From Thioalkalivibrio thiocyanodenitrificans ARhD 1 (GTDB taxonomy: Bacteria; Pseudomonadota; Gammaproteobacteria; Ectothiorhodospirales; Ectothiorhodospiraceae), in contig NZ_KB900536.1 in NCBI RefSeq assembly GCF_000378965.1, positions 2,791,407 through 2,855,406 of the forward strand: a stretch of 64,000 nucleotides of DNA, read 5' to 3'. Under the pieces are notes generated by a model, which was not told the origin of the DNA, did not search any database, and saw only the letters and a program-made list of their open reading frames with translations. The position numbers and the translations under genes are program-made. Of this stretch, positions 1 through 64,000 are shown piece by piece; position 1 is the stretch's first letter, and every line of letters begins with the position of its first letter.

Positions 1-662
1 GCGAGGCCGCGCCCGTGGATCCGGAGCCCGCCGCGCGCGACCAGATCTATCCCACCGTGGCGGTGACCCACGCCGGTGTGGTGGTGGCCTGGGAGGATCG
101 TCGCGAGGGACACACCCGCCTGCACTATGTATTTCGTGCCCATGATGGCGACTTCGGATCGTTGCAGGATCTCAACGACCGCCGCGAAGGTCCCCGAAGC
201 CAGATCTACGGTGCCGGCTCGGGGGTCACGCGGGTGGCCCTGGCGGCCCGGGGTGACCGGGTGGCGGCGGTATGGATGGACAAGCGTGATTATCAGTCCG
301 GCTACGACGTGTTCTCGGCCCTGAGCGACGACGGCGGCCGCAGCTTCGGCGCCAACGAGATGGTGCAGGATCTGTTCGGTGCCGAAATCCCCCAATGGCA
401 TCCCGCCATCGCCGTGGATCCCGATGGTCTGCCCGTGGCCCTGTGGGACGACCCCCGGGAAGACACTCCCGATGTCTGGATGTCCTGGCGGGCGTCCGGC
501 GGATGGAGCGACGACGTGGAAGTGGCGCCCGCCTACGGCCCCGGCGCCCATACCCGCCCCGCCGCCGCCTTCGGCCCCGACGGGCGGCTGCATATTGTCT
601 GGACTTCGCGAACAGAGGACGGCCTGAGCCGTCTCGGCTACGTGGAAGCAGAAAGTCACTAG
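1..662 (+). CDS. Sialidase-fold (BNR/Asp-box) protein, 3' part only
   Basis: The reading frame is open from the left edge of the window, so the true start lies outside and at least 219 residues are visible. The sequence has repeated strands of the sialidase beta-propeller type (VAVTHAGVVVAWEDRR, ALAARGDRVAAVWMDKR, AVDPDGLPVALWDDPR, AFGPDGRLHIVWTSR). It has one clear Asp-box, SDDGGRSF. Each blade ends in an aromatic residue plus an acidic or basic stretch, as in BNR-repeat proteins. Such folds occur in glycosidases but also in many non-enzymatic secreted proteins, and no catalytic arginine triad or tyrosine can be assigned from this fragment. Function beyond the fold is unknown. It ends in TAG and is followed by a short repeat arm. 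Confidence 0.6.
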   Translation, partial: EAAPVDPEPAARDQIYPTVAVTHAGVVVAWEDRREGHTRLHYVFRAHDGDFGSLQDLNDRREGPRSQIYGAGSGVTRVALAARGDRVAAVWMDKRDYQSGYDVFSALSDDGGRSFGANEMVQDLFGAEIPQWHPAIAVDPDGLPVALWDDPREDTPDVWMSWRASGGWSDDVEVAPAYGPGAHTRPAAAFGPDGRLHIVWTSRTEDGLSRLGYVEAESH

Positions 663-663
663 A

Positions 664-704
664 GGCAAGACACAAGATGCAGGATTCAAGAGGCAGGACA
701 CGGC
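664..704. repeat. Single arm of a CAAGA-type short-repeat hairpin
   Basis: Direct repeats of the type ACAAGATGCAGG / TTCAAGAGGCAGG directly follow the stop of the preceding gene. The last 20 nt (ATTCAAGAGGCAGGACACGG) are nearly the reverse complement of the stretch at 38705-38729. They share the GATACAAGAGGC vocabulary of the complete hairpin at 46831-46914. No complementary partner arm is seen nearby, so this looks like a solitary or decayed half element. Confidence 0.5.
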
Positions 705-826
705 CTTGCAATAGGGGCCTGCAGCCCCCACCCTCCTACTGACGGCCATTCCCGGTCCGTACGACCCCGAGGCGCCTCGTGGTGCCCCGGGGTTTATTCA
801 TCCTTCCACCTTCATCGTTGTCGCCA

Positions 827-1309
827 ATGCGCTCATTCCCCGTCCTCGCCCTGCTGTTCCTTGCCGTGCCCCTGCTGGAGATCTTCCTGTTCATCCAGGT
901 GGGCGGCTGGATCGGGGCCTGGCCCACCATCGGGCTGGTGGTGCTCACGGCCATTGCCGGGGCGTTCCTCCTGCGTTGGCAGGGCCTGGCCACCCTGGGT
1001 CGGGTACGCCGCAGCCTGGACCAGGGGCAGATCCCGGCGCGGGACATGCTGGAGGGTGTGTTCCTGGTGTTCGGCGGGGCGCTGTTGCTGACGCCGGGCT
1101 TTTTCACCGATGCGGTCGGATTTGCATGCCTGCTGCCTCCCACCCGCCGGCTCATGGCGGTCTGGCTGATGTCGAAGGGGGTGTTCATCGTGCGTTCGTC
1201 CCGGGGCGGTCCGCCCCCCGGCGGCCCCGCCGGCCCCCGGCCCGGCGGCGGGCGTACCATCGAGGGGGAGTATTCAAAGGATGAAGGGGGAAGGATGAAG
1301 GACGAGTAA
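827..1309 (+). CDS. fxsA: FxsA family membrane protein
   Basis: A 160-residue inner-membrane protein of the FxsA family; in E. coli its overproduction relieves phage T7 exclusion by plasmid F, and the normal role is unclear. The N-terminus holds hydrophobic segments (PVLALLFLAVPLLEIFLFI, then TIGLVVLTAIAGAFLLR). The family hallmark GQIPARDMLEGVFLVFGGALLL-to-PGFFTD is present at about residues 65-95. A Gly/Pro-rich cytoplasmic tail follows. The ATG at 827 was chosen because upstream in-frame codons give a non-family extension. The position just before groES is typical in gammaproteobacteria. The last residues (GGRMKDE) are encoded by a GGATGAAGG repeat that has invaded the 3' end. Confidence 0.9.
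   Translation: MRSFPVLALLFLAVPLLEIFLFIQVGGWIGAWPTIGLVVLTAIAGAFLLRWQGLATLGRVRRSLDQGQIPARDMLEGVFLVFGGALLLTPGFFTDAVGFACLLPPTRRLMAVWLMSKGVFIVRSSRGGPPPGGPAGPRPGGGRTIEGEYSKDEGGRMKDE
1276..1306. repeat. GGATGAAGG direct repeat inside the fxsA 3' end
   Basis: Two copies of AAGGATGAAGG-type sequence form the last codons of fxsA. The same word occurs in the hairpin at 50611-50667, where it encodes the last residues of ygfA, and at the 3' end of ubiI (57104-57126). Confidence 0.6.
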
Positions 1310-1310
1310 G

Positions 1311-1392
1311 TGCGAAGTGGGAATTGGGAAGTGCGAATGGTCCTCAATTCCTACTTCCCGATTCCTACTTCCCAATTCCTACCTCCCAATTC
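1311..1392. repeat. Short-repeat hairpin (GGGAATTGGGAAGT dialect)
   Basis: The left arm is about 1315-1340 (AAGTGGGAATTGGGAAGTGC). The right arm is about 1352-1392 and contains three imperfect copies of CAATTCCTACTTCCC. The arms are complementary and each is built of direct repeats of 7 or 14 nt. The element lies between fxsA and the groES promoter, about 4 bp before the -35 box, and lacks a U-run, so it is not a standard terminator. Confidence 0.65.
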
Positions 1393-1395
1393 GAC

Positions 1396-1423
1396 TTGAC
1401 ATCCCCCGCTTCGTCACTATTAT
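1396..1423 (+). promoter_or_regulatory. sigma70 promoter of groESL
   Basis: TTGACA at 1396-1401 and TATTAT at 1418-1423 are separated by 16 bp. The -10 box abuts the CIRCE operator, so HrcA bound there would block RNA polymerase. No sigma32-type promoter is obvious. Confidence 0.8.
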
Positions 1424-1449
1424 TGGCACTCACCTGGGGTGAGTGCTAA
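1423..1449 (+). promoter_or_regulatory. CIRCE operator (HrcA site)
   Basis: TTGGCACTC at 1423-1431, a 9-nt spacer, and GAGTGCTAA at 1441-1449. This differs from the CIRCE consensus (TTAGCACTC-N9-GAGTGCTAA) at one base. It indicates negative heat-shock control of groESL by HrcA, which is encoded outside this window. Confidence 0.92.
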
Positions 1450-1509
1450 CAGGCCTCACCCGGCGCTGAAAATACAATCAACCCCCTGATTTTCAAGGAG
1501 CTCACACTC

Positions 1510-1800
1510 ATGAATATCCGTCCGTTGCATGATCGCGTGATCATCAAGCGCATGGAGGAAGAACGTACCACCGCTGGTGGCATCGTGATCCCCGATTCCG
1601 CCGCCGAGAAACCGATCCGTGGTGAGGTCCTGGCCGTGGGCAAGGGCAAGATCATGGACAACGGCGAGACGCGCCCCCTGGACGTCAAGGTGGGCGACAA
1701 GGTGTTGTTCGGAAAGTACTCCGGCACCGAGATCAAGGTCGACGGCGAGGACGTTCTCGTGATGCGCGAGGAAGACGTCATGGCCGTATTCGAGGGCTGA
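1510..1800 (+). CDS. groES: Co-chaperonin GroES (Cpn10)
   Basis: A 96-residue co-chaperonin, the lid of the GroEL cage in the cytoplasm. The start [14 protein letters not shown] is the usual GroES N-terminus. The mobile-loop region ([19 protein letters not shown]) and the C-terminal strand ([16 protein letters not shown]) are intact and the length is normal. AAGGAG lies 9 nt before the ATG. It is the first gene of a groES-groEL operon, with 91 bp between the genes, transcribed from the CIRCE-overlapped promoter upstream. Confidence 0.98.
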
Positions 1801-1828
1801 TCCCTCAAGCAAGGCCGAATTTTCCTGA

Positions 1829-3523
<1,695 letters not shown>

Positions 3524-3559
3524 GGCGCTGGCCCGTCCGGCCCTTCGAGCAGTACCCCG

Positions 3560-3590
3560 GGCCCCGTGCGCAAGCGCGGGGCCTTTTTTG
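3560..3590 (+). terminator. Intrinsic terminator of groESL
   Basis: GGCCCCG (3560-3566) pairs with CGGGGCC (3577-3583) around a short loop and is followed by six T residues. Confidence 0.9.
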
Positions 3591-3652
3591 TGTGTATCGC
3601 AGTAAAGGGCTCCGCGACCTGATGCCACGGCCCCCAACGCAATGATAGAGTC

Positions 3653-4141
3653 ATGCCCATGAAGCGATTCGCAAGTCTTCGCACAGCGCCAATCGGCCTG
3701 ATGCTGGCCGCATGGCTGGCCGGCTGCGGCCAGGGGACGCCGGCGGGTGAGGCCCAGGTGCGCCAGCCGGATACGGGCCGCTGGTACACCGAGCAACAGG
3801 TGCAGGCGGGGGCGAGAGTGTTTGCCGGGCACTGCGCCGCGTGCCATGGGGACCGGGCCCAGGCGGACGAGAACTGGCGGCAGCGCGAACCGGACGGAAA
3901 ATTTCCGCCGCCGCCCCTGAACGGCACGGCGCATGCCTGGCACCATCCCCTGTTTGAACTGCGCAACATCATCCGTGACGGCTCGAACCCGGAACTGGGC
4001 AACATGCCGCCCTGGGGGCACGTGCTGTCCGATGAGGAGATCGACGCCACCATCGCCTGGTTTCAGTCTTTCTGGCCCCACGAGGTCTACGAGGCCTGGC
4101 GCGAGATCGACGAGCGCCGCCAGGACGAACGCCCCGGCTGA
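3653..4141 (+). CDS. Lipoprotein monoheme cytochrome c
   Basis: A 162-residue exported cytochrome. The N-terminal signal ends in a lipobox (AAWLAGC), so the mature protein probably starts at a lipid-modified cysteine at about residue 25. One c-type heme site, CAACH, lies at about residue 63. The likely distal methionine ligand is in LGNMPPWG at about residue 119, and the spacing is that of a class I cytochrome c domain. A charged tail follows. The start is either M1 or M3 (3659), and neither has a strong ribosome site. The protein probably donates or accepts electrons at the periplasmic membrane face. It sits between groEL and the copper operon but upstream of the CueR promoter, so it is probably not copper regulated. 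The specific partner is unknown. Confidence 0.85.
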   Translation: MPMKRFASLRTAPIGLMLAAWLAGCGQGTPAGEAQVRQPDTGRWYTEQQVQAGARVFAGHCAACHGDRAQADENWRQREPDGKFPPPPLNGTAHAWHHPLFELRNIIRDGSNPELGNMPPWGHVLSDEEIDATIAWFQSFWPHEVYEAWREIDERRQDERPG

Positions 4142-4221
4142 GGTGCCCGCACCGGGTCGCTGTGCCCTTGCGCACATGCGTCCCGCAAAGCCGCACTTTC
4201 GGTCATGTTTCACCCGGTTGC

Positions 4222-4252
4222 TTGACCTTCCCATGATTGGAAGGTTTATTCT
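4222..4252 (+). promoter_or_regulatory. CueR-type promoter of copA
   Basis: TTGACC (4222-4227) and TATTCT (4247-4252) are separated by 19 bp, the overlong spacer typical of MerR-family control. Within it is a perfect dyad, ACCTTCC (4225-4231) - 7 nt - GGAAGGT (4239-4245), matching known CueR operators. The start codon of copA lies 43 bp downstream. Confidence 0.92.
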
Positions 4253-4294
4253 GTGCGTGCAAGGCGCATCCCGCGCCGGTGGGGACGTGGTTCC

Positions 4295-6778
4295 ATGAGT
4301 ACATCGGGTTCGGTCAGGGGCAAGGACGATCATCTGGAGCTGGGCGTGGAAGGTATGAGTTGTGCCTCCTGCGTCTCCCGGGTGGAGGATGCCATTCGCC
4401 GGGTGCCGGGGATCACCGACGTGAGCGTGAACCTGGCCACCGGCCGAGCCCGCGTGGGGCTCGGGCAGGCCGAACCCGGGGCCATCGTAAAAGCCGTGGA
4501 GACGGCCGGCTTCGACACGGCCGTCGACGAGACGACCCTGAGCGTGGACGGCATGAGCTGCGCGTCCTGTGTCAGTCGTGTGGAGCAGGCGCTCACCAGC
4601 GTGCCCGGTGTGCTTTCGGCGTCCGTGAATCTGGCTACGGAAAGTGCCCGGGTGCGTTACGTGTCGGGCGTGGTGGATGCGAACGGCCTCATGAACGCGG
4701 TGGAGTCCGCGGGCTACGGGGCCTCCGTCCGCGAGTCCGGCGTGGAGCGTGCGGACCGGGAACGGGAGGCCCGGGCCGCGGAGATGCGCAGCCTCAAGCG
4801 CAGTCTGATCTGGGCGGCCGCGCTCACCCTGCCCATCTTCGTACTGGACATGGGTGGACACCTGATCCCCCCATTCCATCACGCGGTGCACAGCACCCTG
4901 GGTACGCAGAACCTGTATGTGTTGTTCTTTGTGCTGGCGAGCTTCGTGCAGTTCGGCCCGGGGCTTCGCTTCTACCGCAAAGGCTGGCCGGCGCTCATGC
5001 GCGGCGGCCCGGACATGAACTCCCTGGTGATGCTGGGCACGTCTGCCGCCTACGGTTATTCGGTGGTGGCCACCTTCCTGCCGGGCATACTGCCGGCCGA
5101 CACCGTGCACGTCTATTTCGAGGCCTCCACGGTGATCATCACCCTTATTCTCCTGGGCCGCTTCCTGGAGGCCCGTGCCAAGGGTGCCACCTCCGAGGCG
5201 ATCCGCAAACTCATGGGTCTTCGGCCGCGCACCGCCCGGGTTCTGCGTGACGGCAGGACCCTTGAGGTGGACGTGGATCAGGTGGTGGTGGGCGACCAGG
5301 TGCTGGTGCGTCCCGGTGAACGCCTGCCCGTGGACGGCGAGGTGATCGAAGGCGCCTCCTACGTGGACGAATCCATGATCACCGGCGAGCCGGTGCCTGT
5401 ACACAAGACCGCCGGGGCGGGCGTGGTGGGCGGCACGGTCAACGGCCAGGGCAGTCTGACCCTGCGTGCCACGCGGGTGGGCGCCGACACGGTGCTGGCA
5501 CAGATCATCCGCATGGTGGAGACCGCCCAGGGCGCCAAACTCCCCATCCAGGCCCTGGTGGATCAGGTGACGCGCTATTTCGTGCCGGTGGTCATCGGCA
5601 TCGCGCTGCTGTCCTTCGTGGTGTGGCTTGTGTTCGGGCCGGCGCCGGCGCTGACGCTGGCCCTGGTCAATGCGGTGGCGGTGCTCATCATCGCCTGTCC
5701 GTGCGCCATGGGGCTTGCCACGCCGACCTCCATCATGGTGGGCACCGGCAAGGGCGCGGAGATGGGTGTGCTGTTCCGGGGCGGGGATGCCCTGCAGGCG
5801 CTGCGTGATACGCGTGTGGTGGCCATGGACAAGACCGGCACCCTGACCCGGGGCCGTCCGGAACTGACCGACCTCCACGTCGCCGATGGTATGGACGAGG
5901 CGCAGGCGCTTCACCTTGCCGGGAGCCTGGAGCAGTACTCGGAGCATCCCATTGCCGAGGCCGTCGTGCGCGCGGCGAAGGAACGCGGGCTCGGCCTGGA
6001 GGCGGCCATCGACTTCCAGGCCGAGGCCGGCATGGGCGCTTCCGGGAAGGTGAACGGCCGGCGCCTGCTGATCGGTGCGGACCGGTATCTCGAGCGTGAA
6101 GGCATCGACCGGGGCGGGTTGTCTCAACACGCGGAGGCCTTGGCCGATGCCGGGCGCACGCCCCTCTACCTGGCCGTGGACGGCCGGGCCGTGGCGGTGC
6201 TCGGCGTGGCGGATCCGGTCAAGGACGGGGCCCGCGATGCCGTGGCGCGGCTCAGGGCACAGGGGCTCCACGTGGCCATGGTCACCGGCGACAACCGCCG
6301 CACCGCCAAGGCCATCGCCGGAGAACTGGGTATCGAACAGGTGTTCGCCGAGGTGCTGCCCGACGGCAAGGTGGATGCGGTGAAACAGCTGCAGCAGGAC
6401 GGCCGCCGGGTGGCGTTCGTGGGCGACGGCATCAATGATGCCCCGGCCCTGGCCCAGGCGGATGTGGGGATCGCCATCGGGTCGGGCACCGACGTGGCCA
6501 TGGAGAGCGCGGATGTGGTGCTCATGTCCGACAATCTGGGTAATGTGCCGAATGCCATTGCACTGTCCCGCGCCACCATCCGCAACATCAAGCAAAACCT
6601 CTTCTGGGCCTTCTTCTACAACATCACGCTCCTGCCGGTAGCGGCGGGCGTACTGTATCCGTTCGTGGGCATCCTGCTTTCGCCGGTGTTTGCGGCGTTC
6701 GCCATGGCGTTTTCCAGCGTCAGCGTGCTCACCAACGCCTTGCGCCTGAAGCGCTTCCGCGCGCCGCAAGGTGCGTAA
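4295..6778 (+). CDS. copA: Cu(+)-exporting P1B-type ATPase CopA
   Basis: An 827-residue inner-membrane ATPase that pumps Cu(I) from the cytoplasm. Two N-terminal heavy-metal-associated domains each carry GMSCASC (about residues 20 and 87). They are followed by transmembrane helices, the actuator motif TGEP, the copper-site motif ACPCAMG in helix 6, the phosphorylation site DKTGTLT, the nucleotide-domain SEHP motif and [10 protein letters not shown]. The C-terminal helix contains [15 protein letters not shown], whose Met-Ser pair is a Cu(I) ligand in CopA. The ATG at 4295 (MSTSGS) is preferred because the CueR promoter overlaps the earlier in-frame start at 4253. Expression should be induced by copper through CueR, encoded 168 bp downstream. 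Confidence 0.96.
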
Positions 6779-6946
6779 CGGGCCGGGTGAACGGGATGTA
6801 TCGGGATTCATCGGGCCGGGAAACGGATCGGAATGGACACGGTGTGCAACGCCGGGCACCGGATCATCTTGGGCGTCGTGGCTACCCCTGTTCCGTCACT
6901 CTGTCAATCCTGGCCATGAGATTTTTGCGTCAATGCGGGAGCGTGT

Positions 6947-7357
6947 ATGAACATCGGTGAAGCGGCCAGGGCCTCGGGGGTGTCGGCGAAGATGATCCGC
7001 TACTACGAGGAGGTGAACCTGCTGCCGCCGGCGCGCCGGGGCGCGAACGGCTATCGGCGTTACGCCGATGCCGATGTGCACGTGCTCCGGTTCATCCGCC
7101 GCGCCAGGGACCTGGGTTTCTCCCTGGAACAGGTGGAGCAGCTGGTGGCTTTGTGGCGCGATCAGGGCCGGGCAAGTGCCGAGGTCAAGGCGATTGCGCT
7201 GGCCCATGTGCGTGAACTGGAGCAAAAGATCGCGGCCCTGGAATCCATGCGCCGCACCCTGACCCGGCTGGCCCGCGACTGCCACGGCGACCGGCGGCCC
7301 GATTGCCCGATCCTGGACGACCTGGCGGGTGCGGAGGCGATCGACGGACGGGACTGA
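6947..7357 (+). CDS. cueR: MerR-family copper regulator CueR
   Basis: A 136-residue transcription activator. The winged helix-turn-helix is at the N-terminus ([20 protein letters not shown]), followed by the dimerisation helix. The Cu(I)-binding loop [12 protein letters not shown] has cysteines at residues 112 and 120, the exact CueR spacing. It lacks the extra features of zinc or mercury sensors. The gene is downstream of and co-oriented with copA; the 168-bp gap could hold its own promoter. It should bind the 19-bp-spaced promoter at 4222-4252 and activate copA when copper is present. Confidence 0.93.
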
Positions 7358-7523
7358 GGGGGGCGGGTTCCGGAGCCGTTCGTCAGGCTGTGCGTGTCGT
7401 CGATCCGGTGCAGCACCCATGCCGCGCTTCCTGTCCATCCGGTCCCTGAGGCATGCGTGCAGCCGTTGAGGTCCTGAGGGGCCTGTTATCATGGCGGGGC
7501 GAACCGCTGAACTCCGGCCCCCC

Positions 7524-8393
<870 letters not shown>

Positions 8394-8481
8394 GCCATGG
8401 CAGCGCCGGAACCGGAGTGTCCGGTGCCGCCCGAGGCTGCAGCCAGCGGTTTACGTCGCCGGCAGGGCGTTCTTCAGACGG

Positions 8482-9348
8482 TCAACGGATACCCCCCGGG
8501 CCGGCGAGGGCCGATGCGGGCCCGGGGCGCCCACCAACGGACCCGGTGGTCGCCTGGTCCCCGTCCGCCTGTTCCGGCACCAGCACGCAGTGCCCGCCCA
8601 GGTGAATCCGCCGGAATCGGACGCCGAACCGGAGATCCAGTTCCGGTGATTCGATCACCTCATCGGTGGGCCCCTCAAGCCAGGTACGGCCTGCGGCCAT
8701 GACCACGATCCGGTCTGCGAATCGTGCTGCCAGATTCAGGTCATGCATGACCACCAGTGCGGCCAGGCCGGCGCGCGTACGGCTTTTCAGGCGGTCGACC
8801 AGGCTGAGTTGATGGGCCACGTCAAGGCTTGCCGTGGGTTCGTCCGCCAGCAGGATCTGCGGCCGGGTCGCGAGCGACGCGGCCAGAAGGACCCGCGCCT
8901 GTTCGCCCCCGGACAACGTCTGGAACACGCGCGCCACGAGGTGCTCGAGTTCAAACTCCCGCAGGAGCTCGGGGGCGATGGGGCGTGTGCGGCGTGCGCC
9001 GCCAAAGGGCCGGGCGGAAAAGTCCCGGCCCCGCTCGGCCCCCAGTGCAAGTACGTCCGATACCCGGTAATCCCAATAGACGCGTGATTGCTGGGGCAGA
9101 TAGGCAATGCGGGCGGCCCGTTCCATGGCGGACCATCGGCTGATGGGTTCACCACAGACCCGGATGTCTCCCCGGTCGGCCTGGTTCAGGCCGGCGAGGA
9201 TCTTCATCAACGTGGATTTGCCCGCACCGTTGGGGCCCACCAGGGCGACCAGTTGCCCCGGCGCTACACGGACCCCGGCATCGGTGAGCAGGGTACTGGT
9301 GCCGATGCGCAAGTGGACCCCCCGGGCCTCGATCACGCAGGGTTTCAT
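8482..9348 (-). CDS. ABC transporter ATPase (BtuD/HmuV/FecE type)
   Basis: A 288-residue cytoplasmic ATPase of an iron-complex, heme or cobalamin importer. It has Walker A (GPNGAGKST), a Q-loop (YLPQQ), the signature LSGGEQAR, Walker B (ILLADEP) and the H-loop (VVMHD). It is the last gene of the five-gene minus-strand uptake operon and overlaps the permease gene by 4 bp. A low-complexity C-terminal extension of about 35 residues follows the core domain. The substrate cannot be told from the ATPase alone. Confidence 0.9.
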   Translation of the reverse strand: MKPCVIEARGVHLRIGTSTLLTDAGVRVAPGQLVALVGPNGAGKSTLMKILAGLNQADRGDIRVCGEPISRWSAMERAARIAYLPQQSRVYWDYRVSDVLALGAERGRDFSARPFGGARRTRPIAPELLREFELEHLVARVFQTLSGGEQARVLLAASLATRPQILLADEPTASLDVAHQLSLVDRLKSRTRAGLAALVVMHDLNLAARFADRIVVMAAGRTWLEGPTDEVIESPELDLRFGVRFRRIHLGGHCVLVPEQADGDQATTGSVGGRPGPASALAGPGGIR

Positions 9349-10367
9349 CGACGGGACTCCCGGATGAGTATGAACAGGAAGAAAGGCGCACCCAGCAGCG
9401 CCGTGAGCAGGCCGAGCGGGATCTCGGCCGGCGGCAGCGCGGCGCGGGCGATGCCGTCAAAGACCATGAGCACCGCGCCGGAGCCCAGGGCGCTGTACAG
9501 CATGAGCCTGCCATGCCGCGGACCCAGCCACCAGCGCATCACATGAGGCACCACCAGCCCGATGAACCCGATCAGCCCACCCCAGACCACCGCCAGCGCA
9601 GTGATCGCGGCGGCGATCAGCACGGACTTGTGCATGAACCGGTCCAGGTCCAGCCCCATGCTGCGTGCCGTATCCGCCCCCAGCCCCAGTACATCGAGAC
9701 CGCGCGCGAGGCTGAGGCAGGCCAACAGCCCGGCGATGGTCAATACGACCAGCAGGCCGAGTTCCCCCCAGGACGGTGTCTGTATCCCGCCCAGCGTCCA
9801 GCTGAGCACGGCCTGGAGGCTGACCGTATCGTCCGACAGCGCCAGCATGAGCAGACCCCGGATCGACGTGAGCAGTGCGGCCATGGCCACCCCGGCCAGG
9901 ATCAGACCGAATCCGCCTTCCACGCGGGCGGCACGAGCCAGGGTGACCACCACCCAGGTGGCGCCCCAGGCACCGACGAATGCGAGCAGCGGCAGGGCGA
10001 GCGGGCCCGGCAGCACCCAGGGCGACAGTAATGCAATGGCGGCACCGACGGAGGCGCCGCTGGCGCTTCCAAGCAGATAGGGTTCGGCCAGCGGGTTGCG
10101 GAACACGCCTTGGAAGACCACGCCCGCGACGCCGAGACAGGCGCCTACACAGAAGGCCGTCAGGACGCGGGGTATCCGCCAGTGCAGGATGAGTGCCCGC
10201 AGGGAGGACTCGGTATCCGCCAGCGTCTGGAGCAGCAGCGCGGGCCCGAGCAGTTCGGCGCCCAGCCAGGCGGACAGGACGAAGCAGCCGAACAGGGCCG
10301 AGGCAAGCGCCGTTGCCGGGTGACGTACGGCGAGCGCCGTCAGGGGGTTATGGTGGGGCTCAGCCAT
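9345..10367 (-). CDS. FecCD-family ABC permease
   Basis: A 340-residue inner-membrane permease with about ten hydrophobic helices. It has the FecCD family motifs WRIPRVLTAFCVGACLGVAG near the N-terminus and GFIGLVVPHVMRWWLGPRHG near the C-terminus. This type forms a homodimer with the ATPase and imports siderophores, heme or cobalamin from a periplasmic binding protein. It overlaps the upstream binding-protein gene by 8 bp and the downstream ATPase by 4 bp, so translation is probably coupled. Confidence 0.92.
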   Translation of the reverse strand: MAEPHHNPLTALAVRHPATALASALFGCFVLSAWLGAELLGPALLLQTLADTESSLRALILHWRIPRVLTAFCVGACLGVAGVVFQGVFRNPLAEPYLLGSASGASVGAAIALLSPWVLPGPLALPLLAFVGAWGATWVVVTLARAARVEGGFGLILAGVAMAALLTSIRGLLMLALSDDTVSLQAVLSWTLGGIQTPSWGELGLLVVLTIAGLLACLSLARGLDVLGLGADTARSMGLDLDRFMHKSVLIAAAITALAVVWGGLIGFIGLVVPHVMRWWLGPRHGRLMLYSALGSGAVLMVFDGIARAALPPAEIPLGLLTALLGAPFFLFILIRESRR

Positions 10368-11334
10368 GTGCGGATGACTGATGGCCCATGTGTTGCGGAT
10401 GCAGCAGGGCCGCCATGGTCTCGACGCCGTCCACGATGCGCGGCCCGGGGATCAGCAGCAGTTCGCGCGGTACCGCGTATACGCGCCCATGGCGAACCGC
10501 GCTGATCCGATGCCAGCCGGTGCGCCGCTGCACGGCGTCCACATCGCCGTCGCGGCGTGTCACCAGGATCACTTCCGGATCGGCGGCGATCACGGCTTCG
10601 CCGCTCACCTGGGTGATGCCTTGCAGGTCGGCAAAGACATTATCGCCTCCGGCGAGACGAAGCGCGTCGTGGCTGTAGGTGCCGCGCCGCAGCGTGGAGA
10701 AGTTGCCCCGGTCGTTCTGTCCCGTTTCCACGTAGACCCTGGGGCGGTGCGCCCCCTCCAGCCCGGAGGCAACCCGATCGAGTCGCCGGGTCAGGCCCAG
10801 AATCACGCCGCGGGCGTGCAGGGGATCTCCAAGCACCTGCCCCAGGAGGCGCAGGTTGGCGAAGATCTGGTCCAGATCCCTGTGCAGCAGGACCACCACG
10901 GGGACGCCGATGATCTCCATAGGGCGCAGCAGCGTATTGGCGGCCTGGCGGGCGGGCGTCATGATCACCAGATCGGGCTCCAGGCGCGCGATGGTTTCCG
11001 CGGAGAATCCCAGGCGCCCCCCGACGATGACACGGCCCTCATGAATGTCCGGTGGATACCGCGTGAAGGCTTCGATGCCCACGACGCGTTCTGTGGCCCC
11101 GAGCGCGTGCAGCAGCTCGGTGTTGCTGGAGAAGATGGACACGATGCGCCGTGGCGGCGCGGGCAGGTGGACCTGGCGCCCCAGGCCATCCGTCACGGTG
11201 ACGGACGGGCCCGCGCCGGTACGGGGAGCTGCCATGCCCGGCATGCAGGCGAGGGCCAGGGCCCCGATCGCCTGCAGGCATGCGCGCCGGCCCGGGCAGG
11301 GCATGGGTGGGGATCGCGCGTCAGGTCGACACAT
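10360..11334 (-). CDS. Periplasmic metal-complex/cobalamin binding protein (BtuF-like)
   Basis: A 324-residue class III periplasmic binding protein. A signal peptide (ACLQAIGALALACMPGMAA) precedes the fold, which begins PRRIVSIFSSNTELLHALGA. It contains the conserved ARLEPDLVIM segment and a long central helix. The ATG at 11334 is 7 nt after the receptor stop codon; a later ATG at 11304 is also possible. The protein probably captures the ligand released by the TonB receptor and delivers it to the permease. Similarity to BtuF, HmuT and FhuD-like proteins is too general to name the ligand, so no symbol is given. Confidence 0.85.
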   Translation of the reverse strand: MCRPDARSPPMPCPGRRACLQAIGALALACMPGMAAPRTGAGPSVTVTDGLGRQVHLPAPPRRIVSIFSSNTELLHALGATERVVGIEAFTRYPPDIHEGRVIVGGRLGFSAETIARLEPDLVIMTPARQAANTLLRPMEIIGVPVVVLLHRDLDQIFANLRLLGQVLGDPLHARGVILGLTRRLDRVASGLEGAHRPRVYVETGQNDRGNFSTLRRGTYSHDALRLAGGDNVFADLQGITQVSGEAVIAADPEVILVTRRDGDVDAVQRRTGWHRISAVRHGRVYAVPRELLLIPGPRIVDGVETMAALLHPQHMGHQSSAHG

Positions 11335-11341
11335 CAAGTTC

Positions 11342-13465
11342 TCAGAAATCGACTTTCATGCCCGCGTACCACTCTCGTCCGGGCATGCTGTTGCCGCGGC
11401 CTCCGTTGGAGAATGCCGGGTCCGAGATGTAGGGGGTCTTGTTGAGCGCGATGAACAGGGGGTGTTCGTTCTTGTCGAACAGGTTGTTGATCCCCGCGAA
11501 CACCTGAAGATTCCGGCTCATCTGATAGCTGCCTCGCACGTTCCAGACCCAGAAGGGCGATTTCTCGTGAACGAAGTTTGCATCCGGTTGCCCCTCGGGG
11601 ATCAGCAGCCGCTCCTCGGTGTTGTACCAGATGGGGCCGCGCAGTATGCCGGTGAGACGCGCATCCCAGGGGCCGCTGCCGAGGACGGTTCCGACGGACG
11701 CCTGGTACTTGTAGATGCGCTGCGGGCGGTCCGTGTTGGCGCTGTCCGGAGCGCCGCGGTCGCGCATATGGAAATGATAGGTGCTATTGCCGAATACGCG
11801 CCAGCGCAGATCGGTGTCGACAAACCTCGCCGCGTCGAACTCGATCTGGAGGTCCAGTCCCCGAAGCTCGATGTCGTCGGGATTATTGATGTACATGCGC
11901 ACGCCATCGACTGCCGGGCCGGTGATGATGCGGTCGGAGATCCTGCTGTCGAACACCGCCACATCGGTGAAGATCCAGTCCCGTGATACGGACAGCCCCA
12001 GTTCCATCTGGCGGCTGGATTCGCTGTCCAGGTCCGGGTTGCCGACGATCTGCCCGCCGGCCAGGGTGGCGAAATCCGCCGCCAGCTCCGTGGCCATGGG
12101 GGCACGGAAACCGGTGGCAAACCCGCCGCGCAGCTTGACGCGGTCGGTCAGCCTGTAGGCGGCACCGAGACTGTATGTGAACTCGTCGTAGTTCTCGGTG
12201 CGCTTGAGCAGATCCTCACGACCCACGGTCGGCCTGACGGTGGTCTCGCCATCGGTATAGCGGCCCCCGGCGCGCAGGGTCAGGCGGTCCGCCAGGGCGC
12301 GGTGCACCACTTCGCCCCAGAGGCCGGCGGCGCGTTCATCCTGGTCATTGTCGTACGGCGCGGCCACGGCCCCGCCGACCATGGTGCCGTCGCCGCTGAG
12401 CACCAGGCGATCGTTGCGAAGCTCGCTGTACTCCAGGTCCAGCCCCACGCGTGCGTCGGTTGCCGGCTGTGCCGCCCATTCGCCCAGCAGCCGCACGCCG
12501 AAGATGTCGAGGATGCGTTCATTGTGGAACGTGGCCCAGTTCAGACGCTGGTTGGCCCAGTTGAACTCATCCACGTCGCGCACGATGTAGCCATGGGCGT
12601 TCCAGGCGAGACGATCATCCGTGGACACGCCGTCATAGATGACGTCGAGGGATTGGTTGTAGCGGTCATCGCGGTTCGTGAGCGTCCAGGAGGAACCGGG
12701 GAATCCGGCGTCGTACACGCCGTCGCTGCGAAGGGTCACGTCAAGCCGCTGACGGTCGTCCAGGTTCCAGCCCCAGGCGCCAAGGGCGCCGCGCCTGCTC
12801 CACGACGTGTTGCGCATGGGCTCCTCGCTGCCTTTCCCCGCATCGTAATCGCTGCGGCTGCCCGCGCCCAGGCCCAGGTAATAGTCGGTGTCCTCACCGC
12901 TCTCCGCCGCATGCACATGACCCTGGATCAGCGACCAGGATCCCGTCGTCAGGGTGGCGCTCCGGCCGGATGCCAGCAGGCCGTTGCGGGTGATGATGTT
13001 GATGACGCCCCCCATGGCCTGACTGCCGTAGGCGACCGAGGCCGGGCCGCGCACGATCTCGATACGGGCCACGTCGTTGAGACTGAGCTTGGAGAGATTG
13101 GAGGTGCCGGCGCGGCGGCCGTTGAGCAGCACGAGGGTCTGGCCGCGGAAGTCCCGGCCCTGTCCATCGGTGGCGCCCCCGCGCATGTTCAGAGAGGTCT
13201 GGCCGGGGGTCCATTCACTGAAGAACCCGACGGCATTCTCCGCCAGCAGGTCGGTCAGTGACCGGGCAGAGGAGTTCCGGATCCGTTCCTCCGGGATGAC
13301 CTGCACCGTGGCGGCGACCTGCTCCAGCGGCTCCCCCCGGCCGGTGGCCGTGACGACGATCTCTTCGAGCTGCAGGACGCCGGGATCCGGCTGCGCAAGC
13401 GCCCAGGGGCTGATCAGTGCGAGATTCAGCAGGCAAAGATTTTGCGGCAGGCTTCGGCACTTCAC
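11342..13465 (-). CDS. TonB-dependent outer-membrane receptor
   Basis: A 707-residue receptor. After the signal peptide (ending WALAQ) comes the TonB box LEEIVVTA, then the plug domain with LLNGRRAG, RIEIVRGPASVAYGSQAMGG and VINIITRNG. A beta-barrel follows, ending in a terminal phenylalanine (GMKVDF). The GTG at 13465 was chosen: GGAGGGA lies 9 nt upstream and it overlaps the methyltransferase stop by 4 bp (GTGA), so translation is probably coupled. Longer ATG starts upstream give no signal peptide at the N-terminus. The ligand is unknown; the FecCD-type genes behind it suggest a chelated metal, heme or corrinoid. Neither a Fur box nor a cobalamin riboswitch was found upstream of the operon. 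Confidence 0.92.
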   Translation of the reverse strand: MKCRSLPQNLCLLNLALISPWALAQPDPGVLQLEEIVVTATGRGEPLEQVAATVQVIPEERIRNSSARSLTDLLAENAVGFFSEWTPGQTSLNMRGGATDGQGRDFRGQTLVLLNGRRAGTSNLSKLSLNDVARIEIVRGPASVAYGSQAMGGVINIITRNGLLASGRSATLTTGSWSLIQGHVHAAESGEDTDYYLGLGAGSRSDYDAGKGSEEPMRNTSWSRRGALGAWGWNLDDRQRLDVTLRSDGVYDAGFPGSSWTLTNRDDRYNQSLDVIYDGVSTDDRLAWNAHGYIVRDVDEFNWANQRLNWATFHNERILDIFGVRLLGEWAAQPATDARVGLDLEYSELRNDRLVLSGDGTMVGGAVAAPYDNDQDERAAGLWGEVVHRALADRLTLRAGGRYTDGETTVRPTVGREDLLKRTENYDEFTYSLGAAYRLTDRVKLRGGFATGFRAPMATELAADFATLAGGQIVGNPDLDSESSRQMELGLSVSRDWIFTDVAVFDSRISDRIITGPAVDGVRMYINNPDDIELRGLDLQIEFDAARFVDTDLRWRVFGNSTYHFHMRDRGAPDSANTDRPQRIYKYQASVGTVLGSGPWDARLTGILRGPIWYNTEERLLIPEGQPDANFVHEKSPFWVWNVRGSYQMSRNLQVFAGINNLFDKNEHPLFIALNKTPYISDPAFSNGGRGNSMPGREWYAGMKVDF

Positions 13466-14292
13466 GGCTTGTCTCCCTCCAGGAACCAGATCAGGCAAGC
13501 GCTTCGTTTGGGCGCGCTGGCCAACTGACCGTCGAGGACGGGCACCAGGTTCTCCTCAAGATGCGCTGACAGGGCGCGGGTGCGGGCAGGATCCCCGGCC
13601 GGGTTGAAACGCCGGTTGAAATACCGGTTGGCGCATTCGGCATCGGCAAAGCGGTAGCGAAACGTCCAGTCCACCATCTCCACGTGATCGGGCCGGAGGG
13701 GATCCCCCAGCCTGGCCAGCACCTTGCGGGCCGGAGGCTCCATATCTTCGCCATGCAGATCCGGCGGCAGGAAACCCGAGAGACAGATGCCGTGAGGACC
13801 CTCCTGCGCGGGCACCACCCACGCCATGACGCGCTCGGTACGGGCCCGCATCCACCACCAGAAACCCTCGGGATCATCCAGAGGACCGCAGGTGTTGGCG
13901 GCGACGCTGGCACCATGCACCGGGATAGCCCCGGGGCCCAGCGCCTGCCACGTGGATTCGACCACGTTCAGCCGGCAGGGCCAGCGGGAAGAACGGCTTC
14001 TGAGATGCCCGGCCAGAAAGGCGTTCGGTTCCACGGCCGTCCAGCGGGCGCCCGGTGCCAGCAGCGGCAGACCGAGTGTGCCCGCTCCGGCACCGACGTC
14101 GAGCAACTCGTCCTGGGAGCCGAGCAGCTCGCGGAGGCGCCCGCCCACGGCACGGGCGTAATCGGAACGGGAGATCCCCTCCATGTAGAACCTGGCCTCG
14201 GCGTCGTCCCAGACTTCACGGACCCCGGGTGCCGGCGACCCCACTTCGATTGCGGGCATCGCACTGGCGGACGTTGAAGGCATCAGGCTCAT
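13462..14292 (-). CDS. Class I SAM-dependent methyltransferase, first gene of a TonB uptake operon
   Basis: A 276-residue protein with the SAM-binding motif LLDVGAGAGTLGLPLL (about residues 62-77) and an acidic strand-2 end (AVEPN). The C-terminal half is unusual, with an aromatic stretch FWWWMRARTERVMAW and GICLSGFLPPDLHGED. No known substrate family is recognised. It is translationally coupled to the TonB receptor (GTGA overlap), so it is certainly part of the uptake operon. It might modify the imported ligand, a metallophore or a corrinoid, but this is inference only. Confidence 0.75.
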   Translation of the reverse strand: MSLMPSTSASAMPAIEVGSPAPGVREVWDDAEARFYMEGISRSDYARAVGGRLRELLGSQDELLDVGAGAGTLGLPLLAPGARWTAVEPNAFLAGHLRSRSSRWPCRLNVVESTWQALGPGAIPVHGASVAANTCGPLDDPEGFWWWMRARTERVMAWVVPAQEGPHGICLSGFLPPDLHGEDMEPPARKVLARLGDPLRPDHVEMVDWTFRYRFADAECANRYFNRRFNPAGDPARTRALSAHLEENLVPVLDGQLASAPKRSACLIWFLEGDKP

Positions 14293-14381
14293 TATCAGAC
14301 TCCCCCATCACAACGAGACGTTATAATGTAAAGGATAGAGCCTGTATCTCGTCCGTCTAAGACTTTTTTCCAATCGGGTCT

Positions 14382-14397
14382 ATAGGCAGCCGCCTAT
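14382..14397. promoter_or_regulatory. Inverted repeat upstream of the methyltransferase/receptor operon
   Basis: ATAGGC - AGCC - GCCTAT, perfect 6-bp arms, lies 90 bp upstream of the methyltransferase start and 9 bp after the stop of the preceding minus-strand gene. It could be an operator for the uptake operon or a weak terminator of the upstream gene. A run of six A residues on the minus strand follows about 15 nt later. Confidence 0.35.
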
Positions 14398-14405
14398 GAT
14401 TGGGG

Positions 14406-16070
14406 TCATGCGGTCTCCCGGGGTTCCCCGTCCTTGCCGGTACGTCCCGCCAGGTGGTCGCCGTGATGCCGCGCCTTGTCCGCCTGGGTCACCAGGCGCC
14501 GTGCCATGCTGATGATGCGCAACTGGCGTTCCATCTCGGGAATGGGGAGGGCACCGGAGGTGCCTTCCCGGAGCAGCGCCTGCTTCAGGCGGGCATACTC
14601 GCTCTCCACCCGGGCCACCGCCTCCGCCACGGTTTCCCGGCGCGGGTCATCCGGCTCCAGCCGGGCCAGATCCAGGGCACGGATGGCCAGCGCCTGCCAC
14701 TGGCGGCGCTGCTCGGCGATATCGGGCAGGGCGTGGCGTTCCCGCAGCCTGCGCAGGGCGGCAATGTCGTGGGCAAGCGTCGCCACGTCGCGGTGATAGC
14801 GGGCCACGCGTAACGCCTCCGTGACACCGTCGGCGGTCTTGTCGGGCAGGTGCCCCCGGGAGACGCGGGCAGCAAAATCGCCGATGGCCTCCACGAGGCG
14901 TTCCACCACCCGCTGCTGTGCCGCCAGGGATTCGGCGGCGGGTGCCCGCTCTGACAGTGCTTCACGGGCCATGCGGTGCGTCATGTCGCCCAGGCGGTCG
15001 ATCTCGAGAATCAGCGCACGCAGGCCCAGATCGGGCACGCCCGCGCTGCCGGCATCCAGGTACCGGGGCCGGGCGGCGTCCTCCTCGGCGGACCCGAAAC
15101 GACCCTGCAGCCAGCGGACCATGACCGGGGCCACGGGGATCATCAGCGCCACGCCCAGCAGGTTGAAGCCGGTGTGAAACAGGGCCAGCAGCATCGCCGG
15201 CGCGGGTGCCTCACCGGTGCTGCCCCACAGCCATCCGATGAAGCCCAGGAACCAGGGCAGGATCAACAGGGCCACCAGCGCGGTCAGGCCATTGAAGATC
15301 ACGTGGGCGACGGCCACCCGCCTGGCGTTGGCAGTAGCGCCGATGACCATCAGCAGGGCCTTGACCGTGGTGCCCAGGTTCGCGCCGATCACCGCGGCCG
15401 CCGCCGACTCGAGGGGCAAGGCGCCGCTCATGGCGGCCGTGAGCGCCATGGCCATGGAAGCCGACGAACTCTGCATCAGCACCGTAAGCAGTGCGCCGAG
15501 TAACACCATGATCGCGGCGCCCTGTATGCCCGGCCGCACCAGTGCGCCCATGTCCATCGTGTGGGCGAAACCCTCGAACGCATTCTTGAGCACGTCGATC
15601 CCCAGGAACAGGAGACCGAATCCGGCCAGCGCGAGACCCAGGTGTTTCAGGCGCGTGCCCCGGAAGAAGAGGTACATGAGCGCGCCCACCCCGATGGCAG
15701 GCAGGGCGAGGGCCTCGATCCGGAAGTCGAGACCGACCAGCGCCACCAGCCAGCCGGTCATGGTGGTGCCCACGTTGGAGCCGAAGATGACCCAGACCGC
15801 CTGCCCCAGGGTGAGCAGGCCGGCGTTGGCGAACCCGATGGTCGCCACCGTCACGGCGCTGGAGGACTGCACCAGGGCCGTGACCGCCATGCCCGAGGTC
15901 AGTGCGCGGGTGCGGGTGCGGGTCCAGATCCCGAGGATGTGCTCCAGTGCCTTTCCGCCGGCCAGTTTCAGGCCGTCGGTCATCAGCGTCATGCCCAGGA
16001 GGAACAGGCCCAGCCCCCCCAGGAAACCCGCGATGACGGTGGTGAGGGCGATGGGGGGCAGCTCGGTCAT
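14406..16070 (-). CDS. Na/Pi cotransporter family protein with PhoU-like tail
   Basis: A 554-residue membrane protein of the NptA/YjbB type. Two inverted repeats each carry the hallmark QSSSA (VQSSSAVTVATIGFANAG and MQSSSASMAMALTAAMSG), with GSNVGTT and GANLGTT following. About eight helices occupy residues 1-320. The remaining cytoplasmic part (about 350-535) is helical and PhoU-like (EIDRLGDMTHRMAREAL). In E. coli YjbB such proteins export phosphate when internal levels are high. The gene stands alone, 79 bp after the beta-CASP nuclease start. Confidence 0.9.
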   Translation of the reverse strand: MTELPPIALTTVIAGFLGGLGLFLLGMTLMTDGLKLAGGKALEHILGIWTRTRTRALTSGMAVTALVQSSSAVTVATIGFANAGLLTLGQAVWVIFGSNVGTTMTGWLVALVGLDFRIEALALPAIGVGALMYLFFRGTRLKHLGLALAGFGLLFLGIDVLKNAFEGFAHTMDMGALVRPGIQGAAIMVLLGALLTVLMQSSSASMAMALTAAMSGALPLESAAAAVIGANLGTTVKALLMVIGATANARRVAVAHVIFNGLTALVALLILPWFLGFIGWLWGSTGEAPAPAMLLALFHTGFNLLGVALMIPVAPVMVRWLQGRFGSAEEDAARPRYLDAGSAGVPDLGLRALILEIDRLGDMTHRMAREALSERAPAAESLAAQQRVVERLVEAIGDFAARVSRGHLPDKTADGVTEALRVARYHRDVATLAHDIAALRRLRERHALPDIAEQRRQWQALAIRALDLARLEPDDPRRETVAEAVARVESEYARLKQALLREGTSGALPIPEMERQLRIISMARRLVTQADKARHHGDHLAGRTGKDGEPRETA

Positions 16071-16149
16071 GGGTGTTCGGGGCGTCCAGTGATCGGGGGC
16101 GCATCGGCTGGGGACAATTCGATCGCCTGCGGTCTGTCACCTGACGCGA

Positions 16150-17550
16150 TCACAGTTCGATGCGGTCACCCGGTCCCGGGATATTTGCCTCGATGTCGTG
16201 TCGCTGCTTAAGCGCCCCGGCCAGCGCCTGCTGTGCCTCCGGTTCCCCGTGCACCAGGTGAAAGGCGGGTCGGTCCCGGAAGCCCGCCGCCCAGGCCAGG
16301 AGCTGGGTCTGTCCGGCATGGGCGGAGAATCCGCCCAGGGTGTGGATCTCGGCCTTGACGGCCACCTCGGAGCCCAGCAGCTTCACCTTGTCCGCGCCGT
16401 CCACCAGCCGCCGCCCCAGGGTCCCGGCTGCCTGAAAGCCGACGATGATCACGTGGGTGTTCTGATGCCAGAGGTTGTATTTCAGGTGATGACGGATACG
16501 GCCGCCGTTGCACATGCCGGCGCCGGCGATGATGATGGCGCCCCCCTGGATGCGGTTGATGGCCATGGAATCCTCCACGCTGCGCGAGAACTGCAGGGGC
16601 GGCAGGTAGTCGGCCAGCCGGCCGTTGGCCGCCTTGTCCAGGCGGGAGAGATCCTCGGAGTTCAGGGCCGCCCGGTGCCGTGCGTAGAGTTCAGTGACCT
16701 GGATCGCCATGGGGCTGTCCAGGAAGATCTTCTGGTGGTGCAGGCGCCCCTGGTGATGCAGCGTGCTCAGGTGATAGAGGAGCTCCTGGGTACGGCCCAC
16801 CGCGAACGCGGGGATCAGCACATTGCCGCCGTCCGCGTACGCCTGTTCCAGGATCCCGGCCAGTTCCTCGATGGTTTCCGCCATGGGGCGGTGATCGCGG
16901 TCCCCGTAGGTGCTTTCCAAGAGTACCACGTCCGCGTGTTCCAGCCGGGCGGGGTCGTGCATGAGCACGGAGTCCCGGTTGCCCAGGTCGCCGGAGAACA
17001 CCAGCCGCCGTTCGCGTCCTCCGGAGGGTACCGTCAGTTCCACGATGGCGGAGCCCAGGATATGTCCGGCGTCGTGGAACTGGAGCTTTGCCTGTCCGGG
17101 CAGTGTCTCGATCCGGTGGTAGGGCAGCGGCTCGCAGTATTCCAGCGCGGCCTCCACGTCCTCCTCTTCGTAGAGGGGCTCCAGCAGACGCTTGTCCGCC
17201 CGGCGTCGCCACTTGTTCTCCCACTCCACGTCCTTGCCCATGACGAAGGCGGCGTCCTTCCACATGATCTGCAGGAGGTCCCGGGTGCCGGGGGTGCAGT
17301 ACACCGGTCCGCGGTAGCCGTCGCGCACCAGCTTCGGCACCAGCCCGGAGTGGTCCAGGTGGCCGTGAGAGAGGATCACCGCGTCCACCTGGCGGGCAAG
17401 TTTCGCCAGCGAGGCCCGGTTGGCCCTGTCCGCCTGCGCCCCGCCCTGGTGCAGGCCGCATTCAAGCAGCAGGTTGGCGTCACCGGTTTCGATGAGGTAG
17501 CGCGAGCCGGTGACTTCACCGACGGCACCGAGAAAGGTGAGTGTGCTCAT
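16150..17550 (-). CDS. Metallo-beta-lactamase/beta-CASP RNA-processing family protein
   Basis: A 466-residue soluble protein of the YsgI/CPSF-73-like group. The N-terminal metallo-beta-lactamase domain has the zinc motif LSHGHLDHSG, a further His in DAGHILGSA and Asp in FSGDLGN. The beta-CASP insertion lies at about residues 250-370 (IPAFAVGRTQELLYHL). The C-terminal RMMBL motif is TLGGFSAHAGQTQLL with a final LVHGEPEA. Relatives act as RNA endo- or exonucleases, and this one is likely to as well. The gene stands alone; no operon partner is evident. Confidence 0.9.
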   Translation of the reverse strand: MSTLTFLGAVGEVTGSRYLIETGDANLLLECGLHQGGAQADRANRASLAKLARQVDAVILSHGHLDHSGLVPKLVRDGYRGPVYCTPGTRDLLQIMWKDAAFVMGKDVEWENKWRRRADKRLLEPLYEEEDVEAALEYCEPLPYHRIETLPGQAKLQFHDAGHILGSAIVELTVPSGGRERRLVFSGDLGNRDSVLMHDPARLEHADVVLLESTYGDRDHRPMAETIEELAGILEQAYADGGNVLIPAFAVGRTQELLYHLSTLHHQGRLHHQKIFLDSPMAIQVTELYARHRAALNSEDLSRLDKAANGRLADYLPPLQFSRSVEDSMAINRIQGGAIIIAGAGMCNGGRIRHHLKYNLWHQNTHVIIVGFQAAGTLGRRLVDGADKVKLLGSEVAVKAEIHTLGGFSAHAGQTQLLAWAAGFRDRPAFHLVHGEPEAQQALAGALKQRHDIEANIPGPGDRIEL

Positions 17551-17658
17551 GTGCCGAGTCTACCGTTTTATGTGCATCACGGTCATTGCCATGGACCGTC
17601 CGTGAACGGGGTTCACCAGCACAGGGCGGGCCATGCCTGCCCCCCGCGGATCGCGGAT

Positions 17659-20600
17659 TCAGCGCTCCAGGCGGTAGATCAGGTCCATACTCTGGGCCTC
17701 GTCGCTGGTTCTGGTTTCCAGGCTCAGCGTGCGGCTCAGGCTGTAGCGCAGCATCAGGCTGGATGCCCGCTCGAACAGCCCCACGGTGTAGCGCAGGTAG
17801 AGGCGCGAGGAGAGGTGCTTGCCCATCATCAGCGCGCTCTGGTCCACGTCGCCCTCGGCATCCAGGGTGAACTCGTCCAGCCCCACCGCGTGCCCGATCC
17901 GGGCGGTGAGCATGCCCCCCTGTTCCACGCCGAACGCGGTGATGGCGGCGGCCAGCACGTTGGCGTCCGCCTCGGAGGCCCCGGACAGGGGCCGCCCGGT
18001 GAGCAGATAGGACATGGCCTCGCTGTCTTCCATGGCAGGCGTGGAGAATACCCGCGAGCGGGGGTCCTGAAGCGTGCCGCCAATGGCCAGCCCGGCGCTT
18101 ACGTCGTAGGCCGGTACCCGCCGCACGGCGCGGATGTCCAGGCCCGGATTGTCGGCCGGACCCTGAAAGACCAGCACCCCCCGCTCCACGGTCAGGTTCT
18201 GGCCGTAGGCGCGGTAACGGCCGTCCTCGATGCGGATCTCCCCCTCCACCCGCGCGGGGCGCGCGGGGCTGTCCTCCACCGCCACCTCCCCGGCCAGCCG
18301 GCCGGTGAGTCCGAAACCGCTCAGGTGCACCTGCTCGCCCAGCGTCACCGTCACGGAGGTACGCACGTGCCAGGGCGGCTCGACGTCCTGCGCATCCACG
18401 ATCACCTCGTCACGGGAGACGGAGACCGCCTGGGGTGGCAGTTCACGTAATTCGATGTGTGCCTCGGGAACGGTGAGCCGGCCGGTGATGTGCACGTTTC
18501 TGGCCGCCAGTTCCATGTTCAGCTCCGGTGAGATCAGCACCTGCGCTTCCGGGCGGCGCAACGCCTCGAAGCGCTCGCCCTGGAGGCGCATCTCGGCCCA
18601 GGGTGTGCCTTCCGGGGTCACCCCCGCCTCGCCGGCCAGTTCCAGTTCACCCGGGCCTGAGCGCACCCCGCCGTCCAGGGTGAGCCGGTCCAGCCCCTCG
18701 GCGGCCGCCCGCAGATGCAGCTCCGTCAACTCCAGGCCCAGCTCCGGTATCCGCGCGTGTGCCTCCGTGAGCCGCAGCTCGCCCCGAAAGTCCGGTGCCG
18801 CCAGAGTCCCCGAAAGGGCCAGGTCGGCACGCAGCCGTCCTTCCGGGTCCCGGATCTGCGGCACCGCCACTTCCAGCCAGCGCAGCTCCTGCAGATCCGC
18901 CCGGGCGCGGCCGGACAACCTGTGGGTATCCCCCTCGGGCGTGAGCCGCAGCGCGGCGTCGGCGCGGCCCCGTTCCAGAAAGGACAGGGCGGCGCGGGCG
19001 TCCATTATCCCCCGGTCCAGCCCGGCCTCCAGGGAGACTTCGCGAAACGGCAGGGTCTGGCGTTCTCCGTCGAGGCCGAGCACATGGAGTTCACCCTGGT
19101 CGATCCCGGCGCGGGATTCCGCGGTCAGGCCCGCGTCATCGTGGCGCAGCCGCGCTTCCGCCGACAGGCTGCCGTCCACCGCCACGTTCTCCGGCAGCCA
19201 CGGGGCCAGCCATTCCAGCGGCAGGTCCGAGAGATCAAGCAGGGCGGAGAGCCCCTCGGCGGCATGGTCGCCCTCAAGGCACAAGCGCGCCGCATCCCTG
19301 GTCAGACACAGGGGCGCAAGTCGGCCCTGCCGTGGGTCGGCATCCAGACGGGCGGGCGCGGCGAGCCGCCAGTCACCCAGCGGGGTGCCGGTCAGGTCCA
19401 GAGAGGCGATGCTGGCCGACCAGCCCGGGGTGTCGGTCACGCGCCCCTCCAGCAGCAGCCCCAGATCACCCTCGTCCGTGCGCACGTCGAGACTGAGGTG
19501 GTGCGCCTCTGCATGACCCCGGGCCTCAAGCCGCGTTGTCCGGGCGATCACCTGCCCGTCCAGGGTGAGTCCGGCCGCATCAAGGGTCAGGTTCATCGGC
19601 GTGTCCGGCTGCAGTGTGCCCCCCGCCTCCAGGGCGAGGCTGTCCAGCGACCAGCCTTCGTATCCCAGGCCGGCGCCCTCCAGCCGCAGGTCAAGATCCG
19701 GTTGGCGCCAGTCGCCGGCCAGACGGCCGTCGCCATGGAGGATGCCCCGCAGGCCGGGCCACAGGGCATCCAGCGCGGGGGCATCCACGCGGTAGTGGAG
19801 ATCGGCGGCGTCGCGTTGCGCGAATCCCCTCAGGTTCAGGCGGTTCTCGCCGAGACGTACCTCGAATCCCGGCGTGGTGATCCGGCGCCCCTCCTCCAGC
19901 CGGGCACTGCCCTGGGCCGAGACCGGGAAGTCCTGCAATGTACCTTCCAGATGCTCCAGTTCAATGCGGGCGTCGATGCCGTACTCGGGGTCCAGCCGCC
20001 CCTCGCTTTGCCCGCGCATGCCCAGGCGTCCGGCCAGTTCCGGCCTGATCAGGCCGGGATCCAGGTTGTGCGCTTCCACCCGCAGGTCCCAGCGGGGGGT
20101 CGGCGCCCAGCCGGCTTCGCCGGCGATCCTGAGCCGCGCCTCGTCCACGGTGACCTGGAGGTCCGGCGTGGACAGCCCGTGGCCCAGCAGTGCCGCATCG
20201 CCGCGGACGTGGATCGCATGATCGGCGACGCGCCCCTCGAGACGCTCAAGGCGCAGTTCGCCGTGCACGGCATGATCGGGTTCCAGGCGGCCGCGGCTTT
20301 CCAGGGCCAGTGCCAGCCGGCCGGGCCAATCGGGCGCCCAGGGGCCCGGGTCCAGGTCCTCGCCCCGAAGGTGCAGATCCCAGTGAGGTTGCGGTTGCCA
20401 GCCGGCCCGCCCCACCACGTCGAGGGTGCCGCCGTTGACCCTCAGGACGAGGCCCGGGGTGGTGATGTCCGTGCCACTGATCCGCGCGTTTCCAGTGACC
20501 TGCAGGGTCTGGTCCAGGAGGGTGCCCGTCAGGTCGAGTTCATCCACGTGGACATCGGGGGTGCCCGCTGCGTCCAGGCGGCCCGCCACACGCGCATCCA

Positions 20601-21714
20601 GGTTGATCCGGCCCGGAAATGCAGCGTTCACCGCGCCCGGGTCAAGGTCCCGTCCCTGCAGTGTGATGTCCCAGACGGGGTGCGGCAGCCATCCGGCAGC
20701 ACCTTCCAGGGCCAGTCGGCCGGTGTCACCGTCGACCTCCAGGGCCAGTTCGGAGAAGGCCTCGGTATCGCCCCGGCCGCTGAGCCGAATGCGCTGAGGA
20801 GGCAGGTCCGGCAGGGTGATGCCGGTGTCCAGGGTCACGGTGAATTCCGCCGGCGTGCCTTCGCTGTGCAGTTCGCCCGCGGCGAGCTCCACTGCGCCGT
20901 ACCCCGGCTGCCACCATGTGAGGGCCTCCCAGCGGTGCAGGAGGTCCCAGGCAGGTGTCCCGGGCAGGTCGCGCAGGTTCCCTTCGCCCGTGATTCGCAC
21001 GGGCGCCTCCACCTGGTGGCGGATGCCGAGCCGTTCCAGCGTGCCGTCCAGGACCACCCGGCCATTCGCCTCGCGGGCGTCCAGCCCCTCGGCGACCGGT
21101 TCGGGCAGGCGTACGCGCCACCGGAGTTCCGCGTTTACCGCATAGGGCATGGCGAGGGCCGTGCGGGCCGTGAGATCGAGGCCGAAATCCGGCGCGTCGA
21201 CCACCAGCGTGCCGATGTGCGCCGCTGCCCGGTCGATGCTGGCGGCCAGCCGGATCTCATGGATCTGCACCGGCGGTGCATCCCCGAGGGTGATCGTCAG
21301 GTCCGAGAAGCGCGCGGGCGACAGATCGATCGCCAGCGGCAGGAGGACGGATTCCGGCAGACGGAAGGGCTCCGGCGGGGCCGGCTCCGGGTCGGGTCTG
21401 ACATGCAGATCGAGGCCGTCGGCGTTGAGCCGGGTCACGGCCAGTTGCCCGGCGAACAGGGCGGCCGTGTTGACGCGTACGTCCAGCAGCGCCAGGTGCG
21501 CGGTGACGGTGTCATCCTGGAAGCTGATCCGCGCCAGTCGCAGCCCCCTTAGGAGTGTGCCCTCCACGCGCCCGATCTCCAGGGTGCCCGGGGCGAAACC
21601 CGCCCCGGTCTTGATCAGCCAGCGGGTGCCGGGCTCGGTGCCCAGCAGGACGGTCAGCAGGGTGGCCAGCGCGATGAAGGCGATCAGCGCGCCGAAGATG
21701 AGCCGGCGGATCAC
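17659..21714 (-). CDS. tamB: Translocation and assembly module inner-membrane protein TamB
   Basis: A 1351-residue AsmA-like protein that spans the periplasm. A single N-terminal membrane helix (IFGALIAFIALATLLTVLL) is followed by a very long, repetitive beta-rich region. The C-terminal DUF490/TamB domain (about residues 1000-1351) includes ARPARVEGEIRIEDGRYRAYG, NPGLDIRAVRRV and SYLLTGRPLSGASEADAN. With TamA it helps outer-membrane protein insertion and phospholipid transport to the outer membrane. The length is normal for the family. It overlaps tamA by 4 bp, downstream of it, so the two are co-translated. Confidence 0.96.
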   Translation of the reverse strand: MIRRLIFGALIAFIALATLLTVLLGTEPGTRWLIKTGAGFAPGTLEIGRVEGTLLRGLRLARISFQDDTVTAHLALLDVRVNTAALFAGQLAVTRLNADGLDLHVRPDPEPAPPEPFRLPESVLLPLAIDLSPARFSDLTITLGDAPPVQIHEIRLAASIDRAAAHIGTLVVDAPDFGLDLTARTALAMPYAVNAELRWRVRLPEPVAEGLDAREANGRVVLDGTLERLGIRHQVEAPVRITGEGNLRDLPGTPAWDLLHRWEALTWWQPGYGAVELAAGELHSEGTPAEFTVTLDTGITLPDLPPQRIRLSGRGDTEAFSELALEVDGDTGRLALEGAAGWLPHPVWDITLQGRDLDPGAVNAAFPGRINLDARVAGRLDAAGTPDVHVDELDLTGTLLDQTLQVTGNARISGTDITTPGLVLRVNGGTLDVVGRAGWQPQPHWDLHLRGEDLDPGPWAPDWPGRLALALESRGRLEPDHAVHGELRLERLEGRVADHAIHVRGDAALLGHGLSTPDLQVTVDEARLRIAGEAGWAPTPRWDLRVEAHNLDPGLIRPELAGRLGMRGQSEGRLDPEYGIDARIELEHLEGTLQDFPVSAQGSARLEEGRRITTPGFEVRLGENRLNLRGFAQRDAADLHYRVDAPALDALWPGLRGILHGDGRLAGDWRQPDLDLRLEGAGLGYEGWSLDSLALEAGGTLQPDTPMNLTLDAAGLTLDGQVIARTTRLEARGHAEAHHLSLDVRTDEGDLGLLLEGRVTDTPGWSASIASLDLTGTPLGDWRLAAPARLDADPRQGRLAPLCLTRDAARLCLEGDHAAEGLSALLDLSDLPLEWLAPWLPENVAVDGSLSAEARLRHDDAGLTAESRAGIDQGELHVLGLDGERQTLPFREVSLEAGLDRGIMDARAALSFLERGRADAALRLTPEGDTHRLSGRARADLQELRWLEVAVPQIRDPEGRLRADLALSGTLAAPDFRGELRLTEAHARIPELGLELTELHLRAAAEGLDRLTLDGGVRSGPGELELAGEAGVTPEGTPWAEMRLQGERFEALRRPEAQVLISPELNMELAARNVHITGRLTVPEAHIELRELPPQAVSVSRDEVIVDAQDVEPPWHVRTSVTVTLGEQVHLSGFGLTGRLAGEVAVEDSPARPARVEGEIRIEDGRYRAYGQNLTVERGVLVFQGPADNPGLDIRAVRRVPAYDVSAGLAIGGTLQDPRSRVFSTPAMEDSEAMSYLLTGRPLSGASEADANVLAAAITAFGVEQGGMLTARIGHAVGLDEFTLDAEGDVDQSALMMGKHLSSRLYLRYTVGLFERASSLMLRYSLSRTLSLETRTSDEAQSMDLIYRLER

Positions 21715-23480
21715 AGGTCGGCCCCCATGGTCAGGTGCAGGCGAAAGCGGTCATCGCCGTCGACGGGATGGGCAATGTCCACGCGAATGGGGCCGATGGG
21801 CGAGATCCAGCGCACGCCCACCCCCACGCCGGTCCGCGGGTCGAAGTCGTCGATGCTGTCGTAGGCGTTGCCCCAATCCAGGAAGGCGGCCGCGCGCCAG
21901 CGGCCCACGATGGGAATCTCGTATTCCGCACTGGCGGTGAACAGGTGGCGCCCGCCGATCACGTTGCCGTCCTCGTTGGTGGGCCCGAGCCGCTGGTAGC
22001 CGTAGCCCCGTACGCTGTTATCGCCGCCGGCAAAGAAACGCACCGAGGAGGGCAGGTCGGTGAGCAGGTTGGCCTCGGTGGCGCCGCCTTCGGCGCGGGT
22101 GAGCAAGCGCCCCGGACCCAGGGGAATGATCAGCTTCGCCCGGCCGTGGACCTGGAGAAAGCTCACCGAAGACACCACGTCCTCGGAGGCGCCCCGAACA
22201 CTGCCGTAGAGCCGCCATCCGCGCGTCGGGCTCACCGGATGGTCGGCGCGCACCCGGGTGAAGGAGAGCCCGGGCATGAGCAGGTCGGTGCGGTCGGTGA
22301 CATCGGCCACGGTAAAGTCCTCCCGCTCGTAGGTGAGCGAGCGGGTCTCGATCCAGCCGGAATCATGCTGGCGGGTGTGGCTGACGCCGATACCGTAGAG
22401 ATCCGAGCGTACCGTGTCCGTATCCTCCGTCTGGTAGCGGGCCATCAGGTTGATCCGTTCCCGCGAGGGATCGTCCAGGGGGATCTCGTAGTTGAAGCCC
22501 ACGCCGGAGCGGACCGGGGAAAGCTCCATCTCCGTGCTGTAGCGATGACCGGCCCGGTTGGCATAGCGATGCTCGAAGCCCAGCCGCAGCCGCGGCCCGA
22601 TATCGGTCGAGGCGCCGATACCCGCCATGTAGGCGAACTTCTTGCGAGGGGTCAGGGTCACCCGGATCGGCACGTGGCCGTCCGCGCGGGCCTCGGTGTC
22701 GGTGCGTACGCGCACCTCCGCGTAGTAGCCGCCGTCCACCAGACGCTGCTGCAGGTCGATGAGTACCCGGCTGTCGTAGGGGTCCCCTTCCTGAAAGGGC
22801 AGAAACTTCCCGATATAGCCGGGATCGAGAATGTCCTGGTCCAGCGTGACGGTGCCGAAGCGGTAACGGTTCCCGCTGTCCATGTGGATGACGATGTCCG
22901 CGTACCCCTGCTCGGCGTGGACGCGCAGTTCCCGCGTAATGATCCGGTTGTCCAGGTAACCGCGGTCGGCGGCCAGGCGGGTGAGGGCGCTGCGCAGCTG
23001 CTCGTAGCGGTCATGGCGCAGCCGGTCCCCCTCCCTGATCGGGGAATCCTGGATCAGCGCCTGAAATGCCTCGTCCCCGGCGGCCTCTCCGTCCAGGGTG
23101 ATGTCCACATGCCGCACCGTCACGGGATCGCCCTGCGCCACATCCAGGGTCAGGCGCCAGCAGTCCTCGGTGCGGAGAAAATCCAGCGTCACTTCCGGCC
23201 GGTAGTATCCCAGGGCGCGCAGCGCCTCGCGGGCCTCCTGCTCCGCCCGGCGCAGCAGCGGCCGCTCGCGCCATTCGGGCAGCGCGCAGTCCTCGCGGGC
23301 GATGCTCAGATGAGCGCTGATGTTCTCCCGTGCCTCCTCGCCCGCCCCGGCAATGGTGATCTCCGGTGACTGGGCCCGCACCGTGCCGAGGGAGACCGCC
23401 AGCAATGCGGCCAGCAGCACCGTCAGGCCATGACGTACTCCGGCGGATGTCTGGGTCGCGGGGGGGCTGATTGTGGGCAC
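21711..23480 (-). CDS. tamA: Outer-membrane BamA-family protein TamA
   Basis: A 589-residue Omp85 protein. A signal peptide (HGLTVLLAALLAVSLGTVRA) is followed by three POTRA domains (to about residue 275), then a 16-strand barrel. The barrel includes the family motif VRGYGYQRLGP and the C-terminal strand FRLHLTMGADL. The TamA-TamB complex bridges the two membranes. The gene starts the tamA-tamB operon; no other gene is upstream for 209 bp, so its promoter should lie in 23481-23690, though no convincing -35/-10 pair was found. Confidence 0.95.
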   Translation of the reverse strand: MPTISPPATQTSAGVRHGLTVLLAALLAVSLGTVRAQSPEITIAGAGEEARENISAHLSIAREDCALPEWRERPLLRRAEQEAREALRALGYYRPEVTLDFLRTEDCWRLTLDVAQGDPVTVRHVDITLDGEAAGDEAFQALIQDSPIREGDRLRHDRYEQLRSALTRLAADRGYLDNRIITRELRVHAEQGYADIVIHMDSGNRYRFGTVTLDQDILDPGYIGKFLPFQEGDPYDSRVLIDLQQRLVDGGYYAEVRVRTDTEARADGHVPIRVTLTPRKKFAYMAGIGASTDIGPRLRLGFEHRYANRAGHRYSTEMELSPVRSGVGFNYEIPLDDPSRERINLMARYQTEDTDTVRSDLYGIGVSHTRQHDSGWIETRSLTYEREDFTVADVTDRTDLLMPGLSFTRVRADHPVSPTRGWRLYGSVRGASEDVVSSVSFLQVHGRAKLIIPLGPGRLLTRAEGGATEANLLTDLPSSVRFFAGGDNSVRGYGYQRLGPTNEDGNVIGGRHLFTASAEYEIPIVGRWRAAAFLDWGNAYDSIDDFDPRTGVGVGVRWISPIGPIRVDIAHPVDGDDRFRLHLTMGADL

Positions 23481-23689
23481 TCAGTTGTCTTTCCGAAAGC
23501 GATTGTGTGATGGCGGTTCTAGGGATGCGTAGTTGTTTGTCCCATGCTGCGCGTCCGGGTTCAACCCTGCGGGGGCGCCTGCCGGAGTTCAATGCATCCG
23601 TCACCGCACTGGAGGGATGCGTGCCGCCTCCGGCATGCCGGCAGAAAGAGGGTGCCCGTGCGCGCCTTCAGCCTGCCGCAACCCTGAGC

Positions 23690-24403
23690 TCAGAAGTTCA
23701 CGACCAGAAGGCTCGCGCTGATGGTGTACGCCTCCTCGTTGTCGCCGCCCAGTTCCCGCGTATAGGTGAGGTCGAGAGACAGCCGGTCCTCGATCAGGAA
23801 AAGGCGGGGGCCGATCTGCATCACCGGGTGTGAGCCGCTGCGGTCGTCGCCGAAGACCTCAGCCACCAGACCCAGGGGACCGGCGAGGGTGGCCTCCGTG
23901 GCCACGCCCCAGGTGAGCGCCGTGGCATCGTCCTCGCCCCGGTCCCGTTCCACGCCCAGGTTGGCGTGGAACACGGCGCGATCCGGGATCAGCGTCATGC
24001 TGAAAGGCACATAGGCGAACACCGTTTCCCAGCGGCTGTCGGCAGTCAGGTACTCGGCGCCCGCCACCAGGCCCAGGCCGTAGCCCCGGCTGTCGGGATC
24101 GACAAGCATGGTCTTGCCTTCGATTCCGTAGAGTTCACCACCCTCGCCCGATCCGCGCAGGAAGCCGACGGTGCCGGTGAGCTGGAAGTTGCCGTCCCGG
24201 CGGCAGGTGGGAGAGAGAAACGTGGCATGATCGCCGTCGTCGAAGCGGGTATACCAGATCTCGGCCTCGCAACTGCGCGGGTCGATCAGTTCCGCGTCGT
24301 CCACTTCGTAGTGCCCGTGGGCCAGGGCCGGGCCGGGAGTCAGTGCCGCCAGGCAGGCCAGAACTGTTGTGGCAAGGCAGCAGGCGCGTTTGTGTCTGAC
24401 CAT
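23690..24403 (-). CDS. Exported protein, probable outer-membrane beta-barrel, function unknown
   Basis: A 237-residue protein with a Sec signal peptide (CCLATTVLACLAALTPGPALA, cleavage before HGHYE). The rest is a series of amphipathic strands alternating polar and hydrophobic residues (WETVFAYVPFSMTL, LTWGVATEATLAGPLGLVAEVFG, LSLDLTYTRELGG) and ends in a C-terminal Phe (LLVVNF). This is typical of a small outer-membrane barrel. The ATG at 24403 was chosen because GGGGGAAAA precedes it and it starts the signal peptide. No family is recognised. The mature N-terminus is rich in His, Glu and Asp (HGHYEVDDAELID), possibly metal-binding, but this is speculation. Confidence 0.7.
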   Translation of the reverse strand: MVRHKRACCLATTVLACLAALTPGPALAHGHYEVDDAELIDPRSCEAEIWYTRFDDGDHATFLSPTCRRDGNFQLTGTVGFLRGSGEGGELYGIEGKTMLVDPDSRGYGLGLVAGAEYLTADSRWETVFAYVPFSMTLIPDRAVFHANLGVERDRGEDDATALTWGVATEATLAGPLGLVAEVFGDDRSGSHPVMQIGPRLFLIEDRLSLDLTYTRELGGDNEEAYTISASLLVVNF

Positions 24404-24577
24404 TTTTCCCCCGGTGCTGCGTGGATGGATGCCGTGCCGAGCCTGCGGGTCGGTCCCGTGCCTGATTATGCGGCATCCGTCGTGCCACATGGCTGGGCTG
24501 TCCGCGTGCGTGCCGGCCGCCCCGGGACCGCACGGTCCCGGGCCCGTTGCGCCCGGATGGGGTGAGGGCCTTTCCTG

Positions 24578-24940
24578 TCAGACTCGGCGGCGGTGCTTGA
24601 GGATGACCACGACGCCGTTGCGCTTGGCTTCGGGCAGGGCCTGTACGATGGTTTTGCCCAGCCTGCGGGGCAGGCGCTCGTAGAGGCGGGCCACGGTATA
24701 GGTCGGCAGCCCGCCGGCCAGGCGCACGGCATCTTTGACCTCGATACGCTCGAGAACCCGGATCTGGGAATGTTCGGCAAGCCGCAGGAAACGCAGGCGC
24801 GCGGTCCCGAAGGCGCCCTCGCGCATGGCGCTGCTGACGGTGGCGACTTCCGTGTCGACGGCGGTGTCCACCCGCCGCCACAGTTCCTCGGGGCTGCTGT
24901 GCCGGATGCTTTCCAGGGCCTTGTTCATCAGTGTGGTCAT
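24578..24940 (-). CDS. Small basic protein of unknown function
   Basis: A 120-residue protein preceded by a good ribosome site (AGGAGGAGC, 6 nt before the ATG). It is rich in Arg, Ala and Leu and probably all helical (SPEELWRRVDTAVDTEVATVSSAMREG), with no signal peptide or membrane segment. The C-terminus is strongly basic (LKHRRRV). No family is recognised. It is a single gene between the barrel protein and a gene-free region. Confidence 0.55.
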   Translation of the reverse strand: MTTLMNKALESIRHSSPEELWRRVDTAVDTEVATVSSAMREGAFGTARLRFLRLAEHSQIRVLERIEVKDAVRLAGGLPTYTVARLYERLPRRLGKTIVQALPEAKRNGVVVILKHRRRV

Positions 24941-24960
24941 GGGACTGCTCCTCCTGGTTC

Positions 24961-25453
24961 GATGACGCCGGTGTCACCGTCGATCATTGCACGCGCCGGC
25001 GGGCGCGCATCTTTCACAAGCAGTCAGCGGGACTCCGTGAACCATCCGTGTCGCGAGGACATGCGGTTCGCGCAGGGTTCGGGATGGGACTGAACCGGAA
25101 TACGGATATGTCTCCATGACCTGTCGGCCACGGATTCCGATGTGATTCCGGGAGATCGGATCCCCCCGTACGTGCCATTCAGTGTGTCGCGGCGCGTCGG
25201 GGACGGGACCCTGGGACGGTCAGATGACCCGGGCGGGGTTACTGTCCCGACGGACGCTGCGGCACACCCGGCTCAGGCCGCTGACGGCCTTCGCGTGTGT
25301 ACGATTGCAACTGCAACTGTCCATCGATTGGTTGAACCTCTGTTGCCTCAGATGTGCGGCCGGACACCGCCGGACGCGCGCGAAATTCTAACAACCTCGA
25401 ATGGAAATGCAAGGGTGTGTGGGCGCCGCAGGAGCTGCGCGGGGGTGTGAGGG
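24961..25453. other. Gene-free region
   Basis: Short open frames here lack ribosome sites and family features. No RNA gene was recognised. The region ends in the TTCAAGG-type hairpin. Confidence 0.5.
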
Positions 25454-25577
25454 AATATTCAAGGTTCAAGGTTCAAGATTCAAAGTTCAAAGTTCAAGGT
25501 TCAAACATGGGGCGAAACGGCGGCATCCCTGGATTGCCTCCTTGAACTTTGAACTTTGAACTTTGAATCTTGAATTT
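25454..25577. repeat. Short-repeat hairpin (TTCAAGG/TTCAAAG dialect), copy 1
   Basis: The left arm (25454-25504) is seven tandem imperfect 7-mers of TTCAAGG, TTCAAGA or TTCAAAG. The right arm (25540-25577) carries the complementary 7-mers (CTTGAAC/TTTGAAC). A 35-nt unique spacer separates them. The element ends 15 bp before the fbpC stop codon. A sister element of the same dialect is at 54490-54627. Confidence 0.9.
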
Positions 25578-25591
25578 TCCTTCCCCCCGCC

Positions 25592-26635
25592 TCAGCGGGG
25601 AAAAATCACCAGGTGATTGAAGGAGAGCTTCAGGCCGATGCGCTCGCCCACCGCAAAGTTGTCGTGACTGGGGGCGAAGCAGAGCACCTTGCCGCCGCTG
25701 GCGAGGCGAAGGGTGTAGAGGAAGCTCGCGCCGCGGAATGCCTTGTCCAGGACCTCGCCGCTGATGTCACTGGCGTCGTCGGGGCGGATGTCGTCGGGGC
25801 GCACCAGCACATCCACCGGGTCTCCCTCGCCGCAGCCCTCGGGTACCAGCCCCGTGATCACGCCGATCTCCGTCTCCACCTGGTGCTCGTTGAGCACGGT
25901 ACCCGGCAGCAGCTTGCCCTGGCCGATGAAGTCGGCCACGAAGCGCTCGGCGGGGCGGTGGTAGAGGTTGTAGGCGGTATCCCATTGAAGGATGCGGCCC
26001 GAGTTCATCACGCCGATGCGATCGGCCATGGCAAAGGCCTCCATCTGGTCGTGGGTGACCAGGATCGCGGTGATCTGTTCCTGCTTGAGGATGCGGCGCA
26101 CTTCGCGGGCCAGTTCCTCGCGCAGTTCCACATCCATGCTTGAGAACGGCTCGTCCAGCAGCAGCAGGCGCGGGCGCGGCGCCATGGCCCGGGCCACCGC
26201 GGTGCGCTGCTGCTGTCCGCCGGACAGGGCGTGAGGGTAGCTGTCGCCATAGCTGGGCAGACCCACCAGCGCCAGCAGTTCGGCCACGCGCGCCTGGCGA
26301 GCACGGGCGGGCAGGTGGCGGATGCCGAAGCCGATATTCTCGGCCACACTCAGGTGCGGGAACAGGGCGAAATCCTGAAACACCATGCCCACTTGGCGGC
26401 GTTCCGGCGGAAGAGTCCATCCCGCCCGGCTTACCTCGCCACCATCGAGCAGGATCCGTCCCCTGGTCACCGGCTCGAAACCGGCGGTGGCACGCAGCAG
26501 GGTGGTCTTGCCGCACCCGCTGGGCCCGAGCAGGCAGCCGATCACGCCGGTGTTGAGGGCGAGACTGACCTCGTGCACCACCGTGGTGTCACCGTAGGCC
26601 ACGCTTACGTCCTGGAGTTCAAGCAGGCGTGTCAT
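25592..26635 (-). CDS. fbpC: Ferric iron ABC transporter ATPase FbpC
   Basis: A 347-residue ATPase. Walker A is LGPSGCGKTT, the Q-loop is MVFQDFALFPHLSV, the signature is LSGGQQQR, Walker B is LLLLDEPFSSMD and the switch is VTHDQ. The C-terminal part (from about residue 240) is a TOBE-type regulatory domain, as in FbpC, AfuC and PotA. It overlaps the permease gene by 17 bp and is the last gene of the fbpABC operon. It energises Fe(III) uptake across the inner membrane. Confidence 0.92.
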   Translation of the reverse strand: MTRLLELQDVSVAYGDTTVVHEVSLALNTGVIGCLLGPSGCGKTTLLRATAGFEPVTRGRILLDGGEVSRAGWTLPPERRQVGMVFQDFALFPHLSVAENIGFGIRHLPARARQARVAELLALVGLPSYGDSYPHALSGGQQQRTAVARAMAPRPRLLLLDEPFSSMDVELREELAREVRRILKQEQITAILVTHDQMEAFAMADRIGVMNSGRILQWDTAYNLYHRPAERFVADFIGQGKLLPGTVLNEHQVETEIGVITGLVPEGCGEGDPVDVLVRPDDIRPDDASDISGEVLDKAFRGASFLYTLRLASGGKVLCFAPSHDNFAVGERIGLKLSFNHLVIFPR

Positions 26636-28340
26636 GTCCGGGTCTCGATCGGCTGATGGTCCGGCTCAGCAGGATCACGGGAATGATGCCCGCCAGAACG
26701 ATGGCCAGGGCGGCGCTCGCGGAATCCGCCAGCCGTTCGTCGGAGGCAAGCTCGAAGGCGCGCACCGCCAGGGTGTTGAAATTGAAGGGCCGAAGTATCA
26801 GGGTCGCCGGCAGCTCTTTCAAGACATCGACGAACACCAGCAGCAGTGCGGTGAGCAGGCTGCCCCGCATGATGGGCATGTGGATGCGGCGCAGGACCAT
26901 GGCCGGGCCCATGCCCAGGGAGCGGGCGGCGTCGTCCATGGATGGCTTGATCTTGGTCAGCGCCGCCTCGACGGTCTGCAGGGATACGGCCAGGAAACGC
27001 ACGCAATACGCGAAGATCACCGCGACCAGGGAGCCCGAGAGGATCAGTCCGGTGGAGACGTTGAAGTGCTCGCGCATGAAGCCGTCCACGGTGTTGTCGA
27101 TCCAGGCGAAGGGCAGGATGACGCCCACCGCAATCACCGTGCCGGGAATGGCGTAGCCCATGCCGGCCACGCGCACGGCGGCGTTGACCGGAAGCGACGG
27201 GCGCAGGCGTTTTCCGTAGGCCATCACCAGGGCCAGGACCACGGCCAGGACGGCCGCGATCCCCGCAAGCGAGATACTGTTCCAGACGAGGCGCAGGAAC
27301 TCGGGGTGCATCCACACATCGGTGGTGTCCATTGCCCACAGGCCCAGTTGCAGCGCCGGGATGACAAAGCCGAGAGCGACGGGCAGTACGCACACCAGCA
27401 CCGCGCCGGCGCGGCGCCAGCCGTTCAGGCGGTAACGGGGCAGCCGGGAGTACCGGCTGCTGGTGTGATGAAAGCGTGCCCGGCGCCTTGAATAGCGTTC
27501 CAGCACAATCAGCACCAGGACGAAGGTCATCATCACGCCTGCGAGCTGGGCCGCGGCGGCAGGGTCGCCCAGTCCGAACCAGGTGCGGAAGATGCCCGTG
27601 GTGAATGTCGGGATCCCGAAGTACTCGACGGTGCCGTAGTCCGCCAATGTCTCCATCAGCGCCAGCGACAGGCCGGTAATCACCGCCGGTCGCGCGAGCG
27701 GCAGGGCCACCCGGCGGAACCCGCCCCAGGGCCCCACCCCCAGGGTGCGCGAGACCTCCAGCACGCACACCGACTGCTCCAGGAAGGCGGCACGACTGAG
27801 CAGGTACACGTACGGATAAAGCACCAGGGAGAGCATGGCGATGGCCCCGGGCAGGGATCGTATCTGCGGGAACCAGTAGTCGCCCCAGCCCCAGCCCGTC
27901 CAGGCGCGGATCTGGGTCTGCACCGGTCCGGCAAAGTCCAGCAGGCCGGTGTAGGTATAGGCGATGATGTATGCCGGCACGGCCAGCGGCAGCAGCAGCG
28001 CCCACTCGAATGCCCTTCGCCCCGGAAAGTCGCACAGGCTGACCAGCCAGGCCGCGGGTACGCCGAGCAGCAGCACGCCCACGCCGACGCCCAGCATCAG
28101 GATCAGGGAGTTGACCACATAGTCGGCCAGCACGGTCTCACGCAAGTGCAGCCAGACCTCGGTGGCGGGAATGAACACGTGCGCGAACACCACCAGCACG
28201 GGCAGCGCGAGGATCACCGCCACCGTCAGCGTGACAACGGTCCAGAGATCCAGGCGGCGCTGCCCGGGCCGGGTTCGTGCGGGCGCGGCGGGTTCCTCCG
28301 GGGGCGGACCCGCGATCAGGTTTTCCGGTTGTGCGGACAC
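26619..28340 (-). CDS. fbpB: Ferric iron ABC transporter permease FbpB (fused two-domain)
   Basis: A 573-residue permease with about twelve membrane helices in two halves, each a BPD-type domain. The conserved EAA loops are visible as LEVSRTLGVGPWGGFRRVALPLARPA (first half) and AARSLGMGPAMVLRRIHMPIMRG (second half). A single fused polypeptide is usual for the Fbp/Fut/Sfu family. It carries Fe(III) from FbpA into the cytoplasm. It lies 170 bp downstream of fbpA, with two GC-rich inverted repeats between them. Confidence 0.93.
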   Translation of the reverse strand: MSAQPENLIAGPPPEEPAAPARTRPGQRRLDLWTVVTLTVAVILALPVLVVFAHVFIPATEVWLHLRETVLADYVVNSLILMLGVGVGVLLLGVPAAWLVSLCDFPGRRAFEWALLLPLAVPAYIIAYTYTGLLDFAGPVQTQIRAWTGWGWGDYWFPQIRSLPGAIAMLSLVLYPYVYLLSRAAFLEQSVCVLEVSRTLGVGPWGGFRRVALPLARPAVITGLSLALMETLADYGTVEYFGIPTFTTGIFRTWFGLGDPAAAAQLAGVMMTFVLVLIVLERYSRRRARFHHTSSRYSRLPRYRLNGWRRAGAVLVCVLPVALGFVIPALQLGLWAMDTTDVWMHPEFLRLVWNSISLAGIAAVLAVVLALVMAYGKRLRPSLPVNAAVRVAGMGYAIPGTVIAVGVILPFAWIDNTVDGFMREHFNVSTGLILSGSLVAVIFAYCVRFLAVSLQTVEAALTKIKPSMDDAARSLGMGPAMVLRRIHMPIMRGSLLTALLLVFVDVLKELPATLILRPFNFNTLAVRAFELASDERLADSASAALAIVLAGIIPVILLSRTISRSRPGHDTPA

Positions 28341-28424
28341 AATGCTCTCTCGACGGCCCCGGTCACCCGGGTCTGCGGCCGGACGATCAAGGTTTCTCCG
28401 GGCGGTTGCTGCAGAAACGGCAAA

Positions 28425-28441
28425 GGGAGGCGCCGCCTCCC
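28425..28441. terminator. GC-rich stem between fbpA and fbpB (proximal to fbpB)
   Basis: GGGAGGCG and CGCCTCCC are perfect 8-bp arms around one base. No good U-run follows on the minus strand, so it may be an RNA-stabilising or attenuating stem rather than a full terminator. Confidence 0.4.
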
Positions 28442-28462
28442 CCGGTTACCCATCGTATGAAT

Positions 28463-28500
28463 GCCGGGTCGGCGCGGAAAGTGACCGGCGCCGACCCGGC
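28463..28500 (-). terminator. Strong stem-loop after fbpA
   Basis: Perfect 13-bp arms (28463-28475 and 28488-28500) flank a 12-nt loop, 10 bp after the fbpA stop codon. There is no U-tract. Such stems often protect the upstream mRNA end and lower transport-gene expression relative to the abundant binding protein. Confidence 0.6.
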
Positions 28501-28510
28501 AGGCATCCCG

Positions 28511-29533
28511 CTAGCGCCAGCCGGCGCGGTCCATCAGGCGCACGGCCGCTGCGTTGTAGGCGCCAAGGAGGCCCAGGTTGACCCCGTCGGCTTCGAACTC
28601 GCCGAAACCGGCCAGGGTGTCGCTCCACTGGACACCCGGCTTGATCGGGTATTCCTGATTGGCCCGGGCGTACCATTGCTGCGCATGGTCTCCGGCCATG
28701 AACTCCAGGAGCCGGACGGCGTTGTCCCGGTTGCGTGCATGGGCCGTGATGCCTGCCCCGCTGACGTTCACGTGTACACCCCGGTTGTCCTGGTTGGGCC
28801 AGAATACGCCGATGGCTTCGGCTGCCCTGCGGTCGTTTTCATCTCCCTCGTGCATTTGTCCGAGATAATACGTATTTGCGATCGCGATGTCGCATTGTCC
28901 CGCGGCGGCGGCCCGGATCTGGTCACGATCGCCGCCCTGGGGAGGCCGGGCCATGTTGGCGGTCAGCCCCCGGGCCCAGTCCTCGGCGGCTTCCTCGCCG
29001 TGGGCGATGATCATGGATGCGGTCATGGACTGGTTGTACACGTTGCTCGATGAGCGCACGCAGATCCGGCCGCGCCATTTCGGATCGGCCAGATCCTCAT
29101 AGGTGCTCAGCTCCTGCGGGTCGACCCTGTCCTTGACGTACAGGATGGGGCGGGCGCGCATGGAGAGGCCGTACCAGTAACCGTCGGGGTCGCGGTAGCT
29201 TGCGGGGATGGCAGCCTCCAGTATCCCGGAGCGCACCGGCTGCAGGACCCCGGCCTCACGGGCGTTGTGCAGGTTGCCCGCATCCACGGTGATCAGGACA
29301 TCGGCGGGCGTATTGCGGCCTTCGCTGCGCAGCCGTTGCAGCAGGGCGTCCGCCCGGGCGCTGACGATATTGACGCGGATGCCGGTCTCTTCCGTGAATT
29401 GATCCGTGAGCGGTTTGATCAGCGCTTCCTGGCGGGCGGAGTAGACGTTCACCTCACCCTGGGCCGGCAGGATCCCGGGCAGCAGCGAGAGCGACATCAG
29501 CAGGACAGTTGTGATGATTCGATGGGTTCTCAT
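28511..29533 (-). CDS. fbpA: Periplasmic Fe(III)-binding protein FbpA/FutA type
   Basis: A 340-residue class II binding protein with a signal peptide (TTVLLMSLSLLPGILPAQG). The mature start VNVYSARQE matches Fe(III)-binding proteins, and the tyrosine ligands are probably in the conserved ANTYYLGQM (about residue 218). It has SADALLQRLRSEG and GDHAQQWYARANQEYPI, as in FutA/IdiA. It binds ferric iron without a siderophore and passes it to FbpB/FbpC. It is the first gene of the operon, with a consensus promoter and Fur-like site upstream. Confidence 0.93.
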   Translation of the reverse strand: MRTHRIITTVLLMSLSLLPGILPAQGEVNVYSARQEALIKPLTDQFTEETGIRVNIVSARADALLQRLRSEGRNTPADVLITVDAGNLHNAREAGVLQPVRSGILEAAIPASYRDPDGYWYGLSMRARPILYVKDRVDPQELSTYEDLADPKWRGRICVRSSSNVYNQSMTASMIIAHGEEAAEDWARGLTANMARPPQGGDRDQIRAAAAGQCDIAIANTYYLGQMHEGDENDRRAAEAIGVFWPNQDNRGVHVNVSGAGITAHARNRDNAVRLLEFMAGDHAQQWYARANQEYPIKPGVQWSDTLAGFGEFEADGVNLGLLGAYNAAAVRLMDRAGWR

Positions 29534-29603
29534 GGCTTGTGCAACACTCGATCAAGGGTTCATGGCGGATGATGGACTGGATGTTCCGGATGGTAACCGA
29601 AAC

Positions 29604-29640
29604 ACGAACGATTATCATTTATTATTTACGTTCATGTCAA
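29604..29640 (-). promoter_or_regulatory. fbpA promoter with overlapping Fur box
   Basis: On the minus strand, TTGACA (29640-29635) and GATAAT (29616-29611) are separated by 18 bp. AAATGATAATCGTT overlaps the -10 box and matches 12 of 19 positions of the Fur consensus, with a contiguous ten-base core. This indicates iron repression of fbpABC. Confidence 0.7.
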
Positions 29641-29771
29641 GCGGGATAAGTGTCGGAATCTGGGCGGTAATGATGGGAATCCGGCCGCCAGATGGGTGAT
29701 ACTGATAATTATTGGCCCCATGATCGGCGTTCGTCGTGCAGGCGCCGACCGCTCGTGTGCCGGGAGTGAAT

Positions 29772-30245
29772 ATGGACAACAATGCATTAAAAATCCCCAA
29801 GAAACTCAAGGATGTAAAGATCTGGATCCACCCGGAGGGGCCGGTGGTGGGCGGCATCTTCCTGCATTGCCAGAGTGATCGTCACGATGGCCCGGAGCAG
29901 CCGGTGGAGGCCATGAACGGGCCGGAGCCATTTTTCGTGCTCCGCGGCCGCGGCGGCGATGATATTCGCTTCTACAACAAGAACGCGGTGGTCCGTCTGG
30001 AGTACACCGCGGAAACCGATGAGTCACCGCCGTCGGGTTGTGTGTCGTTACGCAGCCGGCTGCACCTGATGGACGGATCCACCCTGGAGGGCGTGATCCG
30101 GGAGTTGCTGGTGCCCGAGCATGCCCGGTTGTTCGACTACGTGAACATCTTCGAGGACCGCTTTGTGCGATTGTTCATGGAGGACAATCTGGTGGCGCTG
30201 GTCAACAAGGCTTATATCGTCCGGGTCACGCCGCTGGATCGTTGA
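29772..30245 (+). CDS. Conserved protein of unknown function, first gene of the kinase-pilT operon
   Basis: A 157-residue soluble protein with no signal peptide. The ATG at 29772 follows GGAG by 6 nt. Recognisable features are WIHPEGPVVGGIFLHC near the N-terminus, MNGPEPFFVL, and a beta-rich C-terminal half (RLHLMDGSTLEGVIREL, RLFDYVNIFEDRF, LVNKAYIVRV). No known family can be named with confidence. It is followed 78 bp later by the HEAT-kinase and the two PilT paralogues, all in the same direction, so it probably works with them, perhaps in pilus control. Confidence 0.65.
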   Translation: MDNNALKIPKKLKDVKIWIHPEGPVVGGIFLHCQSDRHDGPEQPVEAMNGPEPFFVLRGRGGDDIRFYNKNAVVRLEYTAETDESPPSGCVSLRSRLHLMDGSTLEGVIRELLVPEHARLFDYVNIFEDRFVRLFMEDNLVALVNKAYIVRVTPLDR

Positions 30246-30323
30246 GTCCATGCCCATTGACAGGTCCCGGAGTCCGGAAGTGTTGCTGGTCTGCGAGTGC
30301 TGCGGTATTGGTGGAGGAAGCGC

Positions 30324-32714
30324 GTGAGTCTGCTGCGTGATTTCAAGGCCGACCGCCTCATTGCGCGCCTGCTCGACCCCGGTGCGCGTGCAGGCAGCGG
30401 CGAAGAGCACAAACAGTTGGTGTCCAGGCTGAAGCGCCTGGGCGATACCGGTATCCGCAAGCTGATCCAGGCGCTGGGGCGATCGGGCCGCGAGGAGTCT
30501 GCCCGCATCAGTGATCTCCTGGGGCAGCTCCTGGACGACCGGACCCTGCCCCTGTTCAGCGAAGCGCTCACGGACGCCAACCATCTGCTGGCGAGCCGGG
30601 TCTCGCAGATCATGGTCAGCCGTGCCACCTTTGACCCCAACCGGCTGGTGGATCTGCTGGGTCATCCGCAAGTCGCCAGGGCAGCGCTGATGGAGGTCCT
30701 CGAAGCGCACAAGGAACGCCTGGACCTGCCCGTCCTGCTGCGCCAGACGTACTCATTGGAAGCCACAGAGCGCAATGCGCTGTTCCGGTTGATCGGCGAA
30801 GTGGCCGACGAGTCGGTGATCCCGGAATTGCTCAGCCGGATCTCGGGCAAGGATCCTGTGGTGCGCCGGCATATTGTGCGGATCCTCTCCCGGTTCAGGA
30901 CGCCGGAGGTGCGCGAGACCCTCGAGGGCCTGCTCAAGGATCCGGACAAGGGGGTGCGCCAGGCGGCCCTCGCCGGGCTCTCGTCCCAGGAGTCGATGGA
31001 CGCGCGTACTCTGTGTGGCATGTTGCGTGACCGGGATCTGCTGGTTCAGGAGCAGGCCGTCGACGCGATCGTGCGTCTGGATGCACCCGATACCATGACC
31101 CACCTCGTCCCTCTGCTGCATGACGAGTCCGAGCACGTGCGCCGCGCCGCGGTGGAGGTGCTCAACAGTATCGGCACCTCCGGGGCCATCAAGGAACTGC
31201 TGGAGTCGGTCAAGGACGCGGACTGGTGGGTGCGTGCCCGTTCCGCGGATGCGTTGGCCAGGATCGGCGGGCCGCGGGTGGTCAAGGCTGTGGTCGACCT
31301 GATCAGGGATGAGGACGAATTCATCCGCCGCTCCGCCATCGAGATCCTCAACTCCACACGGGACGAGCAATCCCTGAGCCATCTCATCGATGCTCTGGAG
31401 GACTCCGACTGGTGGGTGCGGGAACGGGCCGTGGACGCCTTGGCCAATATCGGCAACAAGGCTGCCGTACCTGCCCTGGTACGGATGCTCAAGCGCGACC
31501 AGAAAGCGGCGCCGACGGTGTTGCGTGCACTGGCCAAGCTGGGCGATGAACGAGTCATTCACGCGGTGCTTGAACAGCTCAGGAAATCGGACGTGCCCGT
31601 GCAGATGGAAGCATTGCATACCCTGGGCGCACTGGCCGGGTCCGAAAACGCCGGCAAGATCGGTGACGCCATCCTGCGGTACACGGCGAAGGCCGCCCCC
31701 GAGATCCGGGAGGCCGCCGAGGAGGTGTGCGATCGCCTGAGGGCCAAGTATTCCACGGCGGCTTCGCTGGGATCCGGCAAACAGGAATCCGCGGATGAAG
31801 CCATGGCGCTTTCCATGCTGCAGTCCCCGAGTGATTCCGGCGTGCGCCAGGCCTTGCCGGCAGGCGGTCCCGTCCTGGATGTGGCCGCGCTGTCAACAGG
31901 CGACATGCTGGGAGACCGCTACCGCTACGTGCGGCGGGTCGGTCGGGGCGCCTTTGGCACGGTGCTCCTTGTGGAGGACGTGATCATCGCGGAAACGGTG
32001 ATCCTCAAGATCCTGCATGCGCAGATGGCCGCCGACGAGGAAATGATCCGCCGCTTCGTTCAGGAGATGCGCCTGTCGCGAAAGATCACCCATGAGAACG
32101 TCATCCGTATCTATGATTTCCTCAATATCCAGGGCCTTCTGGCCATTTCCATGGAGTACTTTCCATCCCGGACCCTGGCCGCGTACCTGGAGGGGAGCGA
32201 ACCGCTGGCACTGCAGACAGCCATCCGTTATGCGCGCGACATTGCCAGCGGGATGGCCGCTGCCCATGAGACCGGCGTGGTGCATCGCGACCTCAAGCCG
32301 GGTAACGTGCTGATCAACAACCGCGGACTGGTGAAGATCGTGGACTTCGGCGTGGCCGCCGCCCGTGCCGCCGGCGATCAGCAACTCACGCGTACGGGCG
32401 TGCTGATCGGCACCCCCAAGTACATGGCGCCCGAGCAGGTGCTGGGCAAGCCCGTGGATGCGCGCGCCGACATCTACGCCCTTGGCGTATTGATGTACGA
32501 AATGCTTGCGGGCACGCTCCCGTACACCGGTGAGGACCAGATGGCGATCATGTATCAGCATGTGCAGGGCAATGCCAGGCCGGTGAACGAGATCAACCCG
32601 GACGTGCCCCGGACCCTGGGTGCGGTGGTGGCGCGGTTGATGGCGTTGTCCCCCGACGATCGTTATCAAAGCATGGATGAGGTCCGTCGGGCACTGACGG
32701 GCTTTCTCGACTGA
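30324..32714 (+). CDS. HEAT-repeat / serine-threonine protein kinase fusion
   Basis: A 796-residue cytoplasmic protein. Residues about 30-470 are HEAT/PBS-lyase repeats (units such as WWVRARSADALARIGGPRVV and WWVRERAVDALANIGNKAAV). A linker follows, then a Hanks-type kinase at about 530-795. The kinase has a complete active site: G-loop GRGAFGTV, an invariant-lysine candidate (VILKIL), catalytic HRDLKPGN, DFG and APE. It should therefore be active. GTG at 30324 was chosen because GGAGGAAG lies 4 nt upstream and the earlier ATG has none. The stop overlaps the pilT start by 1 bp (TGATG), so the kinase is translated together with the pilus ATPases. The HEAT part is probably the substrate or scaffold-binding domain. 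Confidence 0.85.
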   Translation: MSLLRDFKADRLIARLLDPGARAGSGEEHKQLVSRLKRLGDTGIRKLIQALGRSGREESARISDLLGQLLDDRTLPLFSEALTDANHLLASRVSQIMVSRATFDPNRLVDLLGHPQVARAALMEVLEAHKERLDLPVLLRQTYSLEATERNALFRLIGEVADESVIPELLSRISGKDPVVRRHIVRILSRFRTPEVRETLEGLLKDPDKGVRQAALAGLSSQESMDARTLCGMLRDRDLLVQEQAVDAIVRLDAPDTMTHLVPLLHDESEHVRRAAVEVLNSIGTSGAIKELLESVKDADWWVRARSADALARIGGPRVVKAVVDLIRDEDEFIRRSAIEILNSTRDEQSLSHLIDALEDSDWWVRERAVDALANIGNKAAVPALVRMLKRDQKAAPTVLRALAKLGDERVIHAVLEQLRKSDVPVQMEALHTLGALAGSENAGKIGDAILRYTAKAAPEIREAAEEVCDRLRAKYSTAASLGSGKQESADEAMALSMLQSPSDSGVRQALPAGGPVLDVAALSTGDMLGDRYRYVRRVGRGAFGTVLLVEDVIIAETVILKILHAQMAADEEMIRRFVQEMRLSRKITHENVIRIYDFLNIQGLLAISMEYFPSRTLAAYLEGSEPLALQTAIRYARDIASGMAAAHETGVVHRDLKPGNVLINNRGLVKIVDFGVAAARAAGDQQLTRTGVLIGTPKYMAPEQVLGKPVDARADIYALGVLMYEMLAGTLPYTGEDQMAIMYQHVQGNARPVNEINPDVPRTLGAVVARLMALSPDDRYQSMDEVRRALTGFLD

Positions 32715-33808
32715 TGGCGCGGATCAACGCATTCCTGAAGCTGGGCCGCGAACAGGGGTGCTCCGACCTGCACCTGGCGGTCGGGGTGCCGCCCATGCTG
32801 CGTATGAACGGCGAACTGATGCCCATCAAGTTCCGCGATCTCGGGGAGCGGGAGCTGGAGGGTTACGTGCTGGAGATCCTGACGCCTTCCCAGCGACAGC
32901 GATTCGACAGCGGCGAGGATCTGGACTTCTCCTACGTGGCCGAGGAAGTGGGACGGTTTCGGGTCAACCTGTTCCGCAAGGCCACGGGGGTTGGCGCCAC
33001 GTTTCGTCATGTGCCGGCTTCAGTGCCTTCCCTGGATGAACTGGGGTTGCCGGAGGTGGTCCGGGAACTGATCGGGCATCACCAGGGAATGGTGCTGATC
33101 ACGGGATCCACGGGTACGGGAAAGTCCACCACCCTGGCGGCCATCATCGATCACATCAATGCCACCCGGTCCGTGAACATCCTGAGCCTCGAGGATCCCA
33201 TCGAGTTCGTCCATGAGAGCAAGCAGGCACAGGTGATTCAGCGTGAGGTGGGCACCCACGTGACCAGTTACGCCAATGGGCTGCGCGCCGCCCTGCGCGA
33301 GGATCCGGACGTGATTCTGGTGGGTGAGCTGCGCGACGCCGAATCCATCACCATGGCCATGATCGCGGCCGAAACGGGGCATCTGGTGCTCGGGACCCTG
33401 CACACCACGTCCGCGGTGAAGACCATCGATCGCATCCTGGACGCCATACCCCTGGAATTGCGCGAACAGGGCAAGACGTTTCTGTCCCAGAACCTGCACG
33501 GTGTGCTCACACAGTCGCTGGTGAAAAGCGCCGACGGAAGGGGACGGCGTGCCGTCGTGGAGACGCTGCTCATTACCCGCGCCATTGCCAAGATGATCAT
33601 GACGGACAAGATCCACCAGATCCCTTCACAGATGCAGACCGGCCGGGAACGGGGCATGCAGCTCCTGGATCAGGCGCTCATGGAGGCCCTGGAAAGGAAA
33701 CTCATCGATCCGGACGATGCCTACCTGCACGCCAATGACAAGAAGATGTTCCAGCGATTCGTGACCGATGCCTCCCTGTTGCCCAAGATCAACCTGGCGG
33801 GGGGGTAG
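32714..33808 (+). CDS. pilT: PilT-family type IV pilus ATPase, paralogue 1
   Basis: A 364-residue secretion-type hexameric ATPase that powers pilus retraction. An N-terminal PAS-like region (QGCSDLHLAVGVPPML) is followed by Walker A (GSTGTGKST), an Asp box (LEDPIEFVH), Walker B-like motif (DVILVGELRDAESI) and a His box (AAETGHLVLGTLHT). The consensus AIRNLIRE of PilT is replaced by AIAKMIMT, and a tail follows. It could be a PilU-like accessory motor instead of PilT proper. It overlaps the kinase stop by 1 bp and is 3 bp before paralogue 2. Confidence 0.88.
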   Translation: MARINAFLKLGREQGCSDLHLAVGVPPMLRMNGELMPIKFRDLGERELEGYVLEILTPSQRQRFDSGEDLDFSYVAEEVGRFRVNLFRKATGVGATFRHVPASVPSLDELGLPEVVRELIGHHQGMVLITGSTGTGKSTTLAAIIDHINATRSVNILSLEDPIEFVHESKQAQVIQREVGTHVTSYANGLRAALREDPDVILVGELRDAESITMAMIAAETGHLVLGTLHTTSAVKTIDRILDAIPLELREQGKTFLSQNLHGVLTQSLVKSADGRGRRAVVETLLITRAIAKMIMTDKIHQIPSQMQTGRERGMQLLDQALMEALERKLIDPDDAYLHANDKKMFQRFVTDASLLPKINLAGG

Positions 33809-33811
33809 GCG

Positions 33812-34876
33812 ATGAAGCGCGTCGATGCATTGCTGGCCCGTATGGTGGAGATGGACGGCTCGGACCTGCACATGATCGCCGGGGATCCGCCGCGCATCCG
33901 GGTCTACGGGGATCTCAAGCGGCTGGAAGAAGATTCCATGAGCGCCGAGGCCGTTTCCGACAGCCTGGCGGAGGTGATGCCCGAGCATGCGCGCCAGGTC
34001 TTCGAGCGGGAGGATGGCGTGGATTTCGCCTACGAGATCCAGGGGCTGTCGCGGTTCCGCGTGAACGTGTTCCGGCAGATCAACGGCCTGGGGGCGGTGT
34101 TTCGGGCCATCCCCTCGCGTTCCATGAACATGGACGAACTGGGTCTGCCTCCGGTCGTGTCGAGCCTCAGCATGCAGCGTCATGGCCTGCTGCTGGTCAC
34201 CGGCAAGACCGGTTCAGGAAAGTCCACGACCCTGGCCGCCGTGGTGGACGACATCAACGCCCGGCGCAAGGGCCATATCATCACCATCGAGGACCCCATC
34301 GAGTTCCTGCACGAGCGCAAACGTTCGCTGGTCAGTCAGCGCCAGGTGGGACTGCATACGCCGAGTTTCGCCAGTGCCCTGCGTTCGGCGCTTCGAGAGG
34401 ATCCGGACGTGATCCTGGTGGGTGAAATGCGGGATCTGGAAACGATCAGCCTGGCGGTCACCGCCGCCGAAACGGGCATTCTGGTGCTGGGGACCCTGCA
34501 CACCAGCGGTGCGGCGTCCACCGTGGATCGCATCATCAATACCTTCCCGTCCCAGAAACAGGGCCAGATTCGCACCATGTTGTCCACGTCACTGCGCGGC
34601 GTGGTTTCACAGCAGCTCGCGCGCCGCGCCGACCGCCGTGGCCGGGTGGCCGCCATCGAGATCCTGGTCAATACCCCGGCCGTCTCCAACCTGATCCGGG
34701 AGGGCCGTTCGGATCAGTTGGAGAGCACCATGCAAAGCGGCGCGCTGGTGGGCATGCAGACCATGGACGGGGCCCTGAGGCGCCTGTTGGAGGCGGGTAC
34801 CATCACCGGCGCCGAGGCCTACGAAAGATCCATCAACAAAAGCGAGTTCGAGTCTGTCAGGGACCAGGGCGCCTGA
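33812..34876 (+). CDS. pilT: PilT-family type IV pilus ATPase, paralogue 2
   Basis: A 354-residue ATPase closer to canonical PilT: Walker A GKTGSGKST, IEDPIEFLHE, DVILVGEMRDLETI, AAETGILVLGTLHT, and the PilT signature PAVSNLIREG. Compared with paralogue 1 it differs in the His box (ILVLG) and keeps the Met-rich GMQTMDGALRRL C-terminus. It probably retracts pili for twitching. Both ATPases and the kinase form one operon. The pilus assembly genes are not in this window. Confidence 0.88.
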   Translation: MKRVDALLARMVEMDGSDLHMIAGDPPRIRVYGDLKRLEEDSMSAEAVSDSLAEVMPEHARQVFEREDGVDFAYEIQGLSRFRVNVFRQINGLGAVFRAIPSRSMNMDELGLPPVVSSLSMQRHGLLLVTGKTGSGKSTTLAAVVDDINARRKGHIITIEDPIEFLHERKRSLVSQRQVGLHTPSFASALRSALREDPDVILVGEMRDLETISLAVTAAETGILVLGTLHTSGAASTVDRIINTFPSQKQGQIRTMLSTSLRGVVSQQLARRADRRGRVAAIEILVNTPAVSNLIREGRSDQLESTMQSGALVGMQTMDGALRRLLEAGTITGAEAYERSINKSEFESVRDQGA

Positions 34877-34951
34877 CGGCGCCACTACGCGGGATACCAC
34901 CTGCCGGTGCTGAAACGAAGCCCGAGGCTGGGCGTTGGAAGGCTTGTTATT

Positions 34952-35064
34952 GCCACAGAGGACACAGAGGGCACAGAGAAGATCCAATGCGGCAAGTGCG
35001 AATCCTGCCCAAAACGCGTTGCGAACTTCCTCTGTGCCCTCTGTGACCTCTGTGACCTCTGTGG
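34952..35064. repeat. Short-repeat hairpin (ACAGAGG dialect), copy 1
   Basis: The left arm (34952-34978) is GCCACAGAGG plus ACACAGAGG- and GCACAGAG-type 9-mers. The right arm (35029-35064) holds four copies of the complementary CCTCTGTGNC-type unit. The spacer is about 50 nt. The same dialect recurs at 61492-61628. It lies between the convergent pil operon and the anti-sigma gene. Confidence 0.9.
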
Positions 35065-35104
35065 CTGAAGGGTTTGCGCCTGGCCGAAGGTTCAGGACGG
35101 GTTC

Positions 35105-35857
35105 CTAAGCGCGCACGTAGACCCAGCCGTCCTGCAGGCGTTCGATGATGTGATCCACGGCGGACTGGGTGGTGCGGGTGCCGGTGAGCAGGCGGGTGCG
35201 CACACCCTGCCGTGCCAATACCTCCATGGTGTTCTGGCAGGCGATGAAATGGATGTTGTCGTACTGTTCCGACAGCTGGCGGATGCGTTCCACCTGGGTC
35301 GAGACTTCCTCCCGGAACAGGCCGAGGCCCGCGGAGTTGGCCACGACCTCGATCTCGAGCCCCGGTCCCGGGTAGGAACTGAGCAGCCGCTCGGCCCGGT
35401 CGATGACCTCGGAAAAACGCTGCGCGCCGCCCTGGCTGATGTGCAGGACGAACTTGTTGTGCCGGGTGTGTGACGGATTGATCCGTACGCCTTCCTGCTC
35501 GATGGCATCCGCGGGCTGGGCGGATGCCACCACCGCTTCCGGTGCCGCAAGCCGTTCCGTTGCCGCAGGGAACATCAGGCCGGCGGCGAAACCGACGCCC
35601 AGCAGCACGGCCGCGGCGGCCATGGCCGACAACCGCGCCCGGCCCGTGGGCCGCGCATTGTTGCGTTGCGGAGGGCGGGCGCCCGCATAGGCGTGATGCA
35701 CCAGCGTCTTGACGTGGTGCAGCCGGCACGCGGCGTCGCGCAGCGCCGCATCCTCGCGGATGCGGATGAGGATCTCACGGCGCGGATCCGTGTCCAGTTC
35801 GCCGTCCACCAGTGCGTTGAGGCCGTGTTCGTCCTCGTCGCGGGTCTTGTCCATCAC
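35105..35857 (-). CDS. Anti-sigma factor with extracytoplasmic DsrE-like domain
   Basis: A 250-residue protein. The N-terminal cytoplasmic part (LNALVDGELDTDPRREI) has the anti-sigma look, including ACRLHHVKTLVHHAY, but no HxxxCxxC zinc motif. One membrane helix, LSAMAAAAVLLGVGFAAGLMF, lies at about residues 77-97. The C-terminal domain (about 125-250) is of the DsrE/DsrF sulfur-relay type: KFVLHISQGG, EIEVVANSAGLGLFRE and the conserved cysteine motif IHFIACQNTME (Cys207), ending GWVYVRA. By the usual topology this domain is periplasmic. It overlaps the sigma factor stop by 4 bp (ATGA). It may sense a sulfur or thiol signal and release the sigma factor; that is inference. Confidence 0.8.
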   Translation of the reverse strand: MMDKTRDEDEHGLNALVDGELDTDPRREILIRIREDAALRDAACRLHHVKTLVHHAYAGARPPQRNNARPTGRARLSAMAAAAVLLGVGFAAGLMFPAATERLAAPEAVVASAQPADAIEQEGVRINPSHTRHNKFVLHISQGGAQRFSEVIDRAERLLSSYPGPGLEIEVVANSAGLGLFREEVSTQVERIRQLSEQYDNIHFIACQNTMEVLARQGVRTRLLTGTRTTQSAVDHIIERLQDGWVYVRA

Positions 35858-36411
35858 TTCACTCTCCAGAGAATCCGGCGGCTCGCGGTATCGGCTTGTG
35901 GTCGAATCGGCTCGAGTGCCGCCTTGAGCGCCCTTCTTGCCCGGCTCAGCCGGCTCATGACCGTGCCGATGGGGATGGCCAGCACCTCGGCCACCTCCGC
36001 GTAACTGAGCCCTTCCAGGTCCACCAGGGTGACGACCTCGCGCTGCCCCATGGGCAGTGCGGCGACGGCCTGACGCACCTGTGCCACGATCTGATCCTGT
36101 GCCTGTTCGTGCTCGGGGCAGCGATCGCAGACAAACAGCACCTCATCCAGCGGCACCTGGGGCTTGAGTCTGCGCAGGTGCTCGCGCCAGCAGTTGTGCA
36201 GGATGGCGAACAGCCATGCGTCCAGGCGATCCGCTTCCCGCAACTGATGCTGCTTGCGCAAAGCCCTGGCCAGCGCTTCCTGCGCGAGGTCATCTGCGAG
36301 CATCTCGTCTCCGCACCATGACAGCGCCAGCCGGAACAGGCGAATCCGGCTTTCCTCGACCTGCTGCTGCCATGCGCGCGAAGCCCCCCCAAAGAAATGG
36401 AGCCAGGTCAT
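35854..36411 (-). CDS. ECF-family RNA polymerase sigma factor
   Basis: A 185-residue extracytoplasmic-function sigma factor. Region 2 contains LADDLAQEALARALR and DAWLFAILHNCWREHLRR. Region 4 contains LPMGQREVVTLVDLEGLSYAEVAEVLAI and TVMSRLSRARRAL. A loop with two cysteines (FVCDRCPEH, about residues 93-101) lies between the regions; it could bind metal or act as a redox switch but is not typical of all ECF factors. It is the first gene of a two-gene operon with its anti-sigma factor (ATGA overlap). Confidence 0.9.
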   Translation of the reverse strand: MTWLHFFGGASRAWQQQVEESRIRLFRLALSWCGDEMLADDLAQEALARALRKQHQLREADRLDAWLFAILHNCWREHLRRLKPQVPLDEVLFVCDRCPEHEQAQDQIVAQVRQAVAALPMGQREVVTLVDLEGLSYAEVAEVLAIPIGTVMSRLSRARRALKAALEPIRPQADTASRRILWRVK

Positions 36412-36792
36412 GCATCCCCTCCCAGGCGATTGCGGCTGAAATCATCGTTGTATGCAGCCCCCGACCCGACCGGGTTGGGGTGCTGGCCGCGCCTCCAATC
36501 CATACTGATGAGCCGGGGCAGTGCTTTATTCCATGCGCCGCCTGGCTCGGGGGATTGTACCGTTGACGCCCGATCATGGAATAAAGCGCCGTCATGCGCC
36601 ATCTAACAGGGTGCCAACGAGCGAGGCACGGACGCCCGACCCCAGGCGGCTGCTGGTCGGAATTCGGCCATGGTCGGCAGGGGGGCGGGGCCTCGGTTTC
36701 AGGATGGGTCCTGAAGCGGGGGGCGGGTGCGTCGCGGGCCTTCAGGCTCCCCCGGGCCGGTGTTTGACGAGAGTATCCCCCTTTGAGCAGCT
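36412..36792. other. Intergenic region with long-range inverted repeat
   Basis: No gene was recognised. A perfect 13-bp inverted repeat, GCTTTATTCCATG (36523-36535) and CATGGAATAAAGC (36575-36587), encloses 39 bp. It is AT-rich relative to its surroundings. It lies about 110 bp upstream of the ECF sigma factor and 230 bp before the intron. Both arms are followed or preceded by GCGCC/GGCGC. Its role is unknown: it could be an operator for the sigma operon, a small RNA or a relic of a mobile element. Confidence 0.5.
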
Positions 36793-36818
36793 GCCCCGGC
36801 ATCGCCGGGGCTTTTTTT
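36793..36818 (+). terminator. Intrinsic terminator serving as group II intron target
   Basis: GCCCCGGC (36793-36800) pairs with GCCGGGGC (36804-36811), followed by seven T residues. The first intron base follows at once. No obvious plus-strand gene ends just upstream, so the gene it once served is not recognisable in the window. Confidence 0.85.
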
Positions 36819-38650
36819 GTGCGCCCGGCACGGGCGCACTCCTGGGGGTGCAAGTCCCCCCGTAAGCTGGCCACAGCGAACGAAGCGAAGCGCAACTGCG
36901 GAAGGGTGACCGACCGTGGGGAGGAAGCGTGGAGCGTAAACCGCGAGCCGATGGACAAGAACCGGATACAAGGCGCTGCCGAGCAGGGCGAGCGGGCAAG
37001 AAGCCGCGAAGCTCTCGTGGCCAAGGCGAAGCGGCGTAAATGCGGCGGTTGTGCGGTGAAGGGGTGCGTTCTTACCCGGGGAGATCTCGCCTTGTGCCTG
37101 AAAGGGCGACGGTGTAGAGCCGGAGCGAGAAGTCAGCAGAGGCCGTAGTAGCTGCCAACAAGGGGCGAAGGGCCGAACGAGAAGGAGCGTCAAACGCCTT
37201 GTCGATGAGAACGGTAGAGCATCAGATGCCCGCATCAGCGGGGCGGGTTGTGAACGGCCAGGGTGAAGCCCTGCCCCGAAGGACCAGCGATGAAACCGGC
37301 CTCCCGCGACGAGGATCGGAGGACGCAGGGCGGGACCTGTTGGCGCAGGCGCTCGCGAGGGAGAACATGCAACGCGCCTGGAAGCGCGTGAAGGCAAACA
37401 AGGGAGCTGCGGGTGTTGACGGTCTGGACATAGCCCGGACGGGAGAACACCTCAAACACGCATGGCCGAGCATCCGGCAGCAGTTGCTGGACGGCACGTA
37501 CAGGCCGCAGCCTGTGCGGCGCGTGGGCATCCCGAAGCCGGACGGGAGCGAACGGGAGTTGGGGATACCCACCGTCACCGACCGTCTGATTCAGCAGGCA
37601 CTGCTGCAAGTGCTGCAACCGCAGATTGATCCGACCTTCAGCGAGCACAGCCACGGGTTCCGTCCCGGTCGCCGGGCGCGGGACGCGGTGCTGGCCGCGC
37701 AGCGCTACGTGAGCCAAGGTTGCCACATCGTGGTGGACATCGACCTGTCGAAGTTCTTCGACCGGGTCAACCACGACATCCTGATCGAGCGCCTGAGCAG
37801 GCGCGTGAACGATGCCGGGGTCATCCGGCTGGTGCGTGCCTACCTGAGCGCGGGCATCCTGGATGGCGGTGTGGTGATCGAGCGCGTGGGGGGGACGCCG
37901 CAGGGCGGCCCGCTCTCGCCGCTGTTGGCCAACGTGTTGCTGGACGAAGTGGATCGAGCGCTTGAACGCAGAGGCCATCGCTTCGCCCGCTACGCCGACG
38001 ACTGCAACGTGTACGTGCGCAGTCAGAAGGCGGGCGAGCGGGTGATGCGTCTGCTGCGGCGCTGTTACGACAAACTGCGCTTGCGGATCAATGAATCCAA
38101 GAGTGCGGTGGCCCGCGTATTCGGCCGCAAATTCCTTGGTTACGCCCTGTGGCGGTCCGGGGATGGCGAGGTGCGACGCGGGGTGTCGGAAAAGGCGCTG
38201 GAGGCGTTCAGGCAGAGGGTCAGGCAACTGACCCGGCGCAACAGCGGGTGCAGCATGGCAGAGGTGATCGGCAGGTTGCGCAGTTATCTGCTGGGCTGGA
38301 AAGGGTACTTTGGGTTGGCGCAAACCCCCAGTGTCTGGCGCAGGCTGGACGAGTGGATACGCCGCCGCCTACGGTCCTTGCAGCTCAAACAGTGGCGACG
38401 CGGCAAGACGATCTACCGGGAACTGATCCGGCTGGGAGCCAGTGCCCGGGTGGCGCAATCGGTGGCGGCGCTGAGCCGCCGCTGGTGGCATAACAGCCTC
38501 TCTGCCGTGCACCACGTGCTGACGATTGCCTATTTTGAGCGGCTGGGAGTGCCGCGTCTCTCATGACCTCAACTTCTCGAACCGCCCGGTGCGGACCCGC
38601 ATGCCGGGTGGTGTGGCAGGGGAACGGTCAGCTATGCTGACCGCCCCTAT
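36819..38650 (+). mobile_element. Group II intron, bacterial class C type
   Basis: The 5' end is GTGCGCC, the expected intron start, exactly behind the T-run of an intrinsic terminator, the known target of class C introns. The 5' ribozyme region (about 36819-37200) is structured and gene-free. The intron-encoded protein follows. Domain V lies at about 38579-38622 (ACCGCCCGGTGCGGACCCGC and its complement), and domain VI is a short hairpin (GGTCAGC-TAT-GCTGACC). The 3' end is placed at CCCCTAT (38650), fitting the AY ending. The copy appears complete and is therefore probably active or recently active. It separates the terminator from the rplM leader. Confidence 0.88.
37205..38566 (+). CDS. ltrA: Group II intron reverse transcriptase/maturase
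   Basis: A 453-residue intron-encoded protein. The reverse-transcriptase motifs are intact: GAAGVDGLD, IPKPDGSERELGIPTVTDR, FRPGRRARDAV, DIDLSKFFDRVNHD, GTPQGGPLSPLLANV and catalytic YADDCNVY. The C-terminal maturase (GIIM) domain is at about residues 330-450 (RLRSYLLGWKGYFGLAQTP). There is no HNH endonuclease domain, as is normal for class C introns. ATG at 37205 is preferred over the TTG two codons earlier. It helps splice the intron RNA and copies it into new terminator sites. Confidence 0.95.
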   Translation: MRTVEHQMPASAGRVVNGQGEALPRRTSDETGLPRRGSEDAGRDLLAQALARENMQRAWKRVKANKGAAGVDGLDIARTGEHLKHAWPSIRQQLLDGTYRPQPVRRVGIPKPDGSERELGIPTVTDRLIQQALLQVLQPQIDPTFSEHSHGFRPGRRARDAVLAAQRYVSQGCHIVVDIDLSKFFDRVNHDILIERLSRRVNDAGVIRLVRAYLSAGILDGGVVIERVGGTPQGGPLSPLLANVLLDEVDRALERRGHRFARYADDCNVYVRSQKAGERVMRLLRRCYDKLRLRINESKSAVARVFGRKFLGYALWRSGDGEVRRGVSEKALEAFRQRVRQLTRRNSGCSMAEVIGRLRSYLLGWKGYFGLAQTPSVWRRLDEWIRRRLRSLQLKQWRRGKTIYRELIRLGASARVAQSVAALSRRWWHNSLSAVHHVLTIAYFERLGVPRLS

Positions 38651-38704
38651 GCCGATTGGCCGGCCGGCGAGGGTGGAGGCCCGATGCGGGGCGGGGCCGG
38701 GGCC

Positions 38705-38729
38705 GGCGCGTGTCCTGCCTCTTGTATCT
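38705..38729. repeat. Single arm of the GATACAAG dialect in the rplM leader
   Basis: CGTGTCCTGCCTCTTGTATC is the reverse complement, with one change, of 685-704. Its second half matches the right arm of the hairpin at 46882-46914. No left arm is seen between it and the intron. Confidence 0.55.
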
Positions 38730-38790
38730 TGCACCCGGCGCCCTTATCATTCCGCCCTTTCCCGAACGAGTAGTACCTCTGGAGCATGGC

Positions 38791-39219
38791 ATGAAGACCT
38801 TTAGCGCCAAGCCTGCCGAAGTCCGACGTGACTGGTACCTGGTGGATGCCTCGGGCAAGACCCTGGGCCGTCTGGCCACCGAGGTGGCCCACCGACTGCG
38901 CGGCAAGCACAAGCCCGAATACACCCCCCATGTGGATACCGGCGACTACATTGTGGTGATCAACGCCGACAAGGTGCGGGTGACCGGCAGGAAGGCGCAG
39001 GACAAGATGTACTATCGCCACACCGGCTACATCGGCCACATGAAGTCCATGAACTTCAGCCAGCTCATGGAACGCGCCCCCGAACGGGCCATCGAGTTCG
39101 CGGTCAAGGGCATGCTGCCCAAGAACCCCCTGGGCCGGGCCATGTTCAAGAAGCTCAAGGTCTATGCGGGCGCCGAGCACCGGCACGCCGCGCAGCAGCC
39201 CCGGGCACTGGAAATCTGA
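38791..39219 (+). CDS. rplM: 50S ribosomal protein L13
   Basis: A 142-residue protein of the large subunit, early-assembling. It starts [11 protein letters not shown]; the core [31 protein letters not shown] and [12 protein letters not shown] are conserved. GGAG lies 6 nt before the ATG at 38791. It is the first gene of the usual rplM-rpsI operon, 55 bp before rpsI. The leader contains a short-repeat arm and the remains of the intron insertion site 140 bp upstream. Confidence 0.98.
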
Positions 39220-39274
39220 CAACCCCGCGCGGCAACAGCCCCGCGGTCAGCCAAGCACAGATCGGCAGGACACT

Positions 39275-39667
39275 ATGGCAACGACACAGAACTACGGAAC
39301 CGGACGCCGCAAGACCGCCTCCGCCCGCGTCTTCCTCCGTCCGGGCAAGGGCGAGATCGTCGTCAACGGCAAGCCCCTGGACGCCTACTTCGGCCGCCAG
39401 ACCTCCCGCATGGTGGTGCGGCAGCCCCTGGACGTCGCCGAGGCGGGTGACCGTTTCGACATCCACGCCACCGCCGAAGGCGGCGGAGCCAACGGCCAGG
39501 CCGGAGCCATCCGCCTGGGCATCGCCCGTGCCCTGGTGGAGTATGACGAAACCCTGCGGGGATCCCTGCGCGGCGCGGGTCTGCTGACCCGGGACGCCCG
39601 CGCCGTGGAACGCAAGAAGGTCGGCCTGCGCAAGGCGCGCCGGGCCACGCAGTACAGCAAGCGCTAA
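39275..39667 (+). CDS. rpsI: 30S ribosomal protein S9
   Basis: A 130-residue protein of the small subunit; its C-terminal tail reaches the P-site tRNA. It has [19 protein letters not shown] near the start, YFGRQT, and the canonical basic end RRATQYSKR. The stop codon TAA lies inside the left arm of a strong terminator. It is co-transcribed with rplM. Confidence 0.98.
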
Positions 39668-39690
39668 AAGCGCGGCTGCGCTTTTAGCGC
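39661..39690 (+). terminator. Terminator overlapping the rpsI stop codon
   Basis: GCGCTAAAAGCGC and GCGCTTTTAGCGC are perfect 13-bp arms around a GGCT loop. The TAA stop of rpsI is part of the left arm, so terminating ribosomes overlap the hairpin. There is no downstream U-run, but the right arm itself contains TTTT. Confidence 0.7.
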
Positions 39691-40117
39691 AGTAGCAAGT
39701 TGCAAGTGGCAAGTCTCAAGGAGGGGACTGCATGGAGGCAAGATCGTACGAGACACTGGATGTCTGGAAGCGGGCTTGCGCACTCGCTGTCGCATTGTTC
39801 GAGATCTGCCGGGCTTGCTCCGATCGGGTATTCTCAGACCAACTGACGCGCGCAGGCCTTTCGGTTCCTTCCAATATTGCAGAAGGCTACGAACGCGATT
39901 CTCCCAGGGAACGGGTACAGTTTCTCAAGATTGCCAAGGGATCGTGTGGTGAGCTTCGCACGCAATTGATGATCGGCGTACGCGCCGGATTGTTGCCCGA
40001 AACCGAGGCGAAGGCTTACTTGAAAGAGGCCGTGGAATTGTCGAAAATGCTGCACGGTCTGCTGGCGCACTATCGAAACCGTTCCTAGCCACTTGAGACT
40101 TGCCACTTGCCACTGCC
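39691..40117. repeat. Short-repeat inverted arms (CAAGTGGCAAGTCTCAAG) enclosing an S23-type gene
   Basis: The left arm (39691-39720) and right arm (40090-40117) share an exact 18-nt complement (CTTGAGACTTGCCACTTG). Both contain tandem 7-mers of CAAGTTG/CAAGTGG/CAAGTCT. The enclosed segment (39732-40088) is a single gene for a four-helix-bundle protein, making a 430-bp unit that looks like a mobile or repeat-associated cassette. A gene-free element of the same dialect lies at 51276-51331. Confidence 0.75.
39732..40088 (+). CDS. Four-helix-bundle protein (23S rRNA IVP / S23 family)
   Basis: A 118-residue helical protein of the S23 family. Conserved features are YETLDVWKRACALAVALFEI near the N-terminus, DQLTRAGLSVPSNIAEGYER and a helix pair around GSCGELRTQLMIGV. 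Relatives are found in 23S rRNA intervening sequences, as free-standing genes, and as the Avd accessory protein of diversity-generating retroelements. AAGGAGG lies 6 nt before the ATG, and the AAGG is part of the left repeat arm. Lower GC than its neighbours and the flanking arms suggest transfer. The function of free-standing members is unknown; no reverse transcriptase or variable repeat is adjacent. Confidence 0.85.
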   Translation: MEARSYETLDVWKRACALAVALFEICRACSDRVFSDQLTRAGLSVPSNIAEGYERDSPRERVQFLKIAKGSCGELRTQLMIGVRAGLLPETEAKAYLKEAVELSKMLHGLLAHYRNRS

Positions 40118-40122
40118 TTTAT

Positions 40123-40196
40123 TGGGGGATCGTCTAGCGGTAGGACTACGGACTCTGACTCCGTCAACCCAGGTTCGAATCCTGGTCCCCCAGCCA
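40123..40196 (+). tRNA. glnX: tRNA-Gln (anticodon CUG)
   Basis: Acceptor stem TGGGGGA (40123-40129) pairs with TCCCCCA (40186-40192); discriminator G and encoded CCA follow. The D arm contains CTAGCGGTAGG. The anticodon stem ACGGA/TCCGT encloses CTCTGAC with anticodon CTG. The T arm has CAGG-TTCGAAT-CCTG. It reads CAG glutamine codons. No other tRNA was found in the window. Confidence 0.95.
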
Positions 40197-40237
40197 AATA
40201 AAGAGGGCCCGCCACAAGCGGGCCCTCTTTATTTGGC
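40193..40237. terminator. Strong bidirectional terminator overlapping the tRNA 3' end
   Basis: Perfect 20-bp arms (40193-40212 and 40218-40237) flank a 5-nt loop. The left arm begins with the discriminator base and CCA of the tRNA. The right arm ends CTTTATTT, giving a U-rich tail. Confidence 0.85.
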
Positions 40238-40351
40238 TTGAAGGTACGGCATGAGAACCTGCCGGGGCCCGGTTTGACCGATTCGCCGGGAGCCCGAAGG
40301 GAGAGGTCCATGGGCGGGCTGAACAATCCTGGTTCCCCGGCCAGATGCACC

Positions 40352-40381
40352 GAGGGCCCCGCGATGCTCGGCCCTCTTTTT
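40352..40381 (+). terminator. Second intrinsic terminator downstream of tRNA-Gln
   Basis: GAGGGCC (40352-40358) and GGCCCTC (40370-40376) followed by five T residues. It is preceded by AATCCTGGTTCCCCGGCCAGA (in two parts), a sequence resembling the 3' end of the tRNA gene, which may be a decayed duplicate. Confidence 0.7.
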
Positions 40382-40559
40382 CGTTGACCCGGCGCCGCGG
40401 TGGGGATTCCGTGGCTGCCGGACAACGGCGCCCCTGTACGTCTCCCGCAACGGCCGTGGAATCCACCCTGTATCCGTGCAGCGACATACTTAAAGTGAAC
40501 TCTAAGGATGTGCCGCTAATGGGTCATAACTACTCAAAAGTCAGGGGTATTCGGTAATG

Positions 40560-40605
40560 TCGCAAAAAAACAACAGACGGCCATCCATTTGTCGTTTTTT
40601 TGCGA
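40560..40605. other. A-tract/T-tract hairpin upstream of the porin promoter
   Basis: TCGCAAAAAAAC (40560-40571) and GTTTTTTTGCGA (40594-40605) are perfect 12-bp arms containing seven A and seven T residues. ACA/TGT extend the stem partly. It sits nine bases before the -35 box and may be a transcription stop for upstream RNA or a bent-DNA regulatory site. Confidence 0.6.
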
Positions 40606-40613
40606 ATTTGCTC

Positions 40614-40642
40614 TTGCAAACCCGGGCGTCAACGCGTATAAA
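40614..40642 (+). promoter_or_regulatory. sigma70 promoter of the porin gene
   Basis: TTGCAA (40614-40619) and TATAAA (40637-40642) with a 17-bp spacer, in an AT-rich stretch. Confidence 0.8.
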
Positions 40643-40646
40643 AACC

Positions 40647-40667
40647 GGGTCATTGTAATAATGACCC
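40647..40667 (+). promoter_or_regulatory. 5' stem-loop of the porin mRNA
   Basis: GGGTCATT (40647-40654) and AATGACCC (40660-40667) around a 5-nt loop, starting at the expected transcription start (about 40648). A stem at the extreme 5' end, as in E. coli ompA, should protect the mRNA from 5'-end-dependent decay. Confidence 0.6.
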
Positions 40668-40711
40668 ACAGACTTGTGTGAATTGACTCAACTCCTGGGA
40701 GAGTGAACCAA

Positions 40712-41674
40712 ATGAACATGAAAAAGACTCTGATCGCCGCCGGCGTGGCCGCCGCCATGGCTGTGCCCATGGCCGCCACCGCCGACGTGTCTCTGACCGC
40801 CCGCCTGCAGGCGGAGCTGACCAACACCTCCGGTGATTTCGACGAGGGCCTGCGCATTGGTGATGCCATGATTGGCCCGGGTAACGTGAACAGCGGCAAC
40901 TGGAGCCGGGTGGACCTGCGGACCAGCCATGATCTGGGCAACGGCCTGAACGCCTTCTCCCACATCTCCATGAACCTGAACCCCCAGTCGTTCCCCAGCG
41001 CCACCCGTGAGTCTCTGTTGGGTGTGCGCGGCGACTTCGGCTCCCTGTCTATCGGCCGCATGAGCAACGCCGCCGCGACCCAGGGCAAGGATCCCTTCGT
41101 GGGCACCTTCATGCAGGCCCGTGGCAATGGCGGCATGCTGGGTGGTGCAGGCGGTCTGGGCAACGGCGGCTACCTGAACCAGAGCCTCGGCTACAACGGC
41201 TCCTTCGGCCCGGTGGGCCTGGGCGGTACGGTCAGCCTCGACCCGGTCGTGGATGACGGCAACCACGCCTACGCCGTGAAGGTGGAAGTGGATGTCAACC
41301 CGGTCAACGTATGGGTGGCCCACACCAATGCCGACGACTACAACGGTGTGGACGCCGACCAGCAGATCAGCAAGATCGGCGTGTCCTTCAGCGAAGGCCC
41401 CTTCGGCGTGATGGCCCAGTACGAGACCGTCAAGGATTTCATGGACTTCATCATGGTGGCCGGTACCTACCGCATGGGTGCCAACACCTTCTTGCTCGGC
41501 TACGGTCAGGGTGACGCCGATTTCGACGGTGGTGACCAGCAGTGGATCGCCCTGGGTGTGCGGCATGCCTTTACCCGCCAGGTCTCCGTGCACGCCGGTG
41601 TGCGTGTGACCGAGTTCGCCGAGGACGACGCCGACGAGACCGTGGTCGGTGCCGGTATGCGCGTGACCTTCTGA
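40712..41674 (+). CDS. Gram-negative porin
   Basis: A 320-residue outer-membrane protein. The signal peptide is KKTLIAAGVAAAMAVPMAATA (given here in part; cleavage before DVSLTARLQ). The mature sequence consists of amphipathic strands: VDLRTSHDLGNGLNAFSHIS, LLGVRGDFGSLSIGRMS, and the terminal VGAGMRVTF ending in Phe. This matches the general diffusion porin family (Porin_4). The ATG at 40712 was chosen for its distance from GGGAG; GTG 40703 is too close. Its own strong promoter, 5' stem and terminator suggest a highly expressed single gene. Substrate preference is unknown. Confidence 0.9.
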   Translation: MNMKKTLIAAGVAAAMAVPMAATADVSLTARLQAELTNTSGDFDEGLRIGDAMIGPGNVNSGNWSRVDLRTSHDLGNGLNAFSHISMNLNPQSFPSATRESLLGVRGDFGSLSIGRMSNAAATQGKDPFVGTFMQARGNGGMLGGAGGLGNGGYLNQSLGYNGSFGPVGLGGTVSLDPVVDDGNHAYAVKVEVDVNPVNVWVAHTNADDYNGVDADQQISKIGVSFSEGPFGVMAQYETVKDFMDFIMVAGTYRMGANTFLLGYGQGDADFDGGDQQWIALGVRHAFTRQVSVHAGVRVTEFAEDDADETVVGAGMRVTF

Positions 41675-41700
41675 TCCGATCCCTTCCTGGATCGATCGAG

Positions 41701-41727
41701 ACGGGGCCCTTCGGGGCCCCGTTTTAT
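41701..41727 (+). terminator. Intrinsic terminator of the porin gene
   Basis: ACGGGGCC and GGCCCCGT arms with a CTTCGG-type loop, followed by TTTTATTT. Confidence 0.9.
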
Positions 41728-41740
41728 TTGAGGCGCCGGA

Positions 41741-41771
41741 GACAAGATTCCAAGCGACAGGATACAAGAAA
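41741..41771. repeat. Single-arm remnant of the GATACAAG dialect
   Basis: GACAAGATTCCAAGCGACAG and GATACAAGA follow the porin terminator. The words match the arms at 664-704 and 46831-46859. No full complement is seen. Confidence 0.4.
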
Positions 41772-42013
41772 GTCTGCCGTTCGATTTGCACCCTGTCTCC
41801 AGCGCCAGGCGCATCATGCCGTCATCAGGCAGGCGGTGCCCCCCTGTGCGAGGTCCATGGCGGGCCTTGCGGGCCCGCTGCCCGGCCATGTCCTTGCGCC
41901 GCCTGGGGTCGAATACGCCGGGCGGGGGCGCGATGGTATGATAACGGGCTGTTTTTCCCGCCCGCAGGCACGCCTGCAGGGAATATCCGACGACCCCGGA
42001 GGCCCATTCCCCG

Positions 42014-45000
42014 ATGCCCGATACCGCGCCCATGTCTGTTCAGGCGACCCAGCGCATCCGCGAGATTCCCTACAACTACACCTCATTCTCCGACCGGGAG
42101 ATCGTGATCCGGTTTCTGGGGGAAGCCATGTGGGAGGTGTTGAACGAGCTGCGCGGGGAGCGGCGCACGGGGGTATCGGCGCGTATGCTCTTCGAGGTGC
42201 TCGGCGACATGTGGGTGGTGACCCGAAACCCCTACATTCAGGACGACCTGCTGGACAATCGTAAACGCCTCACCGCGCTCATCGGGGCCATGGATCACCG
42301 GCTGGACCAGATCGTGGCCCGGGCGGACGGCAACGAGAACGCCCTGGAACTGGCGGCTCGTGCCCGGGAGGCGGTACGCCGCTTCGAGGACTGGTTTCCG
42401 GAACACAAGGCCCTGCGCCGACGGACGCTGCGAAAGCTCTCCCGCCACACCCGCAGGGACAACATCCATTTCGACGGGCTTGCCCGGGTCTCCCACGTGA
42501 CCGACGCCACCGACTGGCGCGTGGAACTCCCGTTCGTGGTGATCACGCCGGACTCCGAGGCGGAGATGGCGGGCGTGGTGGATGCCTGCATCAGGCTGGG
42601 GCTCACGGTGATCCCGCGGGGCGGAGGCACCGGATACACCGGCGCCGCGGTGCCCCTGGACGCCCGCAGCGCGGTCATCAACACCGAGAAGCTGGAAGGG
42701 CTGGGCGAGGTGGAGATCCGCCGTATTCCGGGCGTAGCTGCACCGGTGCCCACGGTGCGTGCCGAGGCGGGCGTGGTGACCCGGCGTGTCGCGGATCTCG
42801 CCGGGCGCGAGGGCTTTGCCTTTGCCGTGGACCCCACCTCCCAGGATGCATCCACCATCGGCGGCAATATCGCCATGAACGCGGGTGGCAAGAAGGCGGT
42901 GCTGTGGGGCACCACCATCGACAATCTGGTGTCCTGGCGCATGGTGACGCCGGATGCCGGCTGGCTGGAGGTGGAGCGCATCGGTCACAATCTGGGCAAG
43001 ATCCATGATCAGGAGACCGTGCGTTTCCGGATCACGCGATTCCGGAGCGACGGGGCGACCCCCGCGGGTGAGCCGGAGGAGATCTCCTGCCCGGGCAGCA
43101 CCTTCCGCAGGCTGGGCCTGGGCAAGGACGTGACGGACAAGCATCTGGGCGGTCTGCCCGGCATTCAGAAGGAGGGCTGCGACGGGCTCATCACATCCGC
43201 CGTGTTCGTCCTGCACCGCATGCCGCGCCACGTGCGTACCGTCTGCCTGGAATTCTACGGCCACGACCTGCACGAGGCCGTGCCTGCTATCGTGGAGATC
43301 AAGGACCGCCTGGACGCGGATCCCCGGGTGAAGCTCTCGGGGCTGGAACATCTGGACGAGCGTTATGTGCGCGCCGTGCGCTATACCCCCAAGGGGGCCC
43401 GGGGCGAGCGGCCCAAGATGGTGTTGCTGGCGGATGTCTCCTCCGACGACGAGGAGGCCGTGGGGCGGGCCGCCTCCGAAGTCGTGCGCCTGGCCAATGC
43501 GCGCAACGGCGAGGGGTTCGTGGCCGTGAGTCCCGAGGCGCGCAAGCGCTTCTGGTCCGAGCGTGCCCGCACCGCGGCCATTGCCGCCCACACCAACGCC
43601 TTCAAGATCAATGAGGACGTGGTGATCCCGCTGGACCGGCTGGCCGAGTACAGCGAGGGCATCGAGCGCATCAACATCGTGCAGTCCATGAACAACAAGC
43701 TGCGCATGGTGGCGGAGACGCTGGAATGTCTCAAAGGGGATCACCCGGAGCTGCGCCAGTTGCTGGCCATCGAGAACGAGGAGGCCCGGCGATGGTTCGA
43801 GGGCAAGCGCCGCGCGGCCACCCGGCATCTGGAAGGGGTGCAGGCCCGCTGGAAGCTGATCCTGGGCAACCTGGACGCGGATGCGGTGTCGCAGGATGCC
43901 TTGCTGGATGACAGGGCCCGCGATGACCTGCGCCCGGGCGACCGGGTCATCGACCTGCTTTTGCGCCGCAGCCTGCGCATCTCCTACAAGCGCGAGGTGC
44001 GCCGGCCGCTGTGGGACATCTTTGACGGTCTGGAGCTGGAGCCGGTGCGCAAACGCCTGGAGGCCATCCACGATCGGGTGCTCACCAGTCGGCTGTTCGT
44101 GGCCCTGCACATGCACGCGGGCGACGGCAACGTGCACACCAACATTCCGGTCAACTCCAATGACTACGCCATGATGCACGAGGCGGAACGCATCGTGGAT
44201 CAGGTGATGGCTCTGGCGCGGCGCCTGGGCGGGGTGATCTCCGGGGAGCACGGTATCGGCATCACCAAGATGCAGTATCTGGAACCCGGCCAGGTGGAGG
44301 CCTTCGCCGGGTACAAGCAGCGCGTCGACCCCCAGGGGCATTTCAACAGGGGCAAGCTGATGCCCGGCTCGGGTCTCGCCAACGCCTATACCCCCAGCCT
44401 CAGGCTGCTGCAGCAGGAGGCGCTGATCCTGGAGCAGAGCGAGTTGGGCGCGCTCAACGAGGACATCAAGGATTGCCTGCGCTGCGGCAAGTGCAAGCCG
44501 GTATGCAACACCCACGTCCCCCGGGCCAATCTGCTCTATTCGCCGCGCAACAAGATCCTCGCCTCCGGGCTGATCATCGAGGCATTTCTCTACGAGGAGC
44601 AGACCCGGCGGGGGCTTTCGCTGCGGCACTTCGACGAGATGAACGACGTGGCGGACCACTGCACGATCTGTCACAAATGCGAGCCGCCCTGCCCGGTGAA
44701 CATCGATTTCGGCGACGTAACCATCCGCATGCGCAGCATCCTGAAGGAACGCGGCCGGCGGCGGGTCAAGCTTGTCACCAGGGCGTCCATGGCCTTTCTG
44801 AACATCAAGGACCCGGCCACCATCAAACTCATGCGCAGGGGCATGGTGCAGTGGGGCTACGCGGCACAGCGCCTGGGCTACGGCCTGTTCCGGCGCCTCG
44901 GGCTGCTGGGCGGCAGCCAGCGGCCCGCCTCCACCGCCAGCAGGGCCTCGCTGCCGGCCCAGGTGGTTCAGTTCGTGAAAAAGCCCATGCCCGCGGGCTT

Positions 45001-45883
45001 GCCCGCGCGCACTACCCGCGCCATGCTGGGGCTGGAGGACGCGGGTCTCGTGCCGGTGATCCGGGATCCCGCGAAGGCGGGGGAGCAGGGCGACGCGGTA
45101 TTCTACTTTCCCGGCTGCGGCTCCGAGCGCCTGTTCAGCCAGGTGGGTCTCGCGACCATTGCCATGCTCTATGACGTCGGCGCCCAGACCGTTCTGCCGC
45201 CGGGGTACCTGTGCTGCGGTTATCCCCAGACCTCGGCGGGGGATGTGGACAAGGGTCGGGCGATCACCACCGAGAACCGGGTCCTGTTCCATCGGGTGGC
45301 CAATACGCTCAACTACCTGGATATCCGCACCGTGATCGTCTCCTGCGGCACCTGCATGGATCAACTGCTCAAGTACGAGTTCGAGCGCATCTTTCCCGGG
45401 TGCCGGCTGCTGGACATCCATGAGTACCTGATGGAGAAGGGCCTGAGCCTGGAGGGCGTGAAAGGCGTGCAGTACCTTTACCATGACCCCTGCCATTCAC
45501 CCATGAAGACCCACGCCCCGGGGCAGGTGGCCAGCCGGCTCATGGGCCAGGAGGTGCGGATCTCCGATCGCTGCTGCGGCGAGGCGGGGACCTTCGCCGT
45601 CAGCCGTCCGGATATCGCCACCCAGGTGCGCTTCCGCAAGGAAGAGGAACTGCGCGCCGGCATCCGTGAACTCACCGGCCGGGATCAGGCCGAGGGGGGA
45701 GATGTGAAGATGCTCACCTCGTGCCCGGCCTGCCAGCAGGGCCTTTCGCGCTACCGGGAGGATACGGGGCTGGAGACCGACTACATCGTCGTCGAGATGG
45801 CCAACCGGCTGCTGGGCGAGGGCTGGCAGGAGCGCTTCATCGAGCGGGCGCGCAGCGGGGGCATCGAGAAGGTGTTGTTGTAG
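42014..45883 (+). CDS. DUF3683 / FAD-linked D-2-hydroxyacid dehydrogenase with Fe-S and CCG domains
   Basis: A 1289-residue fusion. The N-terminal DUF3683 domain (about 1-150, [20 protein letters not shown]) precedes a FAD-binding 4 domain ([18 protein letters not shown], about 195-215; [20 protein letters not shown]). A FAD-oxidase C-terminal domain follows ([31 protein letters not shown]). Two [4Fe-4S] motifs come next ([23 protein letters not shown]) near residue 820-890. At the C-terminus are CCG cysteine-rich repeats ([40 protein letters not shown]). This resembles a D-lactate or glycolate dehydrogenase joined to its electron-transfer subunit. It probably oxidises a hydroxyacid and reduces quinone at the membrane. 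The exact substrate is unknown. Confidence 0.88.
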
Positions 45884-45941
45884 AGTCTGGAGGTGAGGGG
45901 TGAGGCGCTAGGGGATAGGCGTGAAACCACCCCCGCCCTGG

Positions 45942-45963
45942 CCCTCCCCCATGAAGGGGAGGG
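45942..45963. terminator. Possible terminator hairpin after the dehydrogenase
   Basis: CCCTCCCC and GGGGAGGG, 8-bp arms, 6-nt loop; followed by AATTA rather than a U-run. Confidence 0.4.
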
Positions 45964-45980
45964 AATTACATAGCAGGGCC

Positions 45981-46067
45981 GTAGGTTGGGGTGAGCGCAG
46001 CGAACCCCAACGATTCGGGTCCTGGATGCTTCGCATGTTGGGGTTCGCTGCGCTCACCCCAACCTAC
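45981..46067. repeat. GTAGGTTGGGG-family inverted repeat, perfect 31-bp arms
   Basis: The left arm (45981-46011, GTAGGTTGGGGTGAGCGCAG...) and right arm (46037-46067) are exact reverse complements around 25 bp. The arms contain an inner GCGCAGCG core. A related element with GTAGGATGGGCAAAGCGAAG is at 50361-50523. Such sequences recur in many gammaproteobacterial genomes (remembered, not checked). Confidence 0.85.
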
Positions 46068-46104
46068 ACCATTCCGCAGCCCGGTCGCCCCGAGGGTCGG
46101 GTTC

Positions 46105-46767
46105 CTACCGGGGTTCCAGTTTGCGTACGCCGTCCGCACCGCCCAGGATCAGCACGTCCGCGGGGCGTTGGGCGAAGATGCCGACGGTGACCACCCCGGC
46201 CAACTGGTTGATGCGGCGCTCCATGTCCGTCGGATCGCTGATCTGCAGGTTGTGCACGTCCAGGATCACGTTGCCGTTGTCGGTGATGAAGCCCTCGCGC
46301 AGGACCGGCTGGCCGCCCAGGCGCACCAGCTCCCGGACCACGTAGGCCCGGGCCATGGGGATCACCTCCACCGGCAGGGGGAAGGCGCCCAGAACGTCCA
46401 CCAGCTTGCTCTCGTCGGCGATGCACACGAACCGATCACTGGCCGCCGCCACGATCTTCTCCCGTGTCAGTGCGCCGCCACCACCCTTGATCAGGTGCAG
46501 CTCGCGGTTGGATTCGTCCGCGCCGTCCACATAAAGCGGGAGTTGTCCCGCCGCATTCAGGTCCATGACCTGGATGCCGTGGCCGCGCAACCGCTGGGCG
46601 CTGGCCTCCGAGGAAGCGACCGTGCCGTCGATCCTGTCCCTGATTTCCGCCAGCAGGTCGATGAAGTGGTTGGCGGTGGATCCCGTGCCCACCCCGACGA
46701 CCATGCCGGGCTCGACGTACGCGATGGCGGCTTCGGCCGCCGCCTTCTTCATCTGGTCCTGATTCAT
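46105..46767 (-). CDS. rpiA: Ribose-5-phosphate isomerase A
   Basis: A 220-residue cytoplasmic enzyme that interconverts ribose-5-phosphate and ribulose-5-phosphate in the pentose phosphate pathway. Conserved motifs: [33 protein letters not shown] (catalytic Asp) and [16 protein letters not shown] (catalytic Lys). The ATG at 46767 was chosen because the family N-terminus is there ([14 protein letters not shown]) and AAGGAA precedes it. It is divergent from ilvA. A short-repeat hairpin lies in the 151-bp gap. Confidence 0.97.
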
Positions 46768-46830
46768 CTGATGATTCCTTCGATTCGAGGTCTGCCGACC
46801 TTCAGAGTGTCCGATTTCGAGCCGCCCGAA

Positions 46831-46914
46831 GATACAAGAGGCGAGATACAAGATACAAGCACGGCGGTGGCCCGGCATTTCCTTGTATGTTGTATCTCGC
46901 CTCTTGTATCTTGC
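46831..46914. repeat. Short-repeat hairpin (GATACAAG dialect) between rpiA and ilvA
   Basis: The left arm (46831-46859) and right arm (46882-46910) are 29-nt complements with one mismatch. Each contains direct repeats of GATACAAG(AG). The spacer is 22 bp. The right arm ends 5-9 bp before the ilvA ATG and occupies the place of its ribosome site. Confidence 0.9.
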
Positions 46915-46918
46915 TTCC

Positions 46919-48439
46919 ATGTCCTTCCCCTACCTTGAAAAGATTCTCACAGCCCGCGTTTACGATGTAGCCCGGGAAACCCCGCTCGACCCGATGTCGA
47001 CCCTGTCACGGCGCACGGGAAACACGGTCCTGCTCAAGCGCGAGGACCTGCAGCCGGTGTTCTCCTTCAAGCTGAGGGGCGCCTACAACCGCATGTTCCA
47101 CCTCACCGGGGAGCAGAAGGCACGGGGGGTGATCGCCGCATCTGCCGGCAACCATGCCCAGGGCGTTGCGCTGGGGGCCCGTAAGCTCGGGATACGCGCC
47201 ACCATCGTCATGCCCCAGACCACGCCCAGCATCAAGGTGGACGCGGTGCGCACCCTGGGCGGCAAGGCGGTCCTGCACGGGGATTCCTATGATGAAGCCA
47301 GTACCCATGCCCGGATCCTGGTCGAGAAGCACGGTTACACGTTCATTCACCCGTTCGATGATCCGTATGTGATTGCCGGTCAGGGCACGGTGGCGATGGA
47401 GCTGTTGCGCCAGCAGCCCGACCCCATCGATGCGGTGTTCGTCAGTGTGGGCGGCGGGGGCCTGCTGGCGGGCATGGCCGCCTACATCAAGGCGCTCAGA
47501 CCGGAGATCCGGGTGATCGGCGTGGAGCCCGACGACGCGCCCTCCATGACCGAGGCGCTCAAGCGCAAGCGGCGTGTCGTACTGGGGCAGGTGGGGATCT
47601 TTGCCGACGGCGCGGCCGTTCGCCAGGCGGGGGCCGAGACCTACCGGCTGGCGCGCAAGCATGTGGACGAGATGATTCTCGTCAGCGCCGACGAGATCTG
47701 CGCGGCGATCAAGGATGTCTTCGACGATACGCGCGTACTGGCGGAACCGGCCGGCGCGCTGGCCGTGGCGGGTCTGAAGAAGTACGTGGAAACCCGGGGC
47801 GTGACCGGCCAGACCCTGGCTGCCGTCCTGAGCGGTGCCAATATCAACTTCGACCGTCTGCGCTACGTCGCCGAGCGCGCGGAGCTGGGCGAGCGCCGCG
47901 AGGCCCTGTTCGCGGCCACCATCCCGGAGCGTCCCGGCAGTTTTCGGGCGTTCTGCCGGGCCATCGGCAAGCGCGGCATCACCGAGTTCAATTACCGCTA
48001 CACAGATGACCGTGACGCCCACGTGTTCGTGGGCGTCAAACTCTCCGGTGGAGAGGAGGAGCGGGTGACGGTCCTGGAAGGCCTGCGCAAACAGGGCTAC
48101 TCACTGGTGGATCTCACCGATAACGAGGTGGCCAAGGCGCACCTGCGGCACATGGTGGGCGGTCACGGTGGCGACGTGCGTGACGAGCGTGTCTTCCGGT
48201 TTGAGTTTCCCGAGCGCCCGGGGGCATTGCTGCGATTCCTGACCAACATGGGGCAGGACTGGAACATCAGCCTGTTCCACTATCGCAATCACGGGGCCGC
48301 CTATGGCCGTGTGCTCGCGGGAATCCAGGTTCCGGCCGGAGACAGAATACGGTTCCAGCGCTTTCTGGATGAACTGGGTTACCCCTACTGGGAGGAGACG
48401 GACAATCCGGTGTACAGGATGTTTCTTGGCCGGGTATGA
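46919..48439 (+). CDS. ilvA: Threonine ammonia-lyase, biosynthetic
   Basis: A 506-residue PLP enzyme that converts threonine to 2-oxobutanoate, the first step of isoleucine synthesis. The PLP lysine is in SFKLRGAYN (about residue 60), the phosphate-binding loop is [12 protein letters not shown], and [12 protein letters not shown] is conserved. Two C-terminal ACT-like regulatory domains (about 330-500) contain [14 protein letters not shown] and [14 protein letters not shown], indicating feedback inhibition by isoleucine. The length matches E. coli IlvA. The ATG at 46919 has no Shine-Dalgarno sequence because a repeat arm lies directly upstream; translation efficiency may be reduced. Confidence 0.97.
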
Positions 48440-48442
48440 AGC

Positions 48443-48479
48443 GGGCATCGAGCCTGCCGGATCGGCAGGCTCGATGCCC
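48443..48479. terminator. Stem-loop after ilvA
   Basis: Perfect 16-bp arms (48443-48458 and 48464-48479) around GGATC begin 4 bp after the stop codon. There is no U-run. Confidence 0.6.
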
Positions 48480-48600
48480 TGAGGACGACCGGCGCCAGCG
48501 GAGGAAGGGAACCGGGCAAATGGGTCGTTGCCATGCTCCCGATGCGCCGGAGATACCGCGGGAACGTCCGTCCGGATATGACACCTGGTCCTTGAACGGC

Positions 48601-48628
48601 AGAAAGGCCCGCCGAGGCGGGCCTTTCT
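48601..48628. terminator. Bidirectional terminator after the histone-H1-like gene
   Basis: AGAAAGGCCCGCC (48601-48613) and GGCGGGCCTTTCT (48616-48628) pair perfectly, with A/T ends giving U-rich tails in both directions. It lies 16 bp beyond the stop of the minus-strand gene. Confidence 0.75.
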
Positions 48629-48643
48629 GCGCACTGAAGCGAC

Positions 48644-49033
48644 TTAGCGCTTCTTCTTGGTGGTGCGGCGGGGCGCGACCTTTTTCTTGGCCCCGGCCTT
48701 TTTCTTCACGGCCTTTTTCTTGGCCCCGGCCTTTTTCTTCACGGCCTTTTTCTTGGCCCCAACCTTTTTCTTCACGGCCTTCTTCTTGGCCCCAACCTTC
48801 TTCTTCACGGCCTTTTTCTTGGCTCCGGCCTTTTTCTTCACGGACTTTTTCTTGACGGCTTTCTTCTTGGTGGTGGCCTTTTTCTTGACGGCGGCCTTCT
48901 TCTTGGTGGCTGCCTTCTTCACGGCTCTTTTCTTGGTGGCTGCCTTTTTCTTGACGGCGGCCTTGGTGCTGGATTTCTTCAATCGGGACTTGGTGCTTGC
49001 TTTCTTTTTTGCGGCGGCTTTCTTGATGGCCAT
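48644..49033 (-). CDS. Histone H1-like lysine-rich DNA-binding protein
   Basis: A 129-residue protein composed almost only of Lys, Ala, Val, Gly, Thr and Arg. Tandem KKAVKKKVGAK/KKAVKKKAGAK units of 11 residues (33 bp) occupy about residues 70-120. It resembles eukaryotic H1 tails and bacterial AlgP/Hc-type proteins and probably coats DNA in the nucleoid. The ATG at 49033 follows GGAGGGAGTG. The DNA repeats (48710-48840) can change copy number in frame. A terminator follows. Confidence 0.85.
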   Translation of the reverse strand: MAIKKAAAKKKASTKSRLKKSSTKAAVKKKAATKKRAVKKAATKKKAAVKKKATTKKKAVKKKSVKKKAGAKKKAVKKKVGAKKKAVKKKVGAKKKAVKKKAGAKKKAVKKKAGAKKKVAPRRTTKKKR

Positions 49034-49171
49034 TACACTCCCTCCAAACAATAAGCAGATACCCGAGCCTGAGTATAAACAACATCTTGCAAATTACTAG
49101 AGATTGGGTAATGAATTTTTTGCCGCATGTCAGACAGATCCATGCCTTGATCGCATCGAATTGCGTATTGA

Positions 49172-49504
49172 TCAGCCGTCGTGTTGGCGAAGTGCCTCCT
49201 CTCTGTATGCGGCGTCGATGGTTGTGATGATGTTTTCCACCATGCGAAAGCCCTCCACAGGCGCGTCATCGGCCATGTATTTCAAACGAAGCGGACCCAG
49301 ACATTTTACTGCGTCGACGCGTTCCAGCAGGGCGTCTCCGCCGGCATCACCAGCCTTCTTCGTGAAGGCGCGGATGATTTCCGAGGCGACGGATTGCGAG
49401 TGATTTCCCGTCACCGCCTTGCGGATGGTTTCTTCCGTGGTGCGGTCAAGCAATCGGACAGCCGAATGCTCGTGCAGGTACTGGAGCAGTTCGTTGAGAG
49501 TCAT
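49172..49504 (-). CDS. Small helical protein of unknown function
   Basis: A 110-residue protein starting MTLNELLQYLHEHSAVRLLDR, with GGGAGAA 6 nt before the ATG. It is acidic and mostly helical (RTTEETIRKAVTGNHSQSVA, RMVENIITTIDAAYREEAL) and without signal peptide. No family is recognised. It lies 138 bp upstream of the histone-like gene in the same direction; a link is possible but not shown. Confidence 0.6.
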   Translation of the reverse strand: MTLNELLQYLHEHSAVRLLDRTTEETIRKAVTGNHSQSVASEIIRAFTKKAGDAGGDALLERVDAVKCLGPLRLKYMADDAPVEGFRMVENIITTIDAAYREEALRQHDG

Positions 49505-49803
49505 GGTGATTCTCCCGGTATCGGGTGCAACCGTCCTGGTCGCCCCTGGCCGGCGCCTGCCAGGCAGGTTTGTCAGTTCGACTGTCTGACGGGCGTGGTG
49601 GTCCCCGTGACGGAAAGTCGGTGGCGTGCGTGGCCCTGGAGTGTTGTTCGGTTGCAACACCGAGATTGCCCGGCCGGTCGTGGTTCGATGCGGGTCCCGT
49701 CATCCACCCGGACCTGGAGGATGGCCGTGGAAGGTGGTGCTCCGGTATCCGGGCGTCAGACGCGCGCACGGTCGTGGCGTGGCACGACAGGAATGCAGGC
49801 TGG

Positions 49804-50262
49804 CTATGCCTCCACCAGGCTCATGATGAAGCGCCACTCTTCGGGGCTCACCGGCATGATGGACAGCCGGTTGCCCTTGCGCACCAGGGGCATGTTGGCC
49901 AGCTCGGGGCAGGCCTTGAGTTCGGCGAGCGGAATCACTCTCCTGAACTTGCGCTTGAAGCGCACATCCACCCGGTACCAGCGGGGGTTGTCCGGATCGC
50001 TCTTGGGATCGTAGTACCGGGCCTTCGGATTGAAGGCACTGTCGTCGGGATAGCCTTCCTTCGCGATCGTCATGAGGCCCACGATCCCGGGCACCTCGCA
50101 ATTGGAATGATAGAAGAAGACCTCGTCACCCTTCTTCATCTGGTCGCGCATCATGTTGCGGGCCTGGTAGTTTCGAACACCGTCCCAGGGCTCGACCTTC
50201 ACCCGCTTGAGATCATCGATGCCGAACACGTCCGGTTCGGACTTCATCAGCCAGTAAGCCAT
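49804..50262 (-). CDS. EVE domain protein
   Basis: A 152-residue protein of the EVE/PUA-like family (relatives: human THYN1, bacterial YqeB-type). It begins MAYWLMKSEPDVFGIDDL; conserved are WDGVRNYQARNMMRD, GDEVFFYHSNCEVPGIVG and YPDDSAFNPKARYYDPKSD. EVE domains bind modified bases in DNA or RNA; the ligand here is not known. ATG at 50262 is the family start. Transcribed alone. Confidence 0.93.
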   Translation of the reverse strand: MAYWLMKSEPDVFGIDDLKRVKVEPWDGVRNYQARNMMRDQMKKGDEVFFYHSNCEVPGIVGLMTIAKEGYPDDSAFNPKARYYDPKSDPDNPRWYRVDVRFKRKFRRVIPLAELKACPELANMPLVRKGNRLSIMPVSPEEWRFIMSLVEA

Positions 50263-50360
50263 GGGGTGTCGACCGGTTGTGGATTCGCGCGCCAGTATAA
50301 GTGGTGGGCCCGAGGTTCGCGAGAAGGGAGTCGGGGGGCGGGAGTGAGGAGCAAGGAACT

Positions 50361-50523
50361 GTAGGATGGGCAAAGCGAAGCGTGCCCATGCGGAAGGACG
50401 GAGCGGGACGGGGCCAGTCACTTGTCACTCGTACCCGTCACCAGTCGCATTTCGCTCGTTGCTGGCTCCCCCACTCGTTCAAGCCACCATCCGTATGGGC
50501 ACGCTGCGCTTTGCCCATCCTAC
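50361..50523. repeat. GTAGGATGGGC-family inverted repeat
   Basis: The left arm (50361-50394) and right arm (50490-50523) are 34-nt complements with two mismatches around 95 bp. The left arm begins GTAGGATGGGCAAAGCGAAG. It is related to the element at 45981-46067 in its outer GTAGGNTGGG and central AGCG. Confidence 0.8.
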
Positions 50524-50610
50524 GGTCGGTGTGGTCCGGTTCTGGATGAGGGCGCGACTATGGATTCCGGGCCGGTGTCGCGGGACAAAGCGGGGAGGGG
50601 GGTGGAAGGG

Positions 50611-50667
50611 CGAAGGATGAAGGATGAAGGATGAAGGCAGCCGGTTTCATTCATCCTTCATCCTTCC
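50611..50667. repeat. Short-repeat hairpin (GGATGAA dialect) at the ygfA 3' end
   Basis: The left arm (50611-50638) is three tandem AAGGATG 7-mers. The right arm (50646-50667) is the complement (TTCATCC) and encodes the last residues and stop of ygfA. Next to it (50668-50687) is a perfect 20-bp palindrome made of GGCC/AGCC blocks, within the ygfA coding end. Confidence 0.85.
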
Positions 50668-51267
50668 GGCCAGCCGGCCGGCTGGCCGGACAATGCCGTT
50701 CTCCGTGGCGATGGCAGTCAGCGGCACGTCCCACGGTTCGGCGGGGAGTTCATCCACTTCCTGGAATGCGTAGGCCATGCCCAGCAGACGGGGCTTTTGC
50801 CAGTGACGGCGGGATGCGAGGAAGGAAAAGGTGGTGTCGTAGTAGCCGCCGCCCATGCCGAGGCGGTTGCCATGGCGGTCGAAGCCGACCAGCGGGGTGA
50901 GCACCAGATCCAGATGCCTGGGGCTTACGCGCCGGCCGCGGGGGGCGGCGGGCTCGGGGATGCCGTAACGGTTCGGCTGCAGCCGCTCGCGCGCGTCCCA
51001 GGGCAGGAACCACAGACGGTGCGGGTGGGTGGGGTCAAGCACGGGCAGATAGAGCCGCTTCCCCCGGGCTCGTGCCGCCGCTGCCACGGGCAGCGGGTCC
51101 ACCTCCCCGCGGCAGGAGATGTAGACGGCGATATGCCGCGCGCGGTTGAACAGCGGTGAGGCGATTACATGCCGGGCGATCGCGTTCGAGCGCCGCGCGC
51201 ATTCATCGGCAGCCAGTGCCGCGCGCTCTGCGCGCAAGCGCCGCCGGATCTCATCGCGAAGGTTCAT
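50647..51267 (-). CDS. ygfA: 5-formyltetrahydrofolate cyclo-ligase
   Basis: A 206-residue enzyme that converts 5-formyl-THF to 5,10-methenyl-THF with ATP. Motifs: a basic N-terminus (LRDEIRRRLRAERAAL), AVYISCRGEVDP, the substrate loop LTPLVGFDRHGNRLGMGGGYYD and C-terminal PWDVPLTAIATENGIV. It lies downstream of 6S RNA and zapA, the conserved gammaproteobacterial order. The last residues (RMKDE) come from an invading GGATGAA repeat; a palindrome encodes PAGRLAG just before. Confidence 0.95.
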   Translation of the reverse strand: MNLRDEIRRRLRAERAALAADECARRSNAIARHVIASPLFNRARHIAVYISCRGEVDPLPVAAAARARGKRLYLPVLDPTHPHRLWFLPWDARERLQPNRYGIPEPAAPRGRRVSPRHLDLVLTPLVGFDRHGNRLGMGGGYYDTTFSFLASRRHWQKPRLLGMAYAFQEVDELPAEPWDVPLTAIATENGIVRPAGRLAGRMKDE

Positions 51268-51275
51268 GGGGGGAA

Positions 51276-51331
51276 GTTACAAGTGGCCAGTAGCGAGTGA
51301 CAAGGTTTTCCTTGCCACTGGCCACTTGTAC
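51276..51331. repeat. Short-repeat hairpin (ACAAGTGGCCAGT dialect) between 6S RNA and ygfA
   Basis: The left arm (51276-51304) and right arm (51309-51331) pair over ACAAGTGGCCAGT and CAAGG with a TTTT loop. The words match the arms around the S23 gene at 39691-40117. It may act as the processing or termination stem between 6S RNA and ygfA. Confidence 0.75.
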
Positions 51332-51341
51332 CTGCTTTTAA

Positions 51342-51535
51342 GAGGGCGCACTCCGCAAGTGCCGTGGCGAACCTTCGACCTTGAACCGCTGGTTCAAGTG
51401 GGGACTTGCGCGATGCTTAGAGGCTTTCCGCTGCGAAGGCGGACCTGCACAACCACATCGTCAGCTCAGTCTCCGGGGTATGAAATTAGGCTCAAGGATA
51501 CTACCCAGCCGCTCACGTACACCGCAGAGGCGCCC
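51342..51535 (-). ncRNA. ssrS: 6S RNA
   Basis: The minus-strand sequence can form the 6S rod: terminal stem GGGCGC/GCGCCC with CTCTGC/GCGGAG. Conserved blocks of E. coli 6S RNA are recognisable: CTTGAGCCTAATTTCATACC (5' side) and ACTTGAACCAGCGGTTCAAG (3' side). A large central bulge is likely between. The place between zapA and ygfA is the known ssrS locus. 6S RNA binds sigma70 RNA polymerase and acts as a template mimic in stationary phase. The ends are estimated from the terminal stem. Confidence 0.88.
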
Positions 51536-51622
51536 AAACCGGGAAATCGTCGGGGCTCTTTCGAGAGGCTGTTCCGCGCATGCGGGCGATCCGCTCCGAC
51601 CGCCAGTCTCTTCGGGAATTCC

Positions 51623-51937
51623 TTACAGGTCCATCTGTTGCCCGTTCTCCAGGGCATCGTCGATCTTTTCCTGCAGGGCGCGAATGCGGGTGCTCAGGGT
51701 CTGGCTCAGGCTTTCCCGCTGGTTTCGCGTCACCAGCATTTCGTGGGTGATGTTGAGCGCCGCGATCACGGCGATCCGGTCACCACCGATGATCCGGCCA
51801 CTGTCGCGAATCTCCTGCATGCGCCGGTCCAGCAGGCTGGCGGAGGCCAGCAGGGCGCTGCGTTCGTCGTCAGGACAGGCCACCTGGTATTCCTTTCCCA
51901 GGATCTGAACCGAAACCGGTTCAGGGCGGTTGCTCAT
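51623..51937 (-). CDS. zapA: Cell division protein ZapA
   Basis: A 104-residue protein that cross-links FtsZ filaments at the division ring. Features: PVSVQILGKEYQVACPDDE at the N-terminus, LLDRRMQEIRDSGRI, and the long C-terminal coiled coil (about residues 70-102). It overlaps the upstream zapB-like gene by 4 bp (ATGA) and is followed by 6S RNA. Confidence 0.95.
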   Translation of the reverse strand: MSNRPEPVSVQILGKEYQVACPDDERSALLASASLLDRRMQEIRDSGRIIGGDRIAVIAALNITHEMLVTRNQRESLSQTLSTRIRALQEKIDDALENGQQMDL

Positions 51938-52167
51938 ACACCGTGCTCCATGGCCTTCAGGCGCGAGATCATGGACTCCACCTTGAGACGCGCCTGCTCC
52001 TGGCCTTCCACCAGGTGCGAGCGCTCGGTCGCAAGCGTCACCTGCTGCTCACGCAGGAGGCGGTTCTCCTCCTTCAGCCGCTCGCAGGTGCGGATGAGCT
52101 CATTCACCCGCGTCTCGAGCTTTCTGAGTTCCTGCTCGGCAACATCTTGCATCGGCGTCTTGTCCAT
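51934..52167 (-). CDS. ZapB-like coiled-coil protein (TIGR02449 family)
   Basis: A 77-residue protein that is almost wholly coiled coil (LRKLETRVNELIRTCERLKE, NRLLREQQVTLATER). Small proteins of this type stand before zapA in many gammaproteobacteria and are thought to act in division like ZapB. The ATG at 52167 gives the family length; upstream ATG codons add a proline-rich, unlikely extension. Overlaps zapA by 4 bp. Confidence 0.82.
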   Translation of the reverse strand: MDKTPMQDVAEQELRKLETRVNELIRTCERLKEENRLLREQQVTLATERSHLVEGQEQARLKVESMISRLKAMEHGV

Positions 52168-52558
52168 GAGGCTAAGTCTAGGTCCGGGGGGGTGGGGCGT
52201 CAACACGGACCGCATCACGTGGCGGGAAGCCGGCTTACGGCGTACTGCTTCACTCCCGGAGATCCATTACAATGATCCGGTGCAGCCCGCCGGGTCCGCG
52301 TATCCACGCCGCTCCCGCGGGATCCAGGGGTTCCGGCGATCGGTGAACATGCGGTCGTATTGGCGTGCGGGTGGCGCAACGGCCGGGCCTGCTGCCCGAT
52401 GGACATCACGGGCACGCTGCGACCGCATATCGTGGGGGATCTGCCGGCAGTGCGGGTCGAGGTCCGGCGCGTGGCCTGTCGAGGCGAACCTGTCCTGTCC
52501 AGACGGGTAAGGCGCCTTGCAATTGATCGTCTTTCCCTATCATGTGCGCGGAGACACT
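52168..52558. other. Divergent promoter region zapB-like / ygfB
   Basis: 391 bp without a credible gene. A TACAAT -10-like box lies at 52268-52273 on the plus strand, but no good -35 box fits it. No RNA gene recognised. Confidence 0.4.
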
Positions 52559-53113
52559 TTGAACGTGACGCCAGATTACGATTCGGTGGATGGTGCATTG
52601 GCCCGTGCAGGTGCCGACACCGATGCCGCGGAAGGACACGGTACCCTGTGCGGCATGTTGAGCGTCAACGGGGCCCTGCCCGTGGAAGACTGGTTCCGGG
52701 AATTGCTGCCCGAGCCGGCACCCGGTGATCGTATGGCCGATGAATCGCGGCGCCAGCTGGCAGAGCTGTTCCGGGAGACGCGCATGCAGTTGCACGACAC
52801 GGAGTTGGGATTCGATCTGTTGTTGCCGGGGGATGACGCGCCCCTGGCGCGCCGTGTGGAGGCGCTGGGCCTCTGGTGTCAGGGTTTCCTGTATGGTCTT
52901 TCCGTCTGCGGGGTGCGTCAGGAAGGCAGCCTGCCCGAGGATTCCGCCGAGATCGTCCGGGACCTGGCGGACATCGCTGCAACCGGATTCGAGGTGGATG
53001 CCGATGAGGCCAATGAAACCGCCTACAGCGAGATTGTCGAGTACGTGAGGATGGGTGTGTTGCTGGTCAACGAGGAGTTGCAGCCCATCAAGGCACCGCC
53101 GAGACTTCACTGA
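52559..53113 (+). CDS. ygfB: UPF0149 family protein YgfB
   Basis: A 184-residue protein. Family features: AEGHGTLCGMLSVNG, LGLWCQGFLYGLSV, and the C-terminal ETAYSEIVEYVRMGVLLVNEE. TTG at 52559 is proposed as start because GGAG lies 5 nt upstream; GTG at 52565 is an alternative, and both give the family length. In Pseudomonas relatives influence beta-lactamase regulation, otherwise the role is not known. It heads the ygfB-pepP-ubiH-ubiI cluster, 10 bp before pepP. Confidence 0.9.
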   Translation: MNVTPDYDSVDGALARAGADTDAAEGHGTLCGMLSVNGALPVEDWFRELLPEPAPGDRMADESRRQLAELFRETRMQLHDTELGFDLLLPGDDAPLARRVEALGLWCQGFLYGLSVCGVRQEGSLPEDSAEIVRDLADIAATGFEVDADEANETAYSEIVEYVRMGVLLVNEELQPIKAPPRLH

Positions 53114-53123
53114 GAATCGTTCC

Positions 53124-54485
53124 ATGAATGCCACCACCCGCAACGCCCGACGCTTCTCTGCCAACGCGCTGCAGCCCGTGCAGATGAAGGAGTTCGCGCG
53201 CCGCCGCCGCCAGCTCATGCGCTCCATGGGTGAGGGGGGCATTGCGGTGGTCCCCTCGTCGCCGGTGCGTGTGCGCAATCACGACGTGGAATACCCCTAC
53301 CGTCAGGACAGCGATTTCCTCTATCTCACCGGATTCACCGAACCCGGTGCGGTGGCCGTGCTGGTGCCCGGGCGCCCCCAAGGCGAGTACGTGCTCTTCT
53401 GCCGCGAGCGCGATCCGGTCATGGAGACCTGGCATGGCCGCCGCGCAGGTCAGGAGGGCGCCGTGCAGCGATTCGGCGCCGATGACTCTTTTCCCATTGC
53501 CGATCTGGACGACATTCTGCCCGGCCTCCTGGAGGATCGGGAAAGGGTGTACGCCACCCTGGGCCGGGATCCGGAGTTCGACAAGAAGCTCATGGGCTGG
53601 GTGAACCTCCTGAAGGAGCAGGCGCGCAGCGGAGTGCATCCGCCGCACGAGTTCGTGTCCCTTGAATACCTGCTGCACGACATGCGGCTGTTCAAGTCCC
53701 GTTATGAGATCAAGACCATGCGCGAGGCGGGCGCAATCTCCACGAGGGCACACATGCGCGCCATGAAGGCCTGCCGTCCCGGCATGATGGAGTACGAGAT
53801 CGAGGCGGAGTTGCTCTACGAGTTCCGGCGCGCGGGCACGGAACCCGCCTATCCGTCCATCGTGGGCGGCGGCGACAACGGCTGCATTCTGCATTACACG
53901 GAGAATGATGCGCCGCTCAATGACGGCGATCTGCTGCTGATCGATGCGGGTTGCGAGGTTCAGGGCTACGCCAGCGACATCACCCGCACCTTTCCGGTCG
54001 GCGGGCGTTTCAGCCCCGCACAGCGCGAGCTCTATGAGGTGGTGCTGGAAGCGCAGCATGCGGCCATCGGGCAGGTGGTGCCGGGCAATCACTGGAATGA
54101 CCCGCATTCGGCGGCGGTGAAGGTGCTGACAAAGGGGCTGGTCTCTCTCGGATTGCTCAAGGGCCGCACGGCGCAGCTCATCAAGGACGGGGCGTACCGG
54201 CAGTTCTACATGCACCGCACAGGTCACTGGCTGGGTCTGGATGTGCACGACGTGGGCGATTACAAGCTCGACGACCAATGGCGGCTGCTCGAACGCGGCA
54301 TGGTCATGACCGTGGAGCCTGGGCTGTACGTCGCCGCCGGTATCCGTGGTGTGCCGAAGCGCTTCCAGGGGATCGGCATCCGCATCGAGGATGACGTGCT
54401 GGTCACTTCAAAGGGCCATGACGTGCTGACCAAGCACTGCCCCAAAGACCCCGAGGAGATTGAGGCGCTGGTTGGAACGGCGTGA
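53124..54485 (+). CDS. pepP: Xaa-Pro aminopeptidase
   Basis: A 453-residue metallopeptidase removing N-terminal residues before proline. The N-terminal domain (to about 180) precedes the pita-bread catalytic fold. Metal ligands: Asp in LLLIDAGCEVQGY, Asp in SDITRTFPV, His in GHWLGLDVHD, Glu in TVEPGLY and Glu in GIRIEDDVLV. HRTGHWLG is the family signature. ATG at 53124 follows the ygfB stop by 10 bp. Operon with ygfB and, across a repeat hairpin, ubiH. Confidence 0.96.
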   Translation: MNATTRNARRFSANALQPVQMKEFARRRRQLMRSMGEGGIAVVPSSPVRVRNHDVEYPYRQDSDFLYLTGFTEPGAVAVLVPGRPQGEYVLFCRERDPVMETWHGRRAGQEGAVQRFGADDSFPIADLDDILPGLLEDRERVYATLGRDPEFDKKLMGWVNLLKEQARSGVHPPHEFVSLEYLLHDMRLFKSRYEIKTMREAGAISTRAHMRAMKACRPGMMEYEIEAELLYEFRRAGTEPAYPSIVGGGDNGCILHYTENDAPLNDGDLLLIDAGCEVQGYASDITRTFPVGGRFSPAQRELYEVVLEAQHAAIGQVVPGNHWNDPHSAAVKVLTKGLVSLGLLKGRTAQLIKDGAYRQFYMHRTGHWLGLDVHDVGDYKLDDQWRLLERGMVMTVEPGLYVAAGIRGVPKRFQGIGIRIEDDVLVTSKGHDVLTKHCPKDPEEIEALVGTA

Positions 54486-54489
54486 AGCG

Positions 54490-54627
54490 AGTTCAAGGTT
54501 CAAAGCTCAAAGTTCAAGGTTCAAGGTTCAAGGTTCAAGGTTCAACGGAAAACCCTGGCGCCGCCGAGATCACATCTAGACGTGCCGCCCCCTTTGAACT
54601 TTGAACTTTGAACCTTGAACCTTGAAT
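54490..54627. repeat. Short-repeat hairpin (TTCAAGG/TTCAAAG dialect), copy 2
   Basis: The left arm (54490-54546) holds eight imperfect TTCAAGG-type 7-mers. The right arm (54591-54627) holds five complementary 7-mers (TTTGAAC/CTTGAAC). The spacer is about 44 bp of unique sequence, unlike that of copy 1 at 25454-25577. It sits between pepP and ubiH, within an otherwise tight operon. Confidence 0.92.
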
Positions 54628-54657
54628 TTCCCCCTACACTCCCTGAGGCTTCAAGAC

Positions 54658-55875
54658 ATGTCCTCCGATTTCGACATCGTCATCGCAGGCGGCGGCATGG
54701 TGGGCGCCACGCTGGCGCTGGCCCTGGCGCGTACCGGCTACCGGGTGGCGGTGGTGGAAGCGCGTCCCCCGGGGGCGCCGGACCAGCCCAGCTATGATGA
54801 GCGCACCACGGCGCTGTCCTTCGGTTCCCGACGAATTCTGGACACCCTGGGCCTGTGGGAGGCCGTCGCGCCCCAGGCCACGCCCATCAACCGTATTCAT
54901 GTGTCGGAACGCGGGCGATTCGGGGTGACGCGCCTGTGCGCCCGGGACGAGGGCGTGCCCGCCCTGGGTTACGTGGTGACCAACCGCGCCCTGGGCGCCG
55001 CCTGGCAGGGGGCACTGAAGGATGCCTCCGTCTCGTTCGTCACCCCGGCGCGGGTGCGGAGTTACCGGCTTGGGCGCGACGGCGTGACGGTGGACATCGA
55101 ACAGGACGGCAGGCCGCGCGAACTGCATGCGCGGCTGCTGGTGGCCGCCGATGGAACCGACTCCGCGGTGCGTGCCATGGCGGGAATCGGGGCACGTGAA
55201 CGGGATTACGGACAGACTGCCGTGATCGCTAACGTCACCCCGGATCGCGCCCATGACAACGTGGCCTACGAGCGCTTCACCGACGAGGGACCCATCGCGC
55301 TGCTCCCTCTGAACGAGGGGCGCTGTGCCCTGGTCTGGACCCGCCCTTCCTCCCGGATGGACGCCACGCTGGCGCTCTCGGATGCCGATTTTCTGTCGGT
55401 GCTTCAGTCCCGGTTCGGCTGGCGGCTGGGCCGCTTCGTGCGTGCCGGGCGGCGTGCCGCCTACCCGCTGCGCCTGACGCGCGCGCAGCGCGACAGCGCG
55501 GCACGGCTGGTGCTGGTGGGCAATGCCTCCCATACCCTGCATCCCGTGGCCGGCCAGGGTTTCAACCTGGCCCTGAGGGATGTGGCGGTGCTGGCGGATC
55601 TGCTGGCGGACGCGGCACGGCACGGCGGGGATCCCGGTGACGGCAGTTTGCTGGATGCCTATTCACAGTGGCGGCGGCGGGACCTGGATACCGTGCAGCT
55701 CTATACCGATGGTCTGGTCCGCCTGTTCACCAATCCATGGCCGCCGCTGGCCCACCTGCGCGGCGCGGCGCTGGCCGGGCTGGATATCTGCGGGCCGTTG
55801 CGCCGGCGGCTGGCCTGCCAGAGCATGGGCCTCGCCGGCCGGTTGCCGAGGCTTGCCCGGGGGCGTGCATTGTGA
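54658..55875 (+). CDS. ubiH: 2-octaprenyl-6-methoxyphenol hydroxylase UbiH
   Basis: A 405-residue flavoprotein monooxygenase of ubiquinone synthesis. The dinucleotide fold is IVIAGGGMVGATLALALART at the N-terminus. A second FAD motif is LVVAADGTDSAVRAM. The ubiquinone-hydroxylase motif LVGNASHTLHPVAGQGFNL has Asn instead of the usual Asp before Ala/Ser, a known variation in UbiH. ATG at 54658 follows GAGG. It overlaps the next hydroxylase by 4 bp. Assigned to UbiH by order (pepP-ubiH-ubiI). Confidence 0.92.
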   Translation: MSSDFDIVIAGGGMVGATLALALARTGYRVAVVEARPPGAPDQPSYDERTTALSFGSRRILDTLGLWEAVAPQATPINRIHVSERGRFGVTRLCARDEGVPALGYVVTNRALGAAWQGALKDASVSFVTPARVRSYRLGRDGVTVDIEQDGRPRELHARLLVAADGTDSAVRAMAGIGARERDYGQTAVIANVTPDRAHDNVAYERFTDEGPIALLPLNEGRCALVWTRPSSRMDATLALSDADFLSVLQSRFGWRLGRFVRAGRRAAYPLRLTRAQRDSAARLVLVGNASHTLHPVAGQGFNLALRDVAVLADLLADAARHGGDPGDGSLLDAYSQWRRRDLDTVQLYTDGLVRLFTNPWPPLAHLRGAALAGLDICGPLRRRLACQSMGLAGRLPRLARGRAL

Positions 55876-57110
55876 CTGCCCGTGAGGTGCTCGACGTGGA
55901 CGTGCTCGTGGTGGGCGGCGGTGTGGTCGGCGCCGCAATGGCACTGGCCCTGGCCTGTCGTCCCGCACCGGCAGCGGCCGATACATCCGGTCTGCCGGAC
56001 GGTGAGCGTCTGCGCGTGGCCCTGCTGGAGCGCACGCCACCGGCACCCTTCGATCCCCTGGGCGAGGCGGACCTTCGCGTATTCGCGGTCAATCGGGCCA
56101 GCCAGCGGCTGTTCGAGTCGCTGGGTGTGTGGCCCGCCATGGTATCCAGGGGCGTGAACCCCTACCAGGCCATGGAGGTCTGGGATGCCCGAAGCCCCGG
56201 GCGCATCCGTTTCGAGGCGGCGGAGGTGGGTGAACCGGATCTGGGCCACATCGTGGAGAACCGGGTCATCCAGTGGACACTTTGGGAGGCGCTGGAGGCC
56301 GCGGGCGTGGAGCGGATCTGTCCCGCGGGCCTGTCCTGGCTGCAGGTGATGCAGGACGGCGTGGACGCGGGCCTGGACGACGGCCGCACGGTGCACGCAG
56401 CCCTGGTGGTGGGGGCCGACGGGGCCCGTTCCCGGGTCCGGTCGCTGGCCGGCATCGACCTGGACAGCACCCGCTACGGTCAGCATGCGGTCGTGGCCAA
56501 CGTGAGCACCGGCGAGCACAACCAAGCCACTGCCTGGCAGCGTTTCCTGCCCTCGGGCCCCTTGGCGTTCCTTCCGCTGGCCGACGGGCGCTCTTCCATT
56601 GTCTGGTCCACGGAGCCGGAGACCGCCGAGCGCCTGCTGACTCTGGACGACGCCACCTTCTGTGCCGAACTGGGCGCCGCCTTTGAATGGCGCCTGGGTC
56701 CCGTGAACGCCACCGGTCCCCGGGCCTCCTTTGCCCTCACGGGCAGCCAGGCCCGGCACTATGTGCGCCCGCGCATTGCGCTGGTGGGCGATGCCGCCCA
56801 CACCATTCATCCCCTGGCGGGTCAGGGCGCGAATCTCGGATTTGCGGACGTGTCGGCCCTGGCCCGGGTGCTGTGGTCCCGGCCAGGCCGGGACCCGGGG
56901 GATCTTCGGGGCCTGCGTACTTACGAGCGCATGCGGCGCGGGGAAAACTGGCTCATGATGCGGGCCATGGAGGGTTTCAGCACCCTTTTCGGCAGCGGAC
57001 TCCCACCCGTGGAGATGGCCCGCGGCCTCGGCCTGATCCTGGCCGACCGCCTGCCCGCCATCAAGAACGGTTTCCTGCGCAGGGCGCTTGGCGGGGCAGT
57101 GAAAGGATGA
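55872..57110 (+). CDS. ubiI: FAD-dependent ubiquinone hydroxylase UbiI/VisC type
   Basis: A 412-residue flavoprotein of the same family: VLVVGGGVVGAAMALALA at the N-terminus, LVVGADGARSRVRSLAG and ALVGDAAHTIHPLAGQGANLG. In E. coli UbiI hydroxylates C5 of the ring. GTG at 55872 overlaps the ubiH stop (GTGA) and fits the family start. The last codons run into a GGATGAAGG repeat (57104-57126) which supplies the stop. Confidence 0.9.
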   Translation: MTAREVLDVDVLVVGGGVVGAAMALALACRPAPAAADTSGLPDGERLRVALLERTPPAPFDPLGEADLRVFAVNRASQRLFESLGVWPAMVSRGVNPYQAMEVWDARSPGRIRFEAAEVGEPDLGHIVENRVIQWTLWEALEAAGVERICPAGLSWLQVMQDGVDAGLDDGRTVHAALVVGADGARSRVRSLAGIDLDSTRYGQHAVVANVSTGEHNQATAWQRFLPSGPLAFLPLADGRSSIVWSTEPETAERLLTLDDATFCAELGAAFEWRLGPVNATGPRASFALTGSQARHYVRPRIALVGDAAHTIHPLAGQGANLGFADVSALARVLWSRPGRDPGDLRGLRTYERMRRGENWLMMRAMEGFSTLFGSGLPPVEMARGLGLILADRLPAIKNGFLRRALGGAVKG

Positions 57111-57183
57111 AGGCGGAAGGATGAAGGTTGAGTGAAACCCGAATCATCCCGCGCCGCGGCGGCGGGTGGCTAGGGGCTCCTGT

Positions 57184-57327
57184 TCAGCCCGGGCAATAAT
57201 CCTCATGCACGACCGGCCCCGAGGGTTCCGGGGACTGGCTGCCGGATTGACCGCCGGCCAGTGCCGGGGAACCGAGGAACAGGGTGATCATGATCAGCAA
57301 GGCGGGCAGGATGCTTTGAACGGACAT
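57184..57327 (-). CDS. Small exported peptide
   Basis: A 47-residue gene with an excellent ribosome site (AAGGAGG, 5 nt before the ATG). It has a Sec signal peptide (SVQSILPALLIMITLFLGSP, cleaved near ALA-GG). The mature part is only about 22 residues, Gly/Ser/Pro-rich, with one cysteine near the end (HEDYCPG). Function unknown. It lies on the opposite strand between two plus genes. Confidence 0.5.
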   Translation of the reverse strand: MSVQSILPALLIMITLFLGSPALAGGQSGSQSPEPSGPVVHEDYCPG

Positions 57328-57479
57328 GGGGCCTCCTTGTGGCTTCGGCGGGGCTCCCGGGCATGGGCCACGATGTCGGCAACGCGTGGCGAATGCGGGC
57401 CCTGGCGGGGGTGCGGTTCCCGGCCGCACCGTCAATGCCTGAACGACCACGAATTCTGTTGATTCACAGGGGGTTTATC

Positions 57480-58079
57480 ATGAAGGAATTCTGGAACGAT
57501 CGCTACCGGAAGCCCGGATTCGCCTATGGCGAGGCCCCCAACGCCTTCCTGGTGAGCCATGAGCGGCTTTACCGCCCGGGCCAGCGTGTGCTCGCCGTGG
57601 CGGACGGGGAGGGGCGCAACGGGGTATGGCTGGCATCCCGGGGCCTGGATGTGCTCTCCGTGGACTGTTCGCAGGTGGGGCTGGAGAAGGCCCGAAGCCT
57701 CGCCGCCGACCGGGGCGTGACCCTGGAGACCCTGTGGGTCGACCTGGCTGAATGGGAGTGGCCCGAGGCCGAGTTCGACCACGTGGTCGCCATCTTCGCC
57801 CATTTCCCTCCGGACGTGCGCCAGCGCATCCACCGGGCCATGTTGCGTGCCCTGCGGCCCGGCGGTCTGCTGTTGCTGGAGTCCTTCAGCCCGGAACAGG
57901 TGGATTACACCAGTGGCGGACCCCCGGACCCGGCCATGCTTTACTCGGCTGTGATGCTGCGGGAGGATTTCGTCGACGGGGACATCGAGGAGATTGCAGA
58001 GACGGTGACCCCCCTGGACGAAGGGCCCTTTCACCAGGGTCCGGCGGCCGTGACCCGGGCCCTGGTTCGCCGGCCGTGA
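57480..58079 (+). CDS. SAM-dependent methyltransferase, TehB-like
   Basis: A 199-residue class I methyltransferase. It starts MKEFWNDRYRKPGFAYGEAP, typical of TehB/thiopurine-type enzymes. Motif I is VLAVADGEGRNGVWLASRG, motif II is LSVDCS, and the acidic AEFDHVVAIFAHFPP follows. ATG at 57480 is the family start. Possible substrates are small thiols or chalcogen compounds. It stands between the ubi genes and the gcv operon. Confidence 0.85.
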   Translation: MKEFWNDRYRKPGFAYGEAPNAFLVSHERLYRPGQRVLAVADGEGRNGVWLASRGLDVLSVDCSQVGLEKARSLAADRGVTLETLWVDLAEWEWPEAEFDHVVAIFAHFPPDVRQRIHRAMLRALRPGGLLLLESFSPEQVDYTSGGPPDPAMLYSAVMLREDFVDGDIEEIAETVTPLDEGPFHQGPAAVTRALVRRP

Positions 58080-58186
58080 GGCCGTCAGGGCATACGGCAC
58101 ATGGGGTGCCTCGCGCGTGACGCCTTTCTCCTCACCACGGACTGCGTTATAGTGCGGGTCCGATCCGGGTTCCCCGAGGGGACCCT

Positions 58187-58375
58187 GCACGCACGGGAGA
58201 GCCCTCTCCGCAGACGCGAGAGGCGCCGAAGGCGCAACTTCCACCCGGAAACGCTCAGGCAAACGGACCGTGCGCGCACAAGTATCGGCTCTGGAGAGCG
58301 GCCGGGTTCATCGGCCCACCGAAGGGGATCACCGTGCCACGCGCGGTTTAATCTCTCAGGTTTCAGGACAGAGGG
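58187..58375 (+). promoter_or_regulatory. Tandem glycine riboswitch
   Basis: Two glycine aptamers in series. Aptamer 1 (about 58187-58278) has GGGAGAGC, GCCGAAGGCGCAAC and ACGCTCAGGCAAACGGACCG. Aptamer 2 (about 58284-58375) has TCTGGAGAGC, CCACCGAAGGGGATC and TCTCTCAGGTTTCAGGACAG. The 3' strand of aptamer-2 P1 (CAGAGGGG) shares bases with the terminator that follows, so glycine binding should prevent termination and switch the gcv genes on. Confidence 0.95.
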
Positions 58376-58410
58376 GTGGTCGATGTGAGAGGCATCGGCC
58401 ACCCCTTTTT
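58373..58410 (+). terminator. Riboswitch-controlled terminator
   Basis: GGGGTGGTCGATG (58373-58385) pairs with CATCGGCCACCCC (58393-58405), followed by five T residues. It competes with the P1 stem of aptamer 2. Confidence 0.88.
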
Positions 58411-58430
58411 CGTTTCAGGAGTCTTGAGCC

Positions 58431-59522
58431 ATGAGCAAGCAGACCCCGCTTTATGGGAAGCATGTGGAAGCCGGTGCCCGAATGGTGGACTTCGGCGGCT
58501 GGTCCATGCCCCTGCATTACGGATCCCAGCTGGACGAGCATCATCAGGTCCGCCGGGACGCCGGGATGTTCGATGTCTCCCACATGACCGTCGTCGACGT
58601 GAAGGGCCGGGGGGCGCGCGACTACCTGCGCAGCCTGCTGGCCAACGACGTGGCCCGGCTCAAGGTGCCCGGCAAGGCGCTCTACAGCTGCATGCTGACC
58701 CCGGAAGGGGGCGTGGTCGACGATCTCATCACCTATTATCTGTCGGATGACTTCTACCGCACGGTGGTCAATGCGGCCACCCGGGACAAGGATCTGGCCT
58801 GGATGCGTGATCACGCCACGGGTTTTGAAGTGGTGCTGCAGGAACGCGACGACCTGGCCATGCTGGCCGTGCAGGGACCCGCGGCCCGGGACAAGGCGAT
58901 GTCGGTGATGAACGGCGAGGTGGCTGCGGCCGCCGATGGCCTGGCACCGTTCTTCGGCGCCCAGGCGGGGGATTGGTTCGTGGGCCGTACGGGTTACACG
59001 GGTGAGGATGGTTTCGAGATCTTGCTGCCCGCAACCGAGGCACCGGAATTCTGGGGTCGCCTGGCGGGTGCCGGGGTGGCGCCGGCGGGGCTGGGCGCCC
59101 GGGATACCCTGCGGTTGGAGGCGGGTTTGAACCTTTACGGATCCGACATGGACGAGCAGGTTTCGCCGCTCGAATCCGGCCTGGCGTGGACCGTGGCGTT
59201 CGAGCCTGCGGAGCGCGATTTCATCGGGCGCGTGGCGCTGGAAACGCAGAAATCCGCCGGCGGGCTTCGCCGCTTCGTGGGCCTGGTGCTGGAAGGCCGC
59301 GGTGTGCTTCGCGGCCACATGCGTGTGCTGGCCGGGGAGGCGGGCGAGGGAGAGATCACCAGCGGCGGGTTTTCGCCCACCCTGGGCGTATCCATCGCCC
59401 TGGCCAGGGTGCCCGCGGGCACCGGCGAGCACGTGGAAGTGGACATGCGCGGCAAGCCCCAACCGGCCAGGGTGGTCAAGCCCCCGTTCGTACGCAATGG
59501 CAAGGCCTGCGTGGAGATCTAG
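58431..59522 (+). CDS. gcvT: Glycine cleavage system T protein (aminomethyltransferase)
   Basis: A 363-residue THF-dependent enzyme that releases ammonia from the aminomethyl-lipoyl H protein. Motifs: [46 protein letters not shown] and [23 protein letters not shown] lies 8 nt before the ATG. First gene of gcvT-gcvH-gcvPA-gcvPB, controlled by the glycine riboswitch. Confidence 0.97.
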
Positions 59523-59573
59523 TGCCATTGGGTCAGAAGTTTGATTTCGAATCACAAAACCCGGGAGTCCGAC

Positions 59574-59963
59574 ATGAGCAATACGCCTGCTGATCTTCGC
59601 TATACCAAGAGCCACGAGTGGGTGCGCAGTGAGTCCGACGGCACCGTCACCGTGGGTATCTCCGATCACGCCCAGGAACTGCTGGGGGACCTGGTGTTCG
59701 TGGAAACGCCCGAGGTGGGCAGCAGCCAGGAGGCCGGCGCCGCCTGCGCGGTGGTGGAGTCCGTCAAGGCCGCCTCCGACGTGTACGCTCCGGTGAGCGG
59801 TGAAGTGGTGGCGGTCAATGAGCAACTGGCCGACAGCCCTGAGCTGGTCAACACGGACCCCTATGGCGAGGGCTGGCTGTTTCGCCTGAAGCCCGAGGAC
59901 GGTGCCCTGGACGCGCTCCTTGATGCCGACGCATACCAGGCGCTGGTGGACGAGGAGGCCTGA
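59574..59963 (+). CDS. gcvH: Glycine cleavage system H protein
   Basis: A 129-residue lipoyl carrier. The lipoylated lysine is in [17 protein letters not shown] (about residue 64). It has [12 protein letters not shown] at the start and [10 protein letters not shown] near the end. GGGAG precedes the ATG at 59574. It is 51 bp after gcvT and about 150 bp before gcvPA. Confidence 0.98.
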
Positions 59964-60112
59964 TGGCCCGTTGCCGCTACACCCTGTCGGGGGCCCGGCC
60001 GGTGGGTTGCGCCTTCCCGGCCTCGAGCGGGGGAAGGAGAGGTCCGCCGCGGTGTCACCGCCCGATCAGTCCGGGGACGCACATCCAGCCTTCACACAGA
60101 CCAGGTTAAGTC

Positions 60113-61477
60113 ATGCCTTTCAATCCTCATACCGAGACCGACATACGGGACATGCTGGCCGCCATCGGCGTCGACGATATCGAGCAGTTGTTCGATGAGA
60201 TCCCGTCGGCGCTGCGTTCCGGGCCGTTGATCCGGGTGCCCGAGGCGCTGAGCGAGATGGAAGTCACGCGGCTCATGCGCGGTCGCGCCGCGCAGGATCA
60301 GGTGGCGTTGAATTTCATCGGTGCCGGTGCCTACGAGCACCATATCCCGGCGGCCGTCTGGCAGATTGCCACCCGCGGCGAGTTCTACAGCGCCTATACC
60401 CCGTACCAGGCCGAAGCCAGTCAGGGCACCCTGCAGCTGGTCTACGAGTACCAGACCATGATCACGGGGCTGACCGGCATGGATGTCTCCAACGCCTCGC
60501 TCTACGACGGCGCCTCGGCGCTGGCGGAGGCGGTACTCATGAGCGTACGCGCCAACCGCAAGGCCAAGGGGCGTCGCATCCTCATGCCCGCCTCGGTCAA
60601 TCCGGTGTACCGCTCCGTGACCCGCGCCATCGTGGGCGGCCAGGGCATCGAACTGGTGGATGTGCCCTTCGATGCCGCGAGCGGGCGGGTGGATCCGGCG
60701 TCGCTGAAGGCCTTCGAGGGTGAGGATATTACTGCCCTGGTCATTCCCCAACCCAACTTCTTCGGCGTGCTGGAGGAGGTGGATGCGCTCACGGACTGGG
60801 CCCATGCCCAGGGCGCGCAGGTGATCGGGGTGGTAAACCCGGTCAGCCTTGCACTGCTCAAGCCGCCCGGCGAATGGGGTGCCGGAGGCGCCGATATCGT
60901 CGCCGGCGAGGGCCAGCCCCTGGGCGCGCCGTTGTCTTCCGGGGGGCCTTATTTCGGCTTCATGTGCTGCCGTAAGGAGCACGTGCGCCAGATGCCCGGG
61001 CGCATCGTGGGCCGCACCCGGGACGCGGACGGCCGACCGGGTTTCGTCCTGACGCTTCAGGCACGCGAACAGCATATCCGCCGGTCCAAGGCCACCTCCA
61101 ACATCTGCACCAACCAGGGTCTGGTGGTCACCGCCGCCACCATCCACATGGCGCTGCTGGGCCCGGAGGGCCTGGAGCGGGTGGCGGGCCATTGCCATGC
61201 CAATACCCATGCGCTCCTGGAGCGCCTGAAGCCCCTGGGTGTCACAGCCGCATTCAATGGTGAAGCCTTCCACGAGATTGCCCTGCGGCTGGACAGGCCG
61301 GTGCGCCCGGTGCTGGCCGCCATGGCGGAACAGGGTGTGCTCGGCGGCTATCCGCTGGGGGATGACTACCCGGCGCTGGACGACCTGCTGCTGGTGTGCG
61401 CCACCGAGACCAAGACCGAGGCGGATCTGGATCGGTATGCGGAGGTGATGAAGGCAGCGCTGGCGGGGTATGGTTAA
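60113..61477 (+). CDS. gcvPA: Glycine dehydrogenase (decarboxylating) subunit 1
   Basis: A 454-residue N-terminal-half subunit of the split P protein. Conserved: [55 protein letters not shown] and [20 protein letters not shown]. With GcvPB it forms the PLP enzyme that decarboxylates glycine. A split P protein is typical of many bacteria but unlike E. coli GcvP. The ribosome site is weak. A short-repeat hairpin separates it from gcvPB. Confidence 0.97.
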
Positions 61478-61491
61478 GGTCAAAGGCGGTT

Positions 61492-61628
61492 TGCCACAGA
61501 GGGCACAGAGGTCACAGAGTAAAAATGAAAAAGCTCAATGATCGTTCCGTTGCCGCTGTCTGCCGGGGGAGTTCCCGGCCCTCAATCTCTTTGGCTTTTT
61601 CCTCTGTGGCCTCTGTGCCCTCGGTGGC
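61492..61628. repeat. Short-repeat hairpin (ACAGAGG dialect), copy 2
   Basis: The left arm (61492-61519: GCCACAGAGG, GCACAGAGG, TCACAGAG) and right arm (61601-61628: CCTCTGTGGC, CTCTGTGCC) are complementary. The spacer of 81 bp is unrelated to that of copy 1 (34952-35064). It begins 14 bp after the gcvPA stop, inside the gcv operon. Confidence 0.9.
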
Positions 61629-61743
61629 TAGAAGCATTTTCACTTTCAGGATCACCACCATAAGACAGTGAGGAACCCGACCACGACGAGGCCTTCGCGG
61701 CGCTTGGCTGACGGCGTTTTCGCGAAGGTTGTGAAGGAAAGGC

Positions 61744-61846
61744 AATGGACAGGATTGACAGGATTGACAGGATTTTCATGAATTCAGAACCCGACCCTCG
61801 CGGGTTGTTTGATCAGATCCTTTTCATCCTGTGACTTATGTCCATC
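61744..61846. repeat. Short-repeat element (GACAGGATT dialect)
   Basis: Three tandem 9-mers GACAGGATT (61748-61773) form the left side. Imperfect complements (ATCCTTTTCATCCTGTG and ATGTCCAT) lie at 61816-61845. The element covers much of the 430-bp gap between gcvPA and gcvPB. Pairing is weaker than in the other hairpins. Confidence 0.6.
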
Positions 61847-61907
61847 GCTACCCGCCGCGCGCGCGGCACAGACGAGTTACAGACAACCGAATTGCAGGAG
61901 TTGTGAC

Positions 61908-63407
61908 ATGCTGATCTTCGAGCGTTCCCGTCCCGGGCGCGGGGCTACGGCCCAGGCGCCGCAGCGTGAGGCATCGGTAAGCGGGCTGCCCGAGCGCTTC
62001 CGCCGGGGCTCGCGTGCACCGCTGCCGGAACTGTCCGAGCTGGACGTGGTGCGTCATTACACCCGGCTGTCCCAGAAGAACTTCTCCATCGACACGCAGT
62101 TCTATCCACTGGGCTCCTGCACCATGAAGTACAACCCGCGGGCCTGCAACAGCCTGGCCATGCTGCCCGGTTTCCTGGATCGGCATCCGCTCGCGCCCGA
62201 ATCGTGCAGCCAGGGCTATCTGGCCTGCATGCACGAATTGCAGGAGATGCTGACGGATGTCACGGGCATGAAGGGCGGAGTCTCCCTGACACCCATGGCG
62301 GGCGCCCAGGGCGAGTTCGCCGGCGTGGCCATGATTCGCGCCTACCATGATGCCCGCAAGGACACGGCGCGCACCGAGATCCTGGTGCCCGACGCCGCCC
62401 ACGGCACCAATCCGGCCACGGCGACCATGTGCGGGTACACGGTGCGCGAGATCCCCACCGACGATTCCGGTGACGTGGACATGGATGCCCTGCAGGCGGC
62501 GCTGGGTCCGCATACGGCGGGCATCATGCTCACCAACCCGTCCACGCTGGGCGTGTTCGAGCGGCGCATCAAGGAGATCGCCGATCTGGTGCACCAGGCC
62601 GGCGGCCTGCTTTACTACGACGGCGCGAATCTGAACGCCATTCTCGGCAAGGTGCGCCCCGGCGATATGGGTTTCGACGTGATCCACATGAACCTGCACA
62701 AGACCTTCTCGACGCCCCACGGCGGCGGCGGTCCGGGTGCCGGTGCCGTGGGAGTGAGCGAACGCCTGCGGCCCTTCATGCCCATCCCGGTGGTGGCCCG
62801 GGACGAGGACGGACGCTATCGCTGGCTCACCGAGAAGGACCTGCCCCAGTCCATCGGACGGCTGTCCGCATTTGCGGGCAATGCCGGTGTGCTGCTGCGT
62901 GCCTATGTCTACATGCGCATGCTGGGCCGTGCGGGTATGTCCCGGGTGGCGGATTTCTCCACCCTAAACGCCAACTACGTGATGGCCCGCCTCAGGGAGA
63001 GGGGTTTCGAACTGGCCTTCCCGGATCGCCGTGCGACGCACGAGTTCATCGTCACCCTCAAACGGCTTGCCAAAGAGACGGAGGTCACCGCCATGGACGT
63101 GGCCAAGCGCCTGCTGGATTACGACTATCATGCCCCCACCACGTACTTCCCGCTGCTGGTGCCCGAGTGCCTGCTGATCGAACCCACGGAGACCGAGAGC
63201 AAGGAGACCCTGGACGGCTTCGTGGATGCCATGGCGCAGATCCTGGAGGAGGCCCGCACCACGCCCGACAAGGTCAAGGGCGCCCCCTACACGCAGCCGA
63301 ACCGGCGTTTCGACGAGGTGCGTGCCGCCCGTGAGTTGGACGTGGTCTGGCAGCCGCGCTCAGGCACCGGAGACAGCGACCCGCCCGGGCCGGGCATGTC
63401 CGGCTGA
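61908..63407 (+). CDS. gcvPB: Glycine dehydrogenase (decarboxylating) subunit 2
   Basis: A 499-residue C-terminal-half subunit. It carries the PLP lysine in [49 protein letters not shown] and [18 protein letters not shown] are conserved. ATG at 61908 follows CAGGAG. The stop overlaps the dgkA start by 1 bp. Despite two repeat elements before it, it is co-oriented with gcvPA and needed for the same enzyme. Confidence 0.98.
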
Positions 63408-63766
63408 TGGCCTACAGCGGCGACCGTGGCCTGACGCGCATCGTCAGGGCCGTGGGCTACTCCTGGACCGGATTGTGCGCCGCGGTCCGGCACGAGGCGG
63501 CGTTTCGCCAGGAGTTGCTGGTGGTGGTGCCGGCCGTGCCCCTGGCGCTCTGGCTGGGCGAGACGGGTGTCGAGCGCGCCCTGCTGGTGGGCAGTCTGCT
63601 GCTGGTGCTCATCGTGGAACTGCTCAACTCCGCCATCGAGGCCGCCATCGACCGGTTTGGCGGCGAGGTGCATGAACTCTCCGCGCGTGCCAAGGACTTC
63701 GGGTCTGCGGCGGTGCTTCTCTCCCTGATCAACGCCGTGGTGGTGTGGCTGCTGGTGCTCCTGTAG
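63407..63766 (+). CDS. dgkA: Diacylglycerol kinase DgkA
   Basis: A 119-residue inner-membrane kinase that recycles diacylglycerol to phosphatidate. Three membrane helices; the active-site segment is EAAFRQELLVVV with VELLNSAIEAAIDRFGGEVHELS and AKDFGSAAVLLSL. Its ATG overlaps the gcvPB stop (TGATG), so it is translated from the gcv transcript. That link to glycine catabolism is probably only positional. Confidence 0.96.
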   Translation: MAYSGDRGLTRIVRAVGYSWTGLCAAVRHEAAFRQELLVVVPAVPLALWLGETGVERALLVGSLLLVLIVELLNSAIEAAIDRFGGEVHELSARAKDFGSAAVLLSLINAVVVWLLVLL

Positions 63767-64000
63767 CCCGGATGCTGAAAGCCTTTCAATCCCTTCACCC
63801 GTGATGTCTGCCGGCCATGGCCGTTCAGAAGCTGCATTGATCCGATCCGGCGTGGTCTTCGTGAGCGTCGTGGCTCAAACTCCGTCGCAACCCGGGCTGC
63901 ATCGCCGATTCACCCGGGCCGCGCGTCCGATGCGACTGCTATAGTCTTGTGACACTGACATGCGGTTTCTGTGTGCGCACCCCCGTGCTCCGACCGCGTC
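63767..64000. other. Intergenic end of window
   Basis: No complete gene. GCTATAGTCTTGTGACACTG near 63940 contains a TATAGT -10-like box that may belong to a gene beyond the edge. Confidence 0.4.

Follow-up and report, generated by a model that had tools for sequence, protein, structure and literature searches.

A candidate sulfur-responsive ECF switch with a DsrE-like domain on its anti-sigma factor in Thioalkalivibrio and other Gammaproteobacteria

Can a sulfur-oxidising bacterium read the sulfur outside its cytoplasm through a sigma factor? The question is raised by a locus of Thioalkalivibrio thiocyanodenitrificans ARhD 1, at which an ECF sigma factor is encoded together with a predicted anti-sigma factor that carries a DsrE-like domain, that is, a domain of the kind that, according to the available part of the text of PMC6620896, binds sulfane sulfur on a conserved cysteine. 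We carried out a computational analysis of this locus, using a stretch of 64,000 nucleotides (henceforth the window) and comparing it with related genomes, with a sample of its class and with published structures. Based on these sequence comparisons, a membrane anti-sigma factor with an extracytoplasmic DsrE-like domain probably holds back a sigma factor that turns on sulfur-oxidation genes.

Results

An ECF sigma factor encoded with a predicted membrane anti-sigma factor

The original prediction of an ECF sigma/anti-sigma pair agrees with two open reading frames on the minus strand, which overlap by 4 bases. The pair and the parts of its second protein have the following positions in the window.

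35854-36411, minus strand: ECF sigma factor, 185 aa, with regions 2 and 4 and CDRC at residues 95-98
35105-35857, minus strand: anti-sigma factor, 250 aa, with anti-sigma domain, membrane helix and DsrE domain
35678-35833, minus strand: anti-sigma domain, about residues 9-60 (limits by eye), holding Cys44
35570-35626, minus strand: membrane helix, residues 78-96, its N side predicted from charge to face inward
35108-35461, minus strand: DsrE domain, residues 133-250, presumed periplasmic
35237-35239, minus strand: codon of Cys207, a residue shared by all 55 distinct fusions

The first protein matched Pfam region 2 (E=3.4e-12) and region 4 (E=2.6e-17) with a short linker between them, as in ECF sigma factors, and scored 76.6 bits against TIGR02937 (cut-off 42.9). 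Among named relatives, a Thioalkalivibrio MAG is the closest (98%), followed by T. denitrificans (78%) and T. sulfidiphilus (69%). The CDRC pair between regions 2 and 4, to which attention had been drawn as unusual, is present in the window sigma factor, but its importance did not hold up across the family: a CxxC or CxxxC pair was found in 19 of 48 linked sigma factors (two with CxxxC), most of them from the window's family and one (L034) from another, and was absent from 29, among them the linked sigma factor of T. denitrificans, in the same genus. Since 29 of the 48 do without it, we rejected CDRC as part of a general mechanism; it may have a local role.

The C-terminal part of the anti-sigma factor has a DsrE fold

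Searched alone, the anti-sigma protein gave no relevant Pfam match, either to DsrE (PF02635) or to an anti-sigma domain, and of 14 family members PF02635 matched 5 at E<=0.05, the best of them at 1e-6. In searches of solved structures, phmmer aligned residues 136-249 of the window protein with the DsrE-like 1l1s (E=3.5e-8), and a profile of the 14 family sequences found both 1l1s (9.2e-20) and 2pd2 (5.1e-11). An AlphaFold2 model built from 4 sequences had low confidence (mean pLDDT 53; 58-78 in most of the DsrE part and <50 in the last residues). With the C-terminal part of this low-confidence model, Foldseek placed 1l1s at the top (E=9.8e-7), and VIA, run with the same low-confidence model, gave Z scores of 11.2 for 1l1s, 10.7 for 2pd2, 8.8 for YchN, 8.1 for TusD and 7.8 for DsrE. 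(A single-sequence AlphaFold model of the C-terminal domain, with a pLDDT of 35, was of no use.) The DsrE assignment is based on fold, not on Pfam score: DsrE-family structures came first in both structural comparisons and the profile search agrees, which upholds the DsrE-like C-terminal domain that had been proposed from the sequence.

The fusion domain has its fold in common with MTH1491 (1l1s), ST0148 (2pd2), YchN, TusD and DsrE, and with 1l1s it also shares the cysteine motif and the GW-Y ending. Unlike these chains, which consist of one domain of 108-130 aa, it is tethered to a membrane anti-sigma factor. Among 55 distinct fusions, C207, G244, W245 and Y247 are invariant, H139 is kept in 54 and Cys44 of the anti-sigma domain in 51; Cys44 and Cys207 are the only cysteines of the window protein. 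The conserved cysteine to which the original prediction pointed (i.e., Cys207 in ACQNT) is thus present in every distinct homologue. The protein has one hydrophobic helix (residues 78-96), and its N side is richer in K+R in 53 of the 55 homologues. Given this charge distribution, we infer that the DsrE domain lies outside the cytoplasm, in line with the extracytoplasmic position first suggested for it; by its predicted topology, the anti-sigma factor, encoded 3' of the sigma factor, is a single-pass membrane protein.

The fusion is widespread in its class and adjoins a sigma gene in all distinct copies

Matches to the fusion were found in 31 of 58 relatives searched (own genome included), and a full-length fusion in no fewer than 66 of the 369 genomes sampled from the class Gammaproteobacteria; the sigma/anti-sigma-DsrE pairs that it had been proposed to look for in other genomes thus form a large family. 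Within a phylum sample of 398 genomes, with at most 6 candidates scored in each, full-length fusions were detected in three genomes, all of the same class (G000, G602 and G653), the other rows being partial matches, mostly to the DsrE part or to the anti-sigma part. A plasmid search with the anti-sigma protein gave no match. A sigma gene adjoins the fusion in all 55 distinct copies (7 of them by six-frame search), and the genome of T. thiocyanodenitrificans has a second sigma/anti-sigma-DsrE pair (G000:C1:1726306-1728152) with an in-line stand-alone DsrE gene and a promoter-like site of its own.

We compared 48 loci with their flanks, 47 with the fusion and one (L039) with a DsrE protein only, and distinguished three layouts, in which the names glnE, ilvE and porin-like were given by eye.

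Layout 1: sigma, anti-sigma and stand-alone DsrE, all in one direction
Layout 2: sigma and anti-sigma, with a stand-alone DsrE gene and a porin-like gene in the divergent direction
Layout 3: the pair between glnE/ilvE and pilT/pilU or groESL

Layout 3 is the position of the window-type pair in T. denitrificans and T. sulfidiphilus. Neither glnE nor ilvE was found in the window, and the region beyond its divergent promoter (see below) is therefore rearranged. The porin-like gene is present in 22 of the 48 loci, mostly beside a divergent DsrE gene (e.g., L034:9304-10626); at the limits applied, the representative matched nothing in Pfam or NCBIfam. Two further features of the window were noted by eye: repeats of the CACAGAGG type that face each other in the interval separating pilU from the anti-sigma gene (34955-35065), and a large plus-strand ORF (30297-32714), beside two PilT-type genes, in which HEAT-like repeats appear to be fused to a serine/threonine kinase.

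A stand-alone DsrE gene occurs in 33 of the 48 loci; the window pair has none beside it. The stand-alone proteins carry a domain related to that of the fusion and differ from it in lacking an anti-sigma domain and in having a signal-peptide-like N-terminal start, as judged by eye, with which they are apparently secreted. Their cysteine is kept in 37 of 38 aligned proteins (lost in L040) and in 53 of 55 of a wider set, not all of which lie beside pairs. The protein of L033 matched Pfam DsrE (4.1e-9); that of L034, of the divergent type, had no Pfam match at 0.001 and is named DsrE because it is similar to the protein of L033. In two stand-alone proteins (L040:6682-7164 and L043:6545-6991, the latter by eye) SRRS replaces the C motif, with the cysteine kept in the neighbouring anti-sigma DsrE.

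Genomes with the fusion encode sulfur oxidation

SoxB was found in 65 of the 66 fusion genomes (that of G135 as a partial match below the cut-off) as compared with 85 of 303 others. DsrA was found in 51 of the 66 versus 61 of the 303, and its frequency in the fusion genomes means that co-occurrence cannot separate periplasmic from cytoplasmic sulfur signals. Every one of the 66 has SoxB or DsrA, the genome without SoxB (G091) having DsrA, and a control, NarG, showed no difference (9 of 40 fusion genomes vs. 7 of 40 others). As the genomes are related, Fisher p values overstate their independence and are a guide only. Closer to the pairs, 5 of 47 fusion loci, belonging to 4 genera, have soxB in their fetched flanks (representatives named by NCBIfam), and in two of these, of one genus, soxXYZAB follows 3' of the pair in the same direction. 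In L009, a reading frame named SoxC/SorA-like by eye is located 5' of the pair.

A shared promoter motif links the pair to candidate target genes

A dyad search 5' of the sigma genes detected GGAAT...CGTC in 30 of 50 regions; in three shuffles no dyad exceeded 5. When aligned, a promoter of the form GGAATA-N16-CGTCT precedes the sigma gene in 41 of 51 regions, with a spacing of 16 in 34 of the 41; under identical scoring, 100 shuffles never gave more than 3 of 51, and a site was scored in 295 of 10,000 random windows. The window has two such predicted sites, one for each direction, and a putative transcript behind the second.

36507-36532, minus strand: predicted sigma-anti-sigma operon promoter, GGAATA-N16-CATC, lying 121 bp upstream of the sigma start codon
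36578-36603, plus strand: predicted divergent promoter, GGAATA-N16-CATC
36610-36818, plus strand: putative small RNA, about 200 nt long, predicted to start at the divergent promoter and ending at an intrinsic terminator

Like sites are present in both directions in T. denitrificans and T. sulfidiphilus. Behind the divergent promoter we looked by eye for a short protein and saw no conserved reading frame, which is why we regard the transcript as a putative small RNA. Its 5' end is conserved in three species; the terminator (stem about 36793-36811, T run from 36812) is present in the window, in the 98% relative (L001) and in T. denitrificans, and was not found in T. sulfidiphilus. Rfam SorX was rejected as an identity for this RNA, scoring 20.2 bits where 46.6 are needed (E=0.11). 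Next to it lies a plus-strand group II intron with a reverse transcriptase/maturase (about 36819-38566; TIGR04416 1.4e-120; Rfam RF02001 and RF01998), which apparently starts with GTGCG right after the T run of the terminator, at the point where L001 diverges.

Across the whole genome of T. thiocyanodenitrificans, GGAATA-N15/16-CRTC has 24 matches, compared with 3 for a reversed control pattern. Eight of these lie outside called ORFs, including those of the paralogous sigma gene, both window sites, a site at a ModE-type gene and one 135 bp before soxB. The other 16 start inside called ORFs, so that most are probably background, though the reversed pattern gives only 3. Among these 16 is a site 209 bp upstream of a SorA-like gene, overlapping only the end of the preceding ORF; the gene product matched NCBIfam SorA at 1.2e-75, yet below the SorA cut-off. 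SorA-type enzymes need molybdenum. The site at the ModE-type molybdate regulator gene (G000:C1:570792), ECF26-like and 109 bp before the gene, may be due to chance.

We also searched for the motif at soxB and at genes near the pairs in other genomes. Of 40 soxB regions from fusion genomes, 10 have a strict site in the 250 bp preceding the gene and 30 lack one, as compared with 0 of 20 regions from other genomes (p=0.023); over the whole 4.3 kb soxB region the counts were 11 of 40 and 2 of 20, which is not significant (p=0.19). DsrE genes of the divergent type (DSRb) have a site in 12 of 21 cases, compared with 303 of 20,000 random windows; same-operon DsrE genes (DSRa) seldom have one (2 of 17), and none of the 22 porin-like genes does. 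The sulfur role originally proposed for the system is thus supported by co-occurrence with SoxB, by sox genes beside some of the pairs, and by matching promoters at soxB and at the SorA-like gene.

The proposed circuit resembles ECF26 and differs in its putative sensor domain

The motif corresponds to that of the ECF26 group, the promoter of which is given as GGAAT at -35 and CGTC at -10 (PMC6527743) or as GGAATA/GT (PMC6180224) in the available text of these papers. The ECF26 consensus was recovered across the family, with the window's own site reading CATC, not CGTC. The described ECF26 systems (RpoE1/RpoE4 of Sinorhizobium meliloti and SigE of Starkeya novella) share with the window family both this consensus and the gene order, i.e., sigma followed by a single-pass anti-sigma factor (accessible portions of PMC3511301, PMC6527743 and PMC6180224); as far as the same sources describe them, these sigma factors are sulfite-responsive in Sinorhizobium and Starkeya and govern enzymes that oxidise sulfite (PMC3511301, PMC6527743). 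For the C-terminal domain of the ECF26 anti-sigma factors a certain similarity to RsiW is described (PMC6180224, in part), in contrast to the DsrE domain of the window family.

At the protein level, the window sigma factor shares 45% identity over 144 aa with one from Sinorhizobium, which is RpoE6 (ECF26) by its gene context, having been recognised by eye from its divergent protease gene. The family profile matched the RpoE6-type Sinorhizobium anti-sigma factor at positions 6-98 (E=4.8e-7 in a small ORF set), a match that covers the anti-sigma domain and helix only, not the DsrE part; pairwise BLAST of the window anti-sigma factor with this protein was not significant (E=0.08). Full-length DsrE fusions were found in the class of the window, unlike the ECF26 anti-sigma factor of Sinorhizobium. 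The promoter match, together with an RpoE6-type match that stops short of the DsrE part, therefore argues for an ECF26-like circuit with a different sensor domain. The best reading is that the circuit is a variant of the ECF26 circuit with a new, presumably periplasmic, sensor, its likeness to ECF26 resting on promoter, gene layout and one sigma identity.

By titles and the opening parts of abstracts, we found no report of a DsrE anti-sigma factor in the open PMC literature, and a word search found no DsrE in the main text of a class I anti-sigma study (PMC7406223) or in the accessible text of PMC8103513. An apparent mention in the part of PMC3511301 searched proved false, the word being DsRed.

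Discussion

With the pairing of the two genes, the fold of the C-terminal domain, its invariant cysteine, the conserved promoter and the association with sulfur-oxidising genomes in hand, we consider it likely that the pair is a sulfur-responsive ECF switch, in which the DsrE anti-sigma factor would release its sigma factor on periplasmic sulfur and so activate sulfur-oxidation genes. Sigma binding, periplasmic sensing, the ligand and the release mechanism are parts that we infer, as follows. At rest, the cytoplasmic anti-sigma domain would hold the sigma factor. Reduced or partly oxidised sulfur in the periplasm would then modify or occupy the DsrE domain at Cys207 (as a persulfide or a sulfite adduct), possibly through the stand-alone DsrE partner encoded at many loci; the signal would pass the single helix and the sigma factor would be released. 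From GGAATA-N16-CGTC promoters, free sigma factor would transcribe the operon that encodes it, the divergent DsrE genes and genes of periplasmic sulfur oxidation (sox, sor-like). The ligand that we prefer at Cys207 is either sulfane sulfur or sulfite, the data fitting both, and the stand-alone DsrE may be a partner.

Which of these ligands would act is where the first alternative enters, a version of this explanation and not its opposite. The signal may be sulfite, as for the alphaproteobacterial ECF26 factors, with the DsrE domain recognising sulfite or thiosulfonate instead of sulfane sulfur; we regard this as quite possible, if short of probable. It draws on the promoter consensus shared with ECF26 systems and on their sulfite-responsive targets, so far as the available text of PMC6527743 and PMC3511301 describes them, as well as on the site 209 bp 5' of the SorA-like gene and the SoxC/SorA-like frame (by eye) upstream of the pair in L009. 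Against it, the C-terminal domain of the known ECF26 anti-sigma factor differs (PMC6180224, in part), so that the ligand need not be shared, and DsrE proteins are known, from the part of PMC6620896 available, to bind sulfane sulfur on their conserved cysteine.

Rather unlikely, in our judgement, is that the DsrE domain is a mere oligomerisation or docking part and that the true input is another protein or a protease cascade, for instance the stand-alone DsrE (33 of 48 loci) or the porin-like protein (22 of 48), both frequent enough to invite the idea; a pure scaffold would have no need of a cysteine that is invariant in 55 of 55 fusions, and the window pair has no adjacent DsrE gene. A general thiol sensor, responding through the DsrE cysteine to oxidants, arsenite or other thiol-binding metals and linked to sulfur only indirectly, is the least probable of the three, for although arsenite changed DsrE/F-like genes in two Thioalkalivibrio species and raised sox genes in one (PMC6620896, accessible text), a stress sensor would be expected to be less confined than to genomes of which all 66 have SoxB or DsrA, and the motif stands before soxB in 10 of 40 regions and before the SorA-like gene.

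Returning to the sulfur-responsive switch, one tentative extension, which we hold to be somewhat unlikely, is that the stand-alone DsrE, once secreted, takes up sulfane sulfur in the periplasm and either hands it on to the anti-sigma DsrE domain or pairs with that domain, which would amount to transmembrane persulfide signalling.

In the open PMC literature we found no description of sulfur sensing outside the cytoplasm that sets sox expression in sulfur-oxidising Gammaproteobacteria. The ECF26 promoter and its sulfite-oxidation circuit are already known; what appears to be new here is a DsrE domain, the putative sensor, on the anti-sigma factor. A defined sigma factor, its anti-sigma factor, a candidate sensor cysteine and a promoter motif make the question of sulfur sensing directly testable, in a system that recurs widely (no fewer than 66 of the 369 genomes sampled from the class) and whose arrangement occurs in many sulfur-oxidising bacteria. 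If persulfide signalling of this kind were true, a sulfur carrier would serve as a messenger, and sulfur oxidisers would read their periplasmic sulfur load directly.
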